DNA of 64,000 nt from Bacteroidia bacterium (GTDB lineage Bacteria > Bacteroidota > Bacteroidia > AKYH767-A > OLB10), in assembly GCA_016788065.1 (NCBI GenBank), contig JAEUTI010000006.1, forward strand, positions 51,016 to 115,015, given 5' to 3'. A program made the translations under genes and the position numbers. The notes beneath the pieces are model-generated. The model had not been told where the DNA came from. It saw only the letters and a list, made by a program, of their open reading frames with translations, and searched no databases. Position 1 is the stretch's first letter. Each line of letters starts with the position of its first letter. Below, piece by piece: positions 1-64,000 of the stretch.

Positions 1-129
1 AACGCTGAGGAACCAGATGACGACACACGAACCGATATATTAAAATATCATAGTAAAGGTAAAACGGCTGAGGAAATATCAGATTTTCTTGAAATTGATA
101 TAAAAGTGGTAAAGAAAATAATAAGTTGA
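1..129 (+). CDS. C-terminal end of a truncated gene, helix-turn-helix-like tail
   Basis: An open frame enters from the left edge and ends at TGA (127-129), giving 42 residues. After an acidic stretch (EEPDDDTRTD) the tail reads KGKTAEEISDFLEI followed by KVVKKII, the spacing of a small helix-turn-helix. Tails like this occur in Rpn/PD-(D/E)XK transposase-nuclease proteins and in small DNA-binding proteins, but too little is present to assign a family. It lies about 270 bp from the decayed insertion sequence; nothing else was recognised between them. Confidence 0.5.
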   Translation, partial: NAEEPDDDTRTDILKYHSKGKTAEEISDFLEIDIKVVKKIIS

Positions 130-400
130 GACCTATAGAGAATAATAACATCGCAAAATAGCTATTTGACAAAATTAAATAGTGTTTTGCTGGTTCAAAT
201 TTTGTTGCAAACATTTGAGCTAGTTAAAGTTTATAGGAAATTAGAAAAATCAGGTAATTATGTTTGCTAAATTCTTGTCTTGAATGCGAGAAGAAAAAGG
301 TCCTATTCCCTGACAAATTGCTATGTAACTCTAGCTTTTCCCAGACTGGATTGACTTTAGAAATTTAAAATTTATAAGTTTATTTTAAATGAACTATGAT

Positions 401-1201
401 TTATTTGTTAGACGACTTATTTCCAAGAGATTCATGTGGTCGATAGTTATTGTAATCAGTTATAAATGCTTTTATTTTGTTTATTACTTGATTCATGTCT
501 TCAAACAAACAAGCATCCAAAACATCTTGACGGAATGACTTGTTGAATCGCTCCACAAATCCATTTTGCATTGGTTTGCCCGGCTAAATAAATTGTAGTT
601 CAATATCATGTTCAGTACACCACTCTGCTAATTCACTGCTGATAAATTCCAGCCCATTATCCACACGTATCTTTTGAGGCTTCCCATGTTCAAGGATGGC
701 ATGCTGTAGCGTTTTAATCACTCTGTTTGCAGGAAAGCTGAATCCTGCTTCAATATAAATGGCCTTCCGATTGAAATCATCTATTATATTCAATACACGA
801 AATTTTCTTTTATTCATGAAGGTGTCATGCGTGAAGTCCATGCTCCAGCTTTCATTACACTGCAAAGGTTGATTCAGGTACTGCTTTATCCTTGCTGGAA
901 TTCGTTTTTTCGTTCTCCCGCGATGATTCATTCCAAGTAGTAAATAGACCCGTCTTACGCGTTTATATATCCATTTCAGCCCATCTTGACGTATTCGTAA
1001 GTAATTCTTATCCTGACCCTCTCTGGGCTTTTGTTCAGCAAGCTTGTTTAGTTTTTCAATTACCAAAGAATCATCCTTGATCTTTGGGTAGTAGTACATG
1101 GACTTAGGTAGTTCAACTACGTTGCAAGCCCTGGTGATACTTACCTGATAACATTCCATCAGGAAAGCAGCCATATTTTTCCTTTCACCGGGGCTTACCA
1201 C
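401..1201 (-). pseudogene. IS3-family transposase OrfB, interrupted by an internal TAG
   Basis: The frame runs from the -1 frameshift point with orfA (GTG at 1201) to TAA at 401-403, about 266 codons, a normal OrfB length. An rve/DDE core is visible: first Asp in SWSMDFTHD, second in IRVDNGLEF, and the catalytic Glu in GFVERFN. An in-frame TAG at 584-586 falls where relatives have Gln (QFI-stop-PGKP) and separates the first two catalytic residues from the Glu and the C-terminal YNNYRPHESL motif. The longest intact piece (584-1201, 205 residues) would lack the third catalytic residue and should be inactive. The reading frame is otherwise perfect, so decay is recent. Confidence 0.9.
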
Positions 1202-1467
1202 TTTTTTGAAAGTACATCCTTGAGCATTTTATTGTCCAAGACCAAATCAGCATACATGCCTTTAAGTTTGCGGTTCTCATCTTCAAGTTCTTTGAACCGC
1301 GTGAGCTGATCTCCATCCATACCACTGTACTTCTTCTTCCAATTGTAAAAGGTGGCACTTTTAACATCGAAGTCCCGGCAAATTGCCTCTACCTATTTAC
1401 CCGTTTCTTTTTCTTTCAGCGCCTGTACGATCTGCGCTGCGGTAAATCTTGTTGTTTTATTTTACAT
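1195..1467 (-). pseudogene. IS3-family OrfA (HTH subunit), two premature stops
   Basis: Reading the minus strand from ATG (1465-1467) gives a recognisable OrfA of about 90 codons ending at TAA 1195-1197: an N-terminal HTH segment (TRFTAAQIVQALKEKETGK), then SATFYNWKKKYSG, then a zipper-like segment ending in KMLKDVLSKKW. Codon 2 is TAA, and a TAG interrupts after ETGK where relatives have Gln (…GK-Q-VEAIC). The A-AAA-AAG heptamer before the terminal W codon is the expected -1 frameshift site for making the OrfAB fusion. Both stops are one C-to-T change away from Gln codons. Confidence 0.85.
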
Positions 1468-1703
1468 GCCTAAAGTTAAAAAATAATTCTACTTTTAAGC
1501 GGTTCATTTTATAGGGAAGTTATAGTAATGGTAAATATAAACCTCTATAAACGAATAACTTAGACTATGTTACGCCTTCCGGTTAATTCTGGAATAATTC
1601 AGCCGTGCACTTAGACTTGTATAATTATGGAAAAAACTGGTTTGCAAATGCATTAAATACCCCATAAATTGCTTTTAATATTAATATCAAAACCCAATTT
1701 TAA

Positions 1704-3224
1704 ATGAAAAAATTACTAATAATTTTCTGGGGAATAGTGGCTCATTCTACATCGTTATTTTCTCAAGGCACCTTTTCTGCTACGTATAATTTTGGCAACA
1801 CAAAGGGCATTGCAGTGACTTGGGACAATAAATTCATTATGTTTGCACAAAACGGGATTGGAAGAATATCTAAAGTTGATCCAAACACTGGTAATCTGGA
1901 CTGGACATCTGAAATTAGTTTCCAGGGTCGTCACTTTTTCATAAAAAGAATTATTGAGACAACGGATAGCAATTTTGTTGCACTGTTTTCCCAAATAGGA
2001 AATCCTACATTTTTCGGCGCAATAAAAGTATCCTCAAACGGGACGTTATTATGGGCAAAAAAATATTTTGCTACATTATCTAATATAGGATTGGACTTAT
2101 GTGCAACAATTGATGGAGGATTTATTATGGTCGGTTCAGGATGCGCGGGAGATAATTATGCCATCCGATGCGATACAGGTGGGAGTATTATTTGGCAAAA
2201 ACATTACAAAGACTTAATTTCAAATGCCGGCTCATCATATAGAATTAAAAATGCAGGAAATAACAATTTTTATATTTCGGGAAGTAATCCAGGAGCCAAC
2301 AATAATAAAGCTAATGTACTATTTAAAATTAATAGTGCTGGTGATTTATTATGGTTTCAAAAAATCAATATGGCTGGCATTAATTTCAGTTTTGCATTGA
2401 CGGCCACCACAGACGGCGGTGCAACTATTGCAGGCAATACTAATGTATTAGATTCAAATATTGCTTACACTTACCTGTCACATTTTGATTCTGTAGGAAA
2501 TCATGTGTGGCTAAAAGCATATCAGGATAATTATAATGGAAATTCCGTGAATGATCTTATCCAACTTAATAATGGAGAATATATAGCAAGCGGAAATTTA
2601 TTTTATAATGATATCAGGAATGTTCAAATGTTAAATTTCAAAACTGATGTAAACGGGAACTTATTGTGGGCGAAAGCTGGGGGTAAAAATCAAGATGGTA
2701 GTGGCTACGACGATAATTTTTGTATAAAAGCCATAAATGATTCTACAATCTTAAATGGAGGAACTCATTCGATTTCCAAACTAAATGCGAATGGATTTGG
2801 CTGGTGCTATACCGATTCGATCCATTTAATTACTCACCTTCCTGTTTATACAATTGAAACACCAACAACTATTTATTCGCATAACCTTAATTTCATTTCC
2901 GATACAATCAATTATACATATAATTTAAATCCCGGAAGAGGACCATACAGTATTTGCACTAACATCACGAATATTCCTGATCTTGATTATGAAAAGGCTA
3001 TATCTATTTCTCCAAATCCTTTTGAAAATGAAGTAAATATCAGATCAGATTTCAATTTCGAAACTCAAATAAGTATCTTTGATATTACTTCAAAAATAAT
3101 ATTTCAACAATATCATTCAGGTTCTTTAAAAATAAATACAGAGCATTTTAGAAAAGGGCTATATTTTTACGAGATAAGGGGAAAGAATGGAGAGTTCAAG
3201 TCAGGTAAAATTGTGAAGAATTAA
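1704..3224 (+). CDS. Secreted beta-propeller-like protein with T9SS type A sorting domain
   Basis: The 506-residue protein starts with a signal peptide (MKKLLIIFWGIVAHSTSLFS). The body has repeated segments of the form 'x-GNLLWAK / GSIIWQK / GDLLWFQK' alternating with 'DGGFIMVGS / DGGATIAGN', which is the pattern of SBBP/delta-60-like propeller repeats in Bacteroidota exoproteins. The last ~80 residues (SISPNPFENEVNI … GLYFYEIRGKNGEFKSGKIVKN) match a T9SS type A C-terminal domain, so it should cross the outer membrane through PorU/PorV-type machinery and be released or anchored to the surface. No catalytic motif is visible. It is transcribed alone. Confidence 0.85.
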   Translation: MKKLLIIFWGIVAHSTSLFSQGTFSATYNFGNTKGIAVTWDNKFIMFAQNGIGRISKVDPNTGNLDWTSEISFQGRHFFIKRIIETTDSNFVALFSQIGNPTFFGAIKVSSNGTLLWAKKYFATLSNIGLDLCATIDGGFIMVGSGCAGDNYAIRCDTGGSIIWQKHYKDLISNAGSSYRIKNAGNNNFYISGSNPGANNNKANVLFKINSAGDLLWFQKINMAGINFSFALTATTDGGATIAGNTNVLDSNIAYTYLSHFDSVGNHVWLKAYQDNYNGNSVNDLIQLNNGEYIASGNLFYNDIRNVQMLNFKTDVNGNLLWAKAGGKNQDGSGYDDNFCIKAINDSTILNGGTHSISKLNANGFGWCYTDSIHLITHLPVYTIETPTTIYSHNLNFISDTINYTYNLNPGRGPYSICTNITNIPDLDYEKAISISPNPFENEVNIRSDFNFETQISIFDITSKIIFQQYHSGSLKINTEHFRKGLYFYEIRGKNGEFKSGKIVKN

Positions 3225-3244
3225 ATCGATAATTACAGGATAAC

Positions 3245-3402
3245 ACTGCTTTGCCTACAGGGTTGACAAAGACAATTTCTCATAATTCTATAACAACATT
3301 TGATTTCCATAATTAGAAATCACAAACTTTTCCACTCCCTCTCCCGGTCATTTTACGCCGCCACTTTCAAAAACCACCTTCAAAAAGCAAGGGTTTTCCC
3401 TC
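3245..3402. repeat. Intergenic repeat family A, copy 1
   Basis: The block holds TTGCCTacagGGTTG followed ~80 bp later by TTTTACGCCGCC, then a run of TTTTCAAAA-like sequence and CCACCTTCAAAAAGCAAG. The same ordered elements recur at 7790-7962, and the first half recurs at 6892-6965. No gene was seen in the whole 3225-3640 interval. Its right half also holds the sequence GGTATAAATACGGGGG (around 3404-3420), which in reverse complement reappears upstream of the peptide cluster near 59190. Boundaries are by eye. Confidence 0.6.
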
Positions 3403-3640
3403 GGGTATAAATACGGGGGTGGGTTCTAATAAATTAATAATTTAATCAAATAAAGCTTCTACTTTGGAACACAGAAAAGCGGTGTAAAGTGCTTTATATC
3501 CACATAAAAGCGAATGTTTTTTGAGTGAAAAAATAAGCTTGAAAAAATTTAAGGACAACTTTATTTATTCAAGATGCTTAACTTGATAATTTGTGAATAA
3601 TAACTTAATTTTACAAGAATGACATTCCTATAGAGGCAGT

Positions 3641-3979
3641 ATGAAAAATGAGACAAAATTGTTCACCATTAAAATAGTGCATACTTTAATATGGGTATTT
3701 TTTAATTTTGTAATTTTCTATATGCTTTATGCTGTAATTGTAAATAAGTTAGACAAATGGCTATGGATTGGTTATGGACTGTTTTTCCTGGAAGGGCTAA
3801 CTTTAGTCGTTTTCAAATTTTTCTGCCCTTTGACCATAATTGCACGCAAATATTCAAATTCGACAAAAGACAATTTTGATATTTTTATACCAAACTGGCT
3901 TGCAAAATATAACAAGTTAATTTATACATCGATCTTAGTTTTGATAATCATTTTGACCATTTACCAACTTTTAAAATAA
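3641..3979 (+). CDS. Small integral membrane protein of unknown function
   Basis: The 112-residue protein is strongly hydrophobic, with about three to four transmembrane segments (roughly residues 9-32, 38-60 and 92-111) joined by short basic loops. A FFCPLT motif followed by a loop ending FIPNWLAKYNKLIYTSIL is distinctive. The CPLT element recalls DUF2784-type membrane proteins, but the rest does not clearly fit, so no function is assigned. It is the first of the + strand run of short genes, preceded by a 415-bp repeat-bearing interval. No SD-like sequence precedes ATG. Confidence 0.7.
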   Translation: MKNETKLFTIKIVHTLIWVFFNFVIFYMLYAVIVNKLDKWLWIGYGLFFLEGLTLVVFKFFCPLTIIARKYSNSTKDNFDIFIPNWLAKYNKLIYTSILVLIIILTIYQLLK

Positions 3980-4003
3980 GCCTGTATGCCAACAGTTATG
4001 TAA

Positions 4004-4024
4004 CGAGTTATGATTCATAACTCG
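4004..4024. other. Perfect 21-bp palindrome downstream of the small membrane protein gene
   Basis: CGAGTTATGA, one T, then TCATAACTCG: ten paired bases with a single central base, 25 bp after the stop of the preceding gene. There is no T-run directly after it, so it is not a textbook terminator. It could be a hairpin at a transcript end, an operator, or a recombination or repeat remnant. Confidence 0.6.
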
Positions 4025-4124
4025 GCCTATTGGAAAAAAACTAACTTTTGGCTAACTTTGAGTGCGAAATATTACATATTGAAAATACGCAATTGTTAAG
4101 GCATATTCAATAAACAATTAATAT

Positions 4125-4796
4125 ATGAGTATAGTGTTAGTTCCAATAGTGGTGTTTCTTTTGTTCATTGTGGCAATAGTATATTACATAAAGAGAGACA
4201 AAAGCCAAACCAAAATCGAATCGGTATATCAAAAAATAGATGAAATTAACAATAGCATAAAGGACATTGGTATTGTCCGAAATACTATAACAAACAAAGT
4301 ATCCAATACGGAAAGTAAATATATTCGGCTACATAATTTGAGCAGAGTCTTTAAATATGATGATTCTGATAAATATTGGATTGAATTTTGCATTGAAAAT
4401 GTTTCGTCCGACGATTTGAATTTTAATCTATTGGATATTGCATTGGATTTGCATGGTGAAAAGGTGATATGCGATTTAATATTGCTACACGAAAAGGTTC
4501 CAGAATATCTGGCTCCGCCCTATGGTAACCGCTATTACAATACCGAATTTTTCCGCAACTACATTTTAGGGACAAAAGGTCAAAAACTATTTTTCTTTTC
4601 AGGACGGTTTGCTTTGCCAATAGGGCACTATGAGTTCAGCGAATCTGATTCCATTGAAATAAATATTGGTATTAATAAATTGGATGGCGATCAATTTATA
4701 GAATATGAAAAAATAAAGTTGATAGAATCTTTTAGTAAACTTAAATTTAAGAGAATACAATCAATAAATGACTCGATTAAATGGTTAAATGAGTAA
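4125..4796 (+). CDS. Membrane-anchored protein of unknown function
   Basis: The 223-residue protein has one N-terminal transmembrane helix (residues 2-23, MSIVLVPIVVFLLFIVAIVYYI) followed by a basic segment and a short coiled-coil-like stretch (IESVYQKIDEINNSIKDI). A soluble domain of about 150 residues is rich in Tyr, Phe and Asp (e.g. YWIEFCIENVSSDDLNFNLLDIAL). With only a short basic patch after the helix the soluble part is probably cytoplasmic. I recognise no family. It stands alone with ~145 bp upstream and ~310 bp downstream free of genes. Confidence 0.65.
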   Translation: MSIVLVPIVVFLLFIVAIVYYIKRDKSQTKIESVYQKIDEINNSIKDIGIVRNTITNKVSNTESKYIRLHNLSRVFKYDDSDKYWIEFCIENVSSDDLNFNLLDIALDLHGEKVICDLILLHEKVPEYLAPPYGNRYYNTEFFRNYILGTKGQKLFFFSGRFALPIGHYEFSESDSIEINIGINKLDGDQFIEYEKIKLIESFSKLKFKRIQSINDSIKWLNE

Positions 4797-4990
4797 GTCC
4801 CCTGCTGGCTTTTTCAAAAGGTTGATCTATAGCATCGCCACAAAAGTATTCTTCGCCTTTCAGGAGAAGCTTTTATAGTTTTTCATAGTCTTAAATATGT
4901 CTTTAAAACTTCGCTTATACACAATCATTTCAAAGAATATACTTATATCATTATCAATAATATAAGCTTAGTTCCGGCTTTTATAATGGA

Positions 4991-5070
4991 GCAAGTTGTT
5001 CAGGGAATTTATTTACTCATTTTTGAGATGACTGCGGTTTTTAGTCGGGCTGCCGTTAAAGGCAATTAGT
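4991..5070. repeat. Intergenic repeat family B, copy 1
   Basis: The block reads CAAGTTgTTCA…ATTTaCTCATTTTTGAG, then about ten bases, then GCGGTTTTTAGTCGGGCTGCC and GTTAAAGGCAATTAG. Its first part aligns with 5590-5650 and its second part (GGTTTTTAG…GGCTGCC…GGCAA) with 15547-15640. It sits directly upstream of the next gene, so it may contain that gene's promoter. Nothing else was seen in 4797-5106. Confidence 0.6.
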
Positions 5071-5106
5071 GTGGACGAATTACGTTAAGAGTTAAGTTTT
5101 TAGAAA

Positions 5107-5514
5107 ATGAATAAGTCCGCAAAACGAATTAGCATAACTGTGACTATTATTCTATTCTTTTTGCTTTTTACTTTGCCACTATTTCTTATAGTATTTTTCG
5201 AAAACTTTCCAGTTAAATCGCCGCCTAAAGTTGTTACCTTAATATTACAACCAGACACAAAGTATTCTTCAGGGTATACAGACGAAAAGTTTGAATCCAT
5301 TAGCATCGGCATGACAGAAAAGCAAGTGCTGGATATTCTAGGAGAGCCGTTGACTCGTTGGCGACCTTACCTGAATACAAAATTCAAGGACAAAGAACAT
5401 TTCGTAGGACTTCAGTATAGTGAAAGTCCTGGTAGCGGACATTATAACTTACGACAAATTTATCTTGATAACGGAAAGGTCGCTGAAATAATAAGCTATT
5501 TCTATATCGACTAA
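5107..5514 (+). CDS. Single-pass membrane protein with BamE/SmpA-like motif
   Basis: The 135-residue protein has an N-terminal transmembrane helix or uncleaved signal (residues ~9-32, ISITVTIILFFLLFTLPLFL). A C-terminal half centres on SISIGMTEKQVLDILGEPLTRW (~residues 62-83). The G-M-T-x-x-Q-V-x-x-x-L-G-x-P pattern is the hallmark of SmpA/OmlA (BamE-like) folds, which occur in many small periplasmic proteins. BamE itself is a lipoprotein, and no lipobox is seen here, so only the fold is suggested. It is flanked on both sides by family B repeats. Confidence 0.6.
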   Translation: MNKSAKRISITVTIILFFLLFTLPLFLIVFFENFPVKSPPKVVTLILQPDTKYSSGYTDEKFESISIGMTEKQVLDILGEPLTRWRPYLNTKFKDKEHFVGLQYSESPGSGHYNLRQIYLDNGKVAEIISYFYID

Positions 5515-5589
5515 ATTTCCTTCAGAATGCAGTCATTTGTTCCATTTGATGCAATTATTGCCTGACTAAAATGAGAGGTTTGGTTGCCA

Positions 5590-5650
5590 AGTTCATATAT
5601 TTGCTTATTTTTGAGAAAACGCGAATTTTTAGTCGGATTTACATTACACC
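5590..5650. repeat. Intergenic repeat family B, copy 2
   Basis: CCAAGTTCATATATTTGCTTATTTTTGAG, AAAACGCG, AATTTTTAGTCGG aligns with 4991-5057 over roughly 55 bases with small indels. It lies 45-100 bp upstream of the serine hydrolase gene, the same relative position as copy 1 has to its gene, so the 135-residue gene is bracketed by two direct copies. Confidence 0.6.
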
Positions 5651-5692
5651 TAATACCCAAACAACAGGTAAAATCAACGATAAATAAAAGCT

Positions 5693-6877
5693 ATGAAACT
5701 CAAAATATTAATCGTGATAATGTTGATTTCTAACCTGGCAATAGGACAAAATCAACAAATCACCAGACTTGACGGGAGTAAAATCACTGCTAGTGCAATT
5801 GACGAAACCGTTAACGGCTTAATGAAAAAGGCAAATGTTCAAGGATTGAGCTTGTCGATAATTAATAAAAACCAAACACCTTACATAAAATCCTATGGGT
5901 ATAAGAATTTAGCTAAAAACGAGTTTCTAGATTCTGCAACGGTTTTGTATGCAGCATCATTTAGCAAGGCAGTATTTGGCTATTTGACGATGAAATTGGT
6001 AGAGGAAAAAGTGATAGACTTAGACAAACCTCTTTACGAATATTTAAGCAAACCCATTCCGGATTATGAGTATTTCTCAGATCTTAAATCTGATGACAGA
6101 TGGAAATTAATGACGGCAAGAATGTGTTTGAGCCATACAACAGGACTTCCTAATGTTAGATGGGTTCATCCAACAACAGGTGTTCAAGATACCCTTGGCA
6201 TTATGAAAATATATTTTACTCCGGGACAGAAATATGCTTATTCGGGAGAAGGAATTAAACTTTTGCAGTTAGTTATAGAGGAAGTAACAAAGAAAAATGT
6301 TGAGGAATTGGCAATTGAAAAAATCTTCAACCCAATTGGAATGACAAGAACCGGATACATTTGGCATGAGCGGTTTGATGATAATTACGCAACGGGTCAC
6401 CTTTCAGACAACACACTCAATCCAAAGAAAAAGCGAACCATGCCGGTGGCCGGTGCTTCTTTGGTAACAACAATTACAGACTACACCAGATTTATTGAGC
6501 ATTTGATGAATCAGAAAGGTTTAGACGAAAGTATGTTTGAAGAAATGATCTCACCTCAAATTGAAATATTGTCAAAGTCACAATTTCCACCAATTACCGA
6601 AGAAACAACAACGGAGAACAAAGCCATTAATTTATCATATGGACTTGGTTGGGGTCTATTGAAATGCAAGTATGGCAGAGCATTTTTTAAAGAAGGACAC
6701 GATGATGCCTGGAGAAACTATAACATAAATTTTATTGACAAAGGGATTTCAATAATAATAATAACCAATAGTGCTAATGGAGAACTCATTTTTAAAGAAC
6801 TATTAGAAACATTAATTGCAGATACTTTTACACCCTGGAAATGGGAAGCATACTTTCCAATCGACTACAAGAAGTAA
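5693..6877 (+). CDS. Secreted serine hydrolase, beta-lactamase/class C PBP family
   Basis: The 394-residue protein has a signal peptide (MKLKILIVIMLISNLAIGQ). It shows the catalytic signatures of the beta-lactamase (PF00144) superfamily: SxxK at S89-F-S-K92, Y-S-G at Y183-S-G185, and a G-H-D segment (EGHDDAW) in place of the KTG/HxG triad element. Length is normal. Members include DD-carboxypeptidases, esterases and peptidases, and the substrate cannot be read from sequence. It is probably periplasmic or surface-exposed. It is a single-gene unit in the + strand accessory run. Confidence 0.85.
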   Translation: MKLKILIVIMLISNLAIGQNQQITRLDGSKITASAIDETVNGLMKKANVQGLSLSIINKNQTPYIKSYGYKNLAKNEFLDSATVLYAASFSKAVFGYLTMKLVEEKVIDLDKPLYEYLSKPIPDYEYFSDLKSDDRWKLMTARMCLSHTTGLPNVRWVHPTTGVQDTLGIMKIYFTPGQKYAYSGEGIKLLQLVIEEVTKKNVEELAIEKIFNPIGMTRTGYIWHERFDDNYATGHLSDNTLNPKKKRTMPVAGASLVTTITDYTRFIEHLMNQKGLDESMFEEMISPQIEILSKSQFPPITEETTTENKAINLSYGLGWGLLKCKYGRAFFKEGHDDAWRNYNINFIDKGISIIIITNSANGELIFKELLETLIADTFTPWKWEAYFPIDYKK

Positions 6878-6891
6878 AGGTACAAAGGAGT

Positions 6892-6965
6892 AACACAGGT
6901 GACTGTTGTCCCTTTTGGTTGGATGGGAGAACAAAACCCATCAACCCCAATTTCAATTACGAACT
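6892..6965. repeat. Intergenic repeat family A, partial copy
   Basis: GGTGACTGTTGTCCC, TTTT, GGTTGGATGGGAGAACA begins about 23 bp after the hydrolase stop and aligns with GGTGTCTGTTGCCTG … GGTTAGTCGGAGAAACA at 7787-7829, continuing into an AATTTCaATT element. The TTTTACGCCGCC half found in copies 1 and 3 is missing here. Confidence 0.55.
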
Positions 6966-7030
6966 GCTAGAATAAGCAAGAAATCTGATCACCAAAACAA
7001 TAGATTATTGACAAAATATAGGATTAAAGA

Positions 7031-7738
7031 ATGAAAAGAATTGCATTTATTACCGACATACATTTAGGAGAACAATTTCCAATTGACAATAATGTCAACC
7101 CACCTAAAAATCTTGAAACAGTTCTTAGTGATATAGAGAACAGAAAAATTAACGAAATAATTTTTGGTGGTGACATTGGCGAAGCAACTTCACATGACTA
7201 TTTTTTTGAAAAACTAAAAAATCTAAATGTAAAATTGATTCTAGGAAACCACGACAAGTTTGATAAGGTAAAAGATCATTTTAATAAAGACAAAAATAAA
7301 GATGAACTTTACTACAAAACAGAGGATGAAACGTACCAATACATATTTTTAGACAGTTCATCAGACGAATTGAGTAAAACGCAATTAGAATGGATTCTAA
7401 ATGAATTAAGCGAACAGAAAGAATTGGTTTTGTTTGTTCACCACCCTGTTCTGGAAATTGAAACAAAAGTTGACAAAGTTTATCCTCTAAAAAATAGAGA
7501 TGAATTAAAACTGATTTTACTTAAATTTAAAAATAATGTGACAATATTTTGCGGACACTATCATATGAACGATGAACAAGAATTCAAAAACATAAAACAA
7601 TACACAACTCAATCATTGTCTTTTCAACTCATAATAAACCCAACAGAAATAGAAATTGATAATTTAAATTTTGGATATAGAATAATAACTATTAGCACTG
7701 AAAATATTAAAACTGAAATAATTAATTTCAAACAATAA
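7031..7738 (+). CDS. Calcineurin-like metallophosphoesterase
   Basis: The 235-residue cytoplasmic protein carries all the metal-binding motifs of the family in order: DxH (FITDIHLG, D9/H11), GGD (FGGDIG), GNHD (LGNHDK), a His motif (VHHPVL) and GHxH (CGHYHM). Size and layout resemble Icc/CpdA-type phosphodiesterases, which act on cyclic nucleotides or other phosphodiesters, but the substrate is not determinable. The gene is markedly A+T-rich, with many AAA/AAT codons, even compared with its neighbours, which suggests acquisition. It lies between two family A repeats. Confidence 0.85.
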   Translation: MKRIAFITDIHLGEQFPIDNNVNPPKNLETVLSDIENRKINEIIFGGDIGEATSHDYFFEKLKNLNVKLILGNHDKFDKVKDHFNKDKNKDELYYKTEDETYQYIFLDSSSDELSKTQLEWILNELSEQKELVLFVHHPVLEIETKVDKVYPLKNRDELKLILLKFKNNVTIFCGHYHMNDEQEFKNIKQYTTQSLSFQLIINPTEIEIDNLNFGYRIITISTENIKTEIINFKQ

Positions 7739-7789
7739 ACGGAATATCGAAAAAGAAACAATTAAAACTCTAAAAATATACCGGCAGGC

Positions 7790-7962
7790 AAAATAGGTGT
7801 CTGTTGCCTGTCTGGTTAGTCGGAGAAACACAGTCACACTTAAACCGGTTAACCGTGTTATTTCCGCAATTGAGATCCTAATAACATTATTATTCCGTTC
7901 CTTCCACAGCCTTTTTACGCCGCCGTTTTCAAAACCCACCTTCAAAAAGCAAGTGTTTCCCC
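7790..7962. repeat. Intergenic repeat family A, copy 3 (fullest)
   Basis: Order of elements: GGTGTCTGTTGCCTG, GGTTAGTCGGAGAAACA, an ATTTCCgcAATTgag element, TTCCGTTCCTTCCACAGCC, TTTTTACGCCGCC, TTTTCAAAACCCACC, TTCAAAAAGCAAG. It aligns along its length with 3245-3402. The surrounding 7739-8310 interval contains no gene that I can support; 8100-8160 has AAGGCAATTTGCACGG, loosely like the end of family B. Confidence 0.6.
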
Positions 7963-8310
7963 TAAGATAAAATTATGAGATGAGCTTGTATCTATTTGAT
8001 ATTGTGCATTTTAGTAATTGGTTAAAATCGAGTCTAAAAATAGGGCAACTCCTTTTAATGGTGTATTTTTAAGGTTTGCAATTAAAGTTAAGGAAGTTTA
8101 AGGCAATTTGCACGGTCAACAAACATTTATGAAATAACGGCGGTTAATACTTTATTTTACATTTGCAGATAGCCGATAGTGCAAATAAACTTAAGGGTAC
8201 AAACATAGCCATGCCTTCTCAAATCAAAAAAATGTTATATCAACTTTCGATAAGCTTGTGAAATTGAAAATTTTTCGGTTACCACTAATCTTAAACAAAA
8301 TTATCTAATC

Positions 8311-8802
8311 ATGACTTCAGAAATCAAAGCTAACGTAACACGAGAGGACTACGCTTCATTTAATACACATTTGTTTATTAAAAGGAACGTGAAGAAATAT
8401 ATCGTCTTAAGTATAGTTATGTCTCTGGCATTACCTTTCTTAATTACCAGTAAATCTACTCCAGAACTTTCTGACTTTATTCTGACCTTCATTGTTTACA
8501 ACCTTTTCTTTTGGTTAGTAATATATAACAGGCTGAGGAAAACAAAAAATATTCCAATGGAGGGAGGCCCCACTTTAGGAGAAAGAAAATACATTATAAG
8601 TGATAGCGAATTCATCTGCGAGAATGAAATGGCTTTTTCTAAAATACGATGGGATGGGATTAAATGTGTGGATATTTCAAAGAAAGCTATATACTTATTT
8701 GTGGATACAAATCAGGCATTTATTATACCAAGAAGAACATTTCCAGACCTAATAACGGAAAATGAATTTGTTGAATTGATTAATCGAAAAGTAAAATTGT
8801 AA
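8311..8802 (+). CDS. YcxB-like membrane protein
   Basis: The 163-residue protein has two central transmembrane helices (about residues 30-50 and 58-76) followed by a soluble C-terminal domain: KYIISDSEFICENEMAFSKIRWDGIKCVDISKKAIYLFVDTN, then AFIIPRRTFPD. This is the pattern of YcxB-like C-terminal domains (PF14317), where a strand-rich domain ends with 'iPkraF' and a Glu/Leu helix (EFVELINRKVKL). Function is unknown in the family. It is a single-gene unit preceded by a ~570-bp gene-free interval. Confidence 0.75.
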   Translation: MTSEIKANVTREDYASFNTHLFIKRNVKKYIVLSIVMSLALPFLITSKSTPELSDFILTFIVYNLFFWLVIYNRLRKTKNIPMEGGPTLGERKYIISDSEFICENEMAFSKIRWDGIKCVDISKKAIYLFVDTNQAFIIPRRTFPDLITENEFVELINRKVKL

Positions 8803-8995
8803 ATATAAAATAAATATGCAATTACCTGATTTTTCAATCCAGGTCCGAAAATAATTATTATAACTTCTATAAATAATCTAAAAAGGGAAATCACTACTGT
8901 TAATATAATTTTAAGTTAAAAATTGCTAATTTCCTGTCTATTCACAATACATTAAATTGTTATAGGTAACCAAAACGCAATACATTTAATATAGC

Positions 8996-10177
8996 ATGAA
9001 AATAATTAAATTACTAGCAATGCTTCTTGTATTCACGCAGACCATTTTTGCACAAAAGTCGGCAGTGAATGAGTTCTCTTCAATCGACAAAATAGCCTTG
9101 CAACTTCCCGATTCATTGACAAATTCTACCGAGCAAATTGCAAGTTATATAAAATCTAACTTTTCGACAGACAAAGACAAATCAAGGGCCATTTTCATTT
9201 GGGTTGCATCAAACATTCAATACGACATTGATAATATGTTTGCACTAAACTTCTACGAAAAGAAAGAAGATAAAATTTCGAAGCCCTTAAAGACCAGAAA
9301 AGGTATCTGTGAAAATTATGCTGTACTATTCACAGATATATGTATAAAATCGGGACTTAAATCTTATGTTATTGAAGGCTACACCAAACAAAATGGTTTT
9401 ACCGACTACATACCACACGCCTGGAGTGCCGCGCTTATTGACACTTCATGGTTTCTCTTTGACCCAACCTGGGGGTCTGGATATGTAAATGGCGGGAAAT
9501 TCTACAAAAAAATAAACAACGAATACTTTAAAGTGATTCCTGCATCATTAATAAAATCTCATATTCCATTTGACTATTTATGGCAATTCCTGAATTATCC
9601 GGTTAGTAATCAGGAATTTTACGAAGGTAAGACACAGCAAAATAAAACAAAAACATACTTTAGTTTCAAAGATACACTTCAGGAATACGAGAAACTAAGT
9701 CACATTGAACAATTAAACGCATCTGCATACCGAATTGAAGCAAATGGTGTAAAAAATTCATTAATTTTTGACAGGCTTCAACGTATAAAACTTGTAATAG
9801 AAAATGACAGACAAACTAAATCCGTAAATCTTTATAATTCAGCAGTTGTCGATTATAATGAAGCCATAAGAGCTATAAACGAATTTATAAATTATCGAAA
9901 CGTTCAATTTAATCCTAAGAAATCTGATCCTGAAATACAAACAATGCTTGATAAACCTGATGCTAACCTGAAGGAAGCAAAAAATAAATTAAGACAAATT
10001 ACCAACACTGATCCTACCAATACAAAAATGATTGAACAACTGGCAACATCAATAGACGATGTTTCAAAACAGCTAAAAATGCAACAAGAGTGGTTGGAAT
10101 TATATTTCAGTAAAAGTAAATCAGGTCGCAAATCAATGTTTTACAAAGTAACTTGGTTTGGTATCCCATTAAATTAA
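8996..10177 (+). CDS. Secreted transglutaminase-like protein
   Basis: The 393-residue protein has a signal peptide (MKIIKLLAMLLVFTQTIFAQ). A transglutaminase-like domain spans about residues 60-165 with a Cys-His-Asp triad: C105 in RKGICENYA, H141 in PHAWSA, D156 in FDPTWG. The remaining ~230 residues are helical and charged, without a recognised domain, and include a possible coiled coil near 320-375. Bacterial members are usually peptidases or peptide-modifying enzymes of the envelope rather than true cross-linkers. It stands alone. Confidence 0.85.
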   Translation: MKIIKLLAMLLVFTQTIFAQKSAVNEFSSIDKIALQLPDSLTNSTEQIASYIKSNFSTDKDKSRAIFIWVASNIQYDIDNMFALNFYEKKEDKISKPLKTRKGICENYAVLFTDICIKSGLKSYVIEGYTKQNGFTDYIPHAWSAALIDTSWFLFDPTWGSGYVNGGKFYKKINNEYFKVIPASLIKSHIPFDYLWQFLNYPVSNQEFYEGKTQQNKTKTYFSFKDTLQEYEKLSHIEQLNASAYRIEANGVKNSLIFDRLQRIKLVIENDRQTKSVNLYNSAVVDYNEAIRAINEFINYRNVQFNPKKSDPEIQTMLDKPDANLKEAKNKLRQITNTDPTNTKMIEQLATSIDDVSKQLKMQQEWLELYFSKSKSGRKSMFYKVTWFGIPLN

Positions 10178-10249
10178 CTGGGGAGGCAGACATTTACATT
10201 GTAGAACTACAGAAAACCATATAATAAATAATTAGTTTATCAAATTACA

Positions 10250-10804
10250 ATGACAATCTGGTATACAGCAAGAAACCTCTTTAATAAGTCGTTTGAAGGC
10301 TCTAATAAATATATTGAATTTTCCGGATTGAAACAGACCGAAGAAATTGTTTCTTTAGACTGTTCTTTAAATGACCCGGTCTTTCTATTTGACTCAGACA
10401 ATCAGGATGACTGGAAATTCGGTATCACAACTGAAAATGAATTTTTCACTGATTGTTATTCAAGTCTTGACTATGTAAAAACCAGAGCAAGAGACGTTAG
10501 AGAATATAATTTATTGGCGGTATGCTTTCAGCCGACAGCACCATATAACGAAGTTGATTTGGACGATTTTACATTTATTGGCTACGACCTACTCGACCAA
10601 TCTCATGGCAACAGCGTATTGACAAACTGCGTTGGATCACCAAATGTTTTTACAAACATTGAATTGAACAAATTTGGCCTAATAGATATTTTTGATAGTG
10701 CAATACAAACTAAAGAAGCCTTATTTGCTAAAAATCCAAATGAGTTCCATTCTAACACAAATGTTTGGGCAATATGGAGGCATAATACAATCGGACGTAA
10801 ATAA
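10250..10804 (+). CDS. Cytoplasmic protein of unknown function
   Basis: The 184-residue protein has no signal peptide or membrane helix. The sequence is acidic and rich in Asp, Asn and Phe (e.g. SLNDPVFLFDSDNQDDW, NEVDLDDFTFIGYDLLDQ). It resembles the immunity-like or hypothetical proteins common in accessory regions, but I recognise no family and no catalytic motif. It starts 72 bp after the transglutaminase gene and ends 95 bp before the next gene. Confidence 0.65.
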   Translation: MTIWYTARNLFNKSFEGSNKYIEFSGLKQTEEIVSLDCSLNDPVFLFDSDNQDDWKFGITTENEFFTDCYSSLDYVKTRARDVREYNLLAVCFQPTAPYNEVDLDDFTFIGYDLLDQSHGNSVLTNCVGSPNVFTNIELNKFGLIDIFDSAIQTKEALFAKNPNEFHSNTNVWAIWRHNTIGRK

Positions 10805-10899
10805 ACATTAACTTACCTCTATGGAGCCATAGAATGTTAATTGCTATAAAAATAGACTAAAATATTAACTTGACTTTATCCAAAAACTGATTAGTCAGA

Positions 10900-11178
10900 A
10901 TGAATTTGACAATTATTATCATTATACTTGGATTAACATGCTTTATTCTAAATTTTTATGTTAGTTATTTATACTTGAATTTATATAAAGCAGGTCTTAT
11001 TCTTTCGGATAAAAGATTCTCCTGGAAAATATTTAAAGAAAGCCTGATTACCACCAAAAATGCTTCAGATAAACAAGCTATCAGGAAATGCTTTACATTT
11101 TATAAAATCTTGCTTCTTTTATTTTATACTTCATTATTACTAATATTTATACAATTACTCTTGACAACATCTAAATAG
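10900..11178 (+). CDS. Small two-helix membrane protein
   Basis: The 92-residue protein has an N-terminal transmembrane helix (residues 2-25), a basic central loop (SDKRFSWKIFKESLITTKNASDKQAIRKC) and a C-terminal helix (residues ~68-89, ILLLLFYTSLLLIFIQLLL). The topology is a hairpin with the basic loop probably inside. It is orphan, with unknown function. Confidence 0.65.
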   Translation: MNLTIIIIILGLTCFILNFYVSYLYLNLYKAGLILSDKRFSWKIFKESLITTKNASDKQAIRKCFTFYKILLLLFYTSLLLIFIQLLLTTSK

Positions 11179-11206
11179 ACTTATAGCAAGGTTGGAGGGA
11201 AATTTG

Positions 11207-11214
11207 TATCTTTG
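11207..11214 (+). promoter_or_regulatory. TAnnTTTG -7 element
   Basis: TATCTTTG matches the Bacteroidota -7 consensus and lies about 94 bp upstream of the leucine-rich-repeat gene start. No TTTG at the ideal 19-base spacing is seen, so this is a moderate call. Confidence 0.45.
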
Positions 11215-11307
11215 AAAGTACATACGTTTAAAAAATCCAGATTCTCGACAATCTGTAAATCACCATTGACAATTGACCGCTTACAAGAAATAAGTGTATT
11301 TAAAAAT

Positions 11308-12582
11308 ATGAAAACCATCCGAACAATAGTTTTTTCTCTATTCCTTTCTTCCCAGGTTCTTGCTCAACCTGGACCTGATGTTGTTTTTCCTACCAATATA
11401 AATTTGAATCAATACCCATCCTTTCCCAGAGAATTTGATGAAGACGGCATTGCTGGTGACTTCTCGAGGCCAATATTGGGAATCATTACAATTGATTCTA
11501 CTTCAGACTTATCAATTATTCCACTTCTAAAAAAAGAGAAGAATTTATCTCTGAAAATTGATCTATGCAACATTCCTGCTGAATTTACAGCATTTGAAAA
11601 CACCAAAAGGCTTCGATTAATTGATCTAAATGATTCAATTAATATTAGTTTTATTAATGGGTTTAGAAATTTGAAATATCTGTATCTCGAAAATTCCGGA
11701 GACATACTATTCGACAATTATCTTTCGCTTGATTCACTTGTAGAAATTGATATTTCATTTAGCGAACGATTAACTAGTCTAAAGGCGTTGGAAAAAATAA
11801 ATTCATTAGAAAAAATATCGTTAAGATATGTTCCGAAACTAAAGGAATTCCCTGAATTTGATTCAAATAATCGAATCAAGTATGTCCATATTTATCAAGA
11901 AATTGGGGATGGATGCACGGATTGTCTGCCCAGTCCCCATAAATTAAATATAACTAGCTTGAATAGGTTAAAACAGTTAGAAGTACTCGTTATGTCTAAT
12001 GTCAATGGGCTAACGGAAATACCAGGCGACCTATCTAAAAAGTTGCGTGTATTCGAAATAATCGATATTCAGCGAGCCAATAAAGACTATGCAATCCGGT
12101 CTTAAATTCAAGATGTAAGTGGTTTTTCCAATTATGAAAAACTAGAGACAATTTATTTATCCGGAGTTCACATCAAAGTTTTTAAAGGAAATTTTGAAAA
12201 ATTGAACTTGAAATACCTGACATTAAGCAGTGTGGTTGGGTTAGAAGATATTTCCGGAATTTTCACCATGAAAAGCATTGACCAGGTAAAAATTGAGTTA
12301 TGTGGAATTCGAACTATCGATGGATCTTCTTGCAACGCTTTCATCAATAATATGATATTTAGCGATTGCTCGAATATAGAAAAAATAGATTTTCTTTTAT
12401 CGTGTGAACACATAAACCAACTGCAATTAGGCGGAGGGTCCATGTTATTGCTTCCTAAACCCAAAGAATGGAAGATACCTAATCTAAGAATTTATGCCCA
12501 TGGTTCTGCGGGGGAATTTTATGTAATGAAAAAAGAAGGAGAAATAGTTGATAGTTTAAATTTGAAACCTTATATAAAATAA
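11308..12582 (+). pseudogene. Secreted leucine-rich-repeat protein split by an in-frame TAA
   Basis: ATG at 11308 begins a signal peptide (MKTIRTIVFSLFLSSQVLAQ). The frame reads through leucine-rich repeats of the type 'L-x-x-L-x-x-I-x-L/I' (e.g. LKYLYLENSG, LVEIDISFSERLTSLKAL, LEVLVMSNVNGLTEIP) to TAA at 12103-12105. The very same frame continues after the stop with the same repeat pattern (IQDVSGFSNYEKLETIYLSG … LNLKYLTLSS … LEDISGIF) to TAA at 12580-12582. A single nonsense change therefore splits a gene of ~424 codons into a 265-residue front and a tail that could only start at a weak TTG (12202). The truncated front part might still be exported. A sequencing or assembly error is the alternative. 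Confidence 0.85.
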
Positions 12583-12703
12583 CTTAACTCCATAAAGGTT
12601 TATCACACTCCCGATGAGCATAAAGTCACAGCCTGTTACATTCAATCGCATTTCGCTTCTAAAATTCATCAAATAGACAAAAACTGCTTAGACAACTCGA
12701 AAA

Positions 12704-13777
12704 ATGAAAAATTATTTTCTACGAACGCTCGCTTCTGCTTTCCTGACAATATTACTTTTCAGCACTGCCTGCAATGGGCCAGTTAACAAAGAATTACCAA
12801 AAGAAAAAGAACATCCTAAACTAATAAAAACCATTGGAGACCCCAGGTACGGCCATGTACGATGTGGCATGCAGGACAGAGCCGGCAATATTTGGTTCGG
12901 AACCACAGAAAATGGATTGTATAAATATGATGGGGAATCATTTCGCCAATTTCTGTTAGCCGATGGATTAATCAGTAATTCTATCAACGACATCCTGGAA
13001 GATATAGATGGTAAAATTTGGATAGGTACTGATGCCGGTGTTTGTGTGTATGATGGTAAAACATTTGCTAAAATTCAGATTCCTGTACCCAAAAATCTAC
13101 CGCCGAACAAGAATAAGTTCTTCCAGAAGCAAGTTGTGTATGACATCATGTTGGACAAAGCAGGGAAGCTGTGGTTTGTAACAATTGACGGTGTTTACAT
13201 TTATGACGGCAAATCATTTTCGCTATTTGTAGTTGATGAAGCAGCCAATGGATTTTTGAGCAGTAATGATAAAGTGGAACATATTTTCGAAGATAGAGAT
13301 GGTAACATTTGGCTTGGAGGGAGAACTAATCAAGGTGTGTATCGCTATGATGGAAAAACTACAACCAACCTCAGATTGAAAGAATTATTTCAGAACGGGC
13401 CAACTCCAAAACCGCATAATTGGGCATGGCCTCAATTTCAAGATAAAAATGGGAATATTTGGTTCAGCAATTGGGGTGGAGCTTACCGGTATGATGGAGA
13501 ATCATTCACTAGCTTTACAAAGAAAGATGGATTACCCGGCATGGTAACGCAAATTAAAGAAGACAACAAAGGAAACCTTTGGTTTGGTGGTGAAGGCATT
13601 TGCAGGTATGATGGGAAATCTTTCACTTGCTTTACATCAAAAGATGGAATCGCTGATCCTGGTGTATGGTCAATTATGGAGGATAAAACAGGAAATATTT
13701 GGGTGGGTACCTGGGGAACTGGTCTCTACCTTTATGATGGGAAAACATTTATTCCATATTCAGAATATAAACAATAG
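12704..13777 (+). CDS. Lipoprotein with two-component-regulator propeller repeats
   Basis: The 357-residue protein begins with a lipoprotein signal (MKNYFLRTLASAFLTILLFSTAC; lipobox F-S-T-A-C). It contains about seven propeller blades built on 'D-x-x-G-N-I-W-F-G-T-x-x-G-(L/V)-Y-(K/R)-Y-D-G-(K/E)-S-F', the Reg_prop repeat that normally forms the periplasmic sensor half of hybrid histidine kinases. Here the propeller stands alone on a lipid anchor with no kinase attached, so it may be a binding protein or a detached sensor. It follows the broken LRR gene by ~120 bp. Confidence 0.85.
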   Translation: MKNYFLRTLASAFLTILLFSTACNGPVNKELPKEKEHPKLIKTIGDPRYGHVRCGMQDRAGNIWFGTTENGLYKYDGESFRQFLLADGLISNSINDILEDIDGKIWIGTDAGVCVYDGKTFAKIQIPVPKNLPPNKNKFFQKQVVYDIMLDKAGKLWFVTIDGVYIYDGKSFSLFVVDEAANGFLSSNDKVEHIFEDRDGNIWLGGRTNQGVYRYDGKTTTNLRLKELFQNGPTPKPHNWAWPQFQDKNGNIWFSNWGGAYRYDGESFTSFTKKDGLPGMVTQIKEDNKGNLWFGGEGICRYDGKSFTCFTSKDGIADPGVWSIMEDKTGNIWVGTWGTGLYLYDGKTFIPYSEYKQ

Positions 13778-13969
13778 CATGTTACGAATAAATTACTAAT
13801 ATTTGTATCCTATAAAAAGCTTAAAACGGGAGTGAATCGATTCTAAAGACAAGGCAAAAGTAGCTGTTCAGCACTACGCCAAATTACATTAGCTTTCCCC
13901 AATTCCAGATGAACAACAATTGGTTTAGATAAAATAAGTTAGTGCGAATTTTAACATTAAAGAAACTAG

Positions 13970-14314
13970 ATGTCAGATAGACCAAACATTCTGGTATTAT
14001 GTGGGCGAAATAAAAAGCGCAGCCGTACAGCTGAACACATTTTTAAAAATGACTATCGTTTCAATATTCGTTCTGCAGGTCTAAGTCCTAAAAGTGACCG
14101 TAAAATTTCTGAAAATGATTTGATCTGGGCTGAATTAATATTTGTGATGGAAACTGAACAAAGATCAAAACTGAAGGCCCTTTATCCACATTTAGAAATG
14201 CCGCCAATAGAAGTTCTGAATATTCCGGACGATTACGAATTTATGAATGATGATCTGGTTGAAATATTAACCATCGGTATTAATGGTGCTTTGAAAGCGA
14301 ATTATAATATATAA
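13970..14314 (+). CDS. Small protein tyrosine phosphatase-like protein
   Basis: The 114-residue protein starts NILVLCGRNKKRSRTAEHIF. C11 and R17 form a CX5R phosphate-binding loop followed by Ser, as in low-molecular-weight phosphatases. The loop lacks the usual G-N-x-C residues and matches the shorter 'predicted protein tyrosine phosphatase' group (COG4551-like). IPDDYEFM (D87/D88) near the C-terminus is in the right place for the general-acid Asp. The substrate is unknown. It is a single-gene unit. Confidence 0.75.
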   Translation: MSDRPNILVLCGRNKKRSRTAEHIFKNDYRFNIRSAGLSPKSDRKISENDLIWAELIFVMETEQRSKLKALYPHLEMPPIEVLNIPDDYEFMNDDLVEILTIGINGALKANYNI

Positions 14315-14696
14315 GTTCATCCAGTTATAATTTTAAGCAAAAAGATTCCAATCAGGAAATCCGGAGAATAATAACTAGATACGGTTCCTTTCAAGTTTTC
14401 ACCAGACATTCAGGCATTCTACTTTCATTGTCATACCCACCATCATTCTGCTTTTCTTCTCGCTTCATGCACACCAAAATAAAGCTATATAAATTTGATA
14501 TTCAATGCATTAAAAATTCATATGTGATTTAAGAAAAGGGATTTCCTCCACAACCCTAAACTATTAAGGAATTGACTCCTATCCCATTATCCTTTGTAAA
14601 ATAATATATCCACAGGTCACACAGCGTGTATAAACGTTTTAGACCTGACCATGGAATGTGCAACATATCGAGTTCTGTAAGTTATAACAATACTAT
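14315..14696. other. Gene-free interval
   Basis: About 380 bp between the phosphatase-like gene and the toxin-antitoxin promoter. I find no ORF with coding character, hairpin terminator or copy of the intergenic repeat families. Confidence 0.6.
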
Positions 14697-14727
14697 TTTG
14701 ACGGGCAAGAAATAAACCTTATATTTG
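14697..14727 (+). promoter_or_regulatory. Consensus Bacteroidota promoter of the MntA/HepT operon
   Basis: TTTG (14697-14700), exactly 19 bases, then TATATTTG (14720-14727) fits the Bacteroidota TTTG-N19-TAnnTTTG consensus perfectly. The antitoxin ATG (14731) begins only three bases after the -7 element, so transcription should start at or within a few bases of the start codon, implying a leaderless mRNA. Confidence 0.8.
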
Positions 14728-14730
14728 GGG

Positions 14731-15033
14731 ATGCAAATCGAAAAGCCACAGATTGAAAAAATTCAGCAACTTTGTAAAAAAAACAGAGTGAAGTCTTTAT
14801 TTGCTTTTGGCTCTGTTACAAGAGATGACTTTGATCCTTCTTCTGATATTGATTTAGTTGTTGACTTTAATGAAACTGATCCTTTCAAATATACTGATCT
14901 ATATTTTGAAATGAAAGTAAGGCTGGAGGAAATTTTTAAAAGACAAGTAGATTTGCTAGAAGAAAGAGCTATTCGAAACAAATTTTTCAGGGAACAATTA
15001 GAAAAGACTAAAGTAAAACTTTATGGATATTAG
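14731..15033 (+). CDS. mntA: MntA-like minimal nucleotidyltransferase, antitoxin
   Basis: The protein is 100 residues from ATG at 14731; a TTG two codons earlier is less likely given the promoter position. The nucleotidyltransferase signature is complete: G27-S28 in FAFGSVTRDD, D39-x-D41 in SSDIDLVVDF and a third acidic residue at D45. In the MntA/HepT family this enzyme transfers AMP onto a Tyr of the HEPN toxin and so neutralises it. It overlaps the toxin gene by 11 bp, so the two are translationally coupled. Confidence 0.85.
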   Translation: MQIEKPQIEKIQQLCKKNRVKSLFAFGSVTRDDFDPSSDIDLVVDFNETDPFKYTDLYFEMKVRLEEIFKRQVDLLEERAIRNKFFREQLEKTKVKLYGY

Positions 15034-15358
15034 GATTAAAACCTATCTGCTTGACATCCTGCAAAGCATTGAGGAAATTAATCAATTCATTGGAGAAAAT
15101 AGAGATTTCATTGTTTACAAAAAAGATTTAAAGACTAAGAAAGCTGTAGAAAGGAATTTAGAAATTATTGGCGAAGCCGTTGCTCGTATATTAAAACTTG
15201 ATCCTAATTTGAGCCTTGAAAATGCCAAAAATATAATAGGCACAAGAAATAGAATAATACACAGCTATGACAATATTTCAGATGAAGTAATTTGGTCTAT
15301 TGTGCGCCGTGAATTGCCTGCCTTACAAATTCAAATAGAGCATTTGCTGACAAGATGA
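15023..15358 (+). CDS. hepT: HepT-like HEPN ribonuclease toxin
   Basis: The 111-residue all-helical protein carries the HEPN RNase motif RX4HXY as R75-N-R-I-I-H80-S-Y82. The N-terminal region (MDIRIKTYLLDILQSIEEI … FIGENRDFIVY) is typical of HepT/DUF86 toxins. In characterised relatives the RX4HXY Tyr is AMPylated by MntA, blocking RNase activity. All key residues are present, so the pair is probably functional. It is the second gene of the overlapping operon. Confidence 0.85.
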   Translation: MDIRIKTYLLDILQSIEEINQFIGENRDFIVYKKDLKTKKAVERNLEIIGEAVARILKLDPNLSLENAKNIIGTRNRIIHSYDNISDEVIWSIVRRELPALQIQIEHLLTR

Positions 15359-15546
15359 TTTATTACTGATAAAGATTCGAACATTGCCGTCCTAAACAAC
15401 CTGAAAGGCACTGCCAATTGAAACACCGGGTTAATTTTATACTTGATATCTTAGCAAGATTATTAATCCTAGTCTGGGCATATTTTTCCTTACATGTTGT
15501 TTGTCCAGATGGAGTGGATAAGCAGGTCAATATCACAAACAATTTT

Positions 15547-15640
15547 CCCCATTTTTTGATATAATTAAAAGTACATTCATTGGTGACAGCTGCCCTCAAC
15601 TGTACGGTTTTTAGCCCTTCGGCTGCCAAATGTGGCAAAA
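15547..15640. repeat. Intergenic repeat family B, diverged copy
   Basis: CATTTTTTGAT … ACTGTACGGTTTTTAG, CCCTT, CGGCTGCC, AAATGT, GGCAA parallels ACTGCGGTTTTTAG, TCGG, GCTGCC, GTTAAA, GGCAA at 5031-5066. A 91-codon open frame on the minus strand here (15363-15638) runs straight through the repeat and is not considered a gene. Nothing else was seen in 15359-15760. Confidence 0.5.
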
Positions 15641-15760
15641 TTGCACTTTATTTATGGAAATGAATTAAAACCGTCATCATGTGATTCAAAGGCTTTTCAA
15701 TCACATGCTAGATTGATTCCCTCAAAACAATATCATAATTAATACTATAATAAATAAGAG

Positions 15761-16435
15761 ATGAGAAAACTTCTTAATGTAATAATCATGCTCTTAATTC
15801 CTCTGGCAGGATTTGGGCAATGTGACAGCAACATAATACTATTCGTTGATTCCTTGGGTAATACTGTTGATTCAAATCATACCCGTATAATTTACAATGA
15901 AAATGACACCTTACAATTAGATCAGTTGAATGATATTGATTTCAAAAATCAAATAGGAGCTTTTCCCGGTGAATCAAAACCTACCTATACATCCGGCAAG
16001 CATTGTGTTAGTTGCGAGGAAATAAGTATTAAAATAATAGATTCAATAGACATTAATCATGATGGTGTGAAAGAACTATTTCTGCTTCGTCAATGGTATT
16101 GCTCTGTCATCCCTCCTGATATGGGTCCTTATGGTGAAAAAGGTCAACAGTTGCAATGTTGCAAATATGAAGTTTGGGACGTAAAGTCAAACAAGAAAAT
16201 ATATGAAGTCAAAAATATGCTGTTTAATCAAATGGCAATCACTACCAATGTTATAAAAAGTAGCGGCTATAAGTTTGCGGTAAATATAAATAAGTTTGGT
16301 TCTTTAATACTTTCAAATCTGAAAGGTGATATTATTGACATTACACCTGAAATGGGAACTTATATTTTTAACGCAGCAACAAACTATTACACAAAAGAGG
16401 AAACCAGGTCAAAAGTCATAAAAATGAAATTTTAG
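15761..16435 (+). CDS. Secreted protein of unknown function with a Ca-binding-like loop
   Basis: The 224-residue protein has a signal peptide (MRKLLNVIIMLLIPLAGFGQ). The central segment IIDSIDINHDGVKELFLLRQWYC contains a D-x-N-x-D-G-x-x-E-L loop like those of EF-hand or FG-GAP proteins. A CEVW-like cluster with several Cys (GKHCVSCEEIS, QLQCCKYEVW) suggests disulfides. The C-terminal part is strand-rich. Family not recognised. It is followed by 550 bp without a gene. Confidence 0.65.
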   Translation: MRKLLNVIIMLLIPLAGFGQCDSNIILFVDSLGNTVDSNHTRIIYNENDTLQLDQLNDIDFKNQIGAFPGESKPTYTSGKHCVSCEEISIKIIDSIDINHDGVKELFLLRQWYCSVIPPDMGPYGEKGQQLQCCKYEVWDVKSNKKIYEVKNMLFNQMAITTNVIKSSGYKFAVNINKFGSLILSNLKGDIIDITPEMGTYIFNAATNYYTKEETRSKVIKMKF

Positions 16436-16988
16436 CAGAAGGTCCAAAAGGTTGGTTTTGTTGAATGCCTGCCAGATGTAAATATATCGAAAAATGCTAC
16501 GCCTATGTTTTACATGAATCCCATACTGTCGACCTCCAATATTTAGCTTTGCTTTGAACCAGAAGTCTGTTATACTTCTGGTGGGAACTTCCACCAAATT
16601 TTCCAGAATGGCTAAACTTCAAATTCACTTATTTTTTCAGTCAATTATCTAAGTATTTAATCTTACCTCTTTTGTAATGCATTGATAATTAAAAGAATAA
16701 AATCATATTTGCTACGATTAAAATAGAGGTGATTTTGAATTGATCCTTTAATTTTAACCTAAATAAATTCTGTAAAATTAAGTCCACAAAATAAAATGAC
16801 TATGTATTATAAATTTGATCAGTCTGTTTGCAATTATATGCAGCCAAATGATCGAGAATCTTGACAATAATAATTAAATTAAATAAGATAATGCATCCTT
16901 TTGATCCGGACATAGATTTGTGGATTGCTGTAGACAAGTCCGGCTACATAAAATATAAATTATAATAGATACAAGAATTAGATGGTCT
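16436..16988. other. Gene-free interval with a hairpin
   Basis: About 550 bp without a supportable gene. The only structure is ACCAGAAGT, 7-base loop, ACTTCTGGT at 16558-16582, followed at once by a shorter GGTGG…CCACC pair. This could be a transcript-end hairpin, but it lacks a proper T-run and lies ~120 bp past the preceding stop. Confidence 0.5.
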
Positions 16989-17582
16989 ATGAAGAAACTA
17001 CTCACTTTGCTCATCCTATTACTCCTTAGTCTCCATAGCAAAGCACAACCTTACCTGCTTTATCAGACAAACATCCAAACATTAAATGTGTATAATTTAT
17101 CAAATAACACATGGCAACATCTGAGTGGAGACGCTTATGGACAATTGGTTGGATATGAACTCAGCAATGATACTTTAATAGCCTTTCTGGAATATCAGGG
17201 AAAACTACGCACTATACTAATTTCTGATCCTCTATTTTCATCAATTCCAATTTGTAAAACTAAACTTAATGTGGATTCATTAAAACTAAAATGGTTTCGA
17301 AATTACATTCCGGAATACGTCTCTGTTTCATGTGACGGAAAATATCTGGTATATGGCGCAGAGCGATATGCCATGTTTAACAGCTGGTCAAAAGTATTTG
17401 AATTAAATATGGAAACGGGCCAAACCAAATTCATTGCTAAAGGCAAATTCCCATCATATTCTTCTAATGACCGGTATATTCTTTACACCAGTTATTACTA
17501 TTCCACACCAGAAGTTTATGACAGGAAAATTAATAAACGAATTGACTTGACATCAATAAAAGCATATTGGCTATATAAGTAA
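16989..17582 (+). CDS. Secreted TolB/WD40-like protein, short
   Basis: The 197-residue protein has a signal peptide (MKKLLTLLILLLLSLHSKAQ). Segments such as VSVSCDGKYLVYGAERY and SNDRYILYTSYYYSTPEVYDRKINK follow the 'S-x-D-G-K-x-L-x-Y' blade pattern of TolB/PD40 propellers. Only about three blades fit, so it is either a fragment of a larger propeller or a small binding protein. Start and stop are clean and no frame disruption is visible nearby. Confidence 0.65.
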   Translation: MKKLLTLLILLLLSLHSKAQPYLLYQTNIQTLNVYNLSNNTWQHLSGDAYGQLVGYELSNDTLIAFLEYQGKLRTILISDPLFSSIPICKTKLNVDSLKLKWFRNYIPEYVSVSCDGKYLVYGAERYAMFNSWSKVFELNMETGQTKFIAKGKFPSYSSNDRYILYTSYYYSTPEVYDRKINKRIDLTSIKAYWLYK

Positions 17583-17681
17583 TGCTGTTCCACAAAATGA
17601 AATGGCAAAAAGAAACTGAAAGCCGAGTAAATATGACAATGATCTGGAAATTAAACGTGAATCTACATTTATAAAATAACA

Positions 17682-18263
17682 ATGCAGAAAAAAGAAGTAG
17701 AAGTATTTTATCCAAAAAGCCAAACAGCCTGGAGGAAATGGTTAGAGAAAAATCATCTTTCTAAAGAGTCTGTATGGGTTGTTTTTTACAGTAAAATCTC
17801 TAAGAAGAAATCCATCAGCTGGAGCGATGCTGTGGATGTTGCGCTTTGTTTTGGATGGATCGACAGTAAGAAAATCAAAATTGATTTTGAAACTTCCCAT
17901 CAATTCTTCAGCAAACGGAAACCGAACAGCACCTGGTCAAAAATCAACAAAACCAAAGTAGAGATGCTGATTGAACACGGCCTGATGTCAGATGCAGGAT
18001 TAAAAAGTATTGAAACAGCCAAAGAAAATGGTTCCTGGACAATATTGGATGATGTTGAAGCACTAATAATACCGGCAGATCTGGAAGCAGCATTTGCTAA
18101 AAAACCAATTGCAGAAGCTTACTATCAAAGTTTAAGTAAATCAGCGAAAAAGATGCTACTATCCTGGCTTAAGTTTGCAAAAACATCTGAAACCAGAAAT
18201 AAACGTATTACGGAAATTGTAACAAGTGCGCTGCAGAAACAAAAACCGAAGCATTTGAGATAA
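17682..18263 (+). CDS. YdeI/OmpD-associated family protein
   Basis: The 193-residue cytoplasmic protein begins VEVFYPKSQTAWRKWLEKNH and contains the family signatures ESVWVVFYSK, SWSDAVDVALCFGWIDSK, FSKRKPNSTWSKINK and a helical C-terminal domain (SKSAKKMLLSWLKFAKTSETRNKRI). This is the YdeI/OmpD-associated family, sometimes called bacteriocin-protection-like; the biochemical role is unsettled. It is the last gene of the + strand accessory run. A second, DUF1801-fused relative lies at 48373-49002. Confidence 0.85.
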   Translation: MQKKEVEVFYPKSQTAWRKWLEKNHLSKESVWVVFYSKISKKKSISWSDAVDVALCFGWIDSKKIKIDFETSHQFFSKRKPNSTWSKINKTKVEMLIEHGLMSDAGLKSIETAKENGSWTILDDVEALIIPADLEAAFAKKPIAEAYYQSLSKSAKKMLLSWLKFAKTSETRNKRITEIVTSALQKQKPKHLR

Positions 18264-18379
18264 CTATACTCAAAACTTTTTATGAGTGCATTTCATAAGT
18301 GCTAAATTTCCACCAATCATTCAAATTTTTAAGATCCTAAATCTATATTTGTTTATGCTATTGAAAGGTTACCAATTTT

Positions 18380-19336
18380 TCAATACCGGTTTCCAATAGT
18401 TTCCTGAGGCAGAGAAGCTGCAATCAACTTCATATCATTTTCTGAAAGGTTCACATTAAATGCACCTAAATTTTCTTCTAAGCGGTGAATCTTTCTTGTT
18501 CCGGGAATTGCAGTAATTTGATCATTATGACTCAAAATCCAGGACAGTGCTATTTGTGCTTTAGTTGCCTCTTTTTCTGTTGCAATAGTTTCTATTACAT
18601 CTACAAAACGGATATTTTCCTTTATGGCTTCATCCGTAAACCGTGGATTGCTCAATCTGAAATCACCGGCTTCAAAATCGTCACGACTTTTATATGCTCC
18701 GGTTAAAAATCCTCTCCCAAGTGGGCTATAAGCAACAAAAGTAATTCCAAGTTCTTTACACACATCAAAGACTTCCTGCTCCGGTTCGCGGCTCCAAAGT
18801 GAAAACTCTGACTGAACTGCTGAGATTGGATGAACTGCATGGGCTCTTCGTATTGTATCAGCATTCACCTCTGAAAGTCCGATATATTTTACTTTGCCTT
18901 GCTTAACCAAATCTGCCATAGCACCAACAATCACTTCAATTTCAACATCAGGAGCCTGGCGATGCATATAATACAAATCGATTGCATCGATGCCGAGATT
19001 TGCTAAACTGTTTTCACACGCTTTTTTGATATATTCAGGCTGACCGTTTAAGCCGAGCCACTCCCCTTTTGGGCCTCTCATAACTGCAAACTTTGTAGCT
19101 AAAACTACCTGTTTCCACTTATCCCGAAATGCCCGTCCGATTAATTTTTCGTTTGCTCCCCACCCATACATATCGGCGGTATCAAAAAAATTAACCCCTA
19201 AATCAATAGCCTTATGGAGTGTTTTTACAGATTCATTCTCATCGAAAGTTCCATAGAATTCCGACATCCCCATACAGCCCAGTCCCATTCTGTTTATGTT
19301 AAGATTGCTGTTTCCAAGTATAGTTGATCGCTTCAT
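18380..19336 (-). CDS. Aldo/keto reductase
   Basis: The 318-residue (alpha/beta)8-barrel oxidoreductase has the full catalytic tetrad: D52 and Y57 in FFDTADMYG, K82 in LATKF, H125 in YYMHRQ. The C-terminal NADPH-binding segment IAAIPGTRK-like (QITAIPGTRKIHRLEENLGAF) is present. It belongs to the AKR family of YajO/YakC-type reductases; the natural carbonyl substrate is unknown. It is transcribed 88 bp downstream of the AraC gene on the same strand and is probably its regulatory target. Confidence 0.9.
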   Translation of the reverse strand: MKRSTILGNSNLNINRMGLGCMGMSEFYGTFDENESVKTLHKAIDLGVNFFDTADMYGWGANEKLIGRAFRDKWKQVVLATKFAVMRGPKGEWLGLNGQPEYIKKACENSLANLGIDAIDLYYMHRQAPDVEIEVIVGAMADLVKQGKVKYIGLSEVNADTIRRAHAVHPISAVQSEFSLWSREPEQEVFDVCKELGITFVAYSPLGRGFLTGAYKSRDDFEAGDFRLSNPRFTDEAIKENIRFVDVIETIATEKEATKAQIALSWILSHNDQITAIPGTRKIHRLEENLGAFNVNLSENDMKLIAASLPQETIGNRY

Positions 19337-19424
19337 GATAATTACCTTTATTTTGAACTACAAAAGTCACGTATGGTGACTTAAGTTTGTTTGCAAAAAA
19401 CAATCAAACTTTTGCAAAAATCAA

Positions 19425-20369
19425 TCAGCCTCTGAAATGTAAGGGAGATAAACCTGTATGTTTCTTAAAAAAATTAGAAAAATGCGCTACTTCTTCAAAT
19501 CCAAGTGTAAATGCTATTTCAGACACATTCCAATTTGTTGCCTTTAGTAAAAACCCTGCTTCTTCAGCGATACGACTATTAATAATTTCAGTAGTTGTCT
19601 TACCGGTTGTTTCTTTGAGTACTTTGTTAAGATGATTTACATGCACACCCAATGTTTGTGCAAAGTCTACAGCTGAATTCAATTGAATAGTTTGTGTAAC
19701 ACTTTCAATCGGGAATTGTCTCTCGAGCAATTCAATAAATAAAGAAGTAATTCTTTCAGAAGCATTTGTCGAGTTTTCTAAACTATCAACCGGCTTTAAT
19801 TTTTGTCCCGTATGAATGAGTTCGAGTAAATAATTCCGGATTAAATCATACTTATAGGCATAGTCTGAGGAAAGCTCTTCATCCATTCTTTTAAATATCA
19901 CTTCTATTTCCTGAAACTGGGTGTCATTCAGCTGATATACAAAATCACTTTCAGCTTTAAAAATGGGCATTTCATCTATATGGATCCCGGAATTAGATTT
20001 AGAAATAAACTCTTTTGTAAAAACACAGAAAAATCCTGATTGGTCGTTATCTTGCGGAATATACCTGTACGGGATTTTGGGAGTGGCAAAAAGAATTCCC
20101 TGCTTTTCTATCAGTACTGTTTTACCTGCAAACTCAACAATATTTTTACCTTTTATTAAACTGATCTTATAATAGAGCCTTTTATTATAGGTCATTTCAG
20201 CTTTCTTTGAATTGCTGAAATAAAACTTCTTTGTATCAAAAACATTGAAATGACCAAAACCATTTGAACCAATGTTATTTAACAAAGCATCAATCAAAGC
20301 GGAATTGTTGCCAAATATTTCTTTGTAAAACTCCCTTATACCAATATTTTTCATGTTTGCAAAATTCAA
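19425..20369 (-). CDS. AraC-family transcriptional regulator
   Basis: The 314-residue protein has a C-terminal pair of helix-turn-helix motifs (FAQTLGVHVNHLNKVLKETTG and VSEIAFTLGFEEVAHFSNFF), ending in KKHTGLSPLHFR, the AraC/XylS signature. The ~190-residue N-terminal region has a cupin-like strand-rich pattern (KTVLIEKQGILFATPKIPYRY). A second Met five codons in (MKNIGI) is an equally plausible start. Its position directly upstream of the aldo/keto reductase suggests local control of that gene. Confidence 0.9.
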   Translation of the reverse strand: MNFANMKNIGIREFYKEIFGNNSALIDALLNNIGSNGFGHFNVFDTKKFYFSNSKKAEMTYNKRLYYKISLIKGKNIVEFAGKTVLIEKQGILFATPKIPYRYIPQDNDQSGFFCVFTKEFISKSNSGIHIDEMPIFKAESDFVYQLNDTQFQEIEVIFKRMDEELSSDYAYKYDLIRNYLLELIHTGQKLKPVDSLENSTNASERITSLFIELLERQFPIESVTQTIQLNSAVDFAQTLGVHVNHLNKVLKETTGKTTTEIINSRIAEEAGFLLKATNWNVSEIAFTLGFEEVAHFSNFFKKHTGLSPLHFRG

Positions 20370-20773
20370 ATAATTACAAAGGTATCATAAATTAGTTCAC
20401 GGGTTATAATTCACAGTCACAGGGCAAATTTCTTTAAATAATTGATAATGAACATTAAGTATCAAAATAATTACACTCATCTGAAGAGCCAGTTTATATA
20501 AATTATACCCATTTTATGTGGTAAACCATACGCTTCTTTGGCAAACAATAGTTATAAATTTGAATCAGAAAAATGCAATAAAATTTGTGGTATAAAGTTT
20601 TCAGATGACCTCAACGGATACCGAATTCATTATTTAATTCAACACAAAAACGACATCATTAAATCCTGAATTTATAAATTTCGATTTTAAAGTCAGCAAA
20701 ACACAAATCACTCACAGCATTCCCTATTTGAACCCTTTAAAAGAACAAATCTTATAAATAAAGAGTTAATCCG
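20370..20773. other. Divergent intergenic region with a -7-like element
   Basis: About 400 bp between the divergent AraC and DoxX-like genes. TAAATTTG at 20555-20562 matches TAnnTTTG on the + strand, with a TTTG 14 bases upstream, shorter than the ideal 19. It would leave a leader of ~205 bases before the DoxX-like gene. No ORF or riboswitch fold was recognised. Confidence 0.4.
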
Positions 20774-21493
20774 ATGGATTTAGAAAAACAACTTGATAAA
20801 ATTCATTACAAAGTTAAATCAAACAAATGGTATCGGTATTTCGCAGTATTTAACCGAATTATATTGGCCGCGGGGTTTATTCCTTCGGGGTTGACTAAGG
20901 TATTTGATGAGCGTTTCACCTCCTTATCCGTCAAACATCCCATGGGAAATTATCTGGAATCGCTTTATCACACCGGATATTACTACCCATTTATTGGATA
21001 TGTGCAAGTGGCTGCTGCAATATTATTACTCATACCTCGAACAGCAACACTTGGAGCAGTTCTATATTTTCCAATTATTCTTAATATCTGCGTTTTGTCC
21101 CTGGCTGTTGGTTTTGATGGTTCATTAGTTACTTCACCTTTAATGGTACTTGCCAACCTTTATTTGCTTTGCTGGGATTACGACAAATTAAAATTTATTA
21201 TGCCCTTTGTCAAAAATAATGCTTCTTCCAATGGTTCATTGCAATCTGCAACAAGTAACAAGTTCCCTATAAAATTTTTTGCCGGTGTGGCCTTAACCGT
21301 AGCATTGACAATTTTAATAGTCACTAATTCCTACAACAAAAAAACAAGAAACACCTTTCAGGATTGTATCAATGACTGTAAAGATGCCAATAACACTGAG
21401 GAATGCTTAAACTTTTGTGATTGCATTCACAACCAGGGAAAATCATTTAACGAATGTGCAGAAAATTTGAGAAAAGCCAAACTAAATAAATAA
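20774..21493 (+). CDS. DoxX-like membrane protein with Cys-rich C-terminal tail
   Basis: The 239-residue protein has four transmembrane helices within residues ~25-150 in DoxX style: AAGFIPSGLTKVF, then GYYYPFIGYVQVAAAILLL, then ATLGAVLYFPIILNICVLS, then MVLANLYLLCWDYDKL. A fifth helix spans ~170-187. The last ~45 residues are hydrophilic and hold seven Cys (QDCINDCKDANNTEECLNFC, DCIHNQGKSFNECAENL). DoxX-like proteins are linked to thiol and redox balance in other bacteria. The tail is unusual and might bind metal or form disulfides outside the membrane. Confidence 0.8.
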   Translation: MDLEKQLDKIHYKVKSNKWYRYFAVFNRIILAAGFIPSGLTKVFDERFTSLSVKHPMGNYLESLYHTGYYYPFIGYVQVAAAILLLIPRTATLGAVLYFPIILNICVLSLAVGFDGSLVTSPLMVLANLYLLCWDYDKLKFIMPFVKNNASSNGSLQSATSNKFPIKFFAGVALTVALTILIVTNSYNKKTRNTFQDCINDCKDANNTEECLNFCDCIHNQGKSFNECAENLRKAKLNK

Positions 21494-21626
21494 AGATTGG
21501 ATAGTTGCAAATCGTTTGAATTCATCCAGGAAATGAATTTGTAAATTATTTTTAATTTTGGCAGCTTCGAATCTTGGGTAACTTTCAAACAAATTACCTC
21601 TGTATTCTTCTCAATAAATAAGTTTT

Positions 21627-22346
21627 ATGAAGATTTTACATAAAATTTCAACTCTGGTTTTTGTTATCTGTATATTAAGTATAATTCCAACAAAGGCACA
21701 ATTCCCTCCATTCACAAAATGGTATCAAAATCCATTAGGTTTTAAGCCTGTAAACCTGCATACCGTAAACGGCTTAATTATTCCCGCGGTGGCAGCAACA
21801 ACAATTTTGCTTTTAACTAAGAATGAACAGGAGCTATCAAACAAATTTGCGTTTCACACCGATTTTGGAGCTTCATTCGGTTATTACGCAAGCAAGACAA
21901 CTGTTATGGAAAATAATTTGGGAGTATTGTATCAAGCGAGGAAGTATATGGCAATTGGTTCAGAGGTTTCGACTGTGATTGTCTCAGACGACATAAATAA
22001 CACCTGGGGATTAGGAATAAGACCTTTCGTCAGGTTTTACCCGATTCATAAGGACCATTTTAAGTTATTTTTCCAGAGTGGAGCCGGTCTGATCCTGTTT
22101 GCTCAAAATTTTCCACAGCCATCCGGCTTTTTTGGAGATTACAGGGAAGGGACAAAACTCAATGGAAGTCCGAAATACGGCATCGGAACCGAATTTAAAA
22201 TCAATGAACAATTTTCCGGTTATGTTGGACTATGGCATATACATTTCTCTAACGGTGATCACTCTGGTTACGAAAGAAATCCCGGCCATGATAGCAACGG
22301 AATTTCAGTTGGAATTATTTACAAATCCTCCAACACCAAAAATTAA
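21627..22346 (+). CDS. PagL-like acyloxyacyl hydrolase (lipid A deacylase family)
   Basis: The 239-residue protein has an N-terminal signal peptide (to about PTKAQ) and alternating amphipathic strands typical of a small outer-membrane barrel. Near the C-terminus HIHFSNGDHSG (H206, S208, N209) followed by NPGHDSNGISVGIIY matches the acyloxyacyl hydrolase/PagL signature, in which His and Ser of H-x-S-N act in ester cleavage. The expected role is removal of an acyl chain from lipid A in the outer membrane. It may be co-transcribed with the following lipoprotein (110 bp). Confidence 0.8.
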   Translation: MKILHKISTLVFVICILSIIPTKAQFPPFTKWYQNPLGFKPVNLHTVNGLIIPAVAATTILLLTKNEQELSNKFAFHTDFGASFGYYASKTTVMENNLGVLYQARKYMAIGSEVSTVIVSDDINNTWGLGIRPFVRFYPIHKDHFKLFFQSGAGLILFAQNFPQPSGFFGDYREGTKLNGSPKYGIGTEFKINEQFSGYVGLWHIHFSNGDHSGYERNPGHDSNGISVGIIYKSSNTKN

Positions 22347-22455
22347 CAATGTCACTTGCCAAATCTTTTTAATTTGGAACCTATAGGATTTAATTGTATT
22401 TTTCTGAGACATTTTATGGCAAATCCATTTCTTAGTCACCAATCCAAAAATTAGC

Positions 22456-23370
22456 ATGACAAATAAGATTCAGTTCCTCTTCTTGACTACCAGCTTCCTA
22501 TCAGCTTGCAGCTTTAACAGCATGTATCTGCAACCTACAGAGCTTCCGGAAATACCACCCGGCAAGGAAAAGGTCAGTATTACTTCAAAAACTAAATTTG
22601 ATACGACTCTCGTAGAGTTTAACACTAAAACTTTGCAACCGACTTTTTTGAAATCCAACAATGACACCATCAATTTTGACTTTACAATAGAAAGCGTTGT
22701 TTTTAAAAGCTCTAGCGGGAATAATCTTAATGGTTGGCTGATAAAACCTAAAAACATAACTCCAACAACTACTTTACTTCATTTTCATGGCAATGCAGGC
22801 TTTATATTAAGCCAATATCAAGCCATTACACCTTTGTTAAAATTTGGATTTCAAGCTTTTGTTTTTGATTATAGCGGTTTTGGTTTTTCGGAAGGCAAAG
22901 CAACCAGAGACAATGTACTACTTGACGGAAATTCTGCACTGACCTATATAAAAAGCAGGGAAGATGTGAAAGGAACCAAATTAATAATCTATGGACAATC
23001 GCTAGGCGGACACTTAGCCACAGTTGTTGCAGAACAACGGCAAGCCGACATAGATGCATTGGTAATTGAAGGTTCATTTTCGTCACACAAAGACATTGCA
23101 GCAGAAACGGCCGGCTTTTTTGGACGAATACTTGTGAGTGAAAAATATTCCGCTTATAAATCCATTCAGGAATATAAGAAACCACTATTAGTAATTCATA
23201 GCACAGAAGACGAAATAATCCCCTTTGAAATGGGTCAGAAAATATTTGAACATGCAAATACTCCAAAAGAATTTTATGAAATAAAAAAGTGCCATATATG
23301 CGGACCCGAATTTTACGCAGATAGTATTTCCCAGAAAATTATTAATCTGCTGAATATGAGTGAGCAGTAG
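22456..23370 (+). CDS. Alpha/beta-hydrolase lipoprotein
   Basis: The 304-residue protein has a lipobox at FLSAC (Cys ~18), so it is anchored in the envelope. The hydrolase core shows the oxyanion strand [10 protein letters not shown], nucleophile elbow GQSLGG (S182), acid D252 in HSTEDEIIP and H280 in KKCHICGPE, the order of BEM46/YfhR-type serine hydrolases. The last codons (…MSEQ-stop) already lie inside the AGTGAGCAGTAG repeat that begins here, so the native C-terminus may have been altered when the repeat expanded. Confidence 0.85.
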
Positions 23371-23476
23371 GCAGTAAGCAGTGAGCAGTAAGCAGTGAAA
23401 AGTAAGCAGTGATCAGTAAGCAGTAAGCAGTGAGAAGTAAGCAGTAAGCAGTAAGCAGTAAGCAGTGATCAGTGAT
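23358..23476. repeat. Short tandem repeat, AGTAAGCAGTGAGC type
   Basis: An irregular tandem array of AGTAAGC, AGTGAGC and AGTGATC heptamers (~16 units). It starts in the last codons of the hydrolase gene and supplies its stop codon. No equal-length spacers separate the units, so this is not a CRISPR array. Confidence 0.85.
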
Positions 23477-23689
23477 CAAATTTCGAGATTTCGTTTTTCA
23501 CATATGATTTATTTTGCAGCTCAGAATGGTTCTAGTTCATCATTCTCATGATAATTTTATTGAATAGTGAGTAACAAGAATTGCAAAGTGAATAATGACA
23601 TTGTAGTCGACCACAATCTATTTCTGAGCACTCATCAATTTAGCATCTATAATTTATAATTTATCATCTCAACGAAATTTTCATTCTGA

Positions 23690-24625
23690 GCAGCTAATCC
23701 TTAATTCTTAATTCTTAATCCTTAATCCCTTTGCCTCATCCCCTACCCTTCTCCTGCATGGGCATTTCGTTTTTCACAAATATCTTTTGCAGGAGAAGGG
23801 AGTTGGACAGAATGGGAATGGGAATGGGAATGGAAACAGAATGAGAATGAGAATGAGAACGACGAATTTTCTTCTGAGCAACTACAAAAAAACCTTAATC
23901 CTTAATCCTTAATCCTTATTCCTTAATTTTTAACCCTTCTCCCCTCTCCAGCTAAAAAATGTTTTTTCAGAGACCGATAAAATTGCTGGAGAGGGGCCGG
24001 GGGTGAGGTAGAATGGGAATGGAAACAGAATGAGAATGAGAATGGGAATGAGAATGAGAACGACGAATTTTTTTCTGAGCAACTACAAAAATTCCTTAAT
24101 CCTTAATCCTTAATCCTTAATTTTTAACCCTTCTCCCCTCTCCAGCTAAAAATGTTTTTTTTTCGGAGACCGATAAAATTGCTGGAGAGGGGCCGGGGGT
24201 GAGGTAGAATGGGAATGGGAACAGAATGAGAATGAGAACGAGAACAAGAACGAGAACGACGAATTTTCTTCTGAGCAACTACAAAATAATCCTTAATTCT
24301 TAATCCTTATTCCTTAATTTTTAACCCTTCTCCCCTCTCCAGCTAAAAATGTTTTTTCGGAGACCGATAAAATTGCTGGAGAGGGGCCGGGGGTGAGGTA
24401 GAATGGGAACAGAATGAGAATGAGAACGGGAGTGAAAGTGAGAACGGGTGAGAGGTGCTGAGACAGAAACGCAATTTTCACTTGCATTTAAACCTATCAA
24501 AATAATCATGTAAATCACTTAAATCATGGTCGGGAATGAGAACGAGAACGACGAATTTTCTTCTGAGCAACTACAAAATAATCCTTAATCCTTAATCCTT
24601 AATCCTTAATCCTTAATCCTTAATC
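23690..24625. repeat. Compound direct repeat block with long hairpins
   Basis: Units of ~190 bp are repeated about three times plus partial copies. Each contains (i) AATCCTTAATCCTT runs, (ii) a palindrome CCCCTCTCCAGC … GCTGGAGAGGGG with a ~40-base loop holding GAGACCGATAAAAT (near 23940, 24130 and 24325), (iii) GGGAATGAGAATG hexamer tracts and (iv) ACGACGAATTTTCTTCTGAGCAACTAC. A variant first unit near 23750-23805 uses CCCTTCTCCTGCA … TGCAGGAGAAGGG. The block is non-coding. Related pieces in reverse orientation occur at 30285-30570. Confidence 0.85.
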
Positions 24626-24666
24626 AAAAAAAATCTCCTTGCTTACGGGCAAGGAGATTTTTTTTA
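24626..24666. terminator. Rho-independent terminator
   Basis: AAATCTCCTTGC, short loop, GCAAGGAGATTT flanked by A-run and T-run. It ends the minus-strand repeat-protein gene and could also stop + strand transcripts from the repeat block. Confidence 0.85.
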
Positions 24667-24668
24667 AA

Positions 24669-25847
24669 CTATCGCGGGCGACTTTGTTTATCTTTCGATG
24701 GTTGTGCCGGACGGGAAGGAGATCGTGCGGGTTGACTTGGTCGCGTTTGTTGTTTCGGTGTTACCTGTTGCGAGTTATTGGGACGGGTACCGGGCTTTAC
24801 TGTTGGTCGTGTACCGGGTTTTGTTTGTGGACGTGTTCCGGGTTGTACATCGGGACGGGTGCCGGGCTTAGTTTGTGGACGGGTGCCTGGTTTTACTTCG
24901 GGCCGAGTGCCGGGTTTTGTTTGTGGACGACTGTCGGGTTTAACATCCGGACGAGAAGGACGACCTGGTTTTACCGCATCGTTAGTACCGGGACGACCTG
25001 GTCGCACCGCATTCATATTTGTTCCGGGACGTGCAGGACGAGTTGCTTGAGTTGCTTTGTAATGAGCTCTTGCATCACGGTATCTTTCTGTAACCTGTGC
25101 CGAACGATTTCTTCGTGGTGCATACACCTGGTTTGCATAAGTTGTGCGGTGATAATCGGCATAATGATAATGATGGTGATAATGGTAGCAACTCATATAA
25201 TGATATCTCCAGGGCATCGGTCTCCATGGACTCCACCATACTGGATAATAATCCCAGTACCATGGAGAAACCCAAACTACATACGCAGGAGCATAAAGGA
25301 ATTGGATACTCGGCCAGTACCATACATTAAAATAAATTCCGGGATAACCTGGGGAATACGCTGAAGGACCACGTTTACTGTCGCCTTTATCTGCAGGTTC
25401 AACGTTTTCGGCAGGCTCAACAATTGTTGTTTCACCATATAAATCTTCATCACCTAAAATTTGTAACATAGCTGATGATTCGCCATCTTTTTCAATCTCA
25501 ATCACTGCCACATCCTGAGATTCAGTTTTATTTACAGCAACCTGCAAAACAATTGCATGAGCCTGATCTTTAACATTGTCGATAACCCGGATGTAATCGG
25601 TCTTGTTATTACCATCCAGATCCAGGTTGTTCACATCATTATCTTTGGAGTTAAGCTTTTTCTCAAAATCTTCAAGTGATTTTGATTCTTTGAATAAAGC
25701 TAATGCTCCCTGAAGACTGAAATTATCGCCGGGGAGACCGGTACTGTCGGCTAGATTAACCTCTTGTTTTTCCTGCGCCGGGGCAATACTCCAAATCAGT
25801 ATCAGACTGAAGATTGCCGCAAATTGAATCGCTTTCATGGTTTTCAT
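24669..25847 (-). CDS. Secreted protein with Tyr/His/Trp-rich middle and PGTRP repeats
   Basis: The 392-residue protein has a signal peptide (to about APAQ). The N-terminal ~130 residues form a domain with VNNLDLDGNNKTDYIRVID and a strand-rich core. Residues ~165-215 are extremely aromatic (WYWPSIQFLYAPAYVVWVSP, then WYWDYYPVWWSPW, then YHYHHHYHYADYH). The C-terminal ~150 residues are low-complexity, with tandem PGTRPxxK units (PGTRPQTK, PGTRPEVK, PGTRPDVQ). The basic tail could bind peptidoglycan, DNA or the cell surface; function unknown. Antisense open frames here are shadows of the repeats. Confidence 0.8.
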   Translation of the reverse strand: MKTMKAIQFAAIFSLILIWSIAPAQEKQEVNLADSTGLPGDNFSLQGALALFKESKSLEDFEKKLNSKDNDVNNLDLDGNNKTDYIRVIDNVKDQAHAIVLQVAVNKTESQDVAVIEIEKDGESSAMLQILGDEDLYGETTIVEPAENVEPADKGDSKRGPSAYSPGYPGIYFNVWYWPSIQFLYAPAYVVWVSPWYWDYYPVWWSPWRPMPWRYHYMSCYHYHHHYHYADYHRTTYANQVYAPRRNRSAQVTERYRDARAHYKATQATRPARPGTNMNAVRPGRPGTNDAVKPGRPSRPDVKPDSRPQTKPGTRPEVKPGTRPQTKPGTRPDVQPGTRPQTKPGTRPTVKPGTRPNNSQQVTPKQQTRPSQPARSPSRPAQPSKDKQSRPR

Positions 25848-26179
25848 TTTGTTATTTGATTATGTTAAAGGTACTAAGTTTAAAAGGCAAAACTGATGAT
25901 GGAAGTCATGAACGACGGCAGAAAATCAAGTACCATGCCATTTTAATTTACAATCATATCTTATTGATATTCTGCATTTTAAAATTGCTAACTCCAAATT
26001 AAAGAGCAATTTCACAAATTATTATGTGCTCTTTAACAATACTTAAATGTTGCTATTAATAACAATATCAGGCAATTAATATTTAAAAAAACACCGGTAT
26101 ATTCCAAAAAGTCCTTATATTTATTTACAAAATGCGTAAAATTGCAGTTACCAGGAATTTTAAAACTAAAAAACTCACT
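25848..26179. other. Divergent intergenic region
   Basis: About 330 bp between the divergent PGTRP-repeat gene and the P460-like lipoprotein gene. It is A+T-rich and must hold both promoters, but I see no clear consensus element, terminator or repeat. Confidence 0.5.
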
Positions 26180-26710
26180 ATGAAAAACTCTACCACTTTG
26201 TTCATGCTGTGCATGATTTTAGCGGGAGCTATGGTTATTCAGGCATGTAAAGATGACGATGAAGAAACCAACACTCCTGCACCACAAGAATTTGTTGCAA
26301 ACAGCACTACCTTTCAGGATTTTGAAAACTGGTCATTGGATGCAGTGAATGTTGGGCCTAGTCCATCACTCGGATCGGGGCATGCAGGAAATGATTCTAC
26401 TGTAACCCGCAATGTTTACTTCAACAATGGGCAAGATCGTGTTAACGGAACTTATCCTATAGGAACAATCATTGCTAAGCGTTCAACCAATCCCGCAGGT
26501 ACAGTTGATGAAATTGTAGGAATGGCAAAAAGAGGAAACGGATTTAACACCGCTGCCGGCAACTGGGAGTGGTTTATGTTAAATGTAAATGGCACCATTG
26601 CCGTTGACAGTACAGGAACTGAATTACGCGGAGGTGCAAATTTTATGGGCGGCTCCTGTAACGGTTGTCACGCATCAGCATCCGCAAACGACTTTACATT
26701 TTCCAAATAA
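26180..26710 (+). CDS. Cytochrome P460-like c-type heme lipoprotein
   Basis: The protein is 176 residues from the ATG that begins a lipoprotein signal (MKNSTTLFMLCMILAGAMVIQAC, lipobox I-Q-A-C); an upstream ATG at 26132 adds 16 basic residues and is less likely. The C-terminal half follows cytochrome P460 architecture: YPIGTIIAKR, GMAKRGNGFN, WEWFML and a terminal CNGCH heme-attachment motif. It should carry one covalent heme c on the periplasmic side or outer membrane. A strong terminator follows, so it is a single-gene unit. Confidence 0.85.
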   Translation: MKNSTTLFMLCMILAGAMVIQACKDDDEETNTPAPQEFVANSTTFQDFENWSLDAVNVGPSPSLGSGHAGNDSTVTRNVYFNNGQDRVNGTYPIGTIIAKRSTNPAGTVDEIVGMAKRGNGFNTAAGNWEWFMLNVNGTIAVDSTGTELRGGANFMGGSCNGCHASASANDFTFSK

Positions 26711-26734
26711 CTATACACTCTAACCACAAGTGAG

Positions 26735-26762
26735 GCGACCGGTAAACCGGTCGCTTTTTTTA
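26735..26762 (+). terminator. Rho-independent terminator
   Basis: GCGACCGGT, AA, ACCGGTCGC followed by eight T, 25 bp after the P460-like gene. Confidence 0.9.
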
Positions 26763-26771
26763 ATTTAAATT

Positions 26772-26820
26772 GGGTGAAAGTCCCATTTTTTTGGGTGAAT
26801 GTTCCATTTAAAAGGGTGAA
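26772..26820 (+). promoter_or_regulatory. Three direct repeats at exact 21-bp spacing (candidate operator)
   Basis: GGGTGAA occurs at 26772, 26793 and 26814, each start exactly 21 bp from the next. The first two units also share the following bases (AAGTCCCATTT / ATGTTCCATTT). Two helical turns per unit place all sites on one DNA face, as for LytTR-type regulators. The array lies ~190 bp upstream of the metalloprotease gene. Confidence 0.6.
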
Positions 26821-27009
26821 TAGAAATAATTCTACATTCTTGGCAAAATTATAGTGTTGATTATCAATATTTTGAATTTTAGTTCGACGTTAACTCTTTG
26901 ATATAGTGGAATTTTCACATAGATTTGACTCATCACTTCACGATTTCCTGTTAAGGGGATTTTTTTTGTCGGCAAGCTGTGAAATAAACCACTTACTAAA
27001 AACTTAAAC

Positions 27010-30000
27010 ATGGGAAAAATTACAAAAAATCTGATTGGGTTATGGATGTCCGTATTCCTTCTATTTACTGTTGCTGAGTCCGGGCAGTGTTCCGGTAATC
27101 AGCCAATGAAAATGATTGCCAAAAGAGTTCAGCAACTTGAGCAATCGCAAACTGTATTTAAGCCGGTAAATGTATTTTCAATTTCAGGAAATCAGGAAGA
27201 TGAGAAAGTATCGCAAACAGTGAATGCATTCACAATACTGGATGCAAACAATACAAGTGTTGATGCGCTGTTACAGGATCAACCTGATTATATAAGAATT
27301 CAGCTTCCTGCTAAAGCAGGTTTACCAACATTGGAGGCATTACTTTATAAAGTTGATATTTCCAAAAACGGATTCACCTTACAAACAGATAAAGGAATTG
27401 TCAATCAACTACCGAATATCAATGTTCACTATCGTGGAATTATAGCCGGCGATTATACTTCAGTAGTGAGCATGAGTTTCTCCAAAGAAGAGATCATGGG
27501 AATTTTAAGCGATGCCCGTGGTAATTTTGTCATAGGTGAAATTGAATCATCCGGCCGCAGCCGCTACCTCTTATATAATGATAAAGATTTAATTCCTGCA
27601 GTTTCGTTTGGATGTGGAACTAATACCAGTCAGGTAGTAACCGATTACGAACAACAACAGTTACAAAACAATCTTCCGGGAATAGCATCAGTAAATTGTG
27701 TGAATTGGTATTATGAAACCGACTATGATATTTTTGTTGGTAAAGGATCTCTTGCAAATGTAAACACCTATATGCAGGGTGTATTTAATCAGGTAGCAAC
27801 CTTATACGACAATGACGGTGTATCAATCACTTTACAAACACTTTTTGTTTGGACAACAACGGATCCATACACCGGTCCTTCTACTGGTGACTATTTAAAT
27901 CAGTTTGGTGCGTACCGCACATCATTTAATGGAGATCTTGCAAATCTGGTTGGTTACAATGGAGGTGGTGGTGTTGCTTATGTGAATCAACTTTGTTCTT
28001 CAAACACCGCATTAAAAATGGGTTATAGTGGAATTAATTCCAGTTACAATACTGTACCAACATATTCATGGACAGTAGAAGTGATAACACATGAGGATGG
28101 CCATTTATTGGGTTCTCGTCACACACATGATTGTGTATGGAATGGTAATAACACACGAATCGATGGATGTGGTCCACAAGCGGGTTATAATTCGGGAAGT
28201 TGCGCAGCGGGACCGATTCCTGTTGACGGAACGATTATGAGTTACTGTCATTTAATCAGTGCAGGTATAAATTTCTCTTTAGGATTTGGTCCACAACCTG
28301 CTGCATTAATTTTAAACAATGTAAACAATGCATCCTGTCTGGTAGCATGCGGCCCTTGTCCTACTCCACCTCAACCCGGAACTATTTCAGGATCATCAAC
28401 CGTATGTACTGCTTCCCAATTTACTTATTCAGTAGCAGCAGTATCAGGTGCTACAAGTTATATATGGTCATTACCGGCAGGATGGTCGGGAACATCCACT
28501 ACCAATAGTATAACAGTAACAACTACTACTTCCGGTGGTACAATTTCTGTAGCAGCAGTTAACACATGCGGTGCCGGCACAGCAAGATCATTAGTTATTA
28601 CAGGTGGGTCAGCGCCTACACAACCGGGAGTTATAACCGGTAACACTTCTGTTTGTGCCAATACGTCATACAGCTACTCGGTTCCTGCTGTTCCGGGAGC
28701 AACATCTTACATCTGGTCGATACCTGCAGGATGGAGTGGCACTTCTTCAACCAACAACATTACATTATTGTCGGGAACCTCAGGAGGCTCGCTGGCTGTT
28801 GTGGCAGTAAACAGTTGCGGCAACAGTGTTGCACGCTCTACTTCATTAACAATAAGTCCTGTTCCGGCACAACCATCTGTTATTACAGGAAATGCATCCG
28901 TTTGTCCAGGGTCATCGCAAGTTTATTCTGTAACTTTTGTTCAGGGTGCGAATATGATTTATAACTGGACCTTGCCATCGGGATGGAGCGGTTCATCATC
29001 CGGAAATTCCATTACAGTAATTGCAGGGACAACAGGAGGAACCATTTCAGTTAATGCATCTAATTCTTGTGGAGCCGGACAGGCACGTACGCTTGCCGTT
29101 ACAACATCTCCATTACCAGGTATTCCATCTTCAATTACTACTGTTGGTGGTGCCGTTAAAGTTTGTCCCGGCGACATCAAAACTTATAGTATAAGTGCAA
29201 CCGCAGGTGCAACATCTTACACATGGACAGCGCCTCCCGGAGCAACCATTACAAGTGGCCAGGGTACAACCTCAGTGGTGGTTAATTATAGTGCTGGATT
29301 TACAGCAAGTGATTCACTGAAAGTTGTTGCAAATAATGCATGCGGTGCCGGTCCAATGCGTTTCTTAAAAATAACCAGAAATAATCCTGCTACTCCAGGT
29401 GTAATTTCCGGAACTGCATATAATGTATGCAATGCTCCAAATCAATCATACTCTGTTGTTAACGTTGCAGGTGTATCTTATAGCTGGAACTTTAACAATT
29501 CAACTGCAACAATTGTAAGTGGCCAGGGAACAAATGCAATCACTGCATCCTTTACACCTAACTTTTCATTAGCAACACTAAACGTAACAGCAACAAACGC
29601 GTGTGGTACAAGTGCGCAACGTTTATTAAACATCCGTGCAATAACTCCAACCCCCGGAGTTATCAGTGGCAGCGCAACTGTATGCGCCAACCAACAGGGT
29701 GTTCCGTATTCTATTGCTGCAGTTGCAGGAGCTACTTCATACACCTGGCAGGGACCAACCGGTTCACGTATCAGTGACGGAGTTGTTACATCAAGCACAC
29801 CTATTTTAACTACTACCTCCAATTCCGTGACAGTTAACTATGCATCCACAGCAGGAAATCTTAAAGTCAAAGCTAACAATGCCTGTGGCTCAAGCGGAAA
29901 CAGAGTACTGGCAATTGCCATTAATTGCAGAGAACAACTTCCGGTTTCAACCAATGAGTTTGCTGTAAATGTATTTCCGAATCCTGCTTCTGATTTTATG

Positions 30001-30210
30001 CATATAACTTTTGAATCTAACAGCAATTCAGGATACCAATTGATAGTTAGTGATATAAGTGGTAAGATTCTAAAAACTGAAACAGGTGAAACAATTGAAG
30101 GGATGAACGAAGCAGGTTTAGATGTTTCAAACTTGCCGAATGGAATCTACTTCATGGAATTAGTTAGTAATAATAAAAGATCGATCCAAAAGATTTCGAT
30201 TCAGAAATAA
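27010..30210 (+). CDS. Secreted reprolysin-like zinc metalloprotease with Ig-like repeats, T9SS cargo
   Basis: The 1066-residue protein has a signal peptide (to ~ESGQC) and a propeptide-like region to ~residue 200. The M12-type catalytic domain has HEDGHLLGSRH (H361, E362, H365, H371), the HExxHxxGxxH zinc motif, followed by the Met-turn GTIMSYCH. About six Ig-like repeats of ~85 residues follow ('PGxISGxxxVC … ATSYxWxxPxGW … AxNxCG'). The C-terminus is a T9SS type A domain (VNVFPNPASDFMHI … GIYFMELVSNNKRSIQKISIQK). It should be secreted and act on extracellular protein. Preceded by the 21-bp repeat array and followed by a terminator. Confidence 0.9.
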   Translation: MGKITKNLIGLWMSVFLLFTVAESGQCSGNQPMKMIAKRVQQLEQSQTVFKPVNVFSISGNQEDEKVSQTVNAFTILDANNTSVDALLQDQPDYIRIQLPAKAGLPTLEALLYKVDISKNGFTLQTDKGIVNQLPNINVHYRGIIAGDYTSVVSMSFSKEEIMGILSDARGNFVIGEIESSGRSRYLLYNDKDLIPAVSFGCGTNTSQVVTDYEQQQLQNNLPGIASVNCVNWYYETDYDIFVGKGSLANVNTYMQGVFNQVATLYDNDGVSITLQTLFVWTTTDPYTGPSTGDYLNQFGAYRTSFNGDLANLVGYNGGGGVAYVNQLCSSNTALKMGYSGINSSYNTVPTYSWTVEVITHEDGHLLGSRHTHDCVWNGNNTRIDGCGPQAGYNSGSCAAGPIPVDGTIMSYCHLISAGINFSLGFGPQPAALILNNVNNASCLVACGPCPTPPQPGTISGSSTVCTASQFTYSVAAVSGATSYIWSLPAGWSGTSTTNSITVTTTTSGGTISVAAVNTCGAGTARSLVITGGSAPTQPGVITGNTSVCANTSYSYSVPAVPGATSYIWSIPAGWSGTSSTNNITLLSGTSGGSLAVVAVNSCGNSVARSTSLTISPVPAQPSVITGNASVCPGSSQVYSVTFVQGANMIYNWTLPSGWSGSSSGNSITVIAGTTGGTISVNASNSCGAGQARTLAVTTSPLPGIPSSITTVGGAVKVCPGDIKTYSISATAGATSYTWTAPPGATITSGQGTTSVVVNYSAGFTASDSLKVVANNACGAGPMRFLKITRNNPATPGVISGTAYNVCNAPNQSYSVVNVAGVSYSWNFNNSTATIVSGQGTNAITASFTPNFSLATLNVTATNACGTSAQRLLNIRAITPTPGVISGSATVCANQQGVPYSIAAVAGATSYTWQGPTGSRISDGVVTSSTPILTTTSNSVTVNYASTAGNLKVKANNACGSSGNRVLAIAINCREQLPVSTNEFAVNVFPNPASDFMHITFESNSNSGYQLIVSDISGKILKTETGETIEGMNEAGLDVSNLPNGIYFMELVSNNKRSIQKISIQK

Positions 30211-30231
30211 AAATTTTGCAGACCTCCGTCT

Positions 30232-30266
30232 AATGCCGTCTCTGAATAAGGGGCGGCATTTTTTTA
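30232..30266 (+). terminator. Probable terminator of the metalloprotease gene
   Basis: AATGCCG, ~15-base loop, CGGCATT followed by six to seven T, 22 bp past the stop codon. Confidence 0.75.
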
Positions 30267-30284
30267 GGATAATTTATTTACTGC

Positions 30285-30570
30285 TCAGAAAGAAATTTCG
30301 TTGTTATGATAGATTATAGATGATAGATGATAGATTATTGGGTACGCAACAATGAATTAAGGATTTCTTGATCAGAATGGAAATTCGTTATTATGATAAA
30401 TGATAAATGGAATTGGTGCGCAGAAAGAATTAAGGATTAAAGATTAAGGATTAAGGATTTGGTGGTCAGAAGGGAAATTTCGTTTTTATGATAAATGATA
30501 GATGACATATTATTGGGTATGCAGAAATGGTTTAAGGATTAAAAATTAAGGATTAAGGATTGCATGAATG
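30285..30570. repeat. Imperfect ~90-bp repeat units, inverse of the 23.7-24.6 kb family
   Basis: Three units start near 30288, 30373 and 30469. Each contains CAGAA…GAAATTTCGTT, TTATGATAGATGATAGA-like A+T-rich sequence, a GGGTACGCA-like element and TTAAGGATTAAGGATT runs. TGCTCAGAAagAAATTTCG and the GGATTAAGGATT runs are reverse complements of elements in the block before 24.6 kb. Non-coding. Confidence 0.75.
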
Positions 30571-30638
30571 CAATTGAAACTAAAATCTTTTTAATGAAAG
30601 AATCCCCGGACTAAAACCTTTCAGCGTTAAAAAATCGG

Positions 30639-31265
30639 TTATTGTTTAGTGAAATTTCTTAGTTTATTTACTGCTTCGATCCGGGAGTGGACCTGAAGTT
30701 TTTCATAAATTTTATACAGGTGATTTCGGATGGTATGTACGCTTACAAATAGCTTGTCTGCGATTTCTTTGTTGCTGAAACCATCTGCCAGCAAATTCAA
30801 AATCTCACTCTCCCTTGTACTCAGATCGTGAGTAGAAGTAGCAGGCTTTTTTTGGAAAAAATTAACAACCTTTCTGGCAATTGATCCCGACATTGGGGCG
30901 CTTCCATTTAAAACATCCTTAATTGCGTCGATGATTACCATAGGAGATGATTTCTTCAACAGGTATCCATTTGCGCCTGCTGCCAAAGCCTCAAATATTT
31001 TCTCATCATCTTCATAAACAGTGCACATGATAATTTGAATGTTAGGGTGCTTTTGCCGCAACAGTCTGGCAAATTCGATACCTGACATTCCTGGTAACTT
31101 AATGTCCAGTAAAATCACATCAACAACATGGCTTTCAAGATAATAACAGGCGGATTCTGCATCAGCAAACCCAAGACAACTGTAATCACTGGAATTATTG
31201 ATAAGAAATACCAGTCCATTCCGGATTTCTGTGTGATCCTCAACTAAAATGACTCTGGTTGACAT
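30639..31265 (-). CDS. NarL/LuxR-type response regulator
   Basis: The 208-residue protein has a receiver domain with acidic pocket VEDHTE, phospho-acceptor D54 in ILLDIKLPG, and the conserved Thr/Lys region (CTVYED, YLLKKSS). A C-terminal LuxR HTH follows (STRESEILNLLADGFSNKEIADKLF, then HTIRNHLYKIYEKL). It is transcribed 70 bp downstream of the propeller histidine kinase, which is its obvious partner. Its target genes cannot be read from the sequence. Confidence 0.9.
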   Translation of the reverse strand: MSTRVILVEDHTEIRNGLVFLINNSSDYSCLGFADAESACYYLESHVVDVILLDIKLPGMSGIEFARLLRQKHPNIQIIMCTVYEDDEKIFEALAAGANGYLLKKSSPMVIIDAIKDVLNGSAPMSGSIARKVVNFFQKKPATSTHDLSTRESEILNLLADGFSNKEIADKLFVSVHTIRNHLYKIYEKLQVHSRIEAVNKLRNFTKQ

Positions 31266-31335
31266 ACTTTAATGACATAAATATTTGCAAGATATTGATT
31301 TATACCAAAACCATTATAGTACAAATGTACCATGT

Positions 31336-34290
31336 TTATTTCTTTAACTTTATTTTGGAGTCAGTATAAATAACTTTTGTTCCATTACCATTCTCGATTT
31401 CCAACATTGCGTTATTATCTATTGCCCTATGCTGCATATTTGCAATACCGTTTCCCCTACTCAGACCTTGCTGAAATCCACAGCCATCATCACTGACAAT
31501 TATTCTAAATGCTGTATCGATTTCAAAAGAAACTGTAACATGCTTAGCTCCTGAATGTTTTACGATGTTATGAATTGCTTCTTTTACAATTAAATAAGTA
31601 TTTCTCCGATATGCAGAATTCAAAATAACATCCGGACATTGTTGAGGCAGCACAACTTTACAATTAATTTCATTTGCAGCTAAATAATCCTTCACATACT
31701 TATGTATGTAAGAGATTAGGTTTATTAATGTGTCATTGGATGTATTAAGCGCCCAAATAATTTCACCCATTTTATCAATTAATCTGGAAGAACTGGCTGC
31801 AATGCTATCAATTTGAGAAATATGTGAGTCTGAAAAATCAGATTGACTTTGGAGAATCCGGGCCTGGATAGCTATTAAAGTTAAATCAGCACCTAAATCA
31901 TCATGCATTTCACCAGCAATCCTATTTCTTTCAGATTCCAACTCCTGCAAAGCACGCAGTCTCTGCAGTTCACGTTCATATTTACGTGCAGAAATGATCT
32001 GAATAATATAGTATATACAAAAGATGCCTAAAAGAAAAATAATGCCATAAAACCACAGTGATCTATAAAATGGTGTAGAAACTTCAAATGATAAAACCGC
32101 AGGATTGCCCCATTCGGAATTGTATTTTTTTGCCCTGATCAACAAATTATACTGACCTGAAGGCAAATCAGAAAACTGTATAGAATTAGTCTTTGACTCC
32201 TGCCAGTTGTTTCCTCCATCATTTGAAAACTGATAAGTAACTTTTTCTGCATTTACATAAGTTAATCCGATAAACCGAACAGTAAAATTTGCATCGTGAT
32301 ATTTGAAAAGCAGGTTCTCGAAATTTGTCAGCTTTAAGTTGTGATGGAAAACTTCCGTAATTTGAACGAAAGGAGGATCAGCTTTCCCTCGACTTATCCC
32401 TTTATCAACAATACACAATCCATTACTGGTAGCTAAATAGATATTTCGTTTATCAGTAACAATTTCATTAATATCATCCGATGATAGTCCATCGTTTGTA
32501 TTGAATGTTTCTAAAGCAAAAACTTTATTGTTTGCCCATTTAAATCTTGATATTCCATTATTAGTAGCTACATAAACAAAATCTTCGTCTACAAAAATTC
32601 TTCTGCAAACATCACTGCTAAGTCCATTTGAAGTATTCAACGAAAATATAATGCTATCTTTCTTCAAAAATCTTACTCCATTCCCATTGGTTGCAATTAC
32701 CATAGTACCATCATGCAATTGATTGATACTTGTAATTTTATTGCCAAAAAATCGTTTCATCCCGACAAAAGATTTTAAAGATATGCCATTCCAACAAATA
32801 AGTTCATCAAAGTTTTCAAACCACAAGCTATTCTTGGTATCAAAAAAGAGGGAATACGTTCTTTTATGTGGTAAATTTACTAGTGTTGTACTTCGGAACT
32901 CCTTGCCGTTATTTTCGTATATATAGCAAATCCCACTATTATCTGAACAATAAATTTTCCCAAATCTGTCGTTAACAACATACTTCATTGCAGAAAACTG
33001 AACCAAATCATTTGTCAATAGCTCCTGTGTATATTTGCCATCAGGGAAGCTAATTTTAACTATTCCGATATCGGTAGCACAATAAATATTATTCTTTACA
33101 GAACTGGTTATCGATAAAATTCGAAAGCTGGAACCAAAATCAGCTTTTAAGTCGAAAGATGAAAACTTCCCATTACTAATCCTTCCTAAAACTCCATCAG
33201 ATGTTCCAAACCAAATTGCTCCGGCATGGTCACGATGAATACTCAAAACACCCGTTTTTTCAACAGAAGGATCAACCAGGTTACTGATCCATTTCTGATT
33301 TTCTGATAATAAATAAACCCCATTCCCACTGGTACAAAACCATTTATTTTTTTCCTTATCAACAAACACACGATTTACATACTGGCCCGGAAAAAAGGTT
33401 ACAGGATCTTTGTAAATTCCGTCATTCAGTTCATAAAACATGCATTGTCCATGATTATAAATCCAAATGTTTTTGTTATTATCAATTTCAGCTTTTAAAT
33501 CTTTATAGTCAATATTCACGGGCAAGCTGAAAATTGCATTTCCCATGCTGTTTCCTTTAAGTGTATATACTTTGCGATTGCTTAAAATCACTCCTACAAA
33601 AGGACCTGCCTGACTAAAAAGTGCAATTGAATCGATTGCAGCACTATATGGTTGCTTCGTATATTTTAGTGTTTTTTTATTTACGATAAACTTCCCATCC
33701 ATTGTGCTAATCCACATAGATACACTATCGGGCTCATACAAAAAAGTCCATCCCGATACCCCTTGGTTTAATTTCGCTTCTTCTAAATGCAGTAATTTAG
33801 ATCCATGCAAATCTGAAACAACAACAACCTGGCTCCCAATTCCACCAAACCAAAGTGTCCCATAGCAATCTTCATGCATTGTCATTAAACCATTATAGGC
33901 GGGCTCTTTGGGCAGGTCAGGGTCATTATCGGGATTATGAATTTTCCCTTTAAAATAATATGAAAGCACCCCTTTCAATGTTAAAAACCAAATTCTGCCT
34001 TTCGAATCTTCAAAAATCCTCAAAACATCACTATCGCTAACACCATCTTTAACTCCATAATTAACAAACTCCTTCCCATCAAATCTGGAAACTCCGGCAT
34101 CTGTTCCAAACCACATAAATCCATCTGCGTCTTGCTCTGCACAATATACAGTAGTACCTGGTAATCCATCTTCAACTCCGAAATGCTTGTATGTTGGAGT
34201 AGTTTGATATGATACCAATGAATCTGCCTGCAGCATAAAACAGGAGAACCAGAAAAAAATAATAGTGAAAATGGTTGCCTTTAGCTTCAT
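31336..34290 (-). CDS. Propeller-sensor histidine kinase (Reg_prop/Y_Y_Y/HisKA_3)
   Basis: The 984-residue protein has a signal peptide and ~14 Reg_prop blades (e.g. DADGFMWFGTDAGVSRFDGKEF) to about residue 640. A Y_Y_Y domain (~675-735, VTYQFSNDGGNNW … RAKKYNSEWG), a transmembrane helix (~743-766, WFYGIIFLLGIFCIYYIIQI) and a HisKA_3 helix with the phospho-His in AGEMHDDLGADL (~796) follow. A HATPase domain has N-box KEAIHNIVKHSG, G1 DDGCGF and G2 GNGIANMQHR. Unlike hybrid propeller sensors it lacks receiver and HTH domains, which are in the downstream gene. It likely senses an extracytoplasmic ligand. Confidence 0.9.
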   Translation of the reverse strand: MKLKATIFTIIFFWFSCFMLQADSLVSYQTTPTYKHFGVEDGLPGTTVYCAEQDADGFMWFGTDAGVSRFDGKEFVNYGVKDGVSDSDVLRIFEDSKGRIWFLTLKGVLSYYFKGKIHNPDNDPDLPKEPAYNGLMTMHEDCYGTLWFGGIGSQVVVVSDLHGSKLLHLEEAKLNQGVSGWTFLYEPDSVSMWISTMDGKFIVNKKTLKYTKQPYSAAIDSIALFSQAGPFVGVILSNRKVYTLKGNSMGNAIFSLPVNIDYKDLKAEIDNNKNIWIYNHGQCMFYELNDGIYKDPVTFFPGQYVNRVFVDKEKNKWFCTSGNGVYLLSENQKWISNLVDPSVEKTGVLSIHRDHAGAIWFGTSDGVLGRISNGKFSSFDLKADFGSSFRILSITSSVKNNIYCATDIGIVKISFPDGKYTQELLTNDLVQFSAMKYVVNDRFGKIYCSDNSGICYIYENNGKEFRSTTLVNLPHKRTYSLFFDTKNSLWFENFDELICWNGISLKSFVGMKRFFGNKITSINQLHDGTMVIATNGNGVRFLKKDSIIFSLNTSNGLSSDVCRRIFVDEDFVYVATNNGISRFKWANNKVFALETFNTNDGLSSDDINEIVTDKRNIYLATSNGLCIVDKGISRGKADPPFVQITEVFHHNLKLTNFENLLFKYHDANFTVRFIGLTYVNAEKVTYQFSNDGGNNWQESKTNSIQFSDLPSGQYNLLIRAKKYNSEWGNPAVLSFEVSTPFYRSLWFYGIIFLLGIFCIYYIIQIISARKYERELQRLRALQELESERNRIAGEMHDDLGADLTLIAIQARILQSQSDFSDSHISQIDSIAASSSRLIDKMGEIIWALNTSNDTLINLISYIHKYVKDYLAANEINCKVVLPQQCPDVILNSAYRRNTYLIVKEAIHNIVKHSGAKHVTVSFEIDTAFRIIVSDDGCGFQQGLSRGNGIANMQHRAIDNNAMLEIENGNGTKVIYTDSKIKLKK

Positions 34291-34468
34291 CTTGTTCTAA
34301 TATAGGTGCATATAAAGAAGGAATGCTTTGATGCATCACACAACAATCAAACCTCATCTGCAGATCCGGATGGCCTGAAAGTGCTATGCTTTTCTTTTTA
34401 AGAATCTAGAAATTTATTCGAAACTATGGTTAGTTTTTGGTTGTAACAAATATGAAAAATTAAAATTA

Positions 34469-34503
34469 AAAAGCGGAGAGTTTTTTTACAACTCTCCGCT
34501 TTC
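34469..34503 (-). terminator. Rho-independent terminator
   Basis: AAAGCGGAGAGTT, short loop, AACTCTCCGCTTT ~20 bp past the stop of the 891-residue T9SS gene. It is followed on the minus strand by A/T-rich sequence. Confidence 0.8.
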
Positions 34504-34523
34504 TGAATATCAATTGAGAAATT

Positions 34524-37199
34524 CTAATATTTCACCAATCCTGTTGAAAAGCTGCCTTGAGAAGTTGTTATTCTCAATGAATAAAATCCTGAAGGACCAT
34601 TTAGTTCAACTTTTGTCACGGGGGATGTTGCTTTGATGGTATTCATCAATTCGCCTAAGGCATTGAACAATTTAATATCGAGAACCGGATTAATGGCATC
34701 AATACTGCTTACAAATACAAAGTCGTTTGCCGGGTTCGGATAAACATTTATTCCTGCAGCGCCAATATTTCCATCAGCAAGTGACACAATTACCACTGCA
34801 GCAGATTCAGAAGTACATCCGGTTGTTGGATCTGTTACTACTACAGTATAACTGCCGGGCTGTGTAGTTACATAAACCTGTCCTGTTGCTCCCGGTATTA
34901 ACGTGCCATTCAGGTACCATTGGTTATTTGATACAGCTGATGATGTCAACTGACTTCCATTCGGAGTAATAACCGGAATAGCCGGAGTTGCGAGAACAAC
35001 AGCGGTAACAGGAATACGATTACTGGAGCATCCCTGACGTACTTCCCAATTGTAGAAATATAAATATTGGCCTCCTGTATTGAGTGCCGGATTAACGGCT
35101 CCGGCAATTGTAACGGGACACCCAACAGTTGTATATGGATAAACAGCACCATTGGTATTGTAATACAGAGACGCACTTCCGGTTGCTAATTCCAAACGAT
35201 AACCTGTTCCGGGATTTACTGTGAAACCTAGTTCAATCGGAACTAATCCTGAGAATGCCGTTACATTGGCAGTTACTGTATTTAAAATGGTTCCGGCTTG
35301 TGCATCGCGTAAATTAATAGTGATAGTTCCGGTGGCTGCAGGTGAAACAAAAACACGTTGGATTGTCGATTGTTGAATGACATCAAAACCACAACCATAA
35401 TCGTTTCCGGCACTTTGATTCAATGATCCGATTCCGGGTGAAATAGGCCCAACATTCAATGAGCTTCCTGCAGTTGCTTCTACATAATAGGTGGTTGTTG
35501 AAGTCACGACAGGATTGTATGTACTTCCGGTGTTTACAGAAACTCCACCAGATGCAGTAGTGTACCAATCGAGTTGACCGGGTCCTGAAGCAGTCAGATT
35601 AGCAGTTCCATTTCCACACAACGTATCGTTTTGTACTGTAGGATCAGAAATAGAAATTACATCGAGATTTAAAGAAACAGAAGTATCAGGATCACAACCA
35701 CCGCTTGTTACTACTGCTCGGTACAAAGTATTTGTTGCAGGAGAAACAGTATAAAGACCGGTATTAAATCCGGGTCCTGTTTCGTTGACCCAGTTGGTAC
35801 CATCAAAACTTTGCCATTGAATTGTTCCTGTTGAACCATTCAGATATAGGAATGCATCTGTCCCCAGACAAATCGTATCACTTGAAATTGTAGCTATACC
35901 TGCAACAGAGGCCGGGCCAACATTCATGAAGATGCTATCAATAGCACCACATGTTCCATCAGTAGCAACTAAAGTATAAGTAATGGAAGTTGTAGGTGAT
36001 GCTGTAACAGTTGTGCCAGTTGTTCCGCTTAATCCTGTTGAAGGTGACCAGGTGTAGGTATATCCTGCATTAACAGATACAGCGGTAAGTGTTGCTGTCT
36101 CACCCTGACACAATGCAGATTGAGTAGCATTAATCGTTACAGGATCCGATGCATTGATTGTTGCGACTGCAGGCACACGTGCGCTTTCGCAACCAACTTC
36201 ATAAGTAATTTCAACACGTGAAATGGAACCACCTATTTCCTGCCAGATATCTATTGGTGATGTAACAGACAATCCGAATTGCATACCCATACGAGAAATA
36301 GTTACTGTTTGGCCATCAATTGTAGTAGTTGCAGGACTTGGTGCATAGGAATTATAATCTGTTGTACCCAAAGTTCCAAGCACTCCAATAACTTCACCGG
36401 CAGCAATTGGAATATTTACAGGAATAACACCTAAGGATGGATTATTTTGAGTCACAAAGAGAACAACAAAGTCATTAGTTACAGTTGGGTATACAGGGGG
36501 TGCAACTGCAGGAACAAATTTAATGACAGCAATATTCTGAGTACTTCCTCCAGTTGCAGGAACACGGAGGCCGGTCATAGTAAAATTAGATGGTGCAGTA
36601 AAGAAATAGCCACGTGAAAGGCTACCCGAAATACTTCCATTTTCAGCCGGCATTGGAGTTACTCCTGATCCACCACCATTTGTTGTAGCTGCCGCATAAA
36701 AAGTTGTTGTTGCTCCAACGTTTGTTGTGTACGTAGATCCACTTCCGAGCAAATTACCACCTGTTGGTGCATCATACCATTTCACACTGCTGTTTGCACT
36801 AAGCGTTACCGTGCCATAACCGCAACGTGTATCACCGGTAGTAACCGGAGGAAGCACGCCTACAACAACAGTAATACTGTTTGATGTATCTGGATTGCAT
36901 CCTGTTAAAGTAACTACAGCGCGGTAATCGGTGGTAGCAAGTGGTGTTACCTGATAGGTATCGGTATTAAATCCGGTTCCGGTTTCATTGTTCCAGTTGG
37001 TACCATCGAAACTCTGCCATTGGATATCGCCGGAATATCCGGTAAGTAACAAATTAGTAAGGCCACCATCGCATATAGAATCGTTGGCTGCGGCTGCCGT
37101 TCCGGCCACAGAACAGCCTGAGAAGGAGGCATTGGCAACATTAAGGCCCAGACTTAATGAAGTGATTATCAATAAAATAAATGAGTAAATTGGTTTCAT
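34524..37199 (-). CDS. Large secreted Ig-like repeat protein, T9SS type A
   Basis: The 891-residue protein has a signal peptide (to ~NVANA). It shows an internal duplication: an ~85-residue Ig-like domain containing IQWQSFDGTNW appears twice (starting ~residues 28 and ~430), each followed by a second domain with 'DTxCGxGTxxLxASxxxxWY'. These resemble Ig-like/PKD-type adhesion repeats. The C-terminus is a T9SS type A domain (INVYPNPANDFVFV … GFYSLRITTSQGSFSTGLVKY). It is probably a surface or matrix protein without enzymatic activity. The gene has its own terminator, and another terminator separates it from the gene upstream. Confidence 0.85.
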   Translation of the reverse strand: MKPIYSFILLIITSLSLGLNVANASFSGCSVAGTAAAANDSICDGGLTNLLLTGYSGDIQWQSFDGTNWNNETGTGFNTDTYQVTPLATTDYRAVVTLTGCNPDTSNSITVVVGVLPPVTTGDTRCGYGTVTLSANSSVKWYDAPTGGNLLGSGSTYTTNVGATTTFYAAATTNGGGSGVTPMPAENGSISGSLSRGYFFTAPSNFTMTGLRVPATGGSTQNIAVIKFVPAVAPPVYPTVTNDFVVLFVTQNNPSLGVIPVNIPIAAGEVIGVLGTLGTTDYNSYAPSPATTTIDGQTVTISRMGMQFGLSVTSPIDIWQEIGGSISRVEITYEVGCESARVPAVATINASDPVTINATQSALCQGETATLTAVSVNAGYTYTWSPSTGLSGTTGTTVTASPTTSITYTLVATDGTCGAIDSIFMNVGPASVAGIATISSDTICLGTDAFLYLNGSTGTIQWQSFDGTNWVNETGPGFNTGLYTVSPATNTLYRAVVTSGGCDPDTSVSLNLDVISISDPTVQNDTLCGNGTANLTASGPGQLDWYTTASGGVSVNTGSTYNPVVTSTTTYYVEATAGSSLNVGPISPGIGSLNQSAGNDYGCGFDVIQQSTIQRVFVSPAATGTITINLRDAQAGTILNTVTANVTAFSGLVPIELGFTVNPGTGYRLELATGSASLYYNTNGAVYPYTTVGCPVTIAGAVNPALNTGGQYLYFYNWEVRQGCSSNRIPVTAVVLATPAIPVITPNGSQLTSSAVSNNQWYLNGTLIPGATGQVYVTTQPGSYTVVVTDPTTGCTSESAAVVIVSLADGNIGAAGINVYPNPANDFVFVSSIDAINPVLDIKLFNALGELMNTIKATSPVTKVELNGPSGFYSLRITTSQGSFSTGLVKY

Positions 37200-37258
37200 A
37201 GATAATATGTTTTAGGTTGTAGCAAGTGAAATTAAAAATAAAAATCGGTGTTTCCAAA

Positions 37259-37291
37259 AGAAAAGCCCCCGGAAATCCGGAGGCTTTTCTT
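37259..37291 (-). terminator. Rho-independent terminator
   Basis: GAAAAGCC-CCCGG, AAAT, CCGG-AGGCTTTTC immediately downstream (minus strand) of the 2,111-residue protein gene. Confidence 0.85.
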
Positions 37292-37307
37292 ATTAAGGTA
37301 TAATTAA

Positions 37308-40300
37308 CTATTTAGTAATAGACACCTTGCTCGTCCATTTACCCTGGTCACCGATTACCTCCACGATGTAGAGTCCGTCGGAACAAGTGGATGCATCAAT
37401 TGATACCTGTCCGTTATGAGTCCCAGAAATTTGCTGTTGAATTACAATTCGACCTGACAAATCAAGAACCCTTACTTCTTTGATATTTTGAGCAGCATCG
37501 ATTAGTTGCAATACAAATTTTCCGGAATTTGGATTTGGCATTACAATAATCTGACCCGACAATAAGGAATTAGCATCTGCTATTTTACCTTCTTCTTCCG
37601 GACAAATAATTTTGAAATCGTAATATTCTTCAGCAATGCCATGTGGCTTCGATTCGAGTTTAGGATTTTTGGATTTTGGTAATTCCTTATCATTGAAGAT
37701 AATTTTTTTATCCTTCATCCCATAATCTGTGAAGCAGCAACTGGATCCATCTTTACCAATCCGTGCAATAAATATTTCTTCATCATTCGCACCGGATCCA
37801 TAGTAGCTTCCGGTAATTGTATAAAAATCGGGGCCAGAGGTGGTCACATCCATAAGCTGATCATTGAATAATGGAGTGGCAGTTGTTTGTGGATTCAACC
37901 ACACCTGATTCAAACTATTCTGAGGATCAACTTTAAGTACAAGTCCATCTTTGGGTCCACCTGCTGTTTCATGTGTTGTACCAACTATTACCAATAATCT
38001 GTCTTCATCAATTTTTATTTCACGACCAACTTCATTCATTGCAGTGCCAGAATATGAATATTCCCTGGCATCCTGATATGAAAGATCAGTAGCATCAAGT
38101 TCCATGACTAGCAGATTTTCTTCTCCGGAAATTGTTGTGGTAAATCCGGTTACATACAATTTAGAGTCATATGCTTCCACACCAAAAGCCTCTTCAACTT
38201 TTGCTGCTGAATATAATATCAACCCGGGAGCAAGCAAAGTCAGATCACTATCGATTCTAATTGCAGAGATATTAGCGGTGTTGCCGGGATCATTACTATA
38301 TGATCCTACGATTGCATATTCCTTTTTCGGATTGGCAATTCCTGTTTCAACGACATCATTACCATACTCTGTACTATAGGAATCAGCATAATATGCATTT
38401 TGTGCGAGAATTCCTCCTGTTGCGGGATCAATTTTCAGAGCATAAATATCAAAATTTCCGAAATTCGCATTTGTTCCACCTATCACAAGCAATGCATCTT
38501 TGGGTGCAGTGTTCATGTCAATCATTTTTCTGGCGAAATCTATGGTAGCGCCTTTGAAACCATATCGGTATCCCCAAGCAAATGATCCATTTGTATTTAC
38601 TTTGACTACAAAAATATCTTCATTAGTGCCCGATATTTTCACCGTTCCGGCGATGTAATAACCATCTGACCGTACAACAACAGAATAGCCTTCTTCCGTA
38701 TAATCACCATCATGGAAATCACCCAAACGCAGATAGAATTCTTCAGTAAGATCGGGGCGATACTTAACAAAATACATATCCTGGTCGCCACCGGTTCCTT
38801 TTTCGAATACAGTACCTGCAACAACGAATCCATTATCGTCGGTGTTTGTAACTGATGCACCGAAATCGGGGTCATTCTCTTTATGAACAGTACGGCACCA
38901 TGGTTCTGATTTACACTCAACACGAATGGTATCACAAACTTTACATCCATAAAGCTGATTCCATTGGTCGTCGTAACAGAACGCCATCATACAAAGCAAA
39001 TACTCACCACTGGCTGCATATGTATGTGTTGTTAGATTAGAAGTTGAATAAGAAGGCGAATAAGTACCATCCCCATAACCCCATGCATACATCATATTTG
39101 CACAACCTGTCATGTTTGGAGCAAAGGCAGCTGCTTCAATAGAACAGTCTCGAATAGAAACATCTATGAAAGTACCAGTACAAGGATCACAATTAACATT
39201 GATCGATTCACAAATCACACAAGAATCAATTACAGCTCCAGCACTATCGAAACATATATAGGTATAACATGCATTATAAATTCCGGAGTTTCCATAAACA
39301 TGTTGAACACTGGCACTATTTGAATTATCAAATGTTCCATCGCCAAATGACCAACTTATGGTTGATGAGGCGCAGAAATTATTTGCAGGAATCAATGCTT
39401 CAAATGTAACTTCACAATCATTCATGAATACATCAAGAGCCAGCGAATCACAACTGAAGCAGTCGGTGCAGGTATTTAACTGAGGGTTGAAAGCAGGGAA
39501 GGAAAGCTGAGTTTGGTAGGTGCTGTTTGAATTGGGTAGCTGATCGCTGCAAATATCGGTTGAATTAGCAATGAAATTTAACTGATAACTATTGCCATAA
39601 GAACTACAGGTCCCGGTAAGTGTAATGGTGATCAATAAATTATCATTTTGATCGAGACTGACACCTCCTGCAATATTGCTGTTAAGTACCCATGTTGTTA
39701 CCTGTCCGACTTGATTTGAAACGGTGAGAGGACCATTTAAGTTATTATAGACATAGGTTGCACTCACCACGCTTAATCCTGCAGGAATGGTGGCACTGAA
39801 TTCAATATTTTCAACATTACCTGTGGAGGTGCTATTCAAATCAAAAGTATAAGTATAATTTCCACAGGCATCGCCTGGCACATTATTGTTGGTAGTATTC
39901 ATGCTTAGTGCCGAGGGTAAAGGATTCAGATTTACCTGGAATTGATTGTTCAAACAATTATTTCCGGATGGTGGGGGATAGCCGGAGCAGGCAAATCCAT
40001 AATTAAGCGACAATGGGAAGTACGTTCCGGTATTACATTGCGTGAGTGTGTAGTTGACAGTTAAATTGTAAATCTTATTTTCACCTAGATTTCCTAACTG
40101 GAAATACCCATTCACATCGGTGGCAGTGGTACAAACCGGGTTTGGAATTGCCTCACATATTTCTATGCTGTTAATTATTATTCCCGAAGATGAATTTTGA
40201 ATCCAGAAATTTTCAATGCTAGTTGCTACACCATCAATATCGGCATATACCACCGAAATACCTGAAATAGTTCCTGTTAAAGATGATATATCAATAACAT

Positions 40301-43300
40301 TTTGCGGGTAAGACATGGTTACTGTGAGTTCGTCATTGAAGATATTCTGATTATTTACATAATTCGTAACCTGCTGGCAGGCGGGTTCATCGATTGCGAA
40401 AGCCCGTTTAGTGTGAGGAATTGCAAATGAAACCTGAGGCGTATCGAGACCTGCTGGTGGACAGAAACTTCTGAGTGCTCCTGAAATAACCAACTCAACT
40501 TTATTACCGTTATGTTCCATAACAGGCCATGGATCATTTGTTGTCCCCTGACCTGTAAATGTCAAAGTCTGGCCCGATTGATTGTATATCGCTGGAACAG
40601 CATTGGAAGTCCAACTCCAACCGGGCAGACTGTTTCTTGCTCCGAAGCGAATGGCATTTTGGTCGAAAGGCACTATTGGTGCGATATCAGATGGGAGCGT
40701 CATAGTAATTTGATTCGGATCGGCTTGTTCCGGCCAGAGTGCAATAGGTCTGAATTCATTTGGGAATTCATCGATTCCTGGTAATCCTCCGGTTGCAACA
40801 GTGTACATATAGAATCGTCGATTACACATTACATTAGCAGAATAAAATCCATACGCAGCATCTGCGAAACCTCCTGAAACTAATTCAGAACTTGTTGAGG
40901 TGAGTACATTTAGCACCATCATATTATCACCCCAATCGTCGCATGATAATTCTTCATATGTAGGACTTATTTTACCAACAAATTGTCCCCGGATCTGTGG
41001 CATGAGGTAATATCCTGCAGGAGGAGAAGTCAACATCTCTTTAACTTTGAGTGTTGCATGAAAATCAACATCAACTACATATCCGGTAGTTTGCAATGCC
41101 AAAGCACCGGCACCTGAAGCAATTTTAAATTTTAAATGATATTCATTACCTGGCAATGTAACTACACTGAAGTCTGTAGCAGGAATAATTATAGGAGCTG
41201 AAGTAACACCATTTATAGTTGTGGTGTAATAAGCATCTACAAAATCATAGAATTGAAATGCCACAGGCGAAGTATAAGCAATTCGGAAATAAAATTCATC
41301 CACCTGAATAACTGAATAGGTTACGGAGTCTACCGTACAAGTATCGCCCAGCATGAAAATCTGCCCTTCAGAAGTAACATCAATGTGATCGCAAGCATAA
41401 CTTCTGTTAACTTTTTGAACGGCACTGTTTAAAGTCACCTGAGTAGTCAATGTGCTATCGGTATACCCGGCTGTTGTACGGTCAAAATTAAAACTTGAAG
41501 TACTTTGAGGCGGTCCGCAACAAGGACCGGTACATCTCCAGAATAATTCCGTTTCGAAACATGCAACTGTAGCAACATTATCATCACAGTTTGCATTGCA
41601 CACCTGCATAATTTTCATTTCAATGGTTGAACTTCCACTGGTTGTTGATACGCAAGGTGCCATAATGAAGGTTGCTTCAATCAATCCATTTGGTGTATGA
41701 ATTTGATTGCCCATGCTATCTTCTAGATCGAAAGTATAAATATTTTGTCCATTTAAATTAACGGGAACAGGCACATTTAATTGAGCAGCGGTGCCGGGAA
41801 TATTAGGGTTCGTATAATAAAAGATATCAGAATAAGGGTCTATTAGTAGGTTATCGGGCATAGAAATTTCAACACGATAATAGTTGTCGGGGCAACTAAA
41901 TCGAATGGCATTGTTCCCGGCTGCGGGATAAACCAAATTCCAGGGATTACCTGATGTAGGTCCAGAGAAATAAAATTCCACATCAACAGGTTTACCAATC
42001 TCAATATCGGGATCACTTGCTTCAGCAAATCCTGTAACCGGATAACCGTTATTAAAATTCAAATATTCGCCTAAATATATTGTGGTGAGCGTTTGAGTTT
42101 CTACATCACACATGTTATAATACTTAAAATAATCGTTATAATAAGTACTTGTAAATAAACCGTAATAGCCTTCACCATGACAATCACTTAGTGATAATCT
42201 TGGATTACCAATAGTTTGGAAATTTTCATAAATATAGACCATATCATCAAATACTATTTCAAACATCGTATTTTCATTGAAGTCGTTATACTCGTTAGTA
42301 TTGTACCAATTTAAAAAGGGACTTAAAGTATTCCAGGCACTAAGTGCTGCCGGATTTGTCATGTTGGTAAAATCGAAAGTTGTTAAACGAGTGGTTGAAT
42401 TGTAATTAAAGAAGGTAGGACTAACAATATTATTACTAATTAACCAATCTACTGAGCGTGCAATACCATTAAATCTAATCAACACCCTCGAAGTATTCAC
42501 CACATTTCCGGTAACGATATCAAACGCATTCAGATCCATTGGTAAATATATTTTCTCTAACTTTTTAATTCCTGTATTTGCAACATTGGTAATTGGAACC
42601 TGAGGATTAGTAATGCGAAATTCAAAGTCAAAAGATTGTATGCCACAAACATCAATTAAATAATTATTAGATGGTTGTCCGTTAATTCTATGACCAATAG
42701 TAAGTCGGTTATTTAACGAATTAACATTTATAGCTTTATTCATTTCATTCACTTTACAGTTGCATCCAGCACCTGAACAATAGTCAGTACAAATACTTTT
42801 TAGTTTGTAAGTAGTATTATCCAGTGAATTAGTTGCTGAACAATTATCAATAAAAGAGGTTTCCGTAACATGAATCACATCTCCAATTTTCAAATAGGTT
42901 CGTCCCGGAAACAAAGTAGAAATCGATGTTCCGGTGATTGAAACAGTAGTTGGGCCGCTTGTGTTTACCGGAGCTAAATTATTTCCACCTGCCGAGAGTT
43001 GCAGTGTTACGGTACCCAACTCAAGGTCTGGGGTATATTCAAAATCCAGCTGATTTAAATGTCCTTCATTTATCTCAATATCATAGTCCCGAACAATTAA
43101 GGTGTTGTCGTTTCGTTTGTACAATTGCAAAGGAGTTACGCTTCCATAATTAACACCATCGAATACCGTAACAAAATTATCGAATGTTACTTCAGGTGTT
43201 TTAATAATATAGGAAACAGGAGTAGCATTCACTGTACAGCCAGGTGATGCATAAGCATTTGGTGTTGGTTGAAAATTAAGTGGAAGGCTGCACGGATCTA

Positions 43301-43643
43301 AAATCTGTAAAGTAATTTGTCCGGAGGAAGCATTCATTAAATACTCCACCACATTCTGATTTTGCGAAACAACAGAAACGCCTGCATCAGTCACAATATT
43401 AAAATCCATTCCTGCCGGTAATGTTTGTGTGAAGGTGCTGCATGTTCCTGTGTAGGACACATTTACAACAATAGCATATTGCCAGGCACAGGCATACAAC
43501 ACGCGTGTCGACCCCTGATAAGTTGGAGGTGGGGTCTCATTGGTCAGGAAACTTTCGCTAAACGTAATAGTTTGCGCAATTCCCCGATTACTGCCAAGTG
43601 CTATCAGCACCCAGAGCAGCAAAATCTTTAGTTTGCTTTTCAT
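37308..43643 (-). CDS. Giant secreted adhesin-like protein with PKD and delta-60-like repeats, T9SS type A
   Basis: The start is placed at ATG 43641-43643, which opens a signal peptide (MKSKLKILLLWVLIALGSNRG); an earlier in-frame Met adds 19 non-signal residues. The product is ~2,111 residues. The first ~1,450 residues are Thr/Asn-rich repeated strand-forming domains. Two PKD-like domains follow (ISWSFGDGTFDNSNSASVQHVYG and the paired YAWGYGDGTYSP), then a delta-60-type propeller (ITNTDDNGFVVAGTVFEK-like units). The last ~80 residues form a T9SS type A domain (IVMPNPNSGKFVLQL). It is probably a surface adhesin or matrix component. A triple 21-bp repeat lies ~100 bp upstream. Confidence 0.85.
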   Translation of the reverse strand: MKSKLKILLLWVLIALGSNRGIAQTITFSESFLTNETPPPTYQGSTRVLYACAWQYAIVVNVSYTGTCSTFTQTLPAGMDFNIVTDAGVSVVSQNQNVVEYLMNASSGQITLQILDPCSLPLNFQPTPNAYASPGCTVNATPVSYIIKTPEVTFDNFVTVFDGVNYGSVTPLQLYKRNDNTLIVRDYDIEINEGHLNQLDFEYTPDLELGTVTLQLSAGGNNLAPVNTSGPTTVSITGTSISTLFPGRTYLKIGDVIHVTETSFIDNCSATNSLDNTTYKLKSICTDYCSGAGCNCKVNEMNKAINVNSLNNRLTIGHRINGQPSNNYLIDVCGIQSFDFEFRITNPQVPITNVANTGIKKLEKIYLPMDLNAFDIVTGNVVNTSRVLIRFNGIARSVDWLISNNIVSPTFFNYNSTTRLTTFDFTNMTNPAALSAWNTLSPFLNWYNTNEYNDFNENTMFEIVFDDMVYIYENFQTIGNPRLSLSDCHGEGYYGLFTSTYYNDYFKYYNMCDVETQTLTTIYLGEYLNFNNGYPVTGFAEASDPDIEIGKPVDVEFYFSGPTSGNPWNLVYPAAGNNAIRFSCPDNYYRVEISMPDNLLIDPYSDIFYYTNPNIPGTAAQLNVPVPVNLNGQNIYTFDLEDSMGNQIHTPNGLIEATFIMAPCVSTTSGSSTIEMKIMQVCNANCDDNVATVACFETELFWRCTGPCCGPPQSTSSFNFDRTTAGYTDSTLTTQVTLNSAVQKVNRSYACDHIDVTSEGQIFMLGDTCTVDSVTYSVIQVDEFYFRIAYTSPVAFQFYDFVDAYYTTTINGVTSAPIIIPATDFSVVTLPGNEYHLKFKIASGAGALALQTTGYVVDVDFHATLKVKEMLTSPPAGYYLMPQIRGQFVGKISPTYEELSCDDWGDNMMVLNVLTSTSSELVSGGFADAAYGFYSANVMCNRRFYMYTVATGGLPGIDEFPNEFRPIALWPEQADPNQITMTLPSDIAPIVPFDQNAIRFGARNSLPGWSWTSNAVPAIYNQSGQTLTFTGQGTTNDPWPVMEHNGNKVELVISGALRSFCPPAGLDTPQVSFAIPHTKRAFAIDEPACQQVTNYVNNQNIFNDELTVTMSYPQNVIDISSLTGTISGISVVYADIDGVATSIENFWIQNSSSGIIINSIEICEAIPNPVCTTATDVNGYFQLGNLGENKIYNLTVNYTLTQCNTGTYFPLSLNYGFACSGYPPPSGNNCLNNQFQVNLNPLPSALSMNTTNNNVPGDACGNYTYTFDLNSTSTGNVENIEFSATIPAGLSVVSATYVYNNLNGPLTVSNQVGQVTTWVLNSNIAGGVSLDQNDNLLITITLTGTCSSYGNSYQLNFIANSTDICSDQLPNSNSTYQTQLSFPAFNPQLNTCTDCFSCDSLALDVFMNDCEVTFEALIPANNFCASSTISWSFGDGTFDNSNSASVQHVYGNSGIYNACYTYICFDSAGAVIDSCVICESINVNCDPCTGTFIDVSIRDCSIEAAAFAPNMTGCANMMYAWGYGDGTYSPSYSTSNLTTHTYAASGEYLLCMMAFCYDDQWNQLYGCKVCDTIRVECKSEPWCRTVHKENDPDFGASVTNTDDNGFVVAGTVFEKGTGGDQDMYFVKYRPDLTEEFYLRLGDFHDGDYTEEGYSVVVRSDGYYIAGTVKISGTNEDIFVVKVNTNGSFAWGYRYGFKGATIDFARKMIDMNTAPKDALLVIGGTNANFGNFDIYALKIDPATGGILAQNAYYADSYSTEYGNDVVETGIANPKKEYAIVGSYSNDPGNTANISAIRIDSDLTLLAPGLILYSAAKVEEAFGVEAYDSKLYVTGFTTTISGEENLLVMELDATDLSYQDAREYSYSGTAMNEVGREIKIDEDRLLVIVGTTHETAGGPKDGLVLKVDPQNSLNQVWLNPQTTATPLFNDQLMDVTTSGPDFYTITGSYYGSGANDEEIFIARIGKDGSSCCFTDYGMKDKKIIFNDKELPKSKNPKLESKPHGIAEEYYDFKIICPEEEGKIADANSLLSGQIIVMPNPNSGKFVLQLIDAAQNIKEVRVLDLSGRIVIQQQISGTHNGQVSIDASTCSDGLYIVEVIGDQGKWTSKVSITK

Positions 43644-43739
43644 GGAATTAAGGTTTTGGTAATGGGTTAAAATAAAACTGGTAGGCGGGGGGTCTGTCAA
43701 AATTCATTAATAAATTTAAAGTCCGGTGTTAAAATTCAT

Positions 43740-43788
43740 AAGTGTGCAGGTTGGCTTTGTAAGTGTGTCGATATCGGCCAAAAGTGTG
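43740..43788. promoter_or_regulatory. Three direct repeats at exact 21-bp spacing (candidate operator)
   Basis: AAGTGTG starts at 43740, 43761 and 43782, again exactly 21 bp apart and three in number, like the array at 26772. It lies between the divergent giant T9SS gene (97 bp away) and ada (~150 bp away). The heptamer differs from GGGTGAA, so a different regulator of the same type is possible. Confidence 0.55.
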
Positions 43789-43924
43789 CAAATCAGATTC
43801 TGGTATCTACCCCCACATCTGAAGTTTACAGCCCTAAAATAATACTATCTATCTGATTATGAATATATTACACCAAATAACATGCTTGTCGTTTTTTCGG
43901 TTGTAACCGTTATTAACTTCTGGC

Positions 43925-43932
43925 TACTTTTA
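43925..43932 (+). promoter_or_regulatory. Near-consensus -7 element of ada
   Basis: TACTTTTA differs from TAnnTTTG at the last base. TTG lies 21 bases upstream (CGGTTGTAACC). The element ends four bases before the ATG, implying a very short or absent 5' leader. Confidence 0.5.
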
Positions 43933-43936
43933 CACC

Positions 43937-45004
43937 ATGCAAATTGATGTGGCTACAAAACAGGAAGAATTTTACCGGGCACTGGTTTCGAAAGATGCCT
44001 CGTATGAAGGTATTTTTATTGCTGCAGTAACCAGTACCGGAATTTTTTGCAGACCAACTTGTACTGCACGAAAACCAAAACCGGAGAATGTTATTTATTT
44101 TGAAAGTGCATCCTTAGCATTGAAAGCGGGTTTTCGGCCCTGTAAAATTTGCAAGCCACTCGAAATAATCAAATCGACTCCCGAAGCGATTCAAAAATTA
44201 CTGAACCAGATTGAAGCCGATCCATCTCATGTGATTAAGAGTTACGAACTCCGCCAAAGCGGTCTCGATCCGGCAACTGTACGGCGCTGGTTTCAAAAAC
44301 ATCACGGTATTACCTTCACTTCTTACCAACGATTGTTTCGTATCAATTACGCATTTAAAAATATCACACAGGGTCACACCGTTATACAGGCTGCTTACGA
44401 TTCCGGTTATGAATCAGTCAGCGGATTTCACGATTCTTACAAATCAATTTTTGGAATGGCACCATCAAAATCGAAAGATCAGCAACCGGTTAATTTAAAA
44501 CGAATTGAAAGTCCACTAGGTACTCTCCTGATTTGTGCAGTGGCAGATGGAATTTGTCTGCTCGAATTTTCCGATCGCCCTAAATTGGAAACTGAACTTA
44601 AAGAACTTGGTAAATTTTTTAATGGTCCGGTAATACAAGGTAGTAACAAACATTTTGATACGTTAGAAAAACAGTTGCATGAATATTTTACCGGTAATCG
44701 CAAAACATTCGACATCCCTCTTGTCGCACCCGGTTCTGACTTTCAACAACAGGTTTGGAAACAGCTGCAGACAATTCCCTACGGCACCACCCGTTCGTAT
44801 AAAGAGCAGGCCGCTGCACTGGGACAGCCAAAAGCCATTAGAGCCATTGCAACTGCAAACGGCATGAACCGCATAGCCATCGTTATTCCCTGCCACCGCG
44901 TAATTGGTTCGGATGGAAGCATGACCGGTTATGGTGGAGGTATCTGGCGCAAAAAGTGGCTACTCGATCACGAAAGCACAAACAAACAGCTTTCACTGCT
45001 ATAA
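43937..45004 (+). CDS. ada: Ada: bifunctional methyl-DNA repair protein and activator
   Basis: The 355-residue protein has an N-terminal Ada zinc domain with the four Cys ligands C38, C42 (GIFCRPTC) and C69, C72 (FRPCKIC); C38 accepts the methyl group from phosphotriesters. An AraC-type HTH (SYELRQSGLDPATVRRWFQKHHG) follows. The C-terminal O6-methylguanine methyltransferase domain has the active-site motif IPCHRVIG (C319). Methylated Ada activates alkylation-repair genes in enterobacteria; no alkylation partner is adjacent here. The HTH region seems slightly shorter than in E. coli Ada. Confidence 0.95.
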   Translation: MQIDVATKQEEFYRALVSKDASYEGIFIAAVTSTGIFCRPTCTARKPKPENVIYFESASLALKAGFRPCKICKPLEIIKSTPEAIQKLLNQIEADPSHVIKSYELRQSGLDPATVRRWFQKHHGITFTSYQRLFRINYAFKNITQGHTVIQAAYDSGYESVSGFHDSYKSIFGMAPSKSKDQQPVNLKRIESPLGTLLICAVADGICLLEFSDRPKLETELKELGKFFNGPVIQGSNKHFDTLEKQLHEYFTGNRKTFDIPLVAPGSDFQQQVWKQLQTIPYGTTRSYKEQAAALGQPKAIRAIATANGMNRIAIVIPCHRVIGSDGSMTGYGGGIWRKKWLLDHESTNKQLSLL

Positions 45005-45048
45005 ATTAATTCCTGTTGCTCATTTTTCTAAGTCCGGTGACCTTGTAG

Positions 45049-45175
45049 CCAAATGACTTATAACTTTTGTCCCTATGACCTATGACTTTTCCCCCTTATG
45101 ACTTAAGACCTATTCCCCTATGACCTATTCCCCTATGACTTATGACTTATTCCCTTATGACTTATGACCAATTGC
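45049..45175. repeat. Simple tandem repeat, CCTATGACTTATGACTTATT type
   Basis: Irregular repetition of TATGACTTATGAC and TTCCCCTATGACC, ~125 bp, directly downstream of ada. It is not coding and lacks spacers. Confidence 0.8.
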
Positions 45176-45179
45176 CCTT

Positions 45180-45265
45180 TTTGGGCGGCTGAACCGGGCT
45201 ATCCGCTATTACTCCATTTCCGGCAAAGCCGTAAATGGGGTAGCCGCTACTATCCCTGCCGCGAA
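45180..45265. repeat. Palindromic intergenic element
   Basis: GGGCGGCTGAACCGGGCTATCC … CCATTTCCGGCAAAGCCGTAAATGG … GGTAGCCGCTACTATCC … GCCGCGAA. The inner CCATTT…AAATGG with GGC-AAA-GCC inside forms a hairpin at about 45213-45239. GGGCTATCCGC-type elements of this sort are widespread between genes in Bacteroidota (recalled, not searched). It lies just upstream of the promoter of the next gene. Confidence 0.55.
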
Positions 45266-45290
45266 ATGCTGCCCGAAACAAGAATAAATG

Positions 45291-45298
45291 TACTTTTG
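45291..45298 (+). promoter_or_regulatory. TAnnTTTG -7 element
   Basis: TACTTTTG lies 11 bases upstream of the ATG of the YdjM-like gene, a perfect -7 match. The -33 region (GCTG at 45268) is poor. Confidence 0.65.
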
Positions 45299-45309
45299 CA
45301 GTCTCTGCT

Positions 45310-46323
45310 ATGGATTCACTTACACAAATTGTACTCGGCGCTGCTGTCGGGGAGGTTCTACTAGGAAAAAAACTGGGAAATAAAGCACTGTTGCTGGGAG
45401 CAATTGGTGGTACACTTCCAGATATGGATGTGTTGTATAACTTTTTTAATGATGATCCAATCAGACAACTAGAAGTTCATCGCGGATACAGTCACTCCAT
45501 GTTTACCCATCTGGTGCTGGCAATACCATTAATGTGGCTGAGTGTTAAATGCAGCAACAAAGGCATTTCAAAATCACGATGGTATTTGTTTTGGTTTTTG
45601 GCACTTTTCACCCATGCATTACTCGATTGTTGCACAACATACGGAACTCAACTTCTCTTGCCATTCACGAATTATCAGGTAGGGTTCAACAACATCAGTG
45701 TTATCGACCCTTTGTACACGATTCCATTTATGCTGTTGCTTATTGTGGGAATGTTTTTTAAGAGGGATTCTGCAACAAGAAGTAAATTTATGATGGCCGG
45801 AATTGTTGTCAGCAGTATTTACATGCTTTTAACATTTGGATTAAAATACAGTGTGCATCAAAAATTTGCAAACTCTCTGGTAGAAAATAATATTCAAACA
45901 ACCGAGCTGAATTCCACCCCCACTATTTTAAATGCAATTTTATGGAGTGGCATCGCCTATTCCAACGATTCCATTTACACATCCGAATATTCATTCCTGC
46001 GTTCTTCTGAACCAATTGTATGGACCGGATTCCCGAGAAACCTGCAGCTATTAAAAGAATACGATTCGCCCGCACTAAGAACAATCACCTGGTTCAGTGA
46101 TGGCAACTATTTCATTTATCCAACAGCAAAGGATACAGTTTTGTTCTTCAATATTAAATGGGGACGAACACGTTTCGACAGCAACGATCCACAGAAAGCA
46201 TTTATGTTTTACTGGAAATTTTACAAAGAAAATGGGCAAATCCGCTACAGCGAAATGCGCGATGATAACTGGAGTTTTTCAGAAGCATTCGATATGTTAC
46301 TCACTCGCATTGGTATCAAATAA
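45310..46323 (+). CDS. YdjM-like membrane-bound metal-dependent hydrolase
   Basis: The 337-residue protein begins MDSLTQIVLGAAVGEVLLG and contains GAIGGTLPDMDVL and EVHRGYSHSMF, the conserved Asp and His motifs of the YdjM/PF04307 family. Transmembrane helices occupy the middle (~residues 60-180), and a ~150-residue soluble C-terminal domain is predicted outside. In E. coli the relative is LexA-controlled. Here the gene sits next to ada, so a stress-response context is conceivable but unproven. It ends in a bidirectional terminator. Confidence 0.85.
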   Translation: MDSLTQIVLGAAVGEVLLGKKLGNKALLLGAIGGTLPDMDVLYNFFNDDPIRQLEVHRGYSHSMFTHLVLAIPLMWLSVKCSNKGISKSRWYLFWFLALFTHALLDCCTTYGTQLLLPFTNYQVGFNNISVIDPLYTIPFMLLLIVGMFFKRDSATRSKFMMAGIVVSSIYMLLTFGLKYSVHQKFANSLVENNIQTTELNSTPTILNAILWSGIAYSNDSIYTSEYSFLRSSEPIVWTGFPRNLQLLKEYDSPALRTITWFSDGNYFIYPTAKDTVLFFNIKWGRTRFDSNDPQKAFMFYWKFYKENGQIRYSEMRDDNWSFSEAFDMLLTRIGIK

Positions 46324-46361
46324 ATAAGCGGAGAAGAAAATTTATTCCATCTCCGCTTATT
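46323..46361. terminator. Bidirectional terminator between convergent genes
   Basis: AATAAGCGGAGA, 15-base loop, TCTCCGCTTATT, a perfect 12-bp stem that begins in the stop codon of the YdjM-like gene and lies 15 bp from the stop of the convergent T9SS gene. Confidence 0.85.
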
Positions 46362-46375
46362 ACCCTTCTTAAAAA

Positions 46376-47365
46376 TTACTGAACCACAAGCTTGGCATGA
46401 TGATGATACAGCTTATTTGTTATTGATAAAACATACGTTCCTGGAGCTAATTCAGAAACATCCATTTTCTTCAGATTAAGTTCAAAATTCCCGCTAACAT
46501 TTTCTTCCACTACTACTCTGCCTTTAATATCCATAATTTTAATTGTGGTATTATCCGATTGCATACCTGTAAATGCTACCGATACTGTTTCTGTTGCAGG
46601 ATTGGGAAATATCAAAAATTCATTGGTGACAGTACCTTCCTGAATACTTAATTGCGGATTATTTAAAAGTGTATCACAGCCTCCGCTTCCGCAATACATC
46701 AACACCATTATTTCGTTGGATGGAGGTAAACTGGTTACACTGGTAGGAAGTGTATATACTGCAGAAGCCAAATTATTGGGTGTAATGAAACAAAAGCATG
46801 CAGAATTTGCAATGGTGTCGAATGGTGCAACATTATGAATGACGGTCATTTCACAATAAACCGGTCCGGACATACCACTTGCACAATTGAGGCAATTATT
46901 ATAAAGGGTAACATCTAAAGTGCCGGCAACAGGGTTGAGATTTAAATTTTCAACCGTCATGTCATTGCAATCGGGCCATGGATTGCCGGTAAAACAAGTA
47001 GATGGATAAGTAAACGTACATGTGTTATTAAAAACTGGATCCGTTAAAATTACGGTGCCAAAAAAACCGAACGGCAATCCAGGCACTACTGAAGGCACTT
47101 CATGCGTAACTGCCTGTCCAGGTAACTGAGCAAAAAGAAAAAACTGACCAGATGGATTACCAATGGTATCGCCATTCACATCAACCAACTGAATGATCGG
47201 ATAATTGATCTGGTTGGTATCGGCATTAACGATTGTAACATCAATTTGTCCTGTTAAGTTATTAAAAGTAACATTGTTTACACAAATGTTACTGCAATTT
47301 AAAGTCTGAGCTGAAAGCTGAAGGTTCAGCATTAACAGCAATCCGGAGAGTATTAGATTTTTCAT
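46376..47365 (-). CDS. Secreted protein with T9SS type A domain
   Basis: The 329-residue protein has a signal peptide (MKNLILSGLLLMLNLQLSAQ). Two ~110-residue strand-rich, Cys-containing domains start with similar motifs (ICVNNVTFNNLTGQIDVTIVNAD and DMTVENLNLNPVAGTLDVTLYNN), so it is internally duplicated. The C-terminal domain FLIFPNPATETVSVAFTG … GTYVLSITNKLYHHHAKLVVQ is a T9SS sorting signal. Function beyond surface display or secretion is unknown. A good -7 element precedes it. Confidence 0.85.
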   Translation of the reverse strand: MKNLILSGLLLMLNLQLSAQTLNCSNICVNNVTFNNLTGQIDVTIVNADTNQINYPIIQLVDVNGDTIGNPSGQFFLFAQLPGQAVTHEVPSVVPGLPFGFFGTVILTDPVFNNTCTFTYPSTCFTGNPWPDCNDMTVENLNLNPVAGTLDVTLYNNCLNCASGMSGPVYCEMTVIHNVAPFDTIANSACFCFITPNNLASAVYTLPTSVTSLPPSNEIMVLMYCGSGGCDTLLNNPQLSIQEGTVTNEFLIFPNPATETVSVAFTGMQSDNTTIKIMDIKGRVVVEENVSGNFELNLKKMDVSELAPGTYVLSITNKLYHHHAKLVVQ

Positions 47366-47382
47366 AGTTTCAATATTTTAGT

Positions 47383-47390
47383 CAAAGGTA
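47383..47390 (-). promoter_or_regulatory. TAnnTTTG -7 element
   Basis: On the minus strand TACCTTTG lies ~17 bases upstream of the start of the 329-residue T9SS gene. No TTTG at the ideal distance. Confidence 0.55.
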
Positions 47391-47449
47391 ACACCTGTAC
47401 AAACCGGGGGAAAGGTAGAATTCACCGATTCTATGGTAAAAATCGAAAA

Positions 47450-48325
47450 TTACAGATCAGGATTTAACCGGCTTTTCCGGTAACTTTCAGGTGTTAGCCC
47501 TGTAATTTTTTTAAAATACTTATTAAAGTAGGAAGGATCGTTAAATTCCAGAAAATAAGCCACTTCTTTAACAGAATTTTCTGAAAATAATAACAATCTT
47601 TTAGCCTCCAGAATAACCCTTTCATCAATTAAGGCACTGGCGGTTTTCCCTGCCACTTGTTTCGACAGGGCATTTAAATTTTCGGGGGAAACATGTAACA
47701 TATCCGCATATTGTTTTACCAGGCGAACAGTAATATAATTGACATCCAGCAATTTTCGAAATTGTTCGAAGACCTGATAATTCTTGGATCGTGAATCTGA
47801 AATAACATCTGTAGAAACAGAATAAGCTCGTTTTAATTGTAACAAAATAATTGATAGATAATTCCGCAAAATCTGACTGCTGTCAACACCCTCCCCATTC
47901 AACTCCTTCTTCATCAGCTGCACAATTTCCAGCAGACTATTAAAAACCACCTCACCAGGCTCAATGGTGGTATTTCCAATCCCCGTAAGGAAAGGGAACT
48001 CATCAACAACAGGGTTCATTTGCTGTGGAAGAAAATAAAAGTCTTTTGTAAAGATGATCACTATGCCGGCAGAATCGGGCGACCGGCGCAGGTAGTGAAC
48101 TTGTCCCGGACAAACCACATGAACCGACAGCGGTTTGATTTCAGTTTCAATAAAATCAATTTCATGTACTCCCGAGCCTTTCTCAAAAAGAAAAAGCTCG
48201 AAATAATTATGTCGGTGTGGAATGTTGCTGGCGTACCCTTTATAGTTATGAAGTTGCAAAATCTGAAAAGGAGTTACTTTCCTTTCCGATTCGGGGATAT
48301 CATAAGTCGGGATTTTTTTCGCCAT
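47450..48325 (-). CDS. AraC-family transcriptional regulator with cupin domain
   Basis: The 291-residue protein has an N-terminal cupin-like domain with HRHNYFELFLFEKGSGVHEIDF and HVVCPGQVHYL, which is typical of AraC sugar or effector sensors. A C-terminal double HTH follows (YADMLHVSPENLNALSKQVAG; VKEVAYFLEFNDPSYFNKYFKKITGLTPESYRKS). It is divergent from the YdeI-like gene by 47 bp and may control it. No dedicated effector gene is evident. Confidence 0.9.
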   Translation of the reverse strand: MAKKIPTYDIPESERKVTPFQILQLHNYKGYASNIPHRHNYFELFLFEKGSGVHEIDFIETEIKPLSVHVVCPGQVHYLRRSPDSAGIVIIFTKDFYFLPQQMNPVVDEFPFLTGIGNTTIEPGEVVFNSLLEIVQLMKKELNGEGVDSSQILRNYLSIILLQLKRAYSVSTDVISDSRSKNYQVFEQFRKLLDVNYITVRLVKQYADMLHVSPENLNALSKQVAGKTASALIDERVILEAKRLLLFSENSVKEVAYFLEFNDPSYFNKYFKKITGLTPESYRKSRLNPDL

Positions 48326-48329
48326 TCTT

Positions 48330-48337
48330 CAAAAATA
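48330..48337 (-). promoter_or_regulatory. TAnnTTTG -7 element
   Basis: On the minus strand TATTTTTG lies four bases upstream of the AraC gene ATG, which would give an essentially leaderless transcript. Confidence 0.55.
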
Positions 48338-48372
48338 CATAAATTTACAGCATCATTTAAGGAAATTTAAAA

Positions 48373-49002
48373 ATGGGAACGCCAAATCAAAAGGTCAGTA
48401 TTTACATTGATAACGCCCGTCCGTTTGCACAACCAATTCTGGACTATGTAAGGGAATTAATTCATGAAGCATGTCCCGACGTAACGGAGTCCATAAAATG
48501 GGGGATGCCCTGTTTTGAGCATGCCGGCCCAATGATTACGATAGCAGGGTTTAAAGAGCATTGCGTTGTGGCGTTCTGGAAAAGTCAACTGTTGGAAGAT
48601 CCGGGAAAACATCTGTTACCACGTTCCAAAGATGGCGGAAATTCAATGGGCAATTTAGGTAAAATAAAAACCTTGAAAGATCTACCTCCCAAAAAAGCTT
48701 TTGTTAAACTTATTAAACAGGCTGCTAAGGTAAATGAGTTGGGATTAAAAGTTCCTAAGAAATCGATTACTACCAAAGAACCAATGCCGGTTCCGGCTGA
48801 ACTCGATAAACTCCTTCTTAAAAATAAAGAAGCCAGGCAATTCTTTACAAAACTAACTCCTGCTAAAAAACGGGAATTCATTGAATGGATTACTGGTGCT
48901 AAAATGGAAGCAACCAGATTAAAGCGAATTGATAAAACTATAGAGCTTTTGGAAGAAGGCAAATCTCTAAACTGGAAATACGAAACTAAAAGAAAAGCTT
49001 AA
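48373..49002 (+). CDS. DUF1801-YdeI/OmpD-associated fusion protein
   Basis: The 209-residue protein has an N-terminal DUF1801 domain (YIDNARPFAQPILDYVRELIHEACPDVTESIKWGMPCFEHAG) and a C-terminal YdeI/OmpD-associated domain (PAELDKLLLKNKEARQFFTKLTPAKKREFIEWITGAKMEATRLKRI). This combined architecture is common in Bacteroidota; the function is unsettled. Its TAA and the TAA of the convergent gene share the four-base palindrome TTAA at 48999-49002. Confidence 0.85.
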   Translation: MGTPNQKVSIYIDNARPFAQPILDYVRELIHEACPDVTESIKWGMPCFEHAGPMITIAGFKEHCVVAFWKSQLLEDPGKHLLPRSKDGGNSMGNLGKIKTLKDLPPKKAFVKLIKQAAKVNELGLKVPKKSITTKEPMPVPAELDKLLLKNKEARQFFTKLTPAKKREFIEWITGAKMEATRLKRIDKTIELLEEGKSLNWKYETKRKA

Positions 49003-49367
49003 CCGTGGTAAACCCGTGAGCGAACAATTAATCCATTTTCAATTTCAAGCACCTCAGCAACATTCATCTCCGGCTCACCGGGAACAATTCGGGTGTATTC
49101 CATAAACACGCGATGCTCATCTGCCGTAAGTGAAACTTCCCGATACTGCAATTCGGGGAGTCGTTGAAAAGCATCTTTCCACCAGTCACGCAGCGAAGTT
49201 TTACCTTTTATTAATCCATTTGTTTCAGGCCTGTGCACTTTTAATTTTGGACTGAAATGAATTGCCTGCTCATCATAAAGTGCAAGTAAGTTTTCCAGAT
49301 TGTGTTCATTAAAACAGGCTAGCCATGTTTTAGCAATTCCGAGATTTTTGACTGATAGAGGTTCCAT
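48999..49367 (-). CDS. SnoaL/NTF2-like protein
   Basis: The 122-residue protein has the pattern of an NTF2-like alpha+beta barrel: N-terminal helices with WLACFNEHNLENLLALYDEQAIHFSP, then GKTSLRDWWKDAF, and strands ending EVLEIENGLIVRSRVYHG. Members are either small enzymes or ligand-binding proteins, so no reaction can be assigned. It is convergent with the YdeI-type gene with overlapping stop codons, and 72 bp from the channel-like gene on the same strand. Confidence 0.8.
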   Translation of the reverse strand: MEPLSVKNLGIAKTWLACFNEHNLENLLALYDEQAIHFSPKLKVHRPETNGLIKGKTSLRDWWKDAFQRLPELQYREVSLTADEHRVFMEYTRIVPGEPEMNVAEVLEIENGLIVRSRVYHG

Positions 49368-49439
49368 TATAACAACTTAATTCGATTTCATTCACTCACC
49401 ACATTGCACCAACTATATTCACATGCTACAAGTAAACTT

Positions 49440-50078
49440 TCAGGCAACAGCATTTTTACGATGGATCACAGAACCCAAAACCACAATTAAAGCATAAGCG
49501 ATAAAACCAAACACGGGACTGATAAATCCTGCAGCTAAACCGGCAAGTAAACCTATCGGGAAAATGAGATATTCAATTCTTGTATGCTTAAGCTGAGGTT
49601 TGGAAAGTGTTTTATCAAAGAGATTATTTTTAGCGTTTGTAACATGATCAAAAACAAAATAATTCAGGATCGATAATAAAAACAAACTAATTCCATAAAC
49701 CAAAACAGGCAGATAAAATTCAGCTGTTGAATTTTGTGCGAAATAGGAAGTCGAGAATGGAATGAAGGTGGTTACAAAAAGAAATGCGGAGTTCAATACC
49801 AAAAGTTTGTTATCGTAATTTGTTACTCTTCCAAAGAGACTATGATGTTTTTTCCATTGGAGAAGAATAATTACAAAACTGATCACAAATGCTATAAACT
49901 GAGGAAACAATTTTTTCAACTGAGCAAGTTGTGCATCAAAGGATGCGCCCGGCTCAATCTGCGGAGCCTTTATCTCAAAAATTAAAAGCGTCACCGCGAT
50001 AGCAATAACTGCATCGCTTAAAAAAGCAATTCGCTCGACCTGAAACTGCAGTTTTTCCTTTTCGTAATGCTTATCCAT
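49440..50078 (-). CDS. TMEM175/DUF1211-like membrane protein, putative K+ channel
   Basis: The 212-residue protein has six predicted transmembrane helices. The first repeat starts RIAFLSDAVIAIAVTLLIFEIKAP, the (F/L)-S-D-x6-T-L-L signature of bacterial TMEM175 proteins, which form potassium channels as tetramers. In this copy the Phe of FSD is Leu. Whether it conducts ions is not shown by the sequence. Confidence 0.8.
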   Translation of the reverse strand: MDKHYEKEKLQFQVERIAFLSDAVIAIAVTLLIFEIKAPQIEPGASFDAQLAQLKKLFPQFIAFVISFVIILLQWKKHHSLFGRVTNYDNKLLVLNSAFLFVTTFIPFSTSYFAQNSTAEFYLPVLVYGISLFLLSILNYFVFDHVTNAKNNLFDKTLSKPQLKHTRIEYLIFPIGLLAGLAAGFISPVFGFIAYALIVVLGSVIHRKNAVA

Positions 50079-50119
50079 AAAATTATATGGGGTAAATGTC
50101 TGAAAAAAACCGATATATT

Positions 50120-52954
50120 TTAACGAATAAGAGAAATAGTTCCATAAAGGGGTTTACGGGACTTATCTTTTGCTATAGTAATGAGATATGTATAAATTCC
50201 CTGTGGGGCTTTGGTACCAGACAGGGTTTTTCCATTCCATGTCTGTGAGGAGTTTTCAGAAGCAAAAACAGTTTGTCCCCACCTGTTAAAAATTCGCATA
50301 CTAAATCCGTCATTGGAGAAGCCGGTCACACCAAACTGATCATTAATTCCATCATCATTTGGAGTAAAAGAATTTGGAATATATGCAGTAATAAAATCAT
50401 CAATAATAACTTCCCGCAAAGCGGTATCGGTGCAACCATAAGAATTTGTCACCACCAGTTCAACCGGAAACGTTCCATAGGTATTGAATTTATAAACGGG
50501 ATTTTGATCTGAAATTAAAAGCGTATCGCCAAAGTTCCAACTCCAGCTAAGTGCATCCAGAGATGCATCGGTGAAGGTAACTTTCGGGTCGAGTAACGTA
50601 GGTTTGCCGGGTGCGTATTCAAACGCAGCTTCCGGAACGGGATACACTTCAATATAAACAGAGTCGGTGATTGCATCGTAACATTCATCATCCACGGCTG
50701 CATAATAATATCCTGTTGTAACCGGAATAAAAGTCAATTGATTTGAAACACTATTTCCAACCCTCCAGTCATAGGTATAAGTAGCAGGATTCCCACCGGT
50801 AGCGCTCATGTTCAAATCAATTACAGTTCCTGCACAAACCTGAAACGGCCCATCGGTAAGATCAGCATCAAGCGAATCATAAATATTATAAATTAACGGG
50901 TCTGCGTAAGCATAAGTAGGAGATAAACATGGGTATCCGGATGTTGCAGTAACAGTAACCTCATCACCATCCTGCAAATTACTTAACACAATGGTATCAT
51001 TATTTATAAACTGATTCGCCCCGTTAATGAGCCAGTTAAACACTGTAGGATATCCGGGAGTTACAAATGCATCAGCAGTGAACATAATTTCTTGTCCGGG
51101 ACAAATTGTACCCGTGACATCGGTAAACATTTCAATCTCCGGCTCAATAGTTGGCGGAATATTATAGACAATAGTATTGGATTCCTGTGGCGGACAACCG
51201 GTGGAAGGGGTAACTATAAGATACACCGCTAGAATGCCTGATGGGCTTGCTGCGGTAAACTGCGGTATGTTGGTTCCGGCAGGAGAGCCATTTATCATCC
51301 ATTGATAAACCGGATTGGATCCCGTGTTGGTAGTAACAGCGGAATACAAACATATTTGCTGCGGACACAATACACTTCCAAAACTCGAAGTAATACTCAC
51401 CGTTGGTGCCGGTATGGAACTTATTGTGATGGTGAATGGTGGCGATTGAACAGTATCTACCAAGGCACAAGATGCATTTGAAATCATTGTCACCACTACT
51501 ACATCACCATTGGAAAAATTTGTTGAGGTGTAAGTAGGGCTGTTAGTTCCCACAGGAGAACCATTCACTGTCCATGCATAAACCGGTGCCGATCCTCCAA
51601 GAAATGGATTCGCTGTAAGTGTTATTTGTGAACCCTGACAAACAATTCCGGAAGGAGAACGTGTGATGTTTACTGTTGGTGTTAAGGATGCAGGTCCCGA
51701 TGTTACATAAACAGAAAAAATCTGATTAGTAACTTTACTTGGGCAACCATCATCAACAACGGTCACAAAAAACTGATAGGGAGTAGGTCGTGCCATACCA
51801 CAAATAGGAGTCCAGCAAAACTGTGATGTAACAGTACCAGCACCCGATGCATCGGGCATAGTACCCGGCGGATTTACTTGTGCAGGATCGAGTAGTTGTC
51901 CCGAAGCTGTGAGAAATAAACTATCGCCATCGGCATCATTAAAGGTGGCAAAAAAGCAAAGATTTTGTCCTTCAGAAATAGTGTAGGTAGAAGTGCCGGT
52001 AGTGTTTGAAAGTACCGGAACGGCATTTGGCGTACAAACAATAGTTATCAGTTGCAGATCGCGTCGTATCATCGAAATCAAAACACCATTTCTGTATTCC
52101 CGTATTTCAATTGCAGCGACATAAAACCCCTGATTGCTAAAATAAAATTTCGAAAGTCCATTAATGGGATCAACAGAAGCAAAGCCTCCGGTTCCAAAAA
52201 TCTGTGTTGAAGAAAACCCCGGTGCATAAGTAACATCAGGAATTGGTAATGTGTAGGGATTATTATCAATGAAAGGATCAGGGGCAGGATTACTTTGTCC
52301 CGAATAACCTGCATAAGGAATAACTAAAGAGTATGCAAGTGAGTCCCCATCAGGATCAATTGCATTATTTAAAATTGTGGTAGTATCATTGATACAAACA
52401 AAGGGAACACTAACATCCGAAATTTGCGGAGTCGAATTAATTATGGTGTTTGGAATGTACGCATAGAAAGTCATTCCGGCAGCACCTGGTTGTGCAATGT
52501 TCAGAATATTTCCATTTCGGCAACAACGTTCAACAGCCAGATGAAACCCTTCAATATTATCGGGTAATAAAATGGTAACATTGTATTCACCACGCTCAAT
52601 GCAGGCACTTGCTTCGAAGGAGCAGTTACTGTTTGGCGAATAGGCAACCACATCTGAGCCAATGAGCGGCAGAATTTCGGTTGCATACCATATTTTGGAT
52701 GGTGATGGATTTAGACTATCTGTTATATAAATTCCCAAAAACATTTCAGGGTCGAGTGCAGCAGGTATCGTGTTGGTTGAATCGCAATACCTGTAAACGA
52801 TAAGTTTCACATCATAAAAACTCCCCCCCTGAAACGGGCCGCTGTAGGTGTAAGTTAACTCCCCTCCCATCAGGTGCGTTGCTTTTGCAGGCTTCGCAAT
52901 AACCATCAGGGTAATTATGCTCAGAAAAAGAAAGAAGAACCTGCTGAATTTCAT
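50120..52954 (-). CDS. Secreted protein with CHU/gliding-type (T9SS type B) C-terminal domain
   Basis: The 944-residue protein has a signal peptide (to ~KPAKA). A ~370-residue N-terminal region typical of large Bacteroidota surface proteins follows (THLMGGELTYTYSG … CCRNGN … NAIDPDGDSLAYSL). Three to four Ig-like repeats (NITRSPSGIVCQGSQITLTA etc.), a PKD-like domain (FTDASLDALSWSWNFGD) and the C-terminal domain AYIPNSFTPNDDGINDQFGV … RIFNRWGQTVF … GIYTYLITI complete it. That last domain is the TIGR04131-type signal, the only type B sorting domain in the window. Probably surface-attached. Confidence 0.9.
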   Translation of the reverse strand: MKFSRFFFLFLSIITLMVIAKPAKATHLMGGELTYTYSGPFQGGSFYDVKLIVYRYCDSTNTIPAALDPEMFLGIYITDSLNPSPSKIWYATEILPLIGSDVVAYSPNSNCSFEASACIERGEYNVTILLPDNIEGFHLAVERCCRNGNILNIAQPGAAGMTFYAYIPNTIINSTPQISDVSVPFVCINDTTTILNNAIDPDGDSLAYSLVIPYAGYSGQSNPAPDPFIDNNPYTLPIPDVTYAPGFSSTQIFGTGGFASVDPINGLSKFYFSNQGFYVAAIEIREYRNGVLISMIRRDLQLITIVCTPNAVPVLSNTTGTSTYTISEGQNLCFFATFNDADGDSLFLTASGQLLDPAQVNPPGTMPDASGAGTVTSQFCWTPICGMARPTPYQFFVTVVDDGCPSKVTNQIFSVYVTSGPASLTPTVNITRSPSGIVCQGSQITLTANPFLGGSAPVYAWTVNGSPVGTNSPTYTSTNFSNGDVVVVTMISNASCALVDTVQSPPFTITISSIPAPTVSITSSFGSVLCPQQICLYSAVTTNTGSNPVYQWMINGSPAGTNIPQFTAASPSGILAVYLIVTPSTGCPPQESNTIVYNIPPTIEPEIEMFTDVTGTICPGQEIMFTADAFVTPGYPTVFNWLINGANQFINNDTIVLSNLQDGDEVTVTATSGYPCLSPTYAYADPLIYNIYDSLDADLTDGPFQVCAGTVIDLNMSATGGNPATYTYDWRVGNSVSNQLTFIPVTTGYYYAAVDDECYDAITDSVYIEVYPVPEAAFEYAPGKPTLLDPKVTFTDASLDALSWSWNFGDTLLISDQNPVYKFNTYGTFPVELVVTNSYGCTDTALREVIIDDFITAYIPNSFTPNDDGINDQFGVTGFSNDGFSMRIFNRWGQTVFASENSSQTWNGKTLSGTKAPQGIYTYLITIAKDKSRKPLYGTISLIR

Positions 52955-53091
52955 TAACTTATTGAATCTGAACAGCTAATATACGGAACTTTATCGGATG
53001 CATCTGTCACTTCAGGGTAAAAAACGACCGATTTCACCCTGTATTATTTAAGACAGGCGAAAGCCGCAATTTGCTGTCCGGGAAAAAGAAT

Positions 53092-53115
53092 AAAAAAAGG
53101 CCGGATTGGCCTTTC
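53092..53115 (-). terminator. Rho-independent terminator
   Basis: On the minus strand AAAGGCC, ATCC-type loop, GGCCTTT followed by a run of T, ~27 bp past the aminotransferase stop. Confidence 0.8.
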
Positions 53116-53141
53116 TTATAATATTGATTATCTGATAATTA

Positions 53142-54290
53142 TCACATCAACTCGACTTTCAAGGCGTCGTATAACCGATCCAGATCTTTTTGGGAATTAA
53201 AGCCATTAATCGAATACCGGATGTACACCTTATCGTTTTGCTGCATCACCGGAATTTCAATTTGGTACTTATCGAACAGCATTTTTTGAAATTCACGGGG
53301 ATTTTCCAGGGAAACCTGAATACTAAATAATTGTCCGAAGAAGTCTTCAGTCAATGGTGCCAGTGGGGCGAATCCGGTTAGATCACAAAAGCGGAGTGCA
53401 TTTTCGCGAACCATTTTTTTACAGGAATCGGAAACCTCCCACCACTTATGTTCCTGCATAAATTCAATTGCTTTGGGAATAGTGAGGTATGCAGAAAAAT
53501 CGCGGGTACCATTAAACTGATGGTAATCGAGGAACTGAGAATCAGAAGGAGTGTCGCTATCATAACCCCAACTCACCACCAAAGGTTCAATTTTAATTTG
53601 CAATGATTTACGCACATAAAGAAAAGTACTTCCTTTTGGTGTCATCATCCATTTATGACAGGCACCGGTGTAAATATCGGCATCAAGTTCTTTCAAGTCT
53701 AATTTCAAATGACCGGGAACGTGAGCGCCGTCAATAATAGTCATTAAGCCTCTCTTCTTAGCTTCCTCAATAATTTCCTTTACGGGAAGCACCAATCCGG
53801 TTGCGCTGGTAATGTGACTGATAAAAACTACTTTAGTCTTTTCGGTATATCCATTCCAAAATTCTTCAAGAAATGATTCCTTACTCAAAATTGGTAACGA
53901 GATTGATTGCCGGATAAATTTTGCATTTACTTTGTTGCAATAAAATTTCCAGGTTCTGTCCATTGCGCCATATTCGATATTGGTGGTCAGAACTTCATCA
54001 TTTTCTTTAAGTCGGAGTGTATTTGCAATTATGTTAACTGCAAAAGTTGGATTAGGAACATATACCAGGTCATCGGCATTTGCATTCAGATAATTTCCGA
54101 GTGCGATTCGGGATGCTTTCAGGTATTCAGGGCCATTTACTGCGAAAAATTGTACCGGTTCCCATTCCAGTTCTCTTTGCCATTTCTGATAATCATCGAA
54201 CACCACCTTAGGAGAAGCGCCGAAAGAACCGAAGTTAAGAAATGTTATATCGGGATTAAGAAGGAACAGAGATGCTAATGCAGAAGACAT
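53142..54290 (-). CDS. Class V PLP-dependent aminotransferase (isopenicillin-N-epimerase-like)
   Basis: The 382-residue protein has fold-type I PLP motifs: the cofactor-binding Asp in IIDGAHVPGHL, the Schiff-base Lys in ACHKWMMTPKGSTFLYV, and the N-terminal FLNFGSFGASPKVV segment typical of the isopenicillin N epimerase/cysteine desulfurase group. The substrate is unknown; relatives act as epimerases, desulfurases or amino-acid transaminases. It has a good -7 element and its own terminator, so it is a single-gene unit. Confidence 0.85.
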   Translation of the reverse strand: MSSALASLFLLNPDITFLNFGSFGASPKVVFDDYQKWQRELEWEPVQFFAVNGPEYLKASRIALGNYLNANADDLVYVPNPTFAVNIIANTLRLKENDEVLTTNIEYGAMDRTWKFYCNKVNAKFIRQSISLPILSKESFLEEFWNGYTEKTKVVFISHITSATGLVLPVKEIIEEAKKRGLMTIIDGAHVPGHLKLDLKELDADIYTGACHKWMMTPKGSTFLYVRKSLQIKIEPLVVSWGYDSDTPSDSQFLDYHQFNGTRDFSAYLTIPKAIEFMQEHKWWEVSDSCKKMVRENALRFCDLTGFAPLAPLTEDFFGQLFSIQVSLENPREFQKMLFDKYQIEIPVMQQNDKVYIRYSINGFNSQKDLDRLYDALKVELM

Positions 54291-54306
54291 AAGGTGTGCG
54301 TTTGCG

Positions 54307-54314
54307 CAAAGGTA
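54307..54314 (-). promoter_or_regulatory. TAnnTTTG -7 element
   Basis: TACCTTTG on the minus strand lies 16 bases upstream of the aminotransferase ATG. Confidence 0.55.
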
Positions 54315-54333
54315 AAGAATAGTCCTTAAAATA

Positions 54334-54370
54334 AAATTGAGGGTAACAATAATTTTGCTACCCTCAATTT
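54334..54370 (-). terminator. Rho-independent terminator
   Basis: AAATTGAGGGTA, 13-base loop, TACCCTCAATTT; a perfect 12-bp stem ~38 bp past the stop of the 988-codon T9SS gene. Confidence 0.8.
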
Positions 54371-54407
54371 TTAAGATTTTAAAATTAAAACACCATCAAT
54401 GTTAATT

Positions 54408-57368
54408 CTAATTTTTTACAATTTTCACACGCCCCATCACATTCCCGTTTTCCGCAATTACTTCACAAAAATAAATGCCGGAAGTTATGTGGGAGAGATT
54501 CATTTCAGTTTGATATCCCTTGAAATTATCAATACGGCTTATTGTTCTGCCAGCAACGTCACAAATTCTGATGGTGTGTGATTCGCTAACCGGATTTAAG
54601 AATTTAATTGTTACATCTGATGAAAAAGGATTAGGCATTGCGATAGAATAAGGCTTTTCATTTTCCTCATCAGTAACACCCAGCAGGTCAATCATGGTAT
54701 TGAATGTAGTGTTTGTAACAATTGCGGGATTATAATCGAAGAAAATATGCGCGGTGTTATAAATAACAGTACCGGGAACAACGTTTGCTTTTGGTTTAAT
54801 TGAATAAGAAATAAATCCAATACTTGCTGCGTTATTGGTATTGCTATCAGGAAGCAGAATATTGTTAAAAGTAAAAATCATAGCGCCATTTGCTTGTCGG
54901 GTAACATTCACCGGGTGACTGCTTCCAATAAACCCGAAAGTTGAATAATCGAGATGCGTACTAAGGGTATCCCGTATTTTCACCACGAAAGCCGTATCAT
55001 TTCCGGTATTCTGGAAGCGGATTGTATAGAGGAGCGTATCAGTTTTTAATGTATAATGCGGAACATCAAACCCTTCAGGACTAACCAATTTATCATTAGG
55101 ATCGTATGAGCAGGTGATAGCCTGACTCAATGAATCGTAAATCGTGTTTGGTAATCCGAAATTATCATAAGATACTTGAGAGGAATTCACAATGGTGTCG
55201 CCTGGAAACAAGCCGGTACTATTCACAGTAATTCTAAACGCACGCTGTTCAAATGGTAGTAGTCCGGAATAATTCCAAATAAAAGTATCGCCAATTGAAG
55301 AGTTATATAAAGGAGCAGATGAATTATAACTTAATTGTGAATCCATGATAAACCGAACTTTTCCAAAAAGAGAAGAAGTCCCTTCATTGTGGATATTAAT
55401 CCAATAGTCAATTGTGTTATTACATCTTGGTACGCCACCAACTAATTCCGTGTTAAATTCATAAGTCGCCAATGAAGGGTATAATCCGAAGTCGAGGCTA
55501 TCAATCAGGTTTGAAGATAAAGAAACAGTATAACTTGCAGAGTCAGAAGTTAATATCCAGTTTGTATTGATATTTGCATTTACTGTATAAGTATTCGGAG
55601 GAATATTGTAAGAATACATTCCGGAAGAATTGGTTAACGATAAAAGCCCAATAGGAGCAACTGATACCGGATAATATGACAATCCGAAATCACTGCTATC
55701 AAAACTTCCATTCTGATTCTGATCGAAATAAACTTTCCCTTCCAAACCATAATTTAAAACCGGTATTAGTGGCAGACCGGCAAAATAACTATTCACATCT
55801 TTATTTAAATAGTAAATATCATTAGGGATAACAGGTTGGGGCCCGTTAAATGAATGGCCAGGGTAACCGTCAATTTGTACGATGATGTGCATATCAGAGT
55901 TAACATTTCCGGCAATAGCAGGATAAACTACTTCATCAAAATCAGAATCAAATACATTCACGGGTGGAGTCCAGCTATTTCCCCCATCAGGAGAAACCAT
56001 TGCATAAGTATTGCGGTAACTCATATCGGGGACGCTGCCGGAAGAAGTATTTTCTTTAATACTTGAATATACCAGATAAATATTATTCGCAGCATCAACA
56101 CCGGCAGATGGCATTCCGGACAATGATTTTTCATAAGGTGCAATGAATGGATGAATGGAAATAACACCATCGTTATCGAGATCGACTGCAGATGTTAAAA
56201 TTTCAGGCATAACTCCCTGGAAACTTTCATTCCAATAATACAGGCCATCGGAGTCCGGGAAATATCCAAAGGCGGCAAAGGGATCAGTATCAAGTACCCG
56301 CATTCTGCCAGCCCAGCAATGAACCAAATTATTATTATCAATCAACACTTCGAGTCCTGGATCAATAAATTCTAGTGTGTCAGCAACCCCATCGCCATCA
56401 ACATCTGTGAGATCAGTATTCGGATTATAATGAGCTAATGGAAATTCCATGATAATGCTTTTGGTCCATGTTGTTCCATTATCAGTAGATTTCCACATTG
56501 CCCAATCGTTATAAAATGTACCCTGAACAATAGCCACAGAATTACCGTTCACATCAATGGCATATGATTCAGGTTCCATTGAGTAATAAATCAGTGAATC
56601 TATTCCTGGTAAAACCGCATGAACAATGTCCCAGCTAGCACCACCATCCGGAGATCGCGAATAAGTCATTGCACCATCTATCCCATTTACCGGAGTACCA
56701 GCACTACCTGTTGGCAAGGTGAGAGCTATCACATGAATAGTTTGCCCATTTGCGCCTCCAACAGCCATTTTAGCCCACATACAACTTACACCCTGGGGGT
56801 GAGGGGGCAAATTCGATTTCTGCCATGGTCCGCCAATTGCAGCATTTCGTTTATACAGCATCAAAGCATTAGTTCCGGGAATAATATTCTTTAAATGGCC
56901 AACCACATATTCCATATTATTACTTCCAACATCGATTGTTGAATAGCCAATACTATCGATTAAAGGTTGTGTGCCTCCGGTCCATATAGTTCCGTCATAG
57001 TAATTATAGCCTGTTTCGCGATAGGTATTGGGATTGGTTAGTGAACTGCTGTGGTTCCAAATTGCTCCAATTGTATCATTCGAAAAATAAATCTTGTTAC
57101 CCATTGAGCCATTTGACTGAAGGTCATGAGTAGTGCTGCCAATAATAGTTGATAAAGGCACCACTGGTGTTGTTCCATTACGTTGATTGACTGTCGGGTT
57201 TTGAGATGAATTATTGAATTCACCTGTAACCGGTCGACTTAGTGGTATGGCAACATGCTGAACATTAGCAGAAAGTGGCTTCACTTTTCTAACATCGGGG
57301 GAATGCGTTTGTGAGAAAACTGTCAATACACAAGAAGTCAATAAAATTGTTAGTAGCGTTTTTTTCAT
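54408..57368 (-). CDS. Large secreted protein with sialidase-like propeller region, T9SS type A
   Basis: The start is set at the second ATG (57366-57368), which opens a signal peptide (MKKTLLTILLTSCVLTVFSQ); the ATG two codons earlier is equally possible. The first ~500 residues contain repeated 'S-x-D-x-G-x-(S/T)-W' Asp-box-like motifs (SPDGGASWDIVH, STDNGTTWTKS, SPDGGNSWTPP), as in sialidase/BNR propellers. An SdrD-like segment (GKVYFDQNQNGSFDSSDFGL), a domain with CSYDPNDKLVSPEG and a T9SS type A C-terminus (IAMPNPFSSDVTIKFL) follow. No catalytic residues of true sialidases were identified. Confidence 0.85.
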   Translation of the reverse strand: MKKTLLTILLTSCVLTVFSQTHSPDVRKVKPLSANVQHVAIPLSRPVTGEFNNSSQNPTVNQRNGTTPVVPLSTIIGSTTHDLQSNGSMGNKIYFSNDTIGAIWNHSSSLTNPNTYRETGYNYYDGTIWTGGTQPLIDSIGYSTIDVGSNNMEYVVGHLKNIIPGTNALMLYKRNAAIGGPWQKSNLPPHPQGVSCMWAKMAVGGANGQTIHVIALTLPTGSAGTPVNGIDGAMTYSRSPDGGASWDIVHAVLPGIDSLIYYSMEPESYAIDVNGNSVAIVQGTFYNDWAMWKSTDNGTTWTKSIIMEFPLAHYNPNTDLTDVDGDGVADTLEFIDPGLEVLIDNNNLVHCWAGRMRVLDTDPFAAFGYFPDSDGLYYWNESFQGVMPEILTSAVDLDNDGVISIHPFIAPYEKSLSGMPSAGVDAANNIYLVYSSIKENTSSGSVPDMSYRNTYAMVSPDGGNSWTPPVNVFDSDFDEVVYPAIAGNVNSDMHIIVQIDGYPGHSFNGPQPVIPNDIYYLNKDVNSYFAGLPLIPVLNYGLEGKVYFDQNQNGSFDSSDFGLSYYPVSVAPIGLLSLTNSSGMYSYNIPPNTYTVNANINTNWILTSDSASYTVSLSSNLIDSLDFGLYPSLATYEFNTELVGGVPRCNNTIDYWINIHNEGTSSLFGKVRFIMDSQLSYNSSAPLYNSSIGDTFIWNYSGLLPFEQRAFRITVNSTGLFPGDTIVNSSQVSYDNFGLPNTIYDSLSQAITCSYDPNDKLVSPEGFDVPHYTLKTDTLLYTIRFQNTGNDTAFVVKIRDTLSTHLDYSTFGFIGSSHPVNVTRQANGAMIFTFNNILLPDSNTNNAASIGFISYSIKPKANVVPGTVIYNTAHIFFDYNPAIVTNTTFNTMIDLLGVTDEENEKPYSIAMPNPFSSDVTIKFLNPVSESHTIRICDVAGRTISRIDNFKGYQTEMNLSHITSGIYFCEVIAENGNVMGRVKIVKN

Positions 57369-57586
57369 AGGCATGATTTTTAAAATGAATGTAAGAAATG
57401 TCTCTTTAAACTAACCGGATAAAAAGGTCAATGAAGAGAATAATTGTAAATCATGTTAAAAGTAGGAAAATTTTTACTTAAAAAACAACACTACAAAGAA
57501 TTTTTCGCAATTAACCCAGAATTCGGGAAACGCTTTGATAACCCATCTATATATTTGATAATGCATCCTTTACGAAACAGAGTGCA

Positions 57587-57619
57587 AAAAAAGTGCAGCC
57601 TGTGGACAGGCTGCACTTC
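57587..57619 (-). terminator. Rho-independent terminator
   Basis: AAGTGCAGCCTGT, GG, ACAGGCTGCACTT with T-run on the minus strand, 17 bp past the stop of the next gene. Confidence 0.9.
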
Positions 57620-57635
57620 TAAAATGGACCTGTGT

Positions 57636-59108
57636 TCAATTCAAAAATACTTTCGAAAGTGGTATTACTGTATTTATGCCAAAAACAGCACGTTTTGAAA
57701 ATGTTGCTCTGTTTTGAGCCAGATTTCTTTCCTTATACACATTGAAAACGTCATCGACTTTAACAAATAATTCAAAATTAACTTTAGACTTAGAACTTTC
57801 TTCTTCTTGTACATTAAAAACAAGACTTACCTTAGGTTCATATGTTGGCAAGCTTTCCTGGCGATAATAAGCTGTGATGCCAAAACCTAATGAAACTACT
57901 TCAGATTTTGAGATTGGAGTCAAAAAGCTAATGTAAGGTTGAAACTCCCAAGTACTGTTAAAAGGTTTGTTTGTGATGTCAATAAGATTTTTTTTCTCTT
58001 CATAAACTAATGTACTATCTGTTGATCCTCCTTCATTGATAGCTAAAGTATAATCCTTTTTATCAGCAATTTCATAATCATTCTTCTTTCTGAGGTTTGC
58101 ACCAATTGCAAAATAATAACGATTTAGTATACACAAACTCCTGTCAAGATTTTTATACACCTGATTATAAGCAAGTGAAAACTCCCATTTTTCGAAAATG
58201 CGTGTTCCTAGCTTTTCATAAAAATAATAATTATCATTAAAAGTTGCAAATTTAACTTTAGAATATTTAATATTACCACTTATCCAGCCGAGTCGTATAG
58301 ATGAAACTACCTCCTGATTAATTTCTAAATCATACAAATCATTAGCAAATTTATTTTTTAATTTATTTCTAATTTCCCGATTTTTTTCGCGTAATTGAAA
58401 TTCGTCAATTAAAGAAGAAAGTTTAGTTTGTTCATCAATCCCTTTAATATATGTTTCATCGAACTTTGCAATCGAATCAGCCTCTTTAAACTTCTGATAA
58501 AGGTCAAGGTATTTCAACTTATAATATTTACTATAATAAAGTTGTTGAGTTTTGAAGTACGATTTTCTTTTCGTTTCCAATTTACTTATTTCCTCTTTTG
58601 TTCGTTTAGATTTGATACTTGAAAATTTGGACGGAGTTATGGAAAATGAACCTATATAAGTTACTCCTGGCTTTAAATCTCCATTATTGAATAAAACTGC
58701 AACACTTTCTGATGCGCCAGCTTCAATTCCAAAACCTAAATATAGCCAATCTTCCGTGCGAAGAGTAAAATTCAGATTGGTTTTCGTCTCATTAGATGCA
58801 TTCTTCAAAGTTATCGCTGTGCCTTCATAAATATGTTCTTTTCCGGTATTAATTTTGGCTACCTGTTTTCCATAGTAAATATCCTTAACAAGCGGAGATA
58901 AAAACAGGCGCTTCCCATCCTGATATCTATCTGAAGCCAATGCTTTATTTGTTTTTGCTTCTACGGTATCAATGTAACTTACCATTGAATCCGCCAATGC
59001 TGAAACCTTTGGAATGCTTTGCCTCAGTTCTTCCAAATTATATTTCTGAGCACTTAAGTTTTCAGCTATTAAAAATAGCATGATTGACATGAGAAGATGT
59101 TTTTTCAT
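57636..59108 (-). CDS. Secreted/outer-membrane protein of unknown function
   Basis: The 490-residue protein has a signal peptide (MKKHLLMSIMLFLIAENLSAQ) and a strand-rich domain to ~residue 160. A Lys/Glu-rich helical or coiled-coil stretch (~165-250) follows, then a C-terminal region of alternating strands with aromatic girdle-like residues ending in NTVIPLSKVFLN, which suggests an outer-membrane barrel. Not recognised as a family. It is divergent from the peptide cluster and shares the 296-bp region with it. Confidence 0.6.
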   Translation of the reverse strand: MKKHLLMSIMLFLIAENLSAQKYNLEELRQSIPKVSALADSMVSYIDTVEAKTNKALASDRYQDGKRLFLSPLVKDIYYGKQVAKINTGKEHIYEGTAITLKNASNETKTNLNFTLRTEDWLYLGFGIEAGASESVAVLFNNGDLKPGVTYIGSFSITPSKFSSIKSKRTKEEISKLETKRKSYFKTQQLYYSKYYKLKYLDLYQKFKEADSIAKFDETYIKGIDEQTKLSSLIDEFQLREKNREIRNKLKNKFANDLYDLEINQEVVSSIRLGWISGNIKYSKVKFATFNDNYYFYEKLGTRIFEKWEFSLAYNQVYKNLDRSLCILNRYYFAIGANLRKKNDYEIADKKDYTLAINEGGSTDSTLVYEEKKNLIDITNKPFNSTWEFQPYISFLTPISKSEVVSLGFGITAYYRQESLPTYEPKVSLVFNVQEEESSKSKVNFELFVKVDDVFNVYKERNLAQNRATFSKRAVFGINTVIPLSKVFLN

Positions 59109-59174
59109 AGGATTGATTGATTTAATAAAGTTCTTTTTGATATCCTCAAAATTAGAATAGTGCGGTTAACCCCT

Positions 59175-59205
59175 ACCCCGTATTTTTCCCCCGTATTTAT
59201 ACCTG
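59175..59205. promoter_or_regulatory. Tandem CCCCGTATTT element in the divergent region
   Basis: Two direct copies of CCCCGTATTT start at about 59176 and 59189, 13 bp apart, and the second is extended to CCCCCGTATTTATACC. The reverse complement of the extended form also occurs near 3404-3420. Its position, ~200 bp upstream of the first precursor peptide and ~70 bp from the divergent gene, makes it a candidate operator. The promoter of the peptides may be TAATTTTAC at 59375-59383, a weak -7 match. Confidence 0.4.
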
Positions 59206-59404
59206 CCCGAAAAGCTGCATTGGAGAAAATCCATCCTCATTTACAGGGAGATCATAGAAAAGTTAACTGTATTATTGTCTTTTAAGGCTACATTCAAAGT
59301 CTTATCTATTTGATTTTCCATGTATTACGGTTACATACCACCAAAGTAGTATGGAAGTCCCTTCGCTGGTTACGTAATTTTACTTCATCAAAAACAACAA
59401 CACC

Positions 59405-59563
59405 ATGATAACAGAAACATTAATGATCTTCCTCACAACAGTAATGAGTATGAATCAACCGGCAGAAATAAATAAATCCTCGGTAAAACAACAAACAGAA
59501 GTTAAACAAGCAATTACCGAAACAGCGCCTGCATTGCTCAGAGGAGGATGGGACCGTAACTAA
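59405..59563 (+). CDS. Putative RiPP precursor peptide 1 (ends GGWDRN)
   Basis: A 52-residue ORF. The leader MITETLMIFLTTVMSMNQ is hydrophobic and shared with the two following ORFs; the middle is polar (KSSVKQQTEVKQ); the end is ALLRGGWDRN. Paralogy with its two neighbours in both ends but not the middle is the pattern of precursor peptides, with a leader recognised by an enzyme and a C-terminal core. It contains no Cys and the terminal residue is Asn. 17 bp separate it from the second precursor. A secreted signal peptide reading is possible, but the hydrophobic stretch lacks an N-terminal positive charge. Confidence 0.8.
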   Translation: MITETLMIFLTTVMSMNQPAEINKSSVKQQTEVKQAITETAPALLRGGWDRN

Positions 59564-59580
59564 TACTAAAAATAGCAGCC

Positions 59581-59748
59581 ATGATCACAGAATCACTATT
59601 ACTGTTCCTTACTTCAATAATCAGTTTAAACCAGCCAGCAACGGCTGAAAAAAAGGAAGTAATTCATCCTGAAAAACAAATAGAAATTGTTCAAACACGC
59701 ACTGCCTCAAATTCAACCGGAATGCGCGGTGGCTGGGATCACAACTAA
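59581..59748 (+). CDS. Putative RiPP precursor peptide 2 (ends GGWDHN)
   Basis: A 55-residue ORF: MITESLLLFLTSIISLNQ leader, variable polar middle (EKKEVIHPEKQIEIVQ), C-terminus TGMRGGWDHN. The leader matches precursor 1 at M-I-T-E, the F-L-T triplet, the Ser at 15 and N-Q-P-A at 17-20. The third-base differences from its neighbours are numerous, so the duplication is old and the two ends have been kept by selection. Same strand and spacing as the other precursors. Confidence 0.8.
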   Translation: MITESLLLFLTSIISLNQPATAEKKEVIHPEKQIEIVQTRTASNSTGMRGGWDHN

Positions 59749-59809
59749 AATCTGATCTAAAAGTCAAATCACTACAACGAATCAATTCTAATATTTAAAA
59801 CAAATTGTT

Positions 59810-59983
59810 ATGATATCTGAAACTTTAATTATCTTTCTCACATCGGTGATGAGCTTGAATTCAATTCCCGAAAAGAGTAAAAAAGAACTGGAAAATAATC
59901 AACAACAAAATGGCAAAGCCCGTTCCGAACAACATCATCCCATAACTAATAATCAAAAGGGAGGCGGCTGGGACTACAATTGA
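59810..59983 (+). CDS. Putative RiPP precursor peptide 3 (ends GGWDYN)
   Basis: A 57-residue ORF: MISETLIIFLTSVMSLNS leader, very polar Asn/Gln/Lys-rich middle (ELENNQQQNGKARSEQHH), C-terminus NNQKGGGWDYN. The stop codon is followed after four bases by the ATG of the ThiF-like gene, so translation is probably coupled. As in precursors 1 and 2 the tail is Gly-Gly-Trp-Asp-x-Asn, with Tyr at the only variable position. Confidence 0.8.
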   Translation: MISETLIIFLTSVMSLNSIPEKSKKELENNQQQNGKARSEQHHPITNNQKGGGWDYN

Positions 59984-59987
59984 TTTT

Positions 59988-61019
59988 ATGTCGAAAAACA
60001 TTCGGATAAAACCCTATTTACACATTCTTGAAAAAGATGGTATTGTATCATTCATTAAGACATTGGATGAATCCATACGTATTCCTTCCGGAAAAATGAT
60101 TGACACCATTGTGTCTGTTATCCAGCAAAACTCAAACTATGATTCTGTTTGCGATGAACTAAGTAAGCACCTAAGCATAACGCTTCAAGAAGCAGAGCTG
60201 TTACTTGGTAAGTTTATTGAACTTGGAGTTTTAGAATGGGTTGATACAGTTAATCAAAATGAACCTGGTCGCTATCACCGACAGCAACTACTATTTGACA
60301 CTATAGCTCCTGTGGCAGATTCATCGACTGATCCATACCAACATAAACTATCAGATACACATATCATGATCCTTGGCATTGGTGGAATAGGCAACTATAT
60401 GGCTATGGCCTTTGCTGCTGCCGGAGTAGGAAAAATAACACTGGTTGACTTTGATGTGGTAGAATTATCAAATTTAAACAGACAAATTCTTTTCAGAGAA
60501 ATTGACATAGGAAAATCAAAAATAGCATCCGCAATAGCACACTTAAATTCATTAAACAGCACTATTGAACTGAAAGGTATTGAGACCAAAGTTCATTCTC
60601 AGGAAGAATTAGATATTCTGATTAATGATAACGGGCCAGTAAATTACCTGGTATTATCTGCAGACCATCCACCTCATCTGGTATTATGGGCCTCTGCCTT
60701 GTGTCAAAAGCATCAATTTAAATATGTAAAATGTGGCTACATGGCTTTTCAGGGATTGGTTGGCCCGTTGCTGGGGCCACAAACTAAACGCTACGAAGAA
60801 TTATTTGAATCGTGGAAAACAGTTATAGAAGCTCAACCGAAACATTTTAAATCACACAACGATTCATATATTGCACCAAGCATGGCAGCAACGAATGCCA
60901 TCCTGGCAAATATTGCAGCATTAGAAATTATCAAGGATATAACTGGCATAGCTTCATCAGCACTTACTGAGAAAAGACTGCTAGTTGATTTGAAAACAAT
61001 GGAAATATCATTCGGTTAA
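59988..61019 (+). CDS. ThiF/MccB-like adenylating enzyme with N-terminal peptide-recognition domain
   Basis: The 343-residue protein has two parts. Residues ~1-85 (strands IRIKPYLHILEKDG, SIRIPSG, then helices ending LLGKFIELGVLEW) have the winged-helix pattern of PqqD/RRE domains that bind RiPP leaders, as in MccB. Residues ~94-343 are an E1/ThiF fold: RYHRQQLLF, the ATP loop LGIGGIG (G130-G135), D154/D156 in LVDFDVVEL, SNLNRQ (161-166), K176 in GKSK and D226 in SADHP. The CxxC zinc pairs of MoeB and ThiF are absent (only C55, C239, C249). Relatives adenylate a peptide C-terminus; MccB does so at Asn. It lies four bases after precursor 3 and 12 bp before the kinase. Confidence 0.85.
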   Translation: MSKNIRIKPYLHILEKDGIVSFIKTLDESIRIPSGKMIDTIVSVIQQNSNYDSVCDELSKHLSITLQEAELLLGKFIELGVLEWVDTVNQNEPGRYHRQQLLFDTIAPVADSSTDPYQHKLSDTHIMILGIGGIGNYMAMAFAAAGVGKITLVDFDVVELSNLNRQILFREIDIGKSKIASAIAHLNSLNSTIELKGIETKVHSQEELDILINDNGPVNYLVLSADHPPHLVLWASALCQKHQFKYVKCGYMAFQGLVGPLLGPQTKRYEELFESWKTVIEAQPKHFKSHNDSYIAPSMAATNAILANIAALEIIKDITGIASSALTEKRLLVDLKTMEISFG

Positions 61020-61031
61020 AACCATAATATT

Positions 61032-62921
61032 ATGCATCAGAATCGACTGAAGAAATTTATTCTATCTATAGTTACGCTGACTTTTGTCTTAAGTCACTTT
61101 GTATTCTTATCTGTTGCGCAAATTCCATCGCCAGGAGCGGGAAACACCAATCCTGATGCAATTGATACGGCTTATTACAAAGATCAAATTCGAATAGCAG
61201 GGGATTTCGTGAATGCGTCGGAATTTGACAGTTGTCTGATGATTTGCAATGGCAATGTAACAGAACTGACGAAAAACTTAAAAGCTTTCAAAAATGAAAA
61301 AACACTGGAATACATTAATAAATACCTGATGCATTTTTACAAATTAAGAGGTATTTCATATCAATTATTGTCCAAATATCCGGAATCTCTTAAAGAGCAG
61401 CAGCTGTATTTGAAACAGGCAGAAAAAATTAATAGCATTAAAGACATTGGAGCTGCGTATACTTACATCGCCTACACCCATCGGGAGATGGAGGATTACA
61501 AAACAGCCTTGCAGTATAATTCAAAAGCAATATCGATTTTACAAAACACTCCTTACCGAGGCAGTTATGCCAATGCCCTTTGCGGGAAAAGTACACTATA
61601 TTATGATTTAGATCTGAGCATCGACAGTGCCATGCAATTTTTACAGGAGGGCTTGAAAATATATAAAGAAGTTGGAGACTATAATAACTATACGAATGGG
61701 GTTTTAAGCTTATGCGAACAAAAATTCAAGGCCAACAAGCAGCAAGATTGTAGCGTATGGCTGGCGAGTATATCCGAATATATCAATGAATTTGAAAATC
61801 CTGCGCAACAAGCTCAGTATTACGCTTATTTAGGAAGGGTAGAATTTGAAAAAGGTAATATTAAAGCAGCTTCAAAACATTTTCAAACCGGGTATGATTA
61901 CGCCAAAGTATCAGAAAATGCTTATAACATGTTCGGCACTTCAAAATATATTGCTCTGAGCATGGCTGCTTCGGGACAATATGCAGAATCAATTAAAATG
62001 ATTGATAAGTGTGTTGATCACTATTCAGATGATATTAACACTGAAAAAGCAAGAGAACTAAATTCCATTTCACTAAAATTTGAATTTGAGAAAGAAAAGG
62101 AATTCCAAAAGGCTGAATTTGCAAAGCAGGCTGCTGTTGCTGAAGAAAAGGTAAAGCGAACGACGTTGATCCGAAATGTAGCAATCGCAGGATTAGCTTT
62201 TGTAATTGCTGTGGCAGTTATTTTATTCCGATTAAATAAAAAACTTCGAATATCATATACTAAGTTACATGAAACGCAGGCGACGCTGGTAATGACCGAA
62301 AAGCAACGTGCAGAACAACATGTCAGAGTAAATATAGCAAGAGATATTCATGATGAACTTGGTTCTGGTTTAACACGTATTACCATGCTCAGTGGATTAG
62401 CACGTAAAAAATTGCACAGTCAACCGGAGGCAGTAGATGAATCACTTTCTAAAATTACACAGTACTCCCGTCAGGTTAGTGCATCTTTAAATGAAATTGT
62501 CTGGGCCGTGAACCCTCAAAGTGATACTATTGAAGGTCTGGGGACGTATATGAAAACCTATGCACAAAAGTATTTAGATGATATAGGAATTTCCTATCAG
62601 TTGCATTTCCCCGAAAAATATGAATCGATTCCATTAGATCCGGAAAAGCGGAGAAATATATTCTTAATCCTCAAGGAATCGCTTAACAATGCAGCAAAAT
62701 ATTCGAATGCAACTGAAATTATCATAAATTTAAATATTACAGGAAATATTCTGGAGTTGATTATTTCAGACAATGGAATTGGTATGGATACCGGAATTAC
62801 CTCAACCGGCAATGGGTTGAATAATATGAATCATCGAATGGCTCAAATAGGTTTTAACTATACCATTGAATCTGAGCCTGACAAAGGTTGTACTATAAAA
62901 GTTGACGGAAAATTATTCTGA
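61032..62921 (+). CDS. TPR-sensor histidine kinase (HisKA_3)
   Basis: The 629-residue protein has an N-terminal signal/anchor (to ~LSVAQ) and an extracytoplasmic TPR-like helical domain (~35-350; e.g. AAYTYIAYTHREMEDYKTAL, YYAYLGRVEFEKGNIKAASKHF). A transmembrane helix (~378-399, NVAIAGLAFVIAVAVILF), a coiled coil, a HisKA_3 region with phospho-His in ARDIHDELGSGL (~439) and a HATPase domain (KESLNNAAKYSN, SDNGIGMD, GNGLNNMNHRM) complete it. TPR sensors of this kind usually bind peptides or proteins, fitting a role in sensing the products of the adjacent precursors. It is the second gene in a tight operon, 8 bp from the regulator. Confidence 0.85.
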   Translation: MHQNRLKKFILSIVTLTFVLSHFVFLSVAQIPSPGAGNTNPDAIDTAYYKDQIRIAGDFVNASEFDSCLMICNGNVTELTKNLKAFKNEKTLEYINKYLMHFYKLRGISYQLLSKYPESLKEQQLYLKQAEKINSIKDIGAAYTYIAYTHREMEDYKTALQYNSKAISILQNTPYRGSYANALCGKSTLYYDLDLSIDSAMQFLQEGLKIYKEVGDYNNYTNGVLSLCEQKFKANKQQDCSVWLASISEYINEFENPAQQAQYYAYLGRVEFEKGNIKAASKHFQTGYDYAKVSENAYNMFGTSKYIALSMAASGQYAESIKMIDKCVDHYSDDINTEKARELNSISLKFEFEKEKEFQKAEFAKQAAVAEEKVKRTTLIRNVAIAGLAFVIAVAVILFRLNKKLRISYTKLHETQATLVMTEKQRAEQHVRVNIARDIHDELGSGLTRITMLSGLARKKLHSQPEAVDESLSKITQYSRQVSASLNEIVWAVNPQSDTIEGLGTYMKTYAQKYLDDIGISYQLHFPEKYESIPLDPEKRRNIFLILKESLNNAAKYSNATEIIINLNITGNILELIISDNGIGMDTGITSTGNGLNNMNHRMAQIGFNYTIESEPDKGCTIKVDGKLF

Positions 62922-62929
62922 CTAGCAGT

Positions 62930-63565
62930 ATGAAAAAGATCAAAGTAGTTATAGTAGAAGATGACCAGGAGATAAGAAAACTCGTGGAGGAGATTTTGTC
63001 TTATGAAGACGATATAGAATTCGTCAGATCCTATAGTAATGGGGAGAATTTTCTTAAGGCTTTCAATGACATAACATGTGATGTTGTATTAATGGATATA
63101 AATATGCCGGGTAAAAATGGCATTGAAGTTATTGCAGAAGCTAAACCCAAACGACCTGAAGTACAGTTTTTAATAAGTACTGTTTTTGAAAACCCCCAAT
63201 ATATTTTTAACGCTTTATGCAGTGGAGCAACCGGCTACCTTATAAAAAATACTACCGGTGATCATTTGGTTGCGGCCATCCGTGAAGTTATGAATGGTGG
63301 TTCGCCCATGAGTACGCAAATTGCGCGATTGGTAGTAAGTTCATTTACAGCTAAGCCTACGGGAGGAGTACATGATGGTCAGCTTACTACACGGGAAAAA
63401 GAAATTCTGGATTTACTTGCCGGAGGATTAATGTACAAAGAAATTGCTGCCAGAAAGAACATTAGTGTGGAAACTGTGCGTAAACATGCAAGAAACATAT
63501 ACGAAAAACTGCAGGTAACTACACGAATGGAAGCCATTCAAAAAGTGTACCCAAAAGGCCAATAA
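62930..63565 (+). CDS. NarL/LuxR-type response regulator
   Basis: The 211-residue protein has a receiver domain with VEDDQE, phospho-acceptor D56 in VLMDINMPG and the conserved K in YLIKNTTGD, then a LuxR-type HTH (TTREKEILDLLAGGLMYKEIAARKN, VETVRKHARNIYEKL). It lies 8 bp after the kinase and is certainly its partner. The layout is close to that of the regulator at 30639, but this pair is linked to the peptide genes. It ends in a strong terminator. Confidence 0.9.
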   Translation: MKKIKVVIVEDDQEIRKLVEEILSYEDDIEFVRSYSNGENFLKAFNDITCDVVLMDINMPGKNGIEVIAEAKPKRPEVQFLISTVFENPQYIFNALCSGATGYLIKNTTGDHLVAAIREVMNGGSPMSTQIARLVVSSFTAKPTGGVHDGQLTTREKEILDLLAGGLMYKEIAARKNISVETVRKHARNIYEKLQVTTRMEAIQKVYPKGQ

Positions 63566-63598
63566 AAAAAAGGCGGCAGAAAAATCTGCCGCCTTTTT
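63566..63598. terminator. Bidirectional terminator
   Basis: AAAGGCGGCAGA, AAAA, TCTGCCGCCTTT with A and T runs on either side, between the response regulator and the convergent T9SS gene. It marks the end of the peptide operon. Confidence 0.9.
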
Positions 63599-63615
63599 AG
63601 TTAACCATTTTTACT

Positions 63616-64000
63616 TTACTGAACAGTAACGCGAATTTGTTTTGTGAATCCGGTTTCTGATTTTACAGTTAACAGATATACACCTTTTGCATAGGTGCTT
63701 ACATCCAGTTTCGAATCATTTCTACCTTCAGTTGCAGCAATTGCTTGTTGAAGCATTACGCGTCCGGTAAGATCTGTCATCGTTAATGAATAGTTTCCTG
63801 CACTCAGGGTATTCATCTCAACTGTAAGCTCTGTGCTAACTGGGTTTGGATAAGCAACGACTTCAGCTGTAGGAAGAATGCTGGATGAGTTACGGCAGGT
63901 AACATTCACAAGTCGTGTTTTCGTACCTGAGTTACCACATGCATTAGATGCTGTTACGCCAACTGCACCACTGTTCATTCCCCAATCAACTGTTAATGTT
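63616..64000 (-). CDS. C-terminal end of a T9SS type A secreted protein (partial)
   Basis: The frame is open to the right edge (…TLTVDWGMNSGAVGVTASNACGNSG), so the Met at 63978 is not the start. What is visible is the end of an Ig-like repeat of the same type as in the 1066-residue metalloprotease, a Cys-containing linker (LVNVTCRNSS) and a complete T9SS type A domain (VVAYPNPVSTELTVEM … GVYLLTVKSETGFTKQIRVTVQ). The upstream architecture lies outside the window. Confidence 0.85.
   Translation of the reverse strand, partial: TLTVDWGMNSGAVGVTASNACGNSGTKTRLVNVTCRNSSSILPTAEVVAYPNPVSTELTVEMNTLSAGNYSLTMTDLTGRVMLQQAIAATEGRNDSKLDVSTYAKGVYLLTVKSETGFTKQIRVTVQ

What the first reader, a model, noticed from the sequence alone, without database searches (positions are those of the whole stretch)
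59405..63565. Candidate new Bacteroidota peptide system: three GGWDxN precursors, MccB-like enzyme, TPR kinase and regulator
Seen in sequence: three tandem 52-57 residue ORFs share a leader (M-I-[TS]-E-[TS]-L-x-x-F-L-T) and a C-terminus GGWDxN but differ in the middle; the third ends four bases before a ThiF-fold enzyme gene, which is followed at 12 and 8 bp by a histidine kinase and response regulator. Established: MccB in microcin C biosynthesis is a ThiF-like enzyme with an N-terminal peptide-binding domain that adenylates the C-terminal Asn of MccA. All three precursors here end in Asn. Inference: the enzyme modifies the C-terminal Asn, giving a peptide-nucleotide or related product, and the kinase senses the product or its target, as antibiotic or signal. 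I know of no described system with these peptides and this gene order.
Basis: partly seen in the sequence, partly recalled or inferred. Interest (0 to 1): 0.93.

Follow-up and report, generated by a model that had tools for sequence, protein, structure and literature searches.

The report
Tryptophan-tailed peptide operon in Bacteroidota
A Bacteroidota bacterium carries a gene cluster with three small peptides that end in nearly the same tryptophan-containing tail, next to an enzyme predicted to activate that tail and likely to close it into a small ring, and a sensor-regulator pair that would switch the genes on, so the product may be a new bacterial signal or antibiotic.

Summary
In detail: three tandem ORFs (52, 55, 57 aa) share a leader and end GGWDRN, GGWDHN, GGWDYN, followed by a 343-aa ThiF-like enzyme, a TPR histidine kinase and a LuxR-type regulator. 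The peptides look like real genes: dN/dS 0.09 against a same-genus locus, a GGWDxN ORF upstream of all 6 family enzymes with readable upstream DNA, and 56 database hits beyond the query rows with W at -4 (56 of 56), D at -3 and N at the end (55 of 56 each). By predicted fold the enzyme is an RRE-fused ThiF-like adenylyltransferase; MccB is its closest solved structure. A palindrome lies 51-53 bp upstream of the first peptide in the three loci that carry kinase and regulator. The chemistry is untested. McC-like precursors keep no such Trp, the family lacks MccB's CxxC pairs, and no exporter was recognised beside it. I favour a Trp-Asn ring (0.40) over peptide-AMP (0.33). New variant of a known kind.

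The parts
59336..59351 (+). Palindrome TACCACCAAAGTAGTA, candidate binding site of the cluster's response regulator, 53 bp upstream of the first peptide
   Evidence: same site 53 bp (L005) and 51 bp (L006, perfect palindrome) upstream of the first peptide; exact matches in 42 genomes of the order are these three only; binding is inferred
59405..59563 (+). Precursor peptide 1, 52 aa, ends LLRGGWDRN
59581..59748 (+). Precursor peptide 2, 55 aa, ends GMRGGWDHN
59810..59983 (+). Precursor peptide 3, 57 aa, ends QKGGGWDYN
59988..61019 (+). RRE-fused ThiF-like adenylyltransferase, 343 aa
   Evidence: PF00899 1.9e-42; closest solved structure MccB by sequence and predicted fold; G130 G132 G133 G135 D154 D156 R165 Q166 K178 D226 invariant in 27 of 27 rows
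59988..60245 (+). RRE-like domain of that enzyme, residues 1-86
   Evidence: Predicted alone, pLDDT 87, strands then three helices; nearly all leading structural matches are RiPP enzymes, among them the PbtF RRE
61032..62921 (+). Histidine kinase: N-terminal hydrophobic segment, TPR region, second hydrophobic segment 383-401, HisKA_3 and HATPase_c
   Evidence: Pfam, hydropathy
62930..63565 (+). Response regulator with LuxR-type DNA-binding domain
   Evidence: Response_reg and GerE; 99.5% identical in L005, dN 0.004 / dS 0.62
63570..63599 (+). Hairpin followed by a T run just after the regulator, terminator-like
   Evidence: Read by eye in the sequence; no scan was run

Best explanation
This gene cluster likely makes a ribosomal, modified peptide (RiPP): its RRE-fused ThiF-like enzyme is predicted to adenylate the C-terminal Asn of three GGWDxN precursors and likely to join it to the indole nitrogen of the fixed Trp at -4, giving a four-residue ring. 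Shown: the three conserved precursors, the strict conservation of the tail, and an enzyme family with invariant nucleotide-site residues; predicted by model: its RRE-plus-adenylation fold. Inferred: the RRE would hold the conserved hydrophobic leader; ATP would activate the Asn carboxylate; the Trp indole would attack and release AMP (net -18 Da), as IndF does on ...NWYFI. The variable residue at -2 (R, H, Y here) would give one ring per precursor. The double Gly before the Trp would be a flexible link or a cleavage site for a protease encoded elsewhere. The kinase, with its TPR region between two hydrophobic segments and so probably outside the inner membrane, would sense the product or its effect; the regulator would bind the palindrome upstream of the first peptide and set transcription of the cluster.
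For: Tail: in 62 hits (6 of them identical to query rows) W at -4 62, D at -3 61, N at -1 61, G at -5 61, G at -6 62, -2 variable; leader conserved, middle not. IndA has Trp at -4 of a C-terminal Ile and IndF makes the Trp-indole to C-terminus amide, shown by NMR (PMC12150305, parts 1 and 2 of 3 read); EnfA ends WWIVI, also Trp at -4, and is cyclised by a ThiF-like enzyme (PMC12250964 section 5). Enzyme: RRE-like domain, MccB/PaaA-like fold, ten nucleotide-site residues 27 of 27. Linkage: GGWDxN ORF upstream in 6 of 6 family loci that show upstream DNA (window, L005, L006, L007, L008, L009); 6 of 36 family ThiF proteins share a longest-contig length with precursor hits, 0 of 84 other ThiF hits do. 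Regulation: kinase (E 1e-60 or better) in 3 of 3 ThiF genomes and 1 of 39 others of the order; palindrome at 51-53 bp in the three loci with kinase and regulator, and in one-mismatch form near related regulators in L028, L029, L034, L036.
Against: No chemistry was tested. The Asn-ended ThiF substrates whose assays appear in the passages I read are nucleotidylated, and MccB, not a cyclase, is the closest solved structure; IndF, EnfB and GrcB sequences were not in hand, so closeness to them was not measured. IndF's cluster has a protease and a transporter; none was recognised here. The trees give the family its own clade, tied firmly to no characterised enzyme. With up to one mismatch the palindrome pattern is no commoner in the 42 genomes than its reversed control (28 against 39 sites). 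The window ends at the contig end, so genes further downstream are unseen. Similar GGWDxN stretches occur inside other proteins followed by more residues, which a C-terminal reaction does not explain.
Confidence: 0.4

Rival explanations
1. Microcin-C-like peptide-nucleotide: the enzyme would activate the C-terminal Asn, form a succinimide, and attach AMP through an N-P bond, as MccB does; the product would be a Trojan-horse antibiotic or a signal.
Against: McC-like precursors of the major clade share only Met and Asn, here W, D and GG are fixed too; 0 of 27 family enzymes have a CxxC, E. coli MccB and the MccB-like L010 have two each (sequences); no exporter was recognised beside the cluster, and the GNAT gene of L006 has no counterpart recognised in the other loci; not in the MccB clade in the tree, though one clade is not rejected (AU p 0.159).
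Confidence: 0.33
2. Other fate of the activated C-terminus: a backbone imide (as reported for EnfB), a ring to the Asp side chain or leader, amidation, a stable C-terminal succinimide, or conjugation to another molecule in the manner of ubiquitin activation.
For: ThiF-like enzymes adenylate and then differ in the nucleophile (PMC12250964, sections read); MccB with a Gly-ended substrate passes the acyl group to added thiols (PMC13255007, passages); Asp at -3 is as fixed as Asn.
Against: None of these gives a clear role to a Trp fixed at one distance from the end; no E2-like or protease gene was recognised nearby by reading ORFs and Pfam on some of them.
Confidence: 0.2
3. The peptides are not substrates: small membrane or toxin-like proteins that happen to lie beside a ThiF gene.
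For: Hydrophobic first 15-18 residues, mostly with net charge -1 or 0.
Against: Tail and enzyme co-occur in 6 of 6 readable loci and in the same 2 of 395 sampled genomes of the class; the four other pattern matches there lie in frames of 6 to 17 codons; RRE-like domain on the enzyme.
Confidence: 0.05

Closest known systems
Microcin C system (MccA/MccB)
   Same: RRE plus ThiF-like adenylation domain over the full length; precursor ends in Asn; precursor gene directly before the enzyme gene (MRTGNAN ORF found before mccB in L019)
   Different: Precursors mostly 50-59 aa with fixed GGWD and a conserved leader, three in the window; enzyme without CxxC pairs; no exporter recognised; kinase and regulator in three of the loci
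Ind system of Streptococcus (IndA/IndF, indolylamide)
   Same: RRE-ThiF enzyme; Trp exactly at -4 of the C-terminal residue
   Different: C-terminal Ile and WYF context in IndA, Asn and D-x here; Ind has peptidase and transporter; IndF sequence not compared
Enterofaecin (EnfA/EnfB)
   Same: RRE-ThiF enzyme, precursor with Trp at -4, cyclisation reported
   Different: Product described as a macrocyclic imide in the review, exact structure called open in PMC12150305; EnfA 21 aa ending WWIVI
Pantocin A (PaaP/PaaA)
   Different: PaaA acts on internal Glu residues with a follower peptide, not on the C-terminus
AclA of Tenacibaculum discolor (PDB 9egb, with substrate)
   Different: 265 aa, aligned only to model residues 107-338, so no N-terminal RRE matched; its paper is not held; that it N-acylates an indole is recalled, from no call

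Membership tests
RiPPs made by RRE-fused ThiF-like adenylyltransferases | ThiF (PF00899) adenylation domain with intact nucleotide site | tested here: met
   PF00899 1.9e-42, 145.5 bits against cut-off 28.1; ten site residues 27 of 27; which residues bind ATP is taken from PMC12250964 in part (Arg, Lys, Asp of EnfB) and otherwise recalled
[quoted passage not shown]
   Predicted strands 4-7, 12-16, 19-23, 29-33 then three helices; matches to RiPP enzymes, one titled RRE. A model, not a measured structure; leader binding not testable here
RiPPs made by RRE-fused ThiF-like adenylyltransferases | Conserved precursor gene beside the enzyme gene | tested here: met
   6 of 6 family loci with readable upstream DNA
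RiPPs made by RRE-fused ThiF-like adenylyltransferases | ATP-dependent change at the precursor | not testable with these tools
   Needs an enzyme assay
Microcin C-like (MccB) systems | Precursor ends in Asn | tested here: met
   61 of 62 hits; the exception P0130 ends GGWERK, longest contig 547 bases
Microcin C-like (MccB) systems | Enzyme in the MccB clade | tested here: inconclusive
   Own clade 100/96; E. coli MccB with L010 and P0038 98/96 apart; union of family, MccB and L010 not rejected, AU p 0.159
Microcin C-like (MccB) systems | Two CxxC pairs as in E. coli MccB and L010 (that they are defining, and their metal role, is recalled) | tested here: not met
   0 of 27 family rows have any CxxC
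Microcin C-like (MccB) systems | Exporter gene (MccC-type) in the cluster | tested here: not met
   None adjacent in window and L005-L008 by reading ORFs and Pfam on 14 ORFs of window and L006-L009; an EamA transporter gene 2 kb downstream in L008 follows other genes; DNA beyond the window's contig end is unseen. L010 has one
Microcin C-like (MccB) systems | N-P linked nucleotide on the Asn | not testable with these tools
   Needs mass spectrometry
Ind-type indolylamide RiPPs | Trp at -4 of the C-terminal residue | tested here: met
   62 of 62; IndA ...NWYFI with W6-I9 bond
Ind-type indolylamide RiPPs | Homology to IndF and its Y228, K256, T298 | not tested
   IndF sequence not in hand; loop lengths make a mapping by numbers unsafe
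Ind-type indolylamide RiPPs | M16 peptidase and transporter in the cluster | tested here: not met
   Neither recognised by reading ORFs and Pfam on some of them; DNA beyond the contig end unseen

The most novel reading that the evidence does not exclude
A peptide signalling system of Bacteroidota: one RRE-ThiF enzyme closes each GGWDxN tail into a Trp-indole-to-Asn ring, the ring peptides are released at the double Gly and sensed outside the cell by the TPR region of the neighbouring kinase, and the regulator, bound to the TACCAC(C/T)AAAGT(A/G)GTA site, switches the cluster on, so that three precursors differing at one ring residue make a small signal code.
Probability: 0.15. Interest if true: 0.85.

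Novelty: new variant of a known kind. Interest (0 to 1): 0.62.

Why it matters
ThiF-like enzymes build very different peptides from one activation step, and what in the substrate decides the outcome is not clear from the papers I read. This family puts two well-marked substrate features, C-terminal Asn (AMP transfer) and Trp at -4 (indole ring), in one peptide, so a single assay would show which one rules. If the product is a signal, it would be a RiPP with its own two-component system in Bacteroidota. I found no description of these peptides: searches of the held library with ThiF, RiPP, Bacteroidetes/Bacteroidota, MccB, E1-like, precursor peptide and indole N-acylation (listings only, beyond the papers cited), and no word starting with Bacteroid or GGW in the 2025 review. 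Most subscription papers and all bioRxiv preprints are outside that library.

Tried and rejected
Chance or annotation artefact: rejected. Ubiquitin-like defence: of 33 PADLOC families matched, the best 25 shown are all E1-E2, on the Rossmann core, best 1.8e-13; rejected because of the RRE-like domain and the precursors. Thiamin or molybdopterin ThiF/MoeB: the 25 NCBIfam matches shown of 46 are all far under cut-off. Phage or plasmid carriage: viral scan, 33 pattern stretches, no relative; phage and plasmid records hold only distant ThiFs, 18 and 377 records, none covering 80% of the query in one place; nucleotide search of plasmids gives one 64-base match. Precursors without the enzyme in the class: four single pattern matches lie in frames of 12, 17, 6 and 9 codons from stop to stop (one search had read only one strand and so missed two of them). 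A direct-repeat site CCCCGTATTT upstream, first searched with a wrong spacing, occurs once in the own genome and in L005 but not L006, so it was not made part of the model. AclA paper and sequence: not found. MccB structure papers: not held. IndF, EnfB and GrcB could not be placed in the tree for want of sequences.

Results against my reading: a second leader-bearing ORF in L008 (7719-7856), and a similar stretch in P0186, lack the GGWDxN tail; P0130 ends GGWERK; a kinase of the same group exists in G034 (80% complete) without a ThiF match and a second one in G030 (L029); with one mismatch allowed the palindrome shows no excess over its control, and 14 of its 28 sites were looked at for a nearby regulator, 8 of these 14 having one. 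The RRE matches are of middling Z (10.1 down to about 7; only one Foldseek match at or under 0.001), and one leading row, BmdC, belongs to a nonribosomal pathway. In one search some genomes had more first-look candidates than were scored.
Full report
What is there. The window (a same-genus record found is titled Bacteroidota bacterium) holds at its right end three tandem ORFs of 52, 55 and 57 aa, then a 343-aa ThiF-like protein, a 629-aa histidine kinase and a 211-aa LuxR-type regulator, with gaps of 4, 12 and 8 bp after the third peptide, the enzyme and the kinase. The window ends at the end of its contig, so nothing is known of what follows; a terminator-like hairpin lies right after the regulator (read by eye).

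The peptides are genes. The tail pattern occurs three times in the 4.26-Mb genome, all here. Between the window and L005 (enzyme 92% identical) the three peptides differ mostly in third codon positions (32 of 42 bases) and pooled dN/dS is 0.033/0.358. A profile of 12 precursors from window, L005, L006, L007 and L008 found 65 proteins up to E 10; 62 have E 0.0043 or lower, 6 of these identical to query rows. In the 62: N at the end 61, D at -3 61, W at -4 62, G at -5 61, G at -6 62, and R/H/L/Y/G/A at -2; in the 56 others: 55, 55, 56, 56, 56. The query already held the tail, so part of this is selection by the search; but sequences without it were also drawn in: P0130 (GGWERK) and, in a second search, P0186, which lacks the tail.

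Peptides and enzyme belong together. Six family loci show DNA upstream of the ThiF gene, the window among them, and all six have a GGWDxN ORF there, including L009 whose enzyme is 36% identical (L009's ORF is open at the contig end; one of L006's three reads GIWDRN). A further locus, L010, is a different thing: an MccB-like enzyme with CxxC pairs followed by an MFS transporter and a GNAT acetyltransferase. In 395 sampled genomes of the class, the two with the enzyme are the two with real tails.

Regulation. The kinase has a hydrophobic segment near residues 10-28 and another at 383-401, with the TPR match between them, which places the TPR region outside the inner membrane if both segments span it (inference). 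In the 42 genomes of the order a kinase at E 1e-60 or better is found in the 3 with the enzyme and in 1 of the 39 without. Upstream of the first peptide lies TACCACCAAAGTAGTA (window, L005) or the perfect palindrome TACCACTAAAGTGGTA (L006), ending 53, 53 and 51 bp before the start codon. Exact matches in the 42 genomes are these three only; with up to one mismatch there are 28 sites against 39 for the reversed pattern, so the loose pattern is not enriched. Related regulator genes (46-70% identical) lie near one-mismatch sites in L028, L029, L034 and L036; of the eight loci L031-L038 two had one. The Saprospiraceae loci L007 and L008, which lack kinase and regulator matches, lack the palindrome too. 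That the regulator binds it is inferred.

How it would work. ThiF-like RiPP enzymes first adenylate a carboxylate and then differ in what attacks it (PMC12250964, named sections read). Two known outcomes compete here. MccB: C-terminal Asn, succinimide, second ATP, N-P bond to AMP; McC-like precursors end in Asn and share little else (PMC6495379, passages), and long ones of 36 and 46 aa are known (PMC7157772, passages). IndF: Trp at -4, indole nitrogen joined to the C-terminal carboxylate, -18 Da, lost with the Trp (PMC12150305). The GGWDxN tail has both the Asn and the Trp at the IndA spacing. I favour the ring because it gives a role to the Trp and to its fixed distance from the end over enzymes as far apart as 36% identity, because the MccB-type CxxC pairs are missing, and because no exporter was recognised and no immunity gene common to the loci (L006 alone has a GNAT gene about 1.1 kb upstream on the other strand), which a toxic peptide-AMP would call for. 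The margin is small (0.40 against 0.33).

What it is like and what it is. It works like a ThiF-like adenylyltransferase RiPP system and meets the tested defining features of that kind. It is not filed as a microcin C system: Asn end met, clade inconclusive, CxxC and exporter not met, the N-P bond untested. It is not filed as an Ind system: Trp spacing met, peptidase and transporter not met, enzyme homology untested. Hence a new variant of a known kind: new tail, several precursors with one enzyme, and a two-component pair in one branch.

Loose ends. A second search with 43 precursors brought precursors with another leader, two named Flavobacteriales (MNPIAFIAFL...RGGWDxN), and, unexpectedly, proteins of 82 to 102 aa with a signal-peptide-like start (by eye), one named Cyanobacteria bacterium DS2.3.42, with two or three internal GGWDxN repeats. 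No Pfam family matches the three proteins scanned. Their relation to the peptides here is open.

Noticed in passing
P0183, P0185, P0194-P0198, P0201-P0203, P0205, P0207: Small proteins with a signal-peptide-like start (by eye; P0196 is named Cyanobacteria bacterium DS2.3.42) carry two or three internal repeats such as RGGWDGN, GGGWDLN, GGWDRN, followed by further residues, often N-L-R-[IV]-S; the same tail letters as the Bacteroidota precursors but not C-terminal. P0208 has RGGWDGNHNEP and GGGWDLNHNEP.
   Followed up: partly
P0184, P0189-P0193, P0199, P0200, P0204, P0206: A second precursor type with a leader like MNPIAFIAFLxGI and a GGWDxN end; P0199 and P0206 are named Flavobacteriales; which enzyme goes with them is unknown.
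   Followed up: no
window 59176-59199 (+), and window 3418 (-): Direct repeat CCCCGTATTT TT CCCCCGTATTT conserved in L005 upstream of the peptides; the 16-mer CCCCCGTATTTATACC recurs near window 3418 on the other strand.
   Followed up: partly
L010:585-3477: MccB-like enzyme with CxxC pairs, an MFS transporter and a GNAT acetyltransferase in a Lac Pavin Proteobacteria MAG: looks like a microcin-C-like cluster.
   Followed up: partly
L022 (Moraxella osloensis plasmid pNP7-2) 1201-5552: Two adjacent ThiF-family genes followed by a gene with ABC and UvrA DNA-binding domain matches, and a small hypothetical protein gene upstream.
   Followed up: no
L017 (Lactiplantibacillus plantarum plasmid) 2416-2669: Repeated DNA with small ORFs upstream of a ThiF-family gene that is followed by an MFS transporter.
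   Followed up: no
L028 and L029: Related TPR kinase and regulator pairs without a ThiF gene alongside, with the palindrome in one-mismatch form nearby.
   Followed up: partly
L008:7719-7856 and P0186: A leader-bearing second ORF without the GGWDxN tail in L008 (Saprospiraceae), and a similar stretch in P0186.
   Followed up: no
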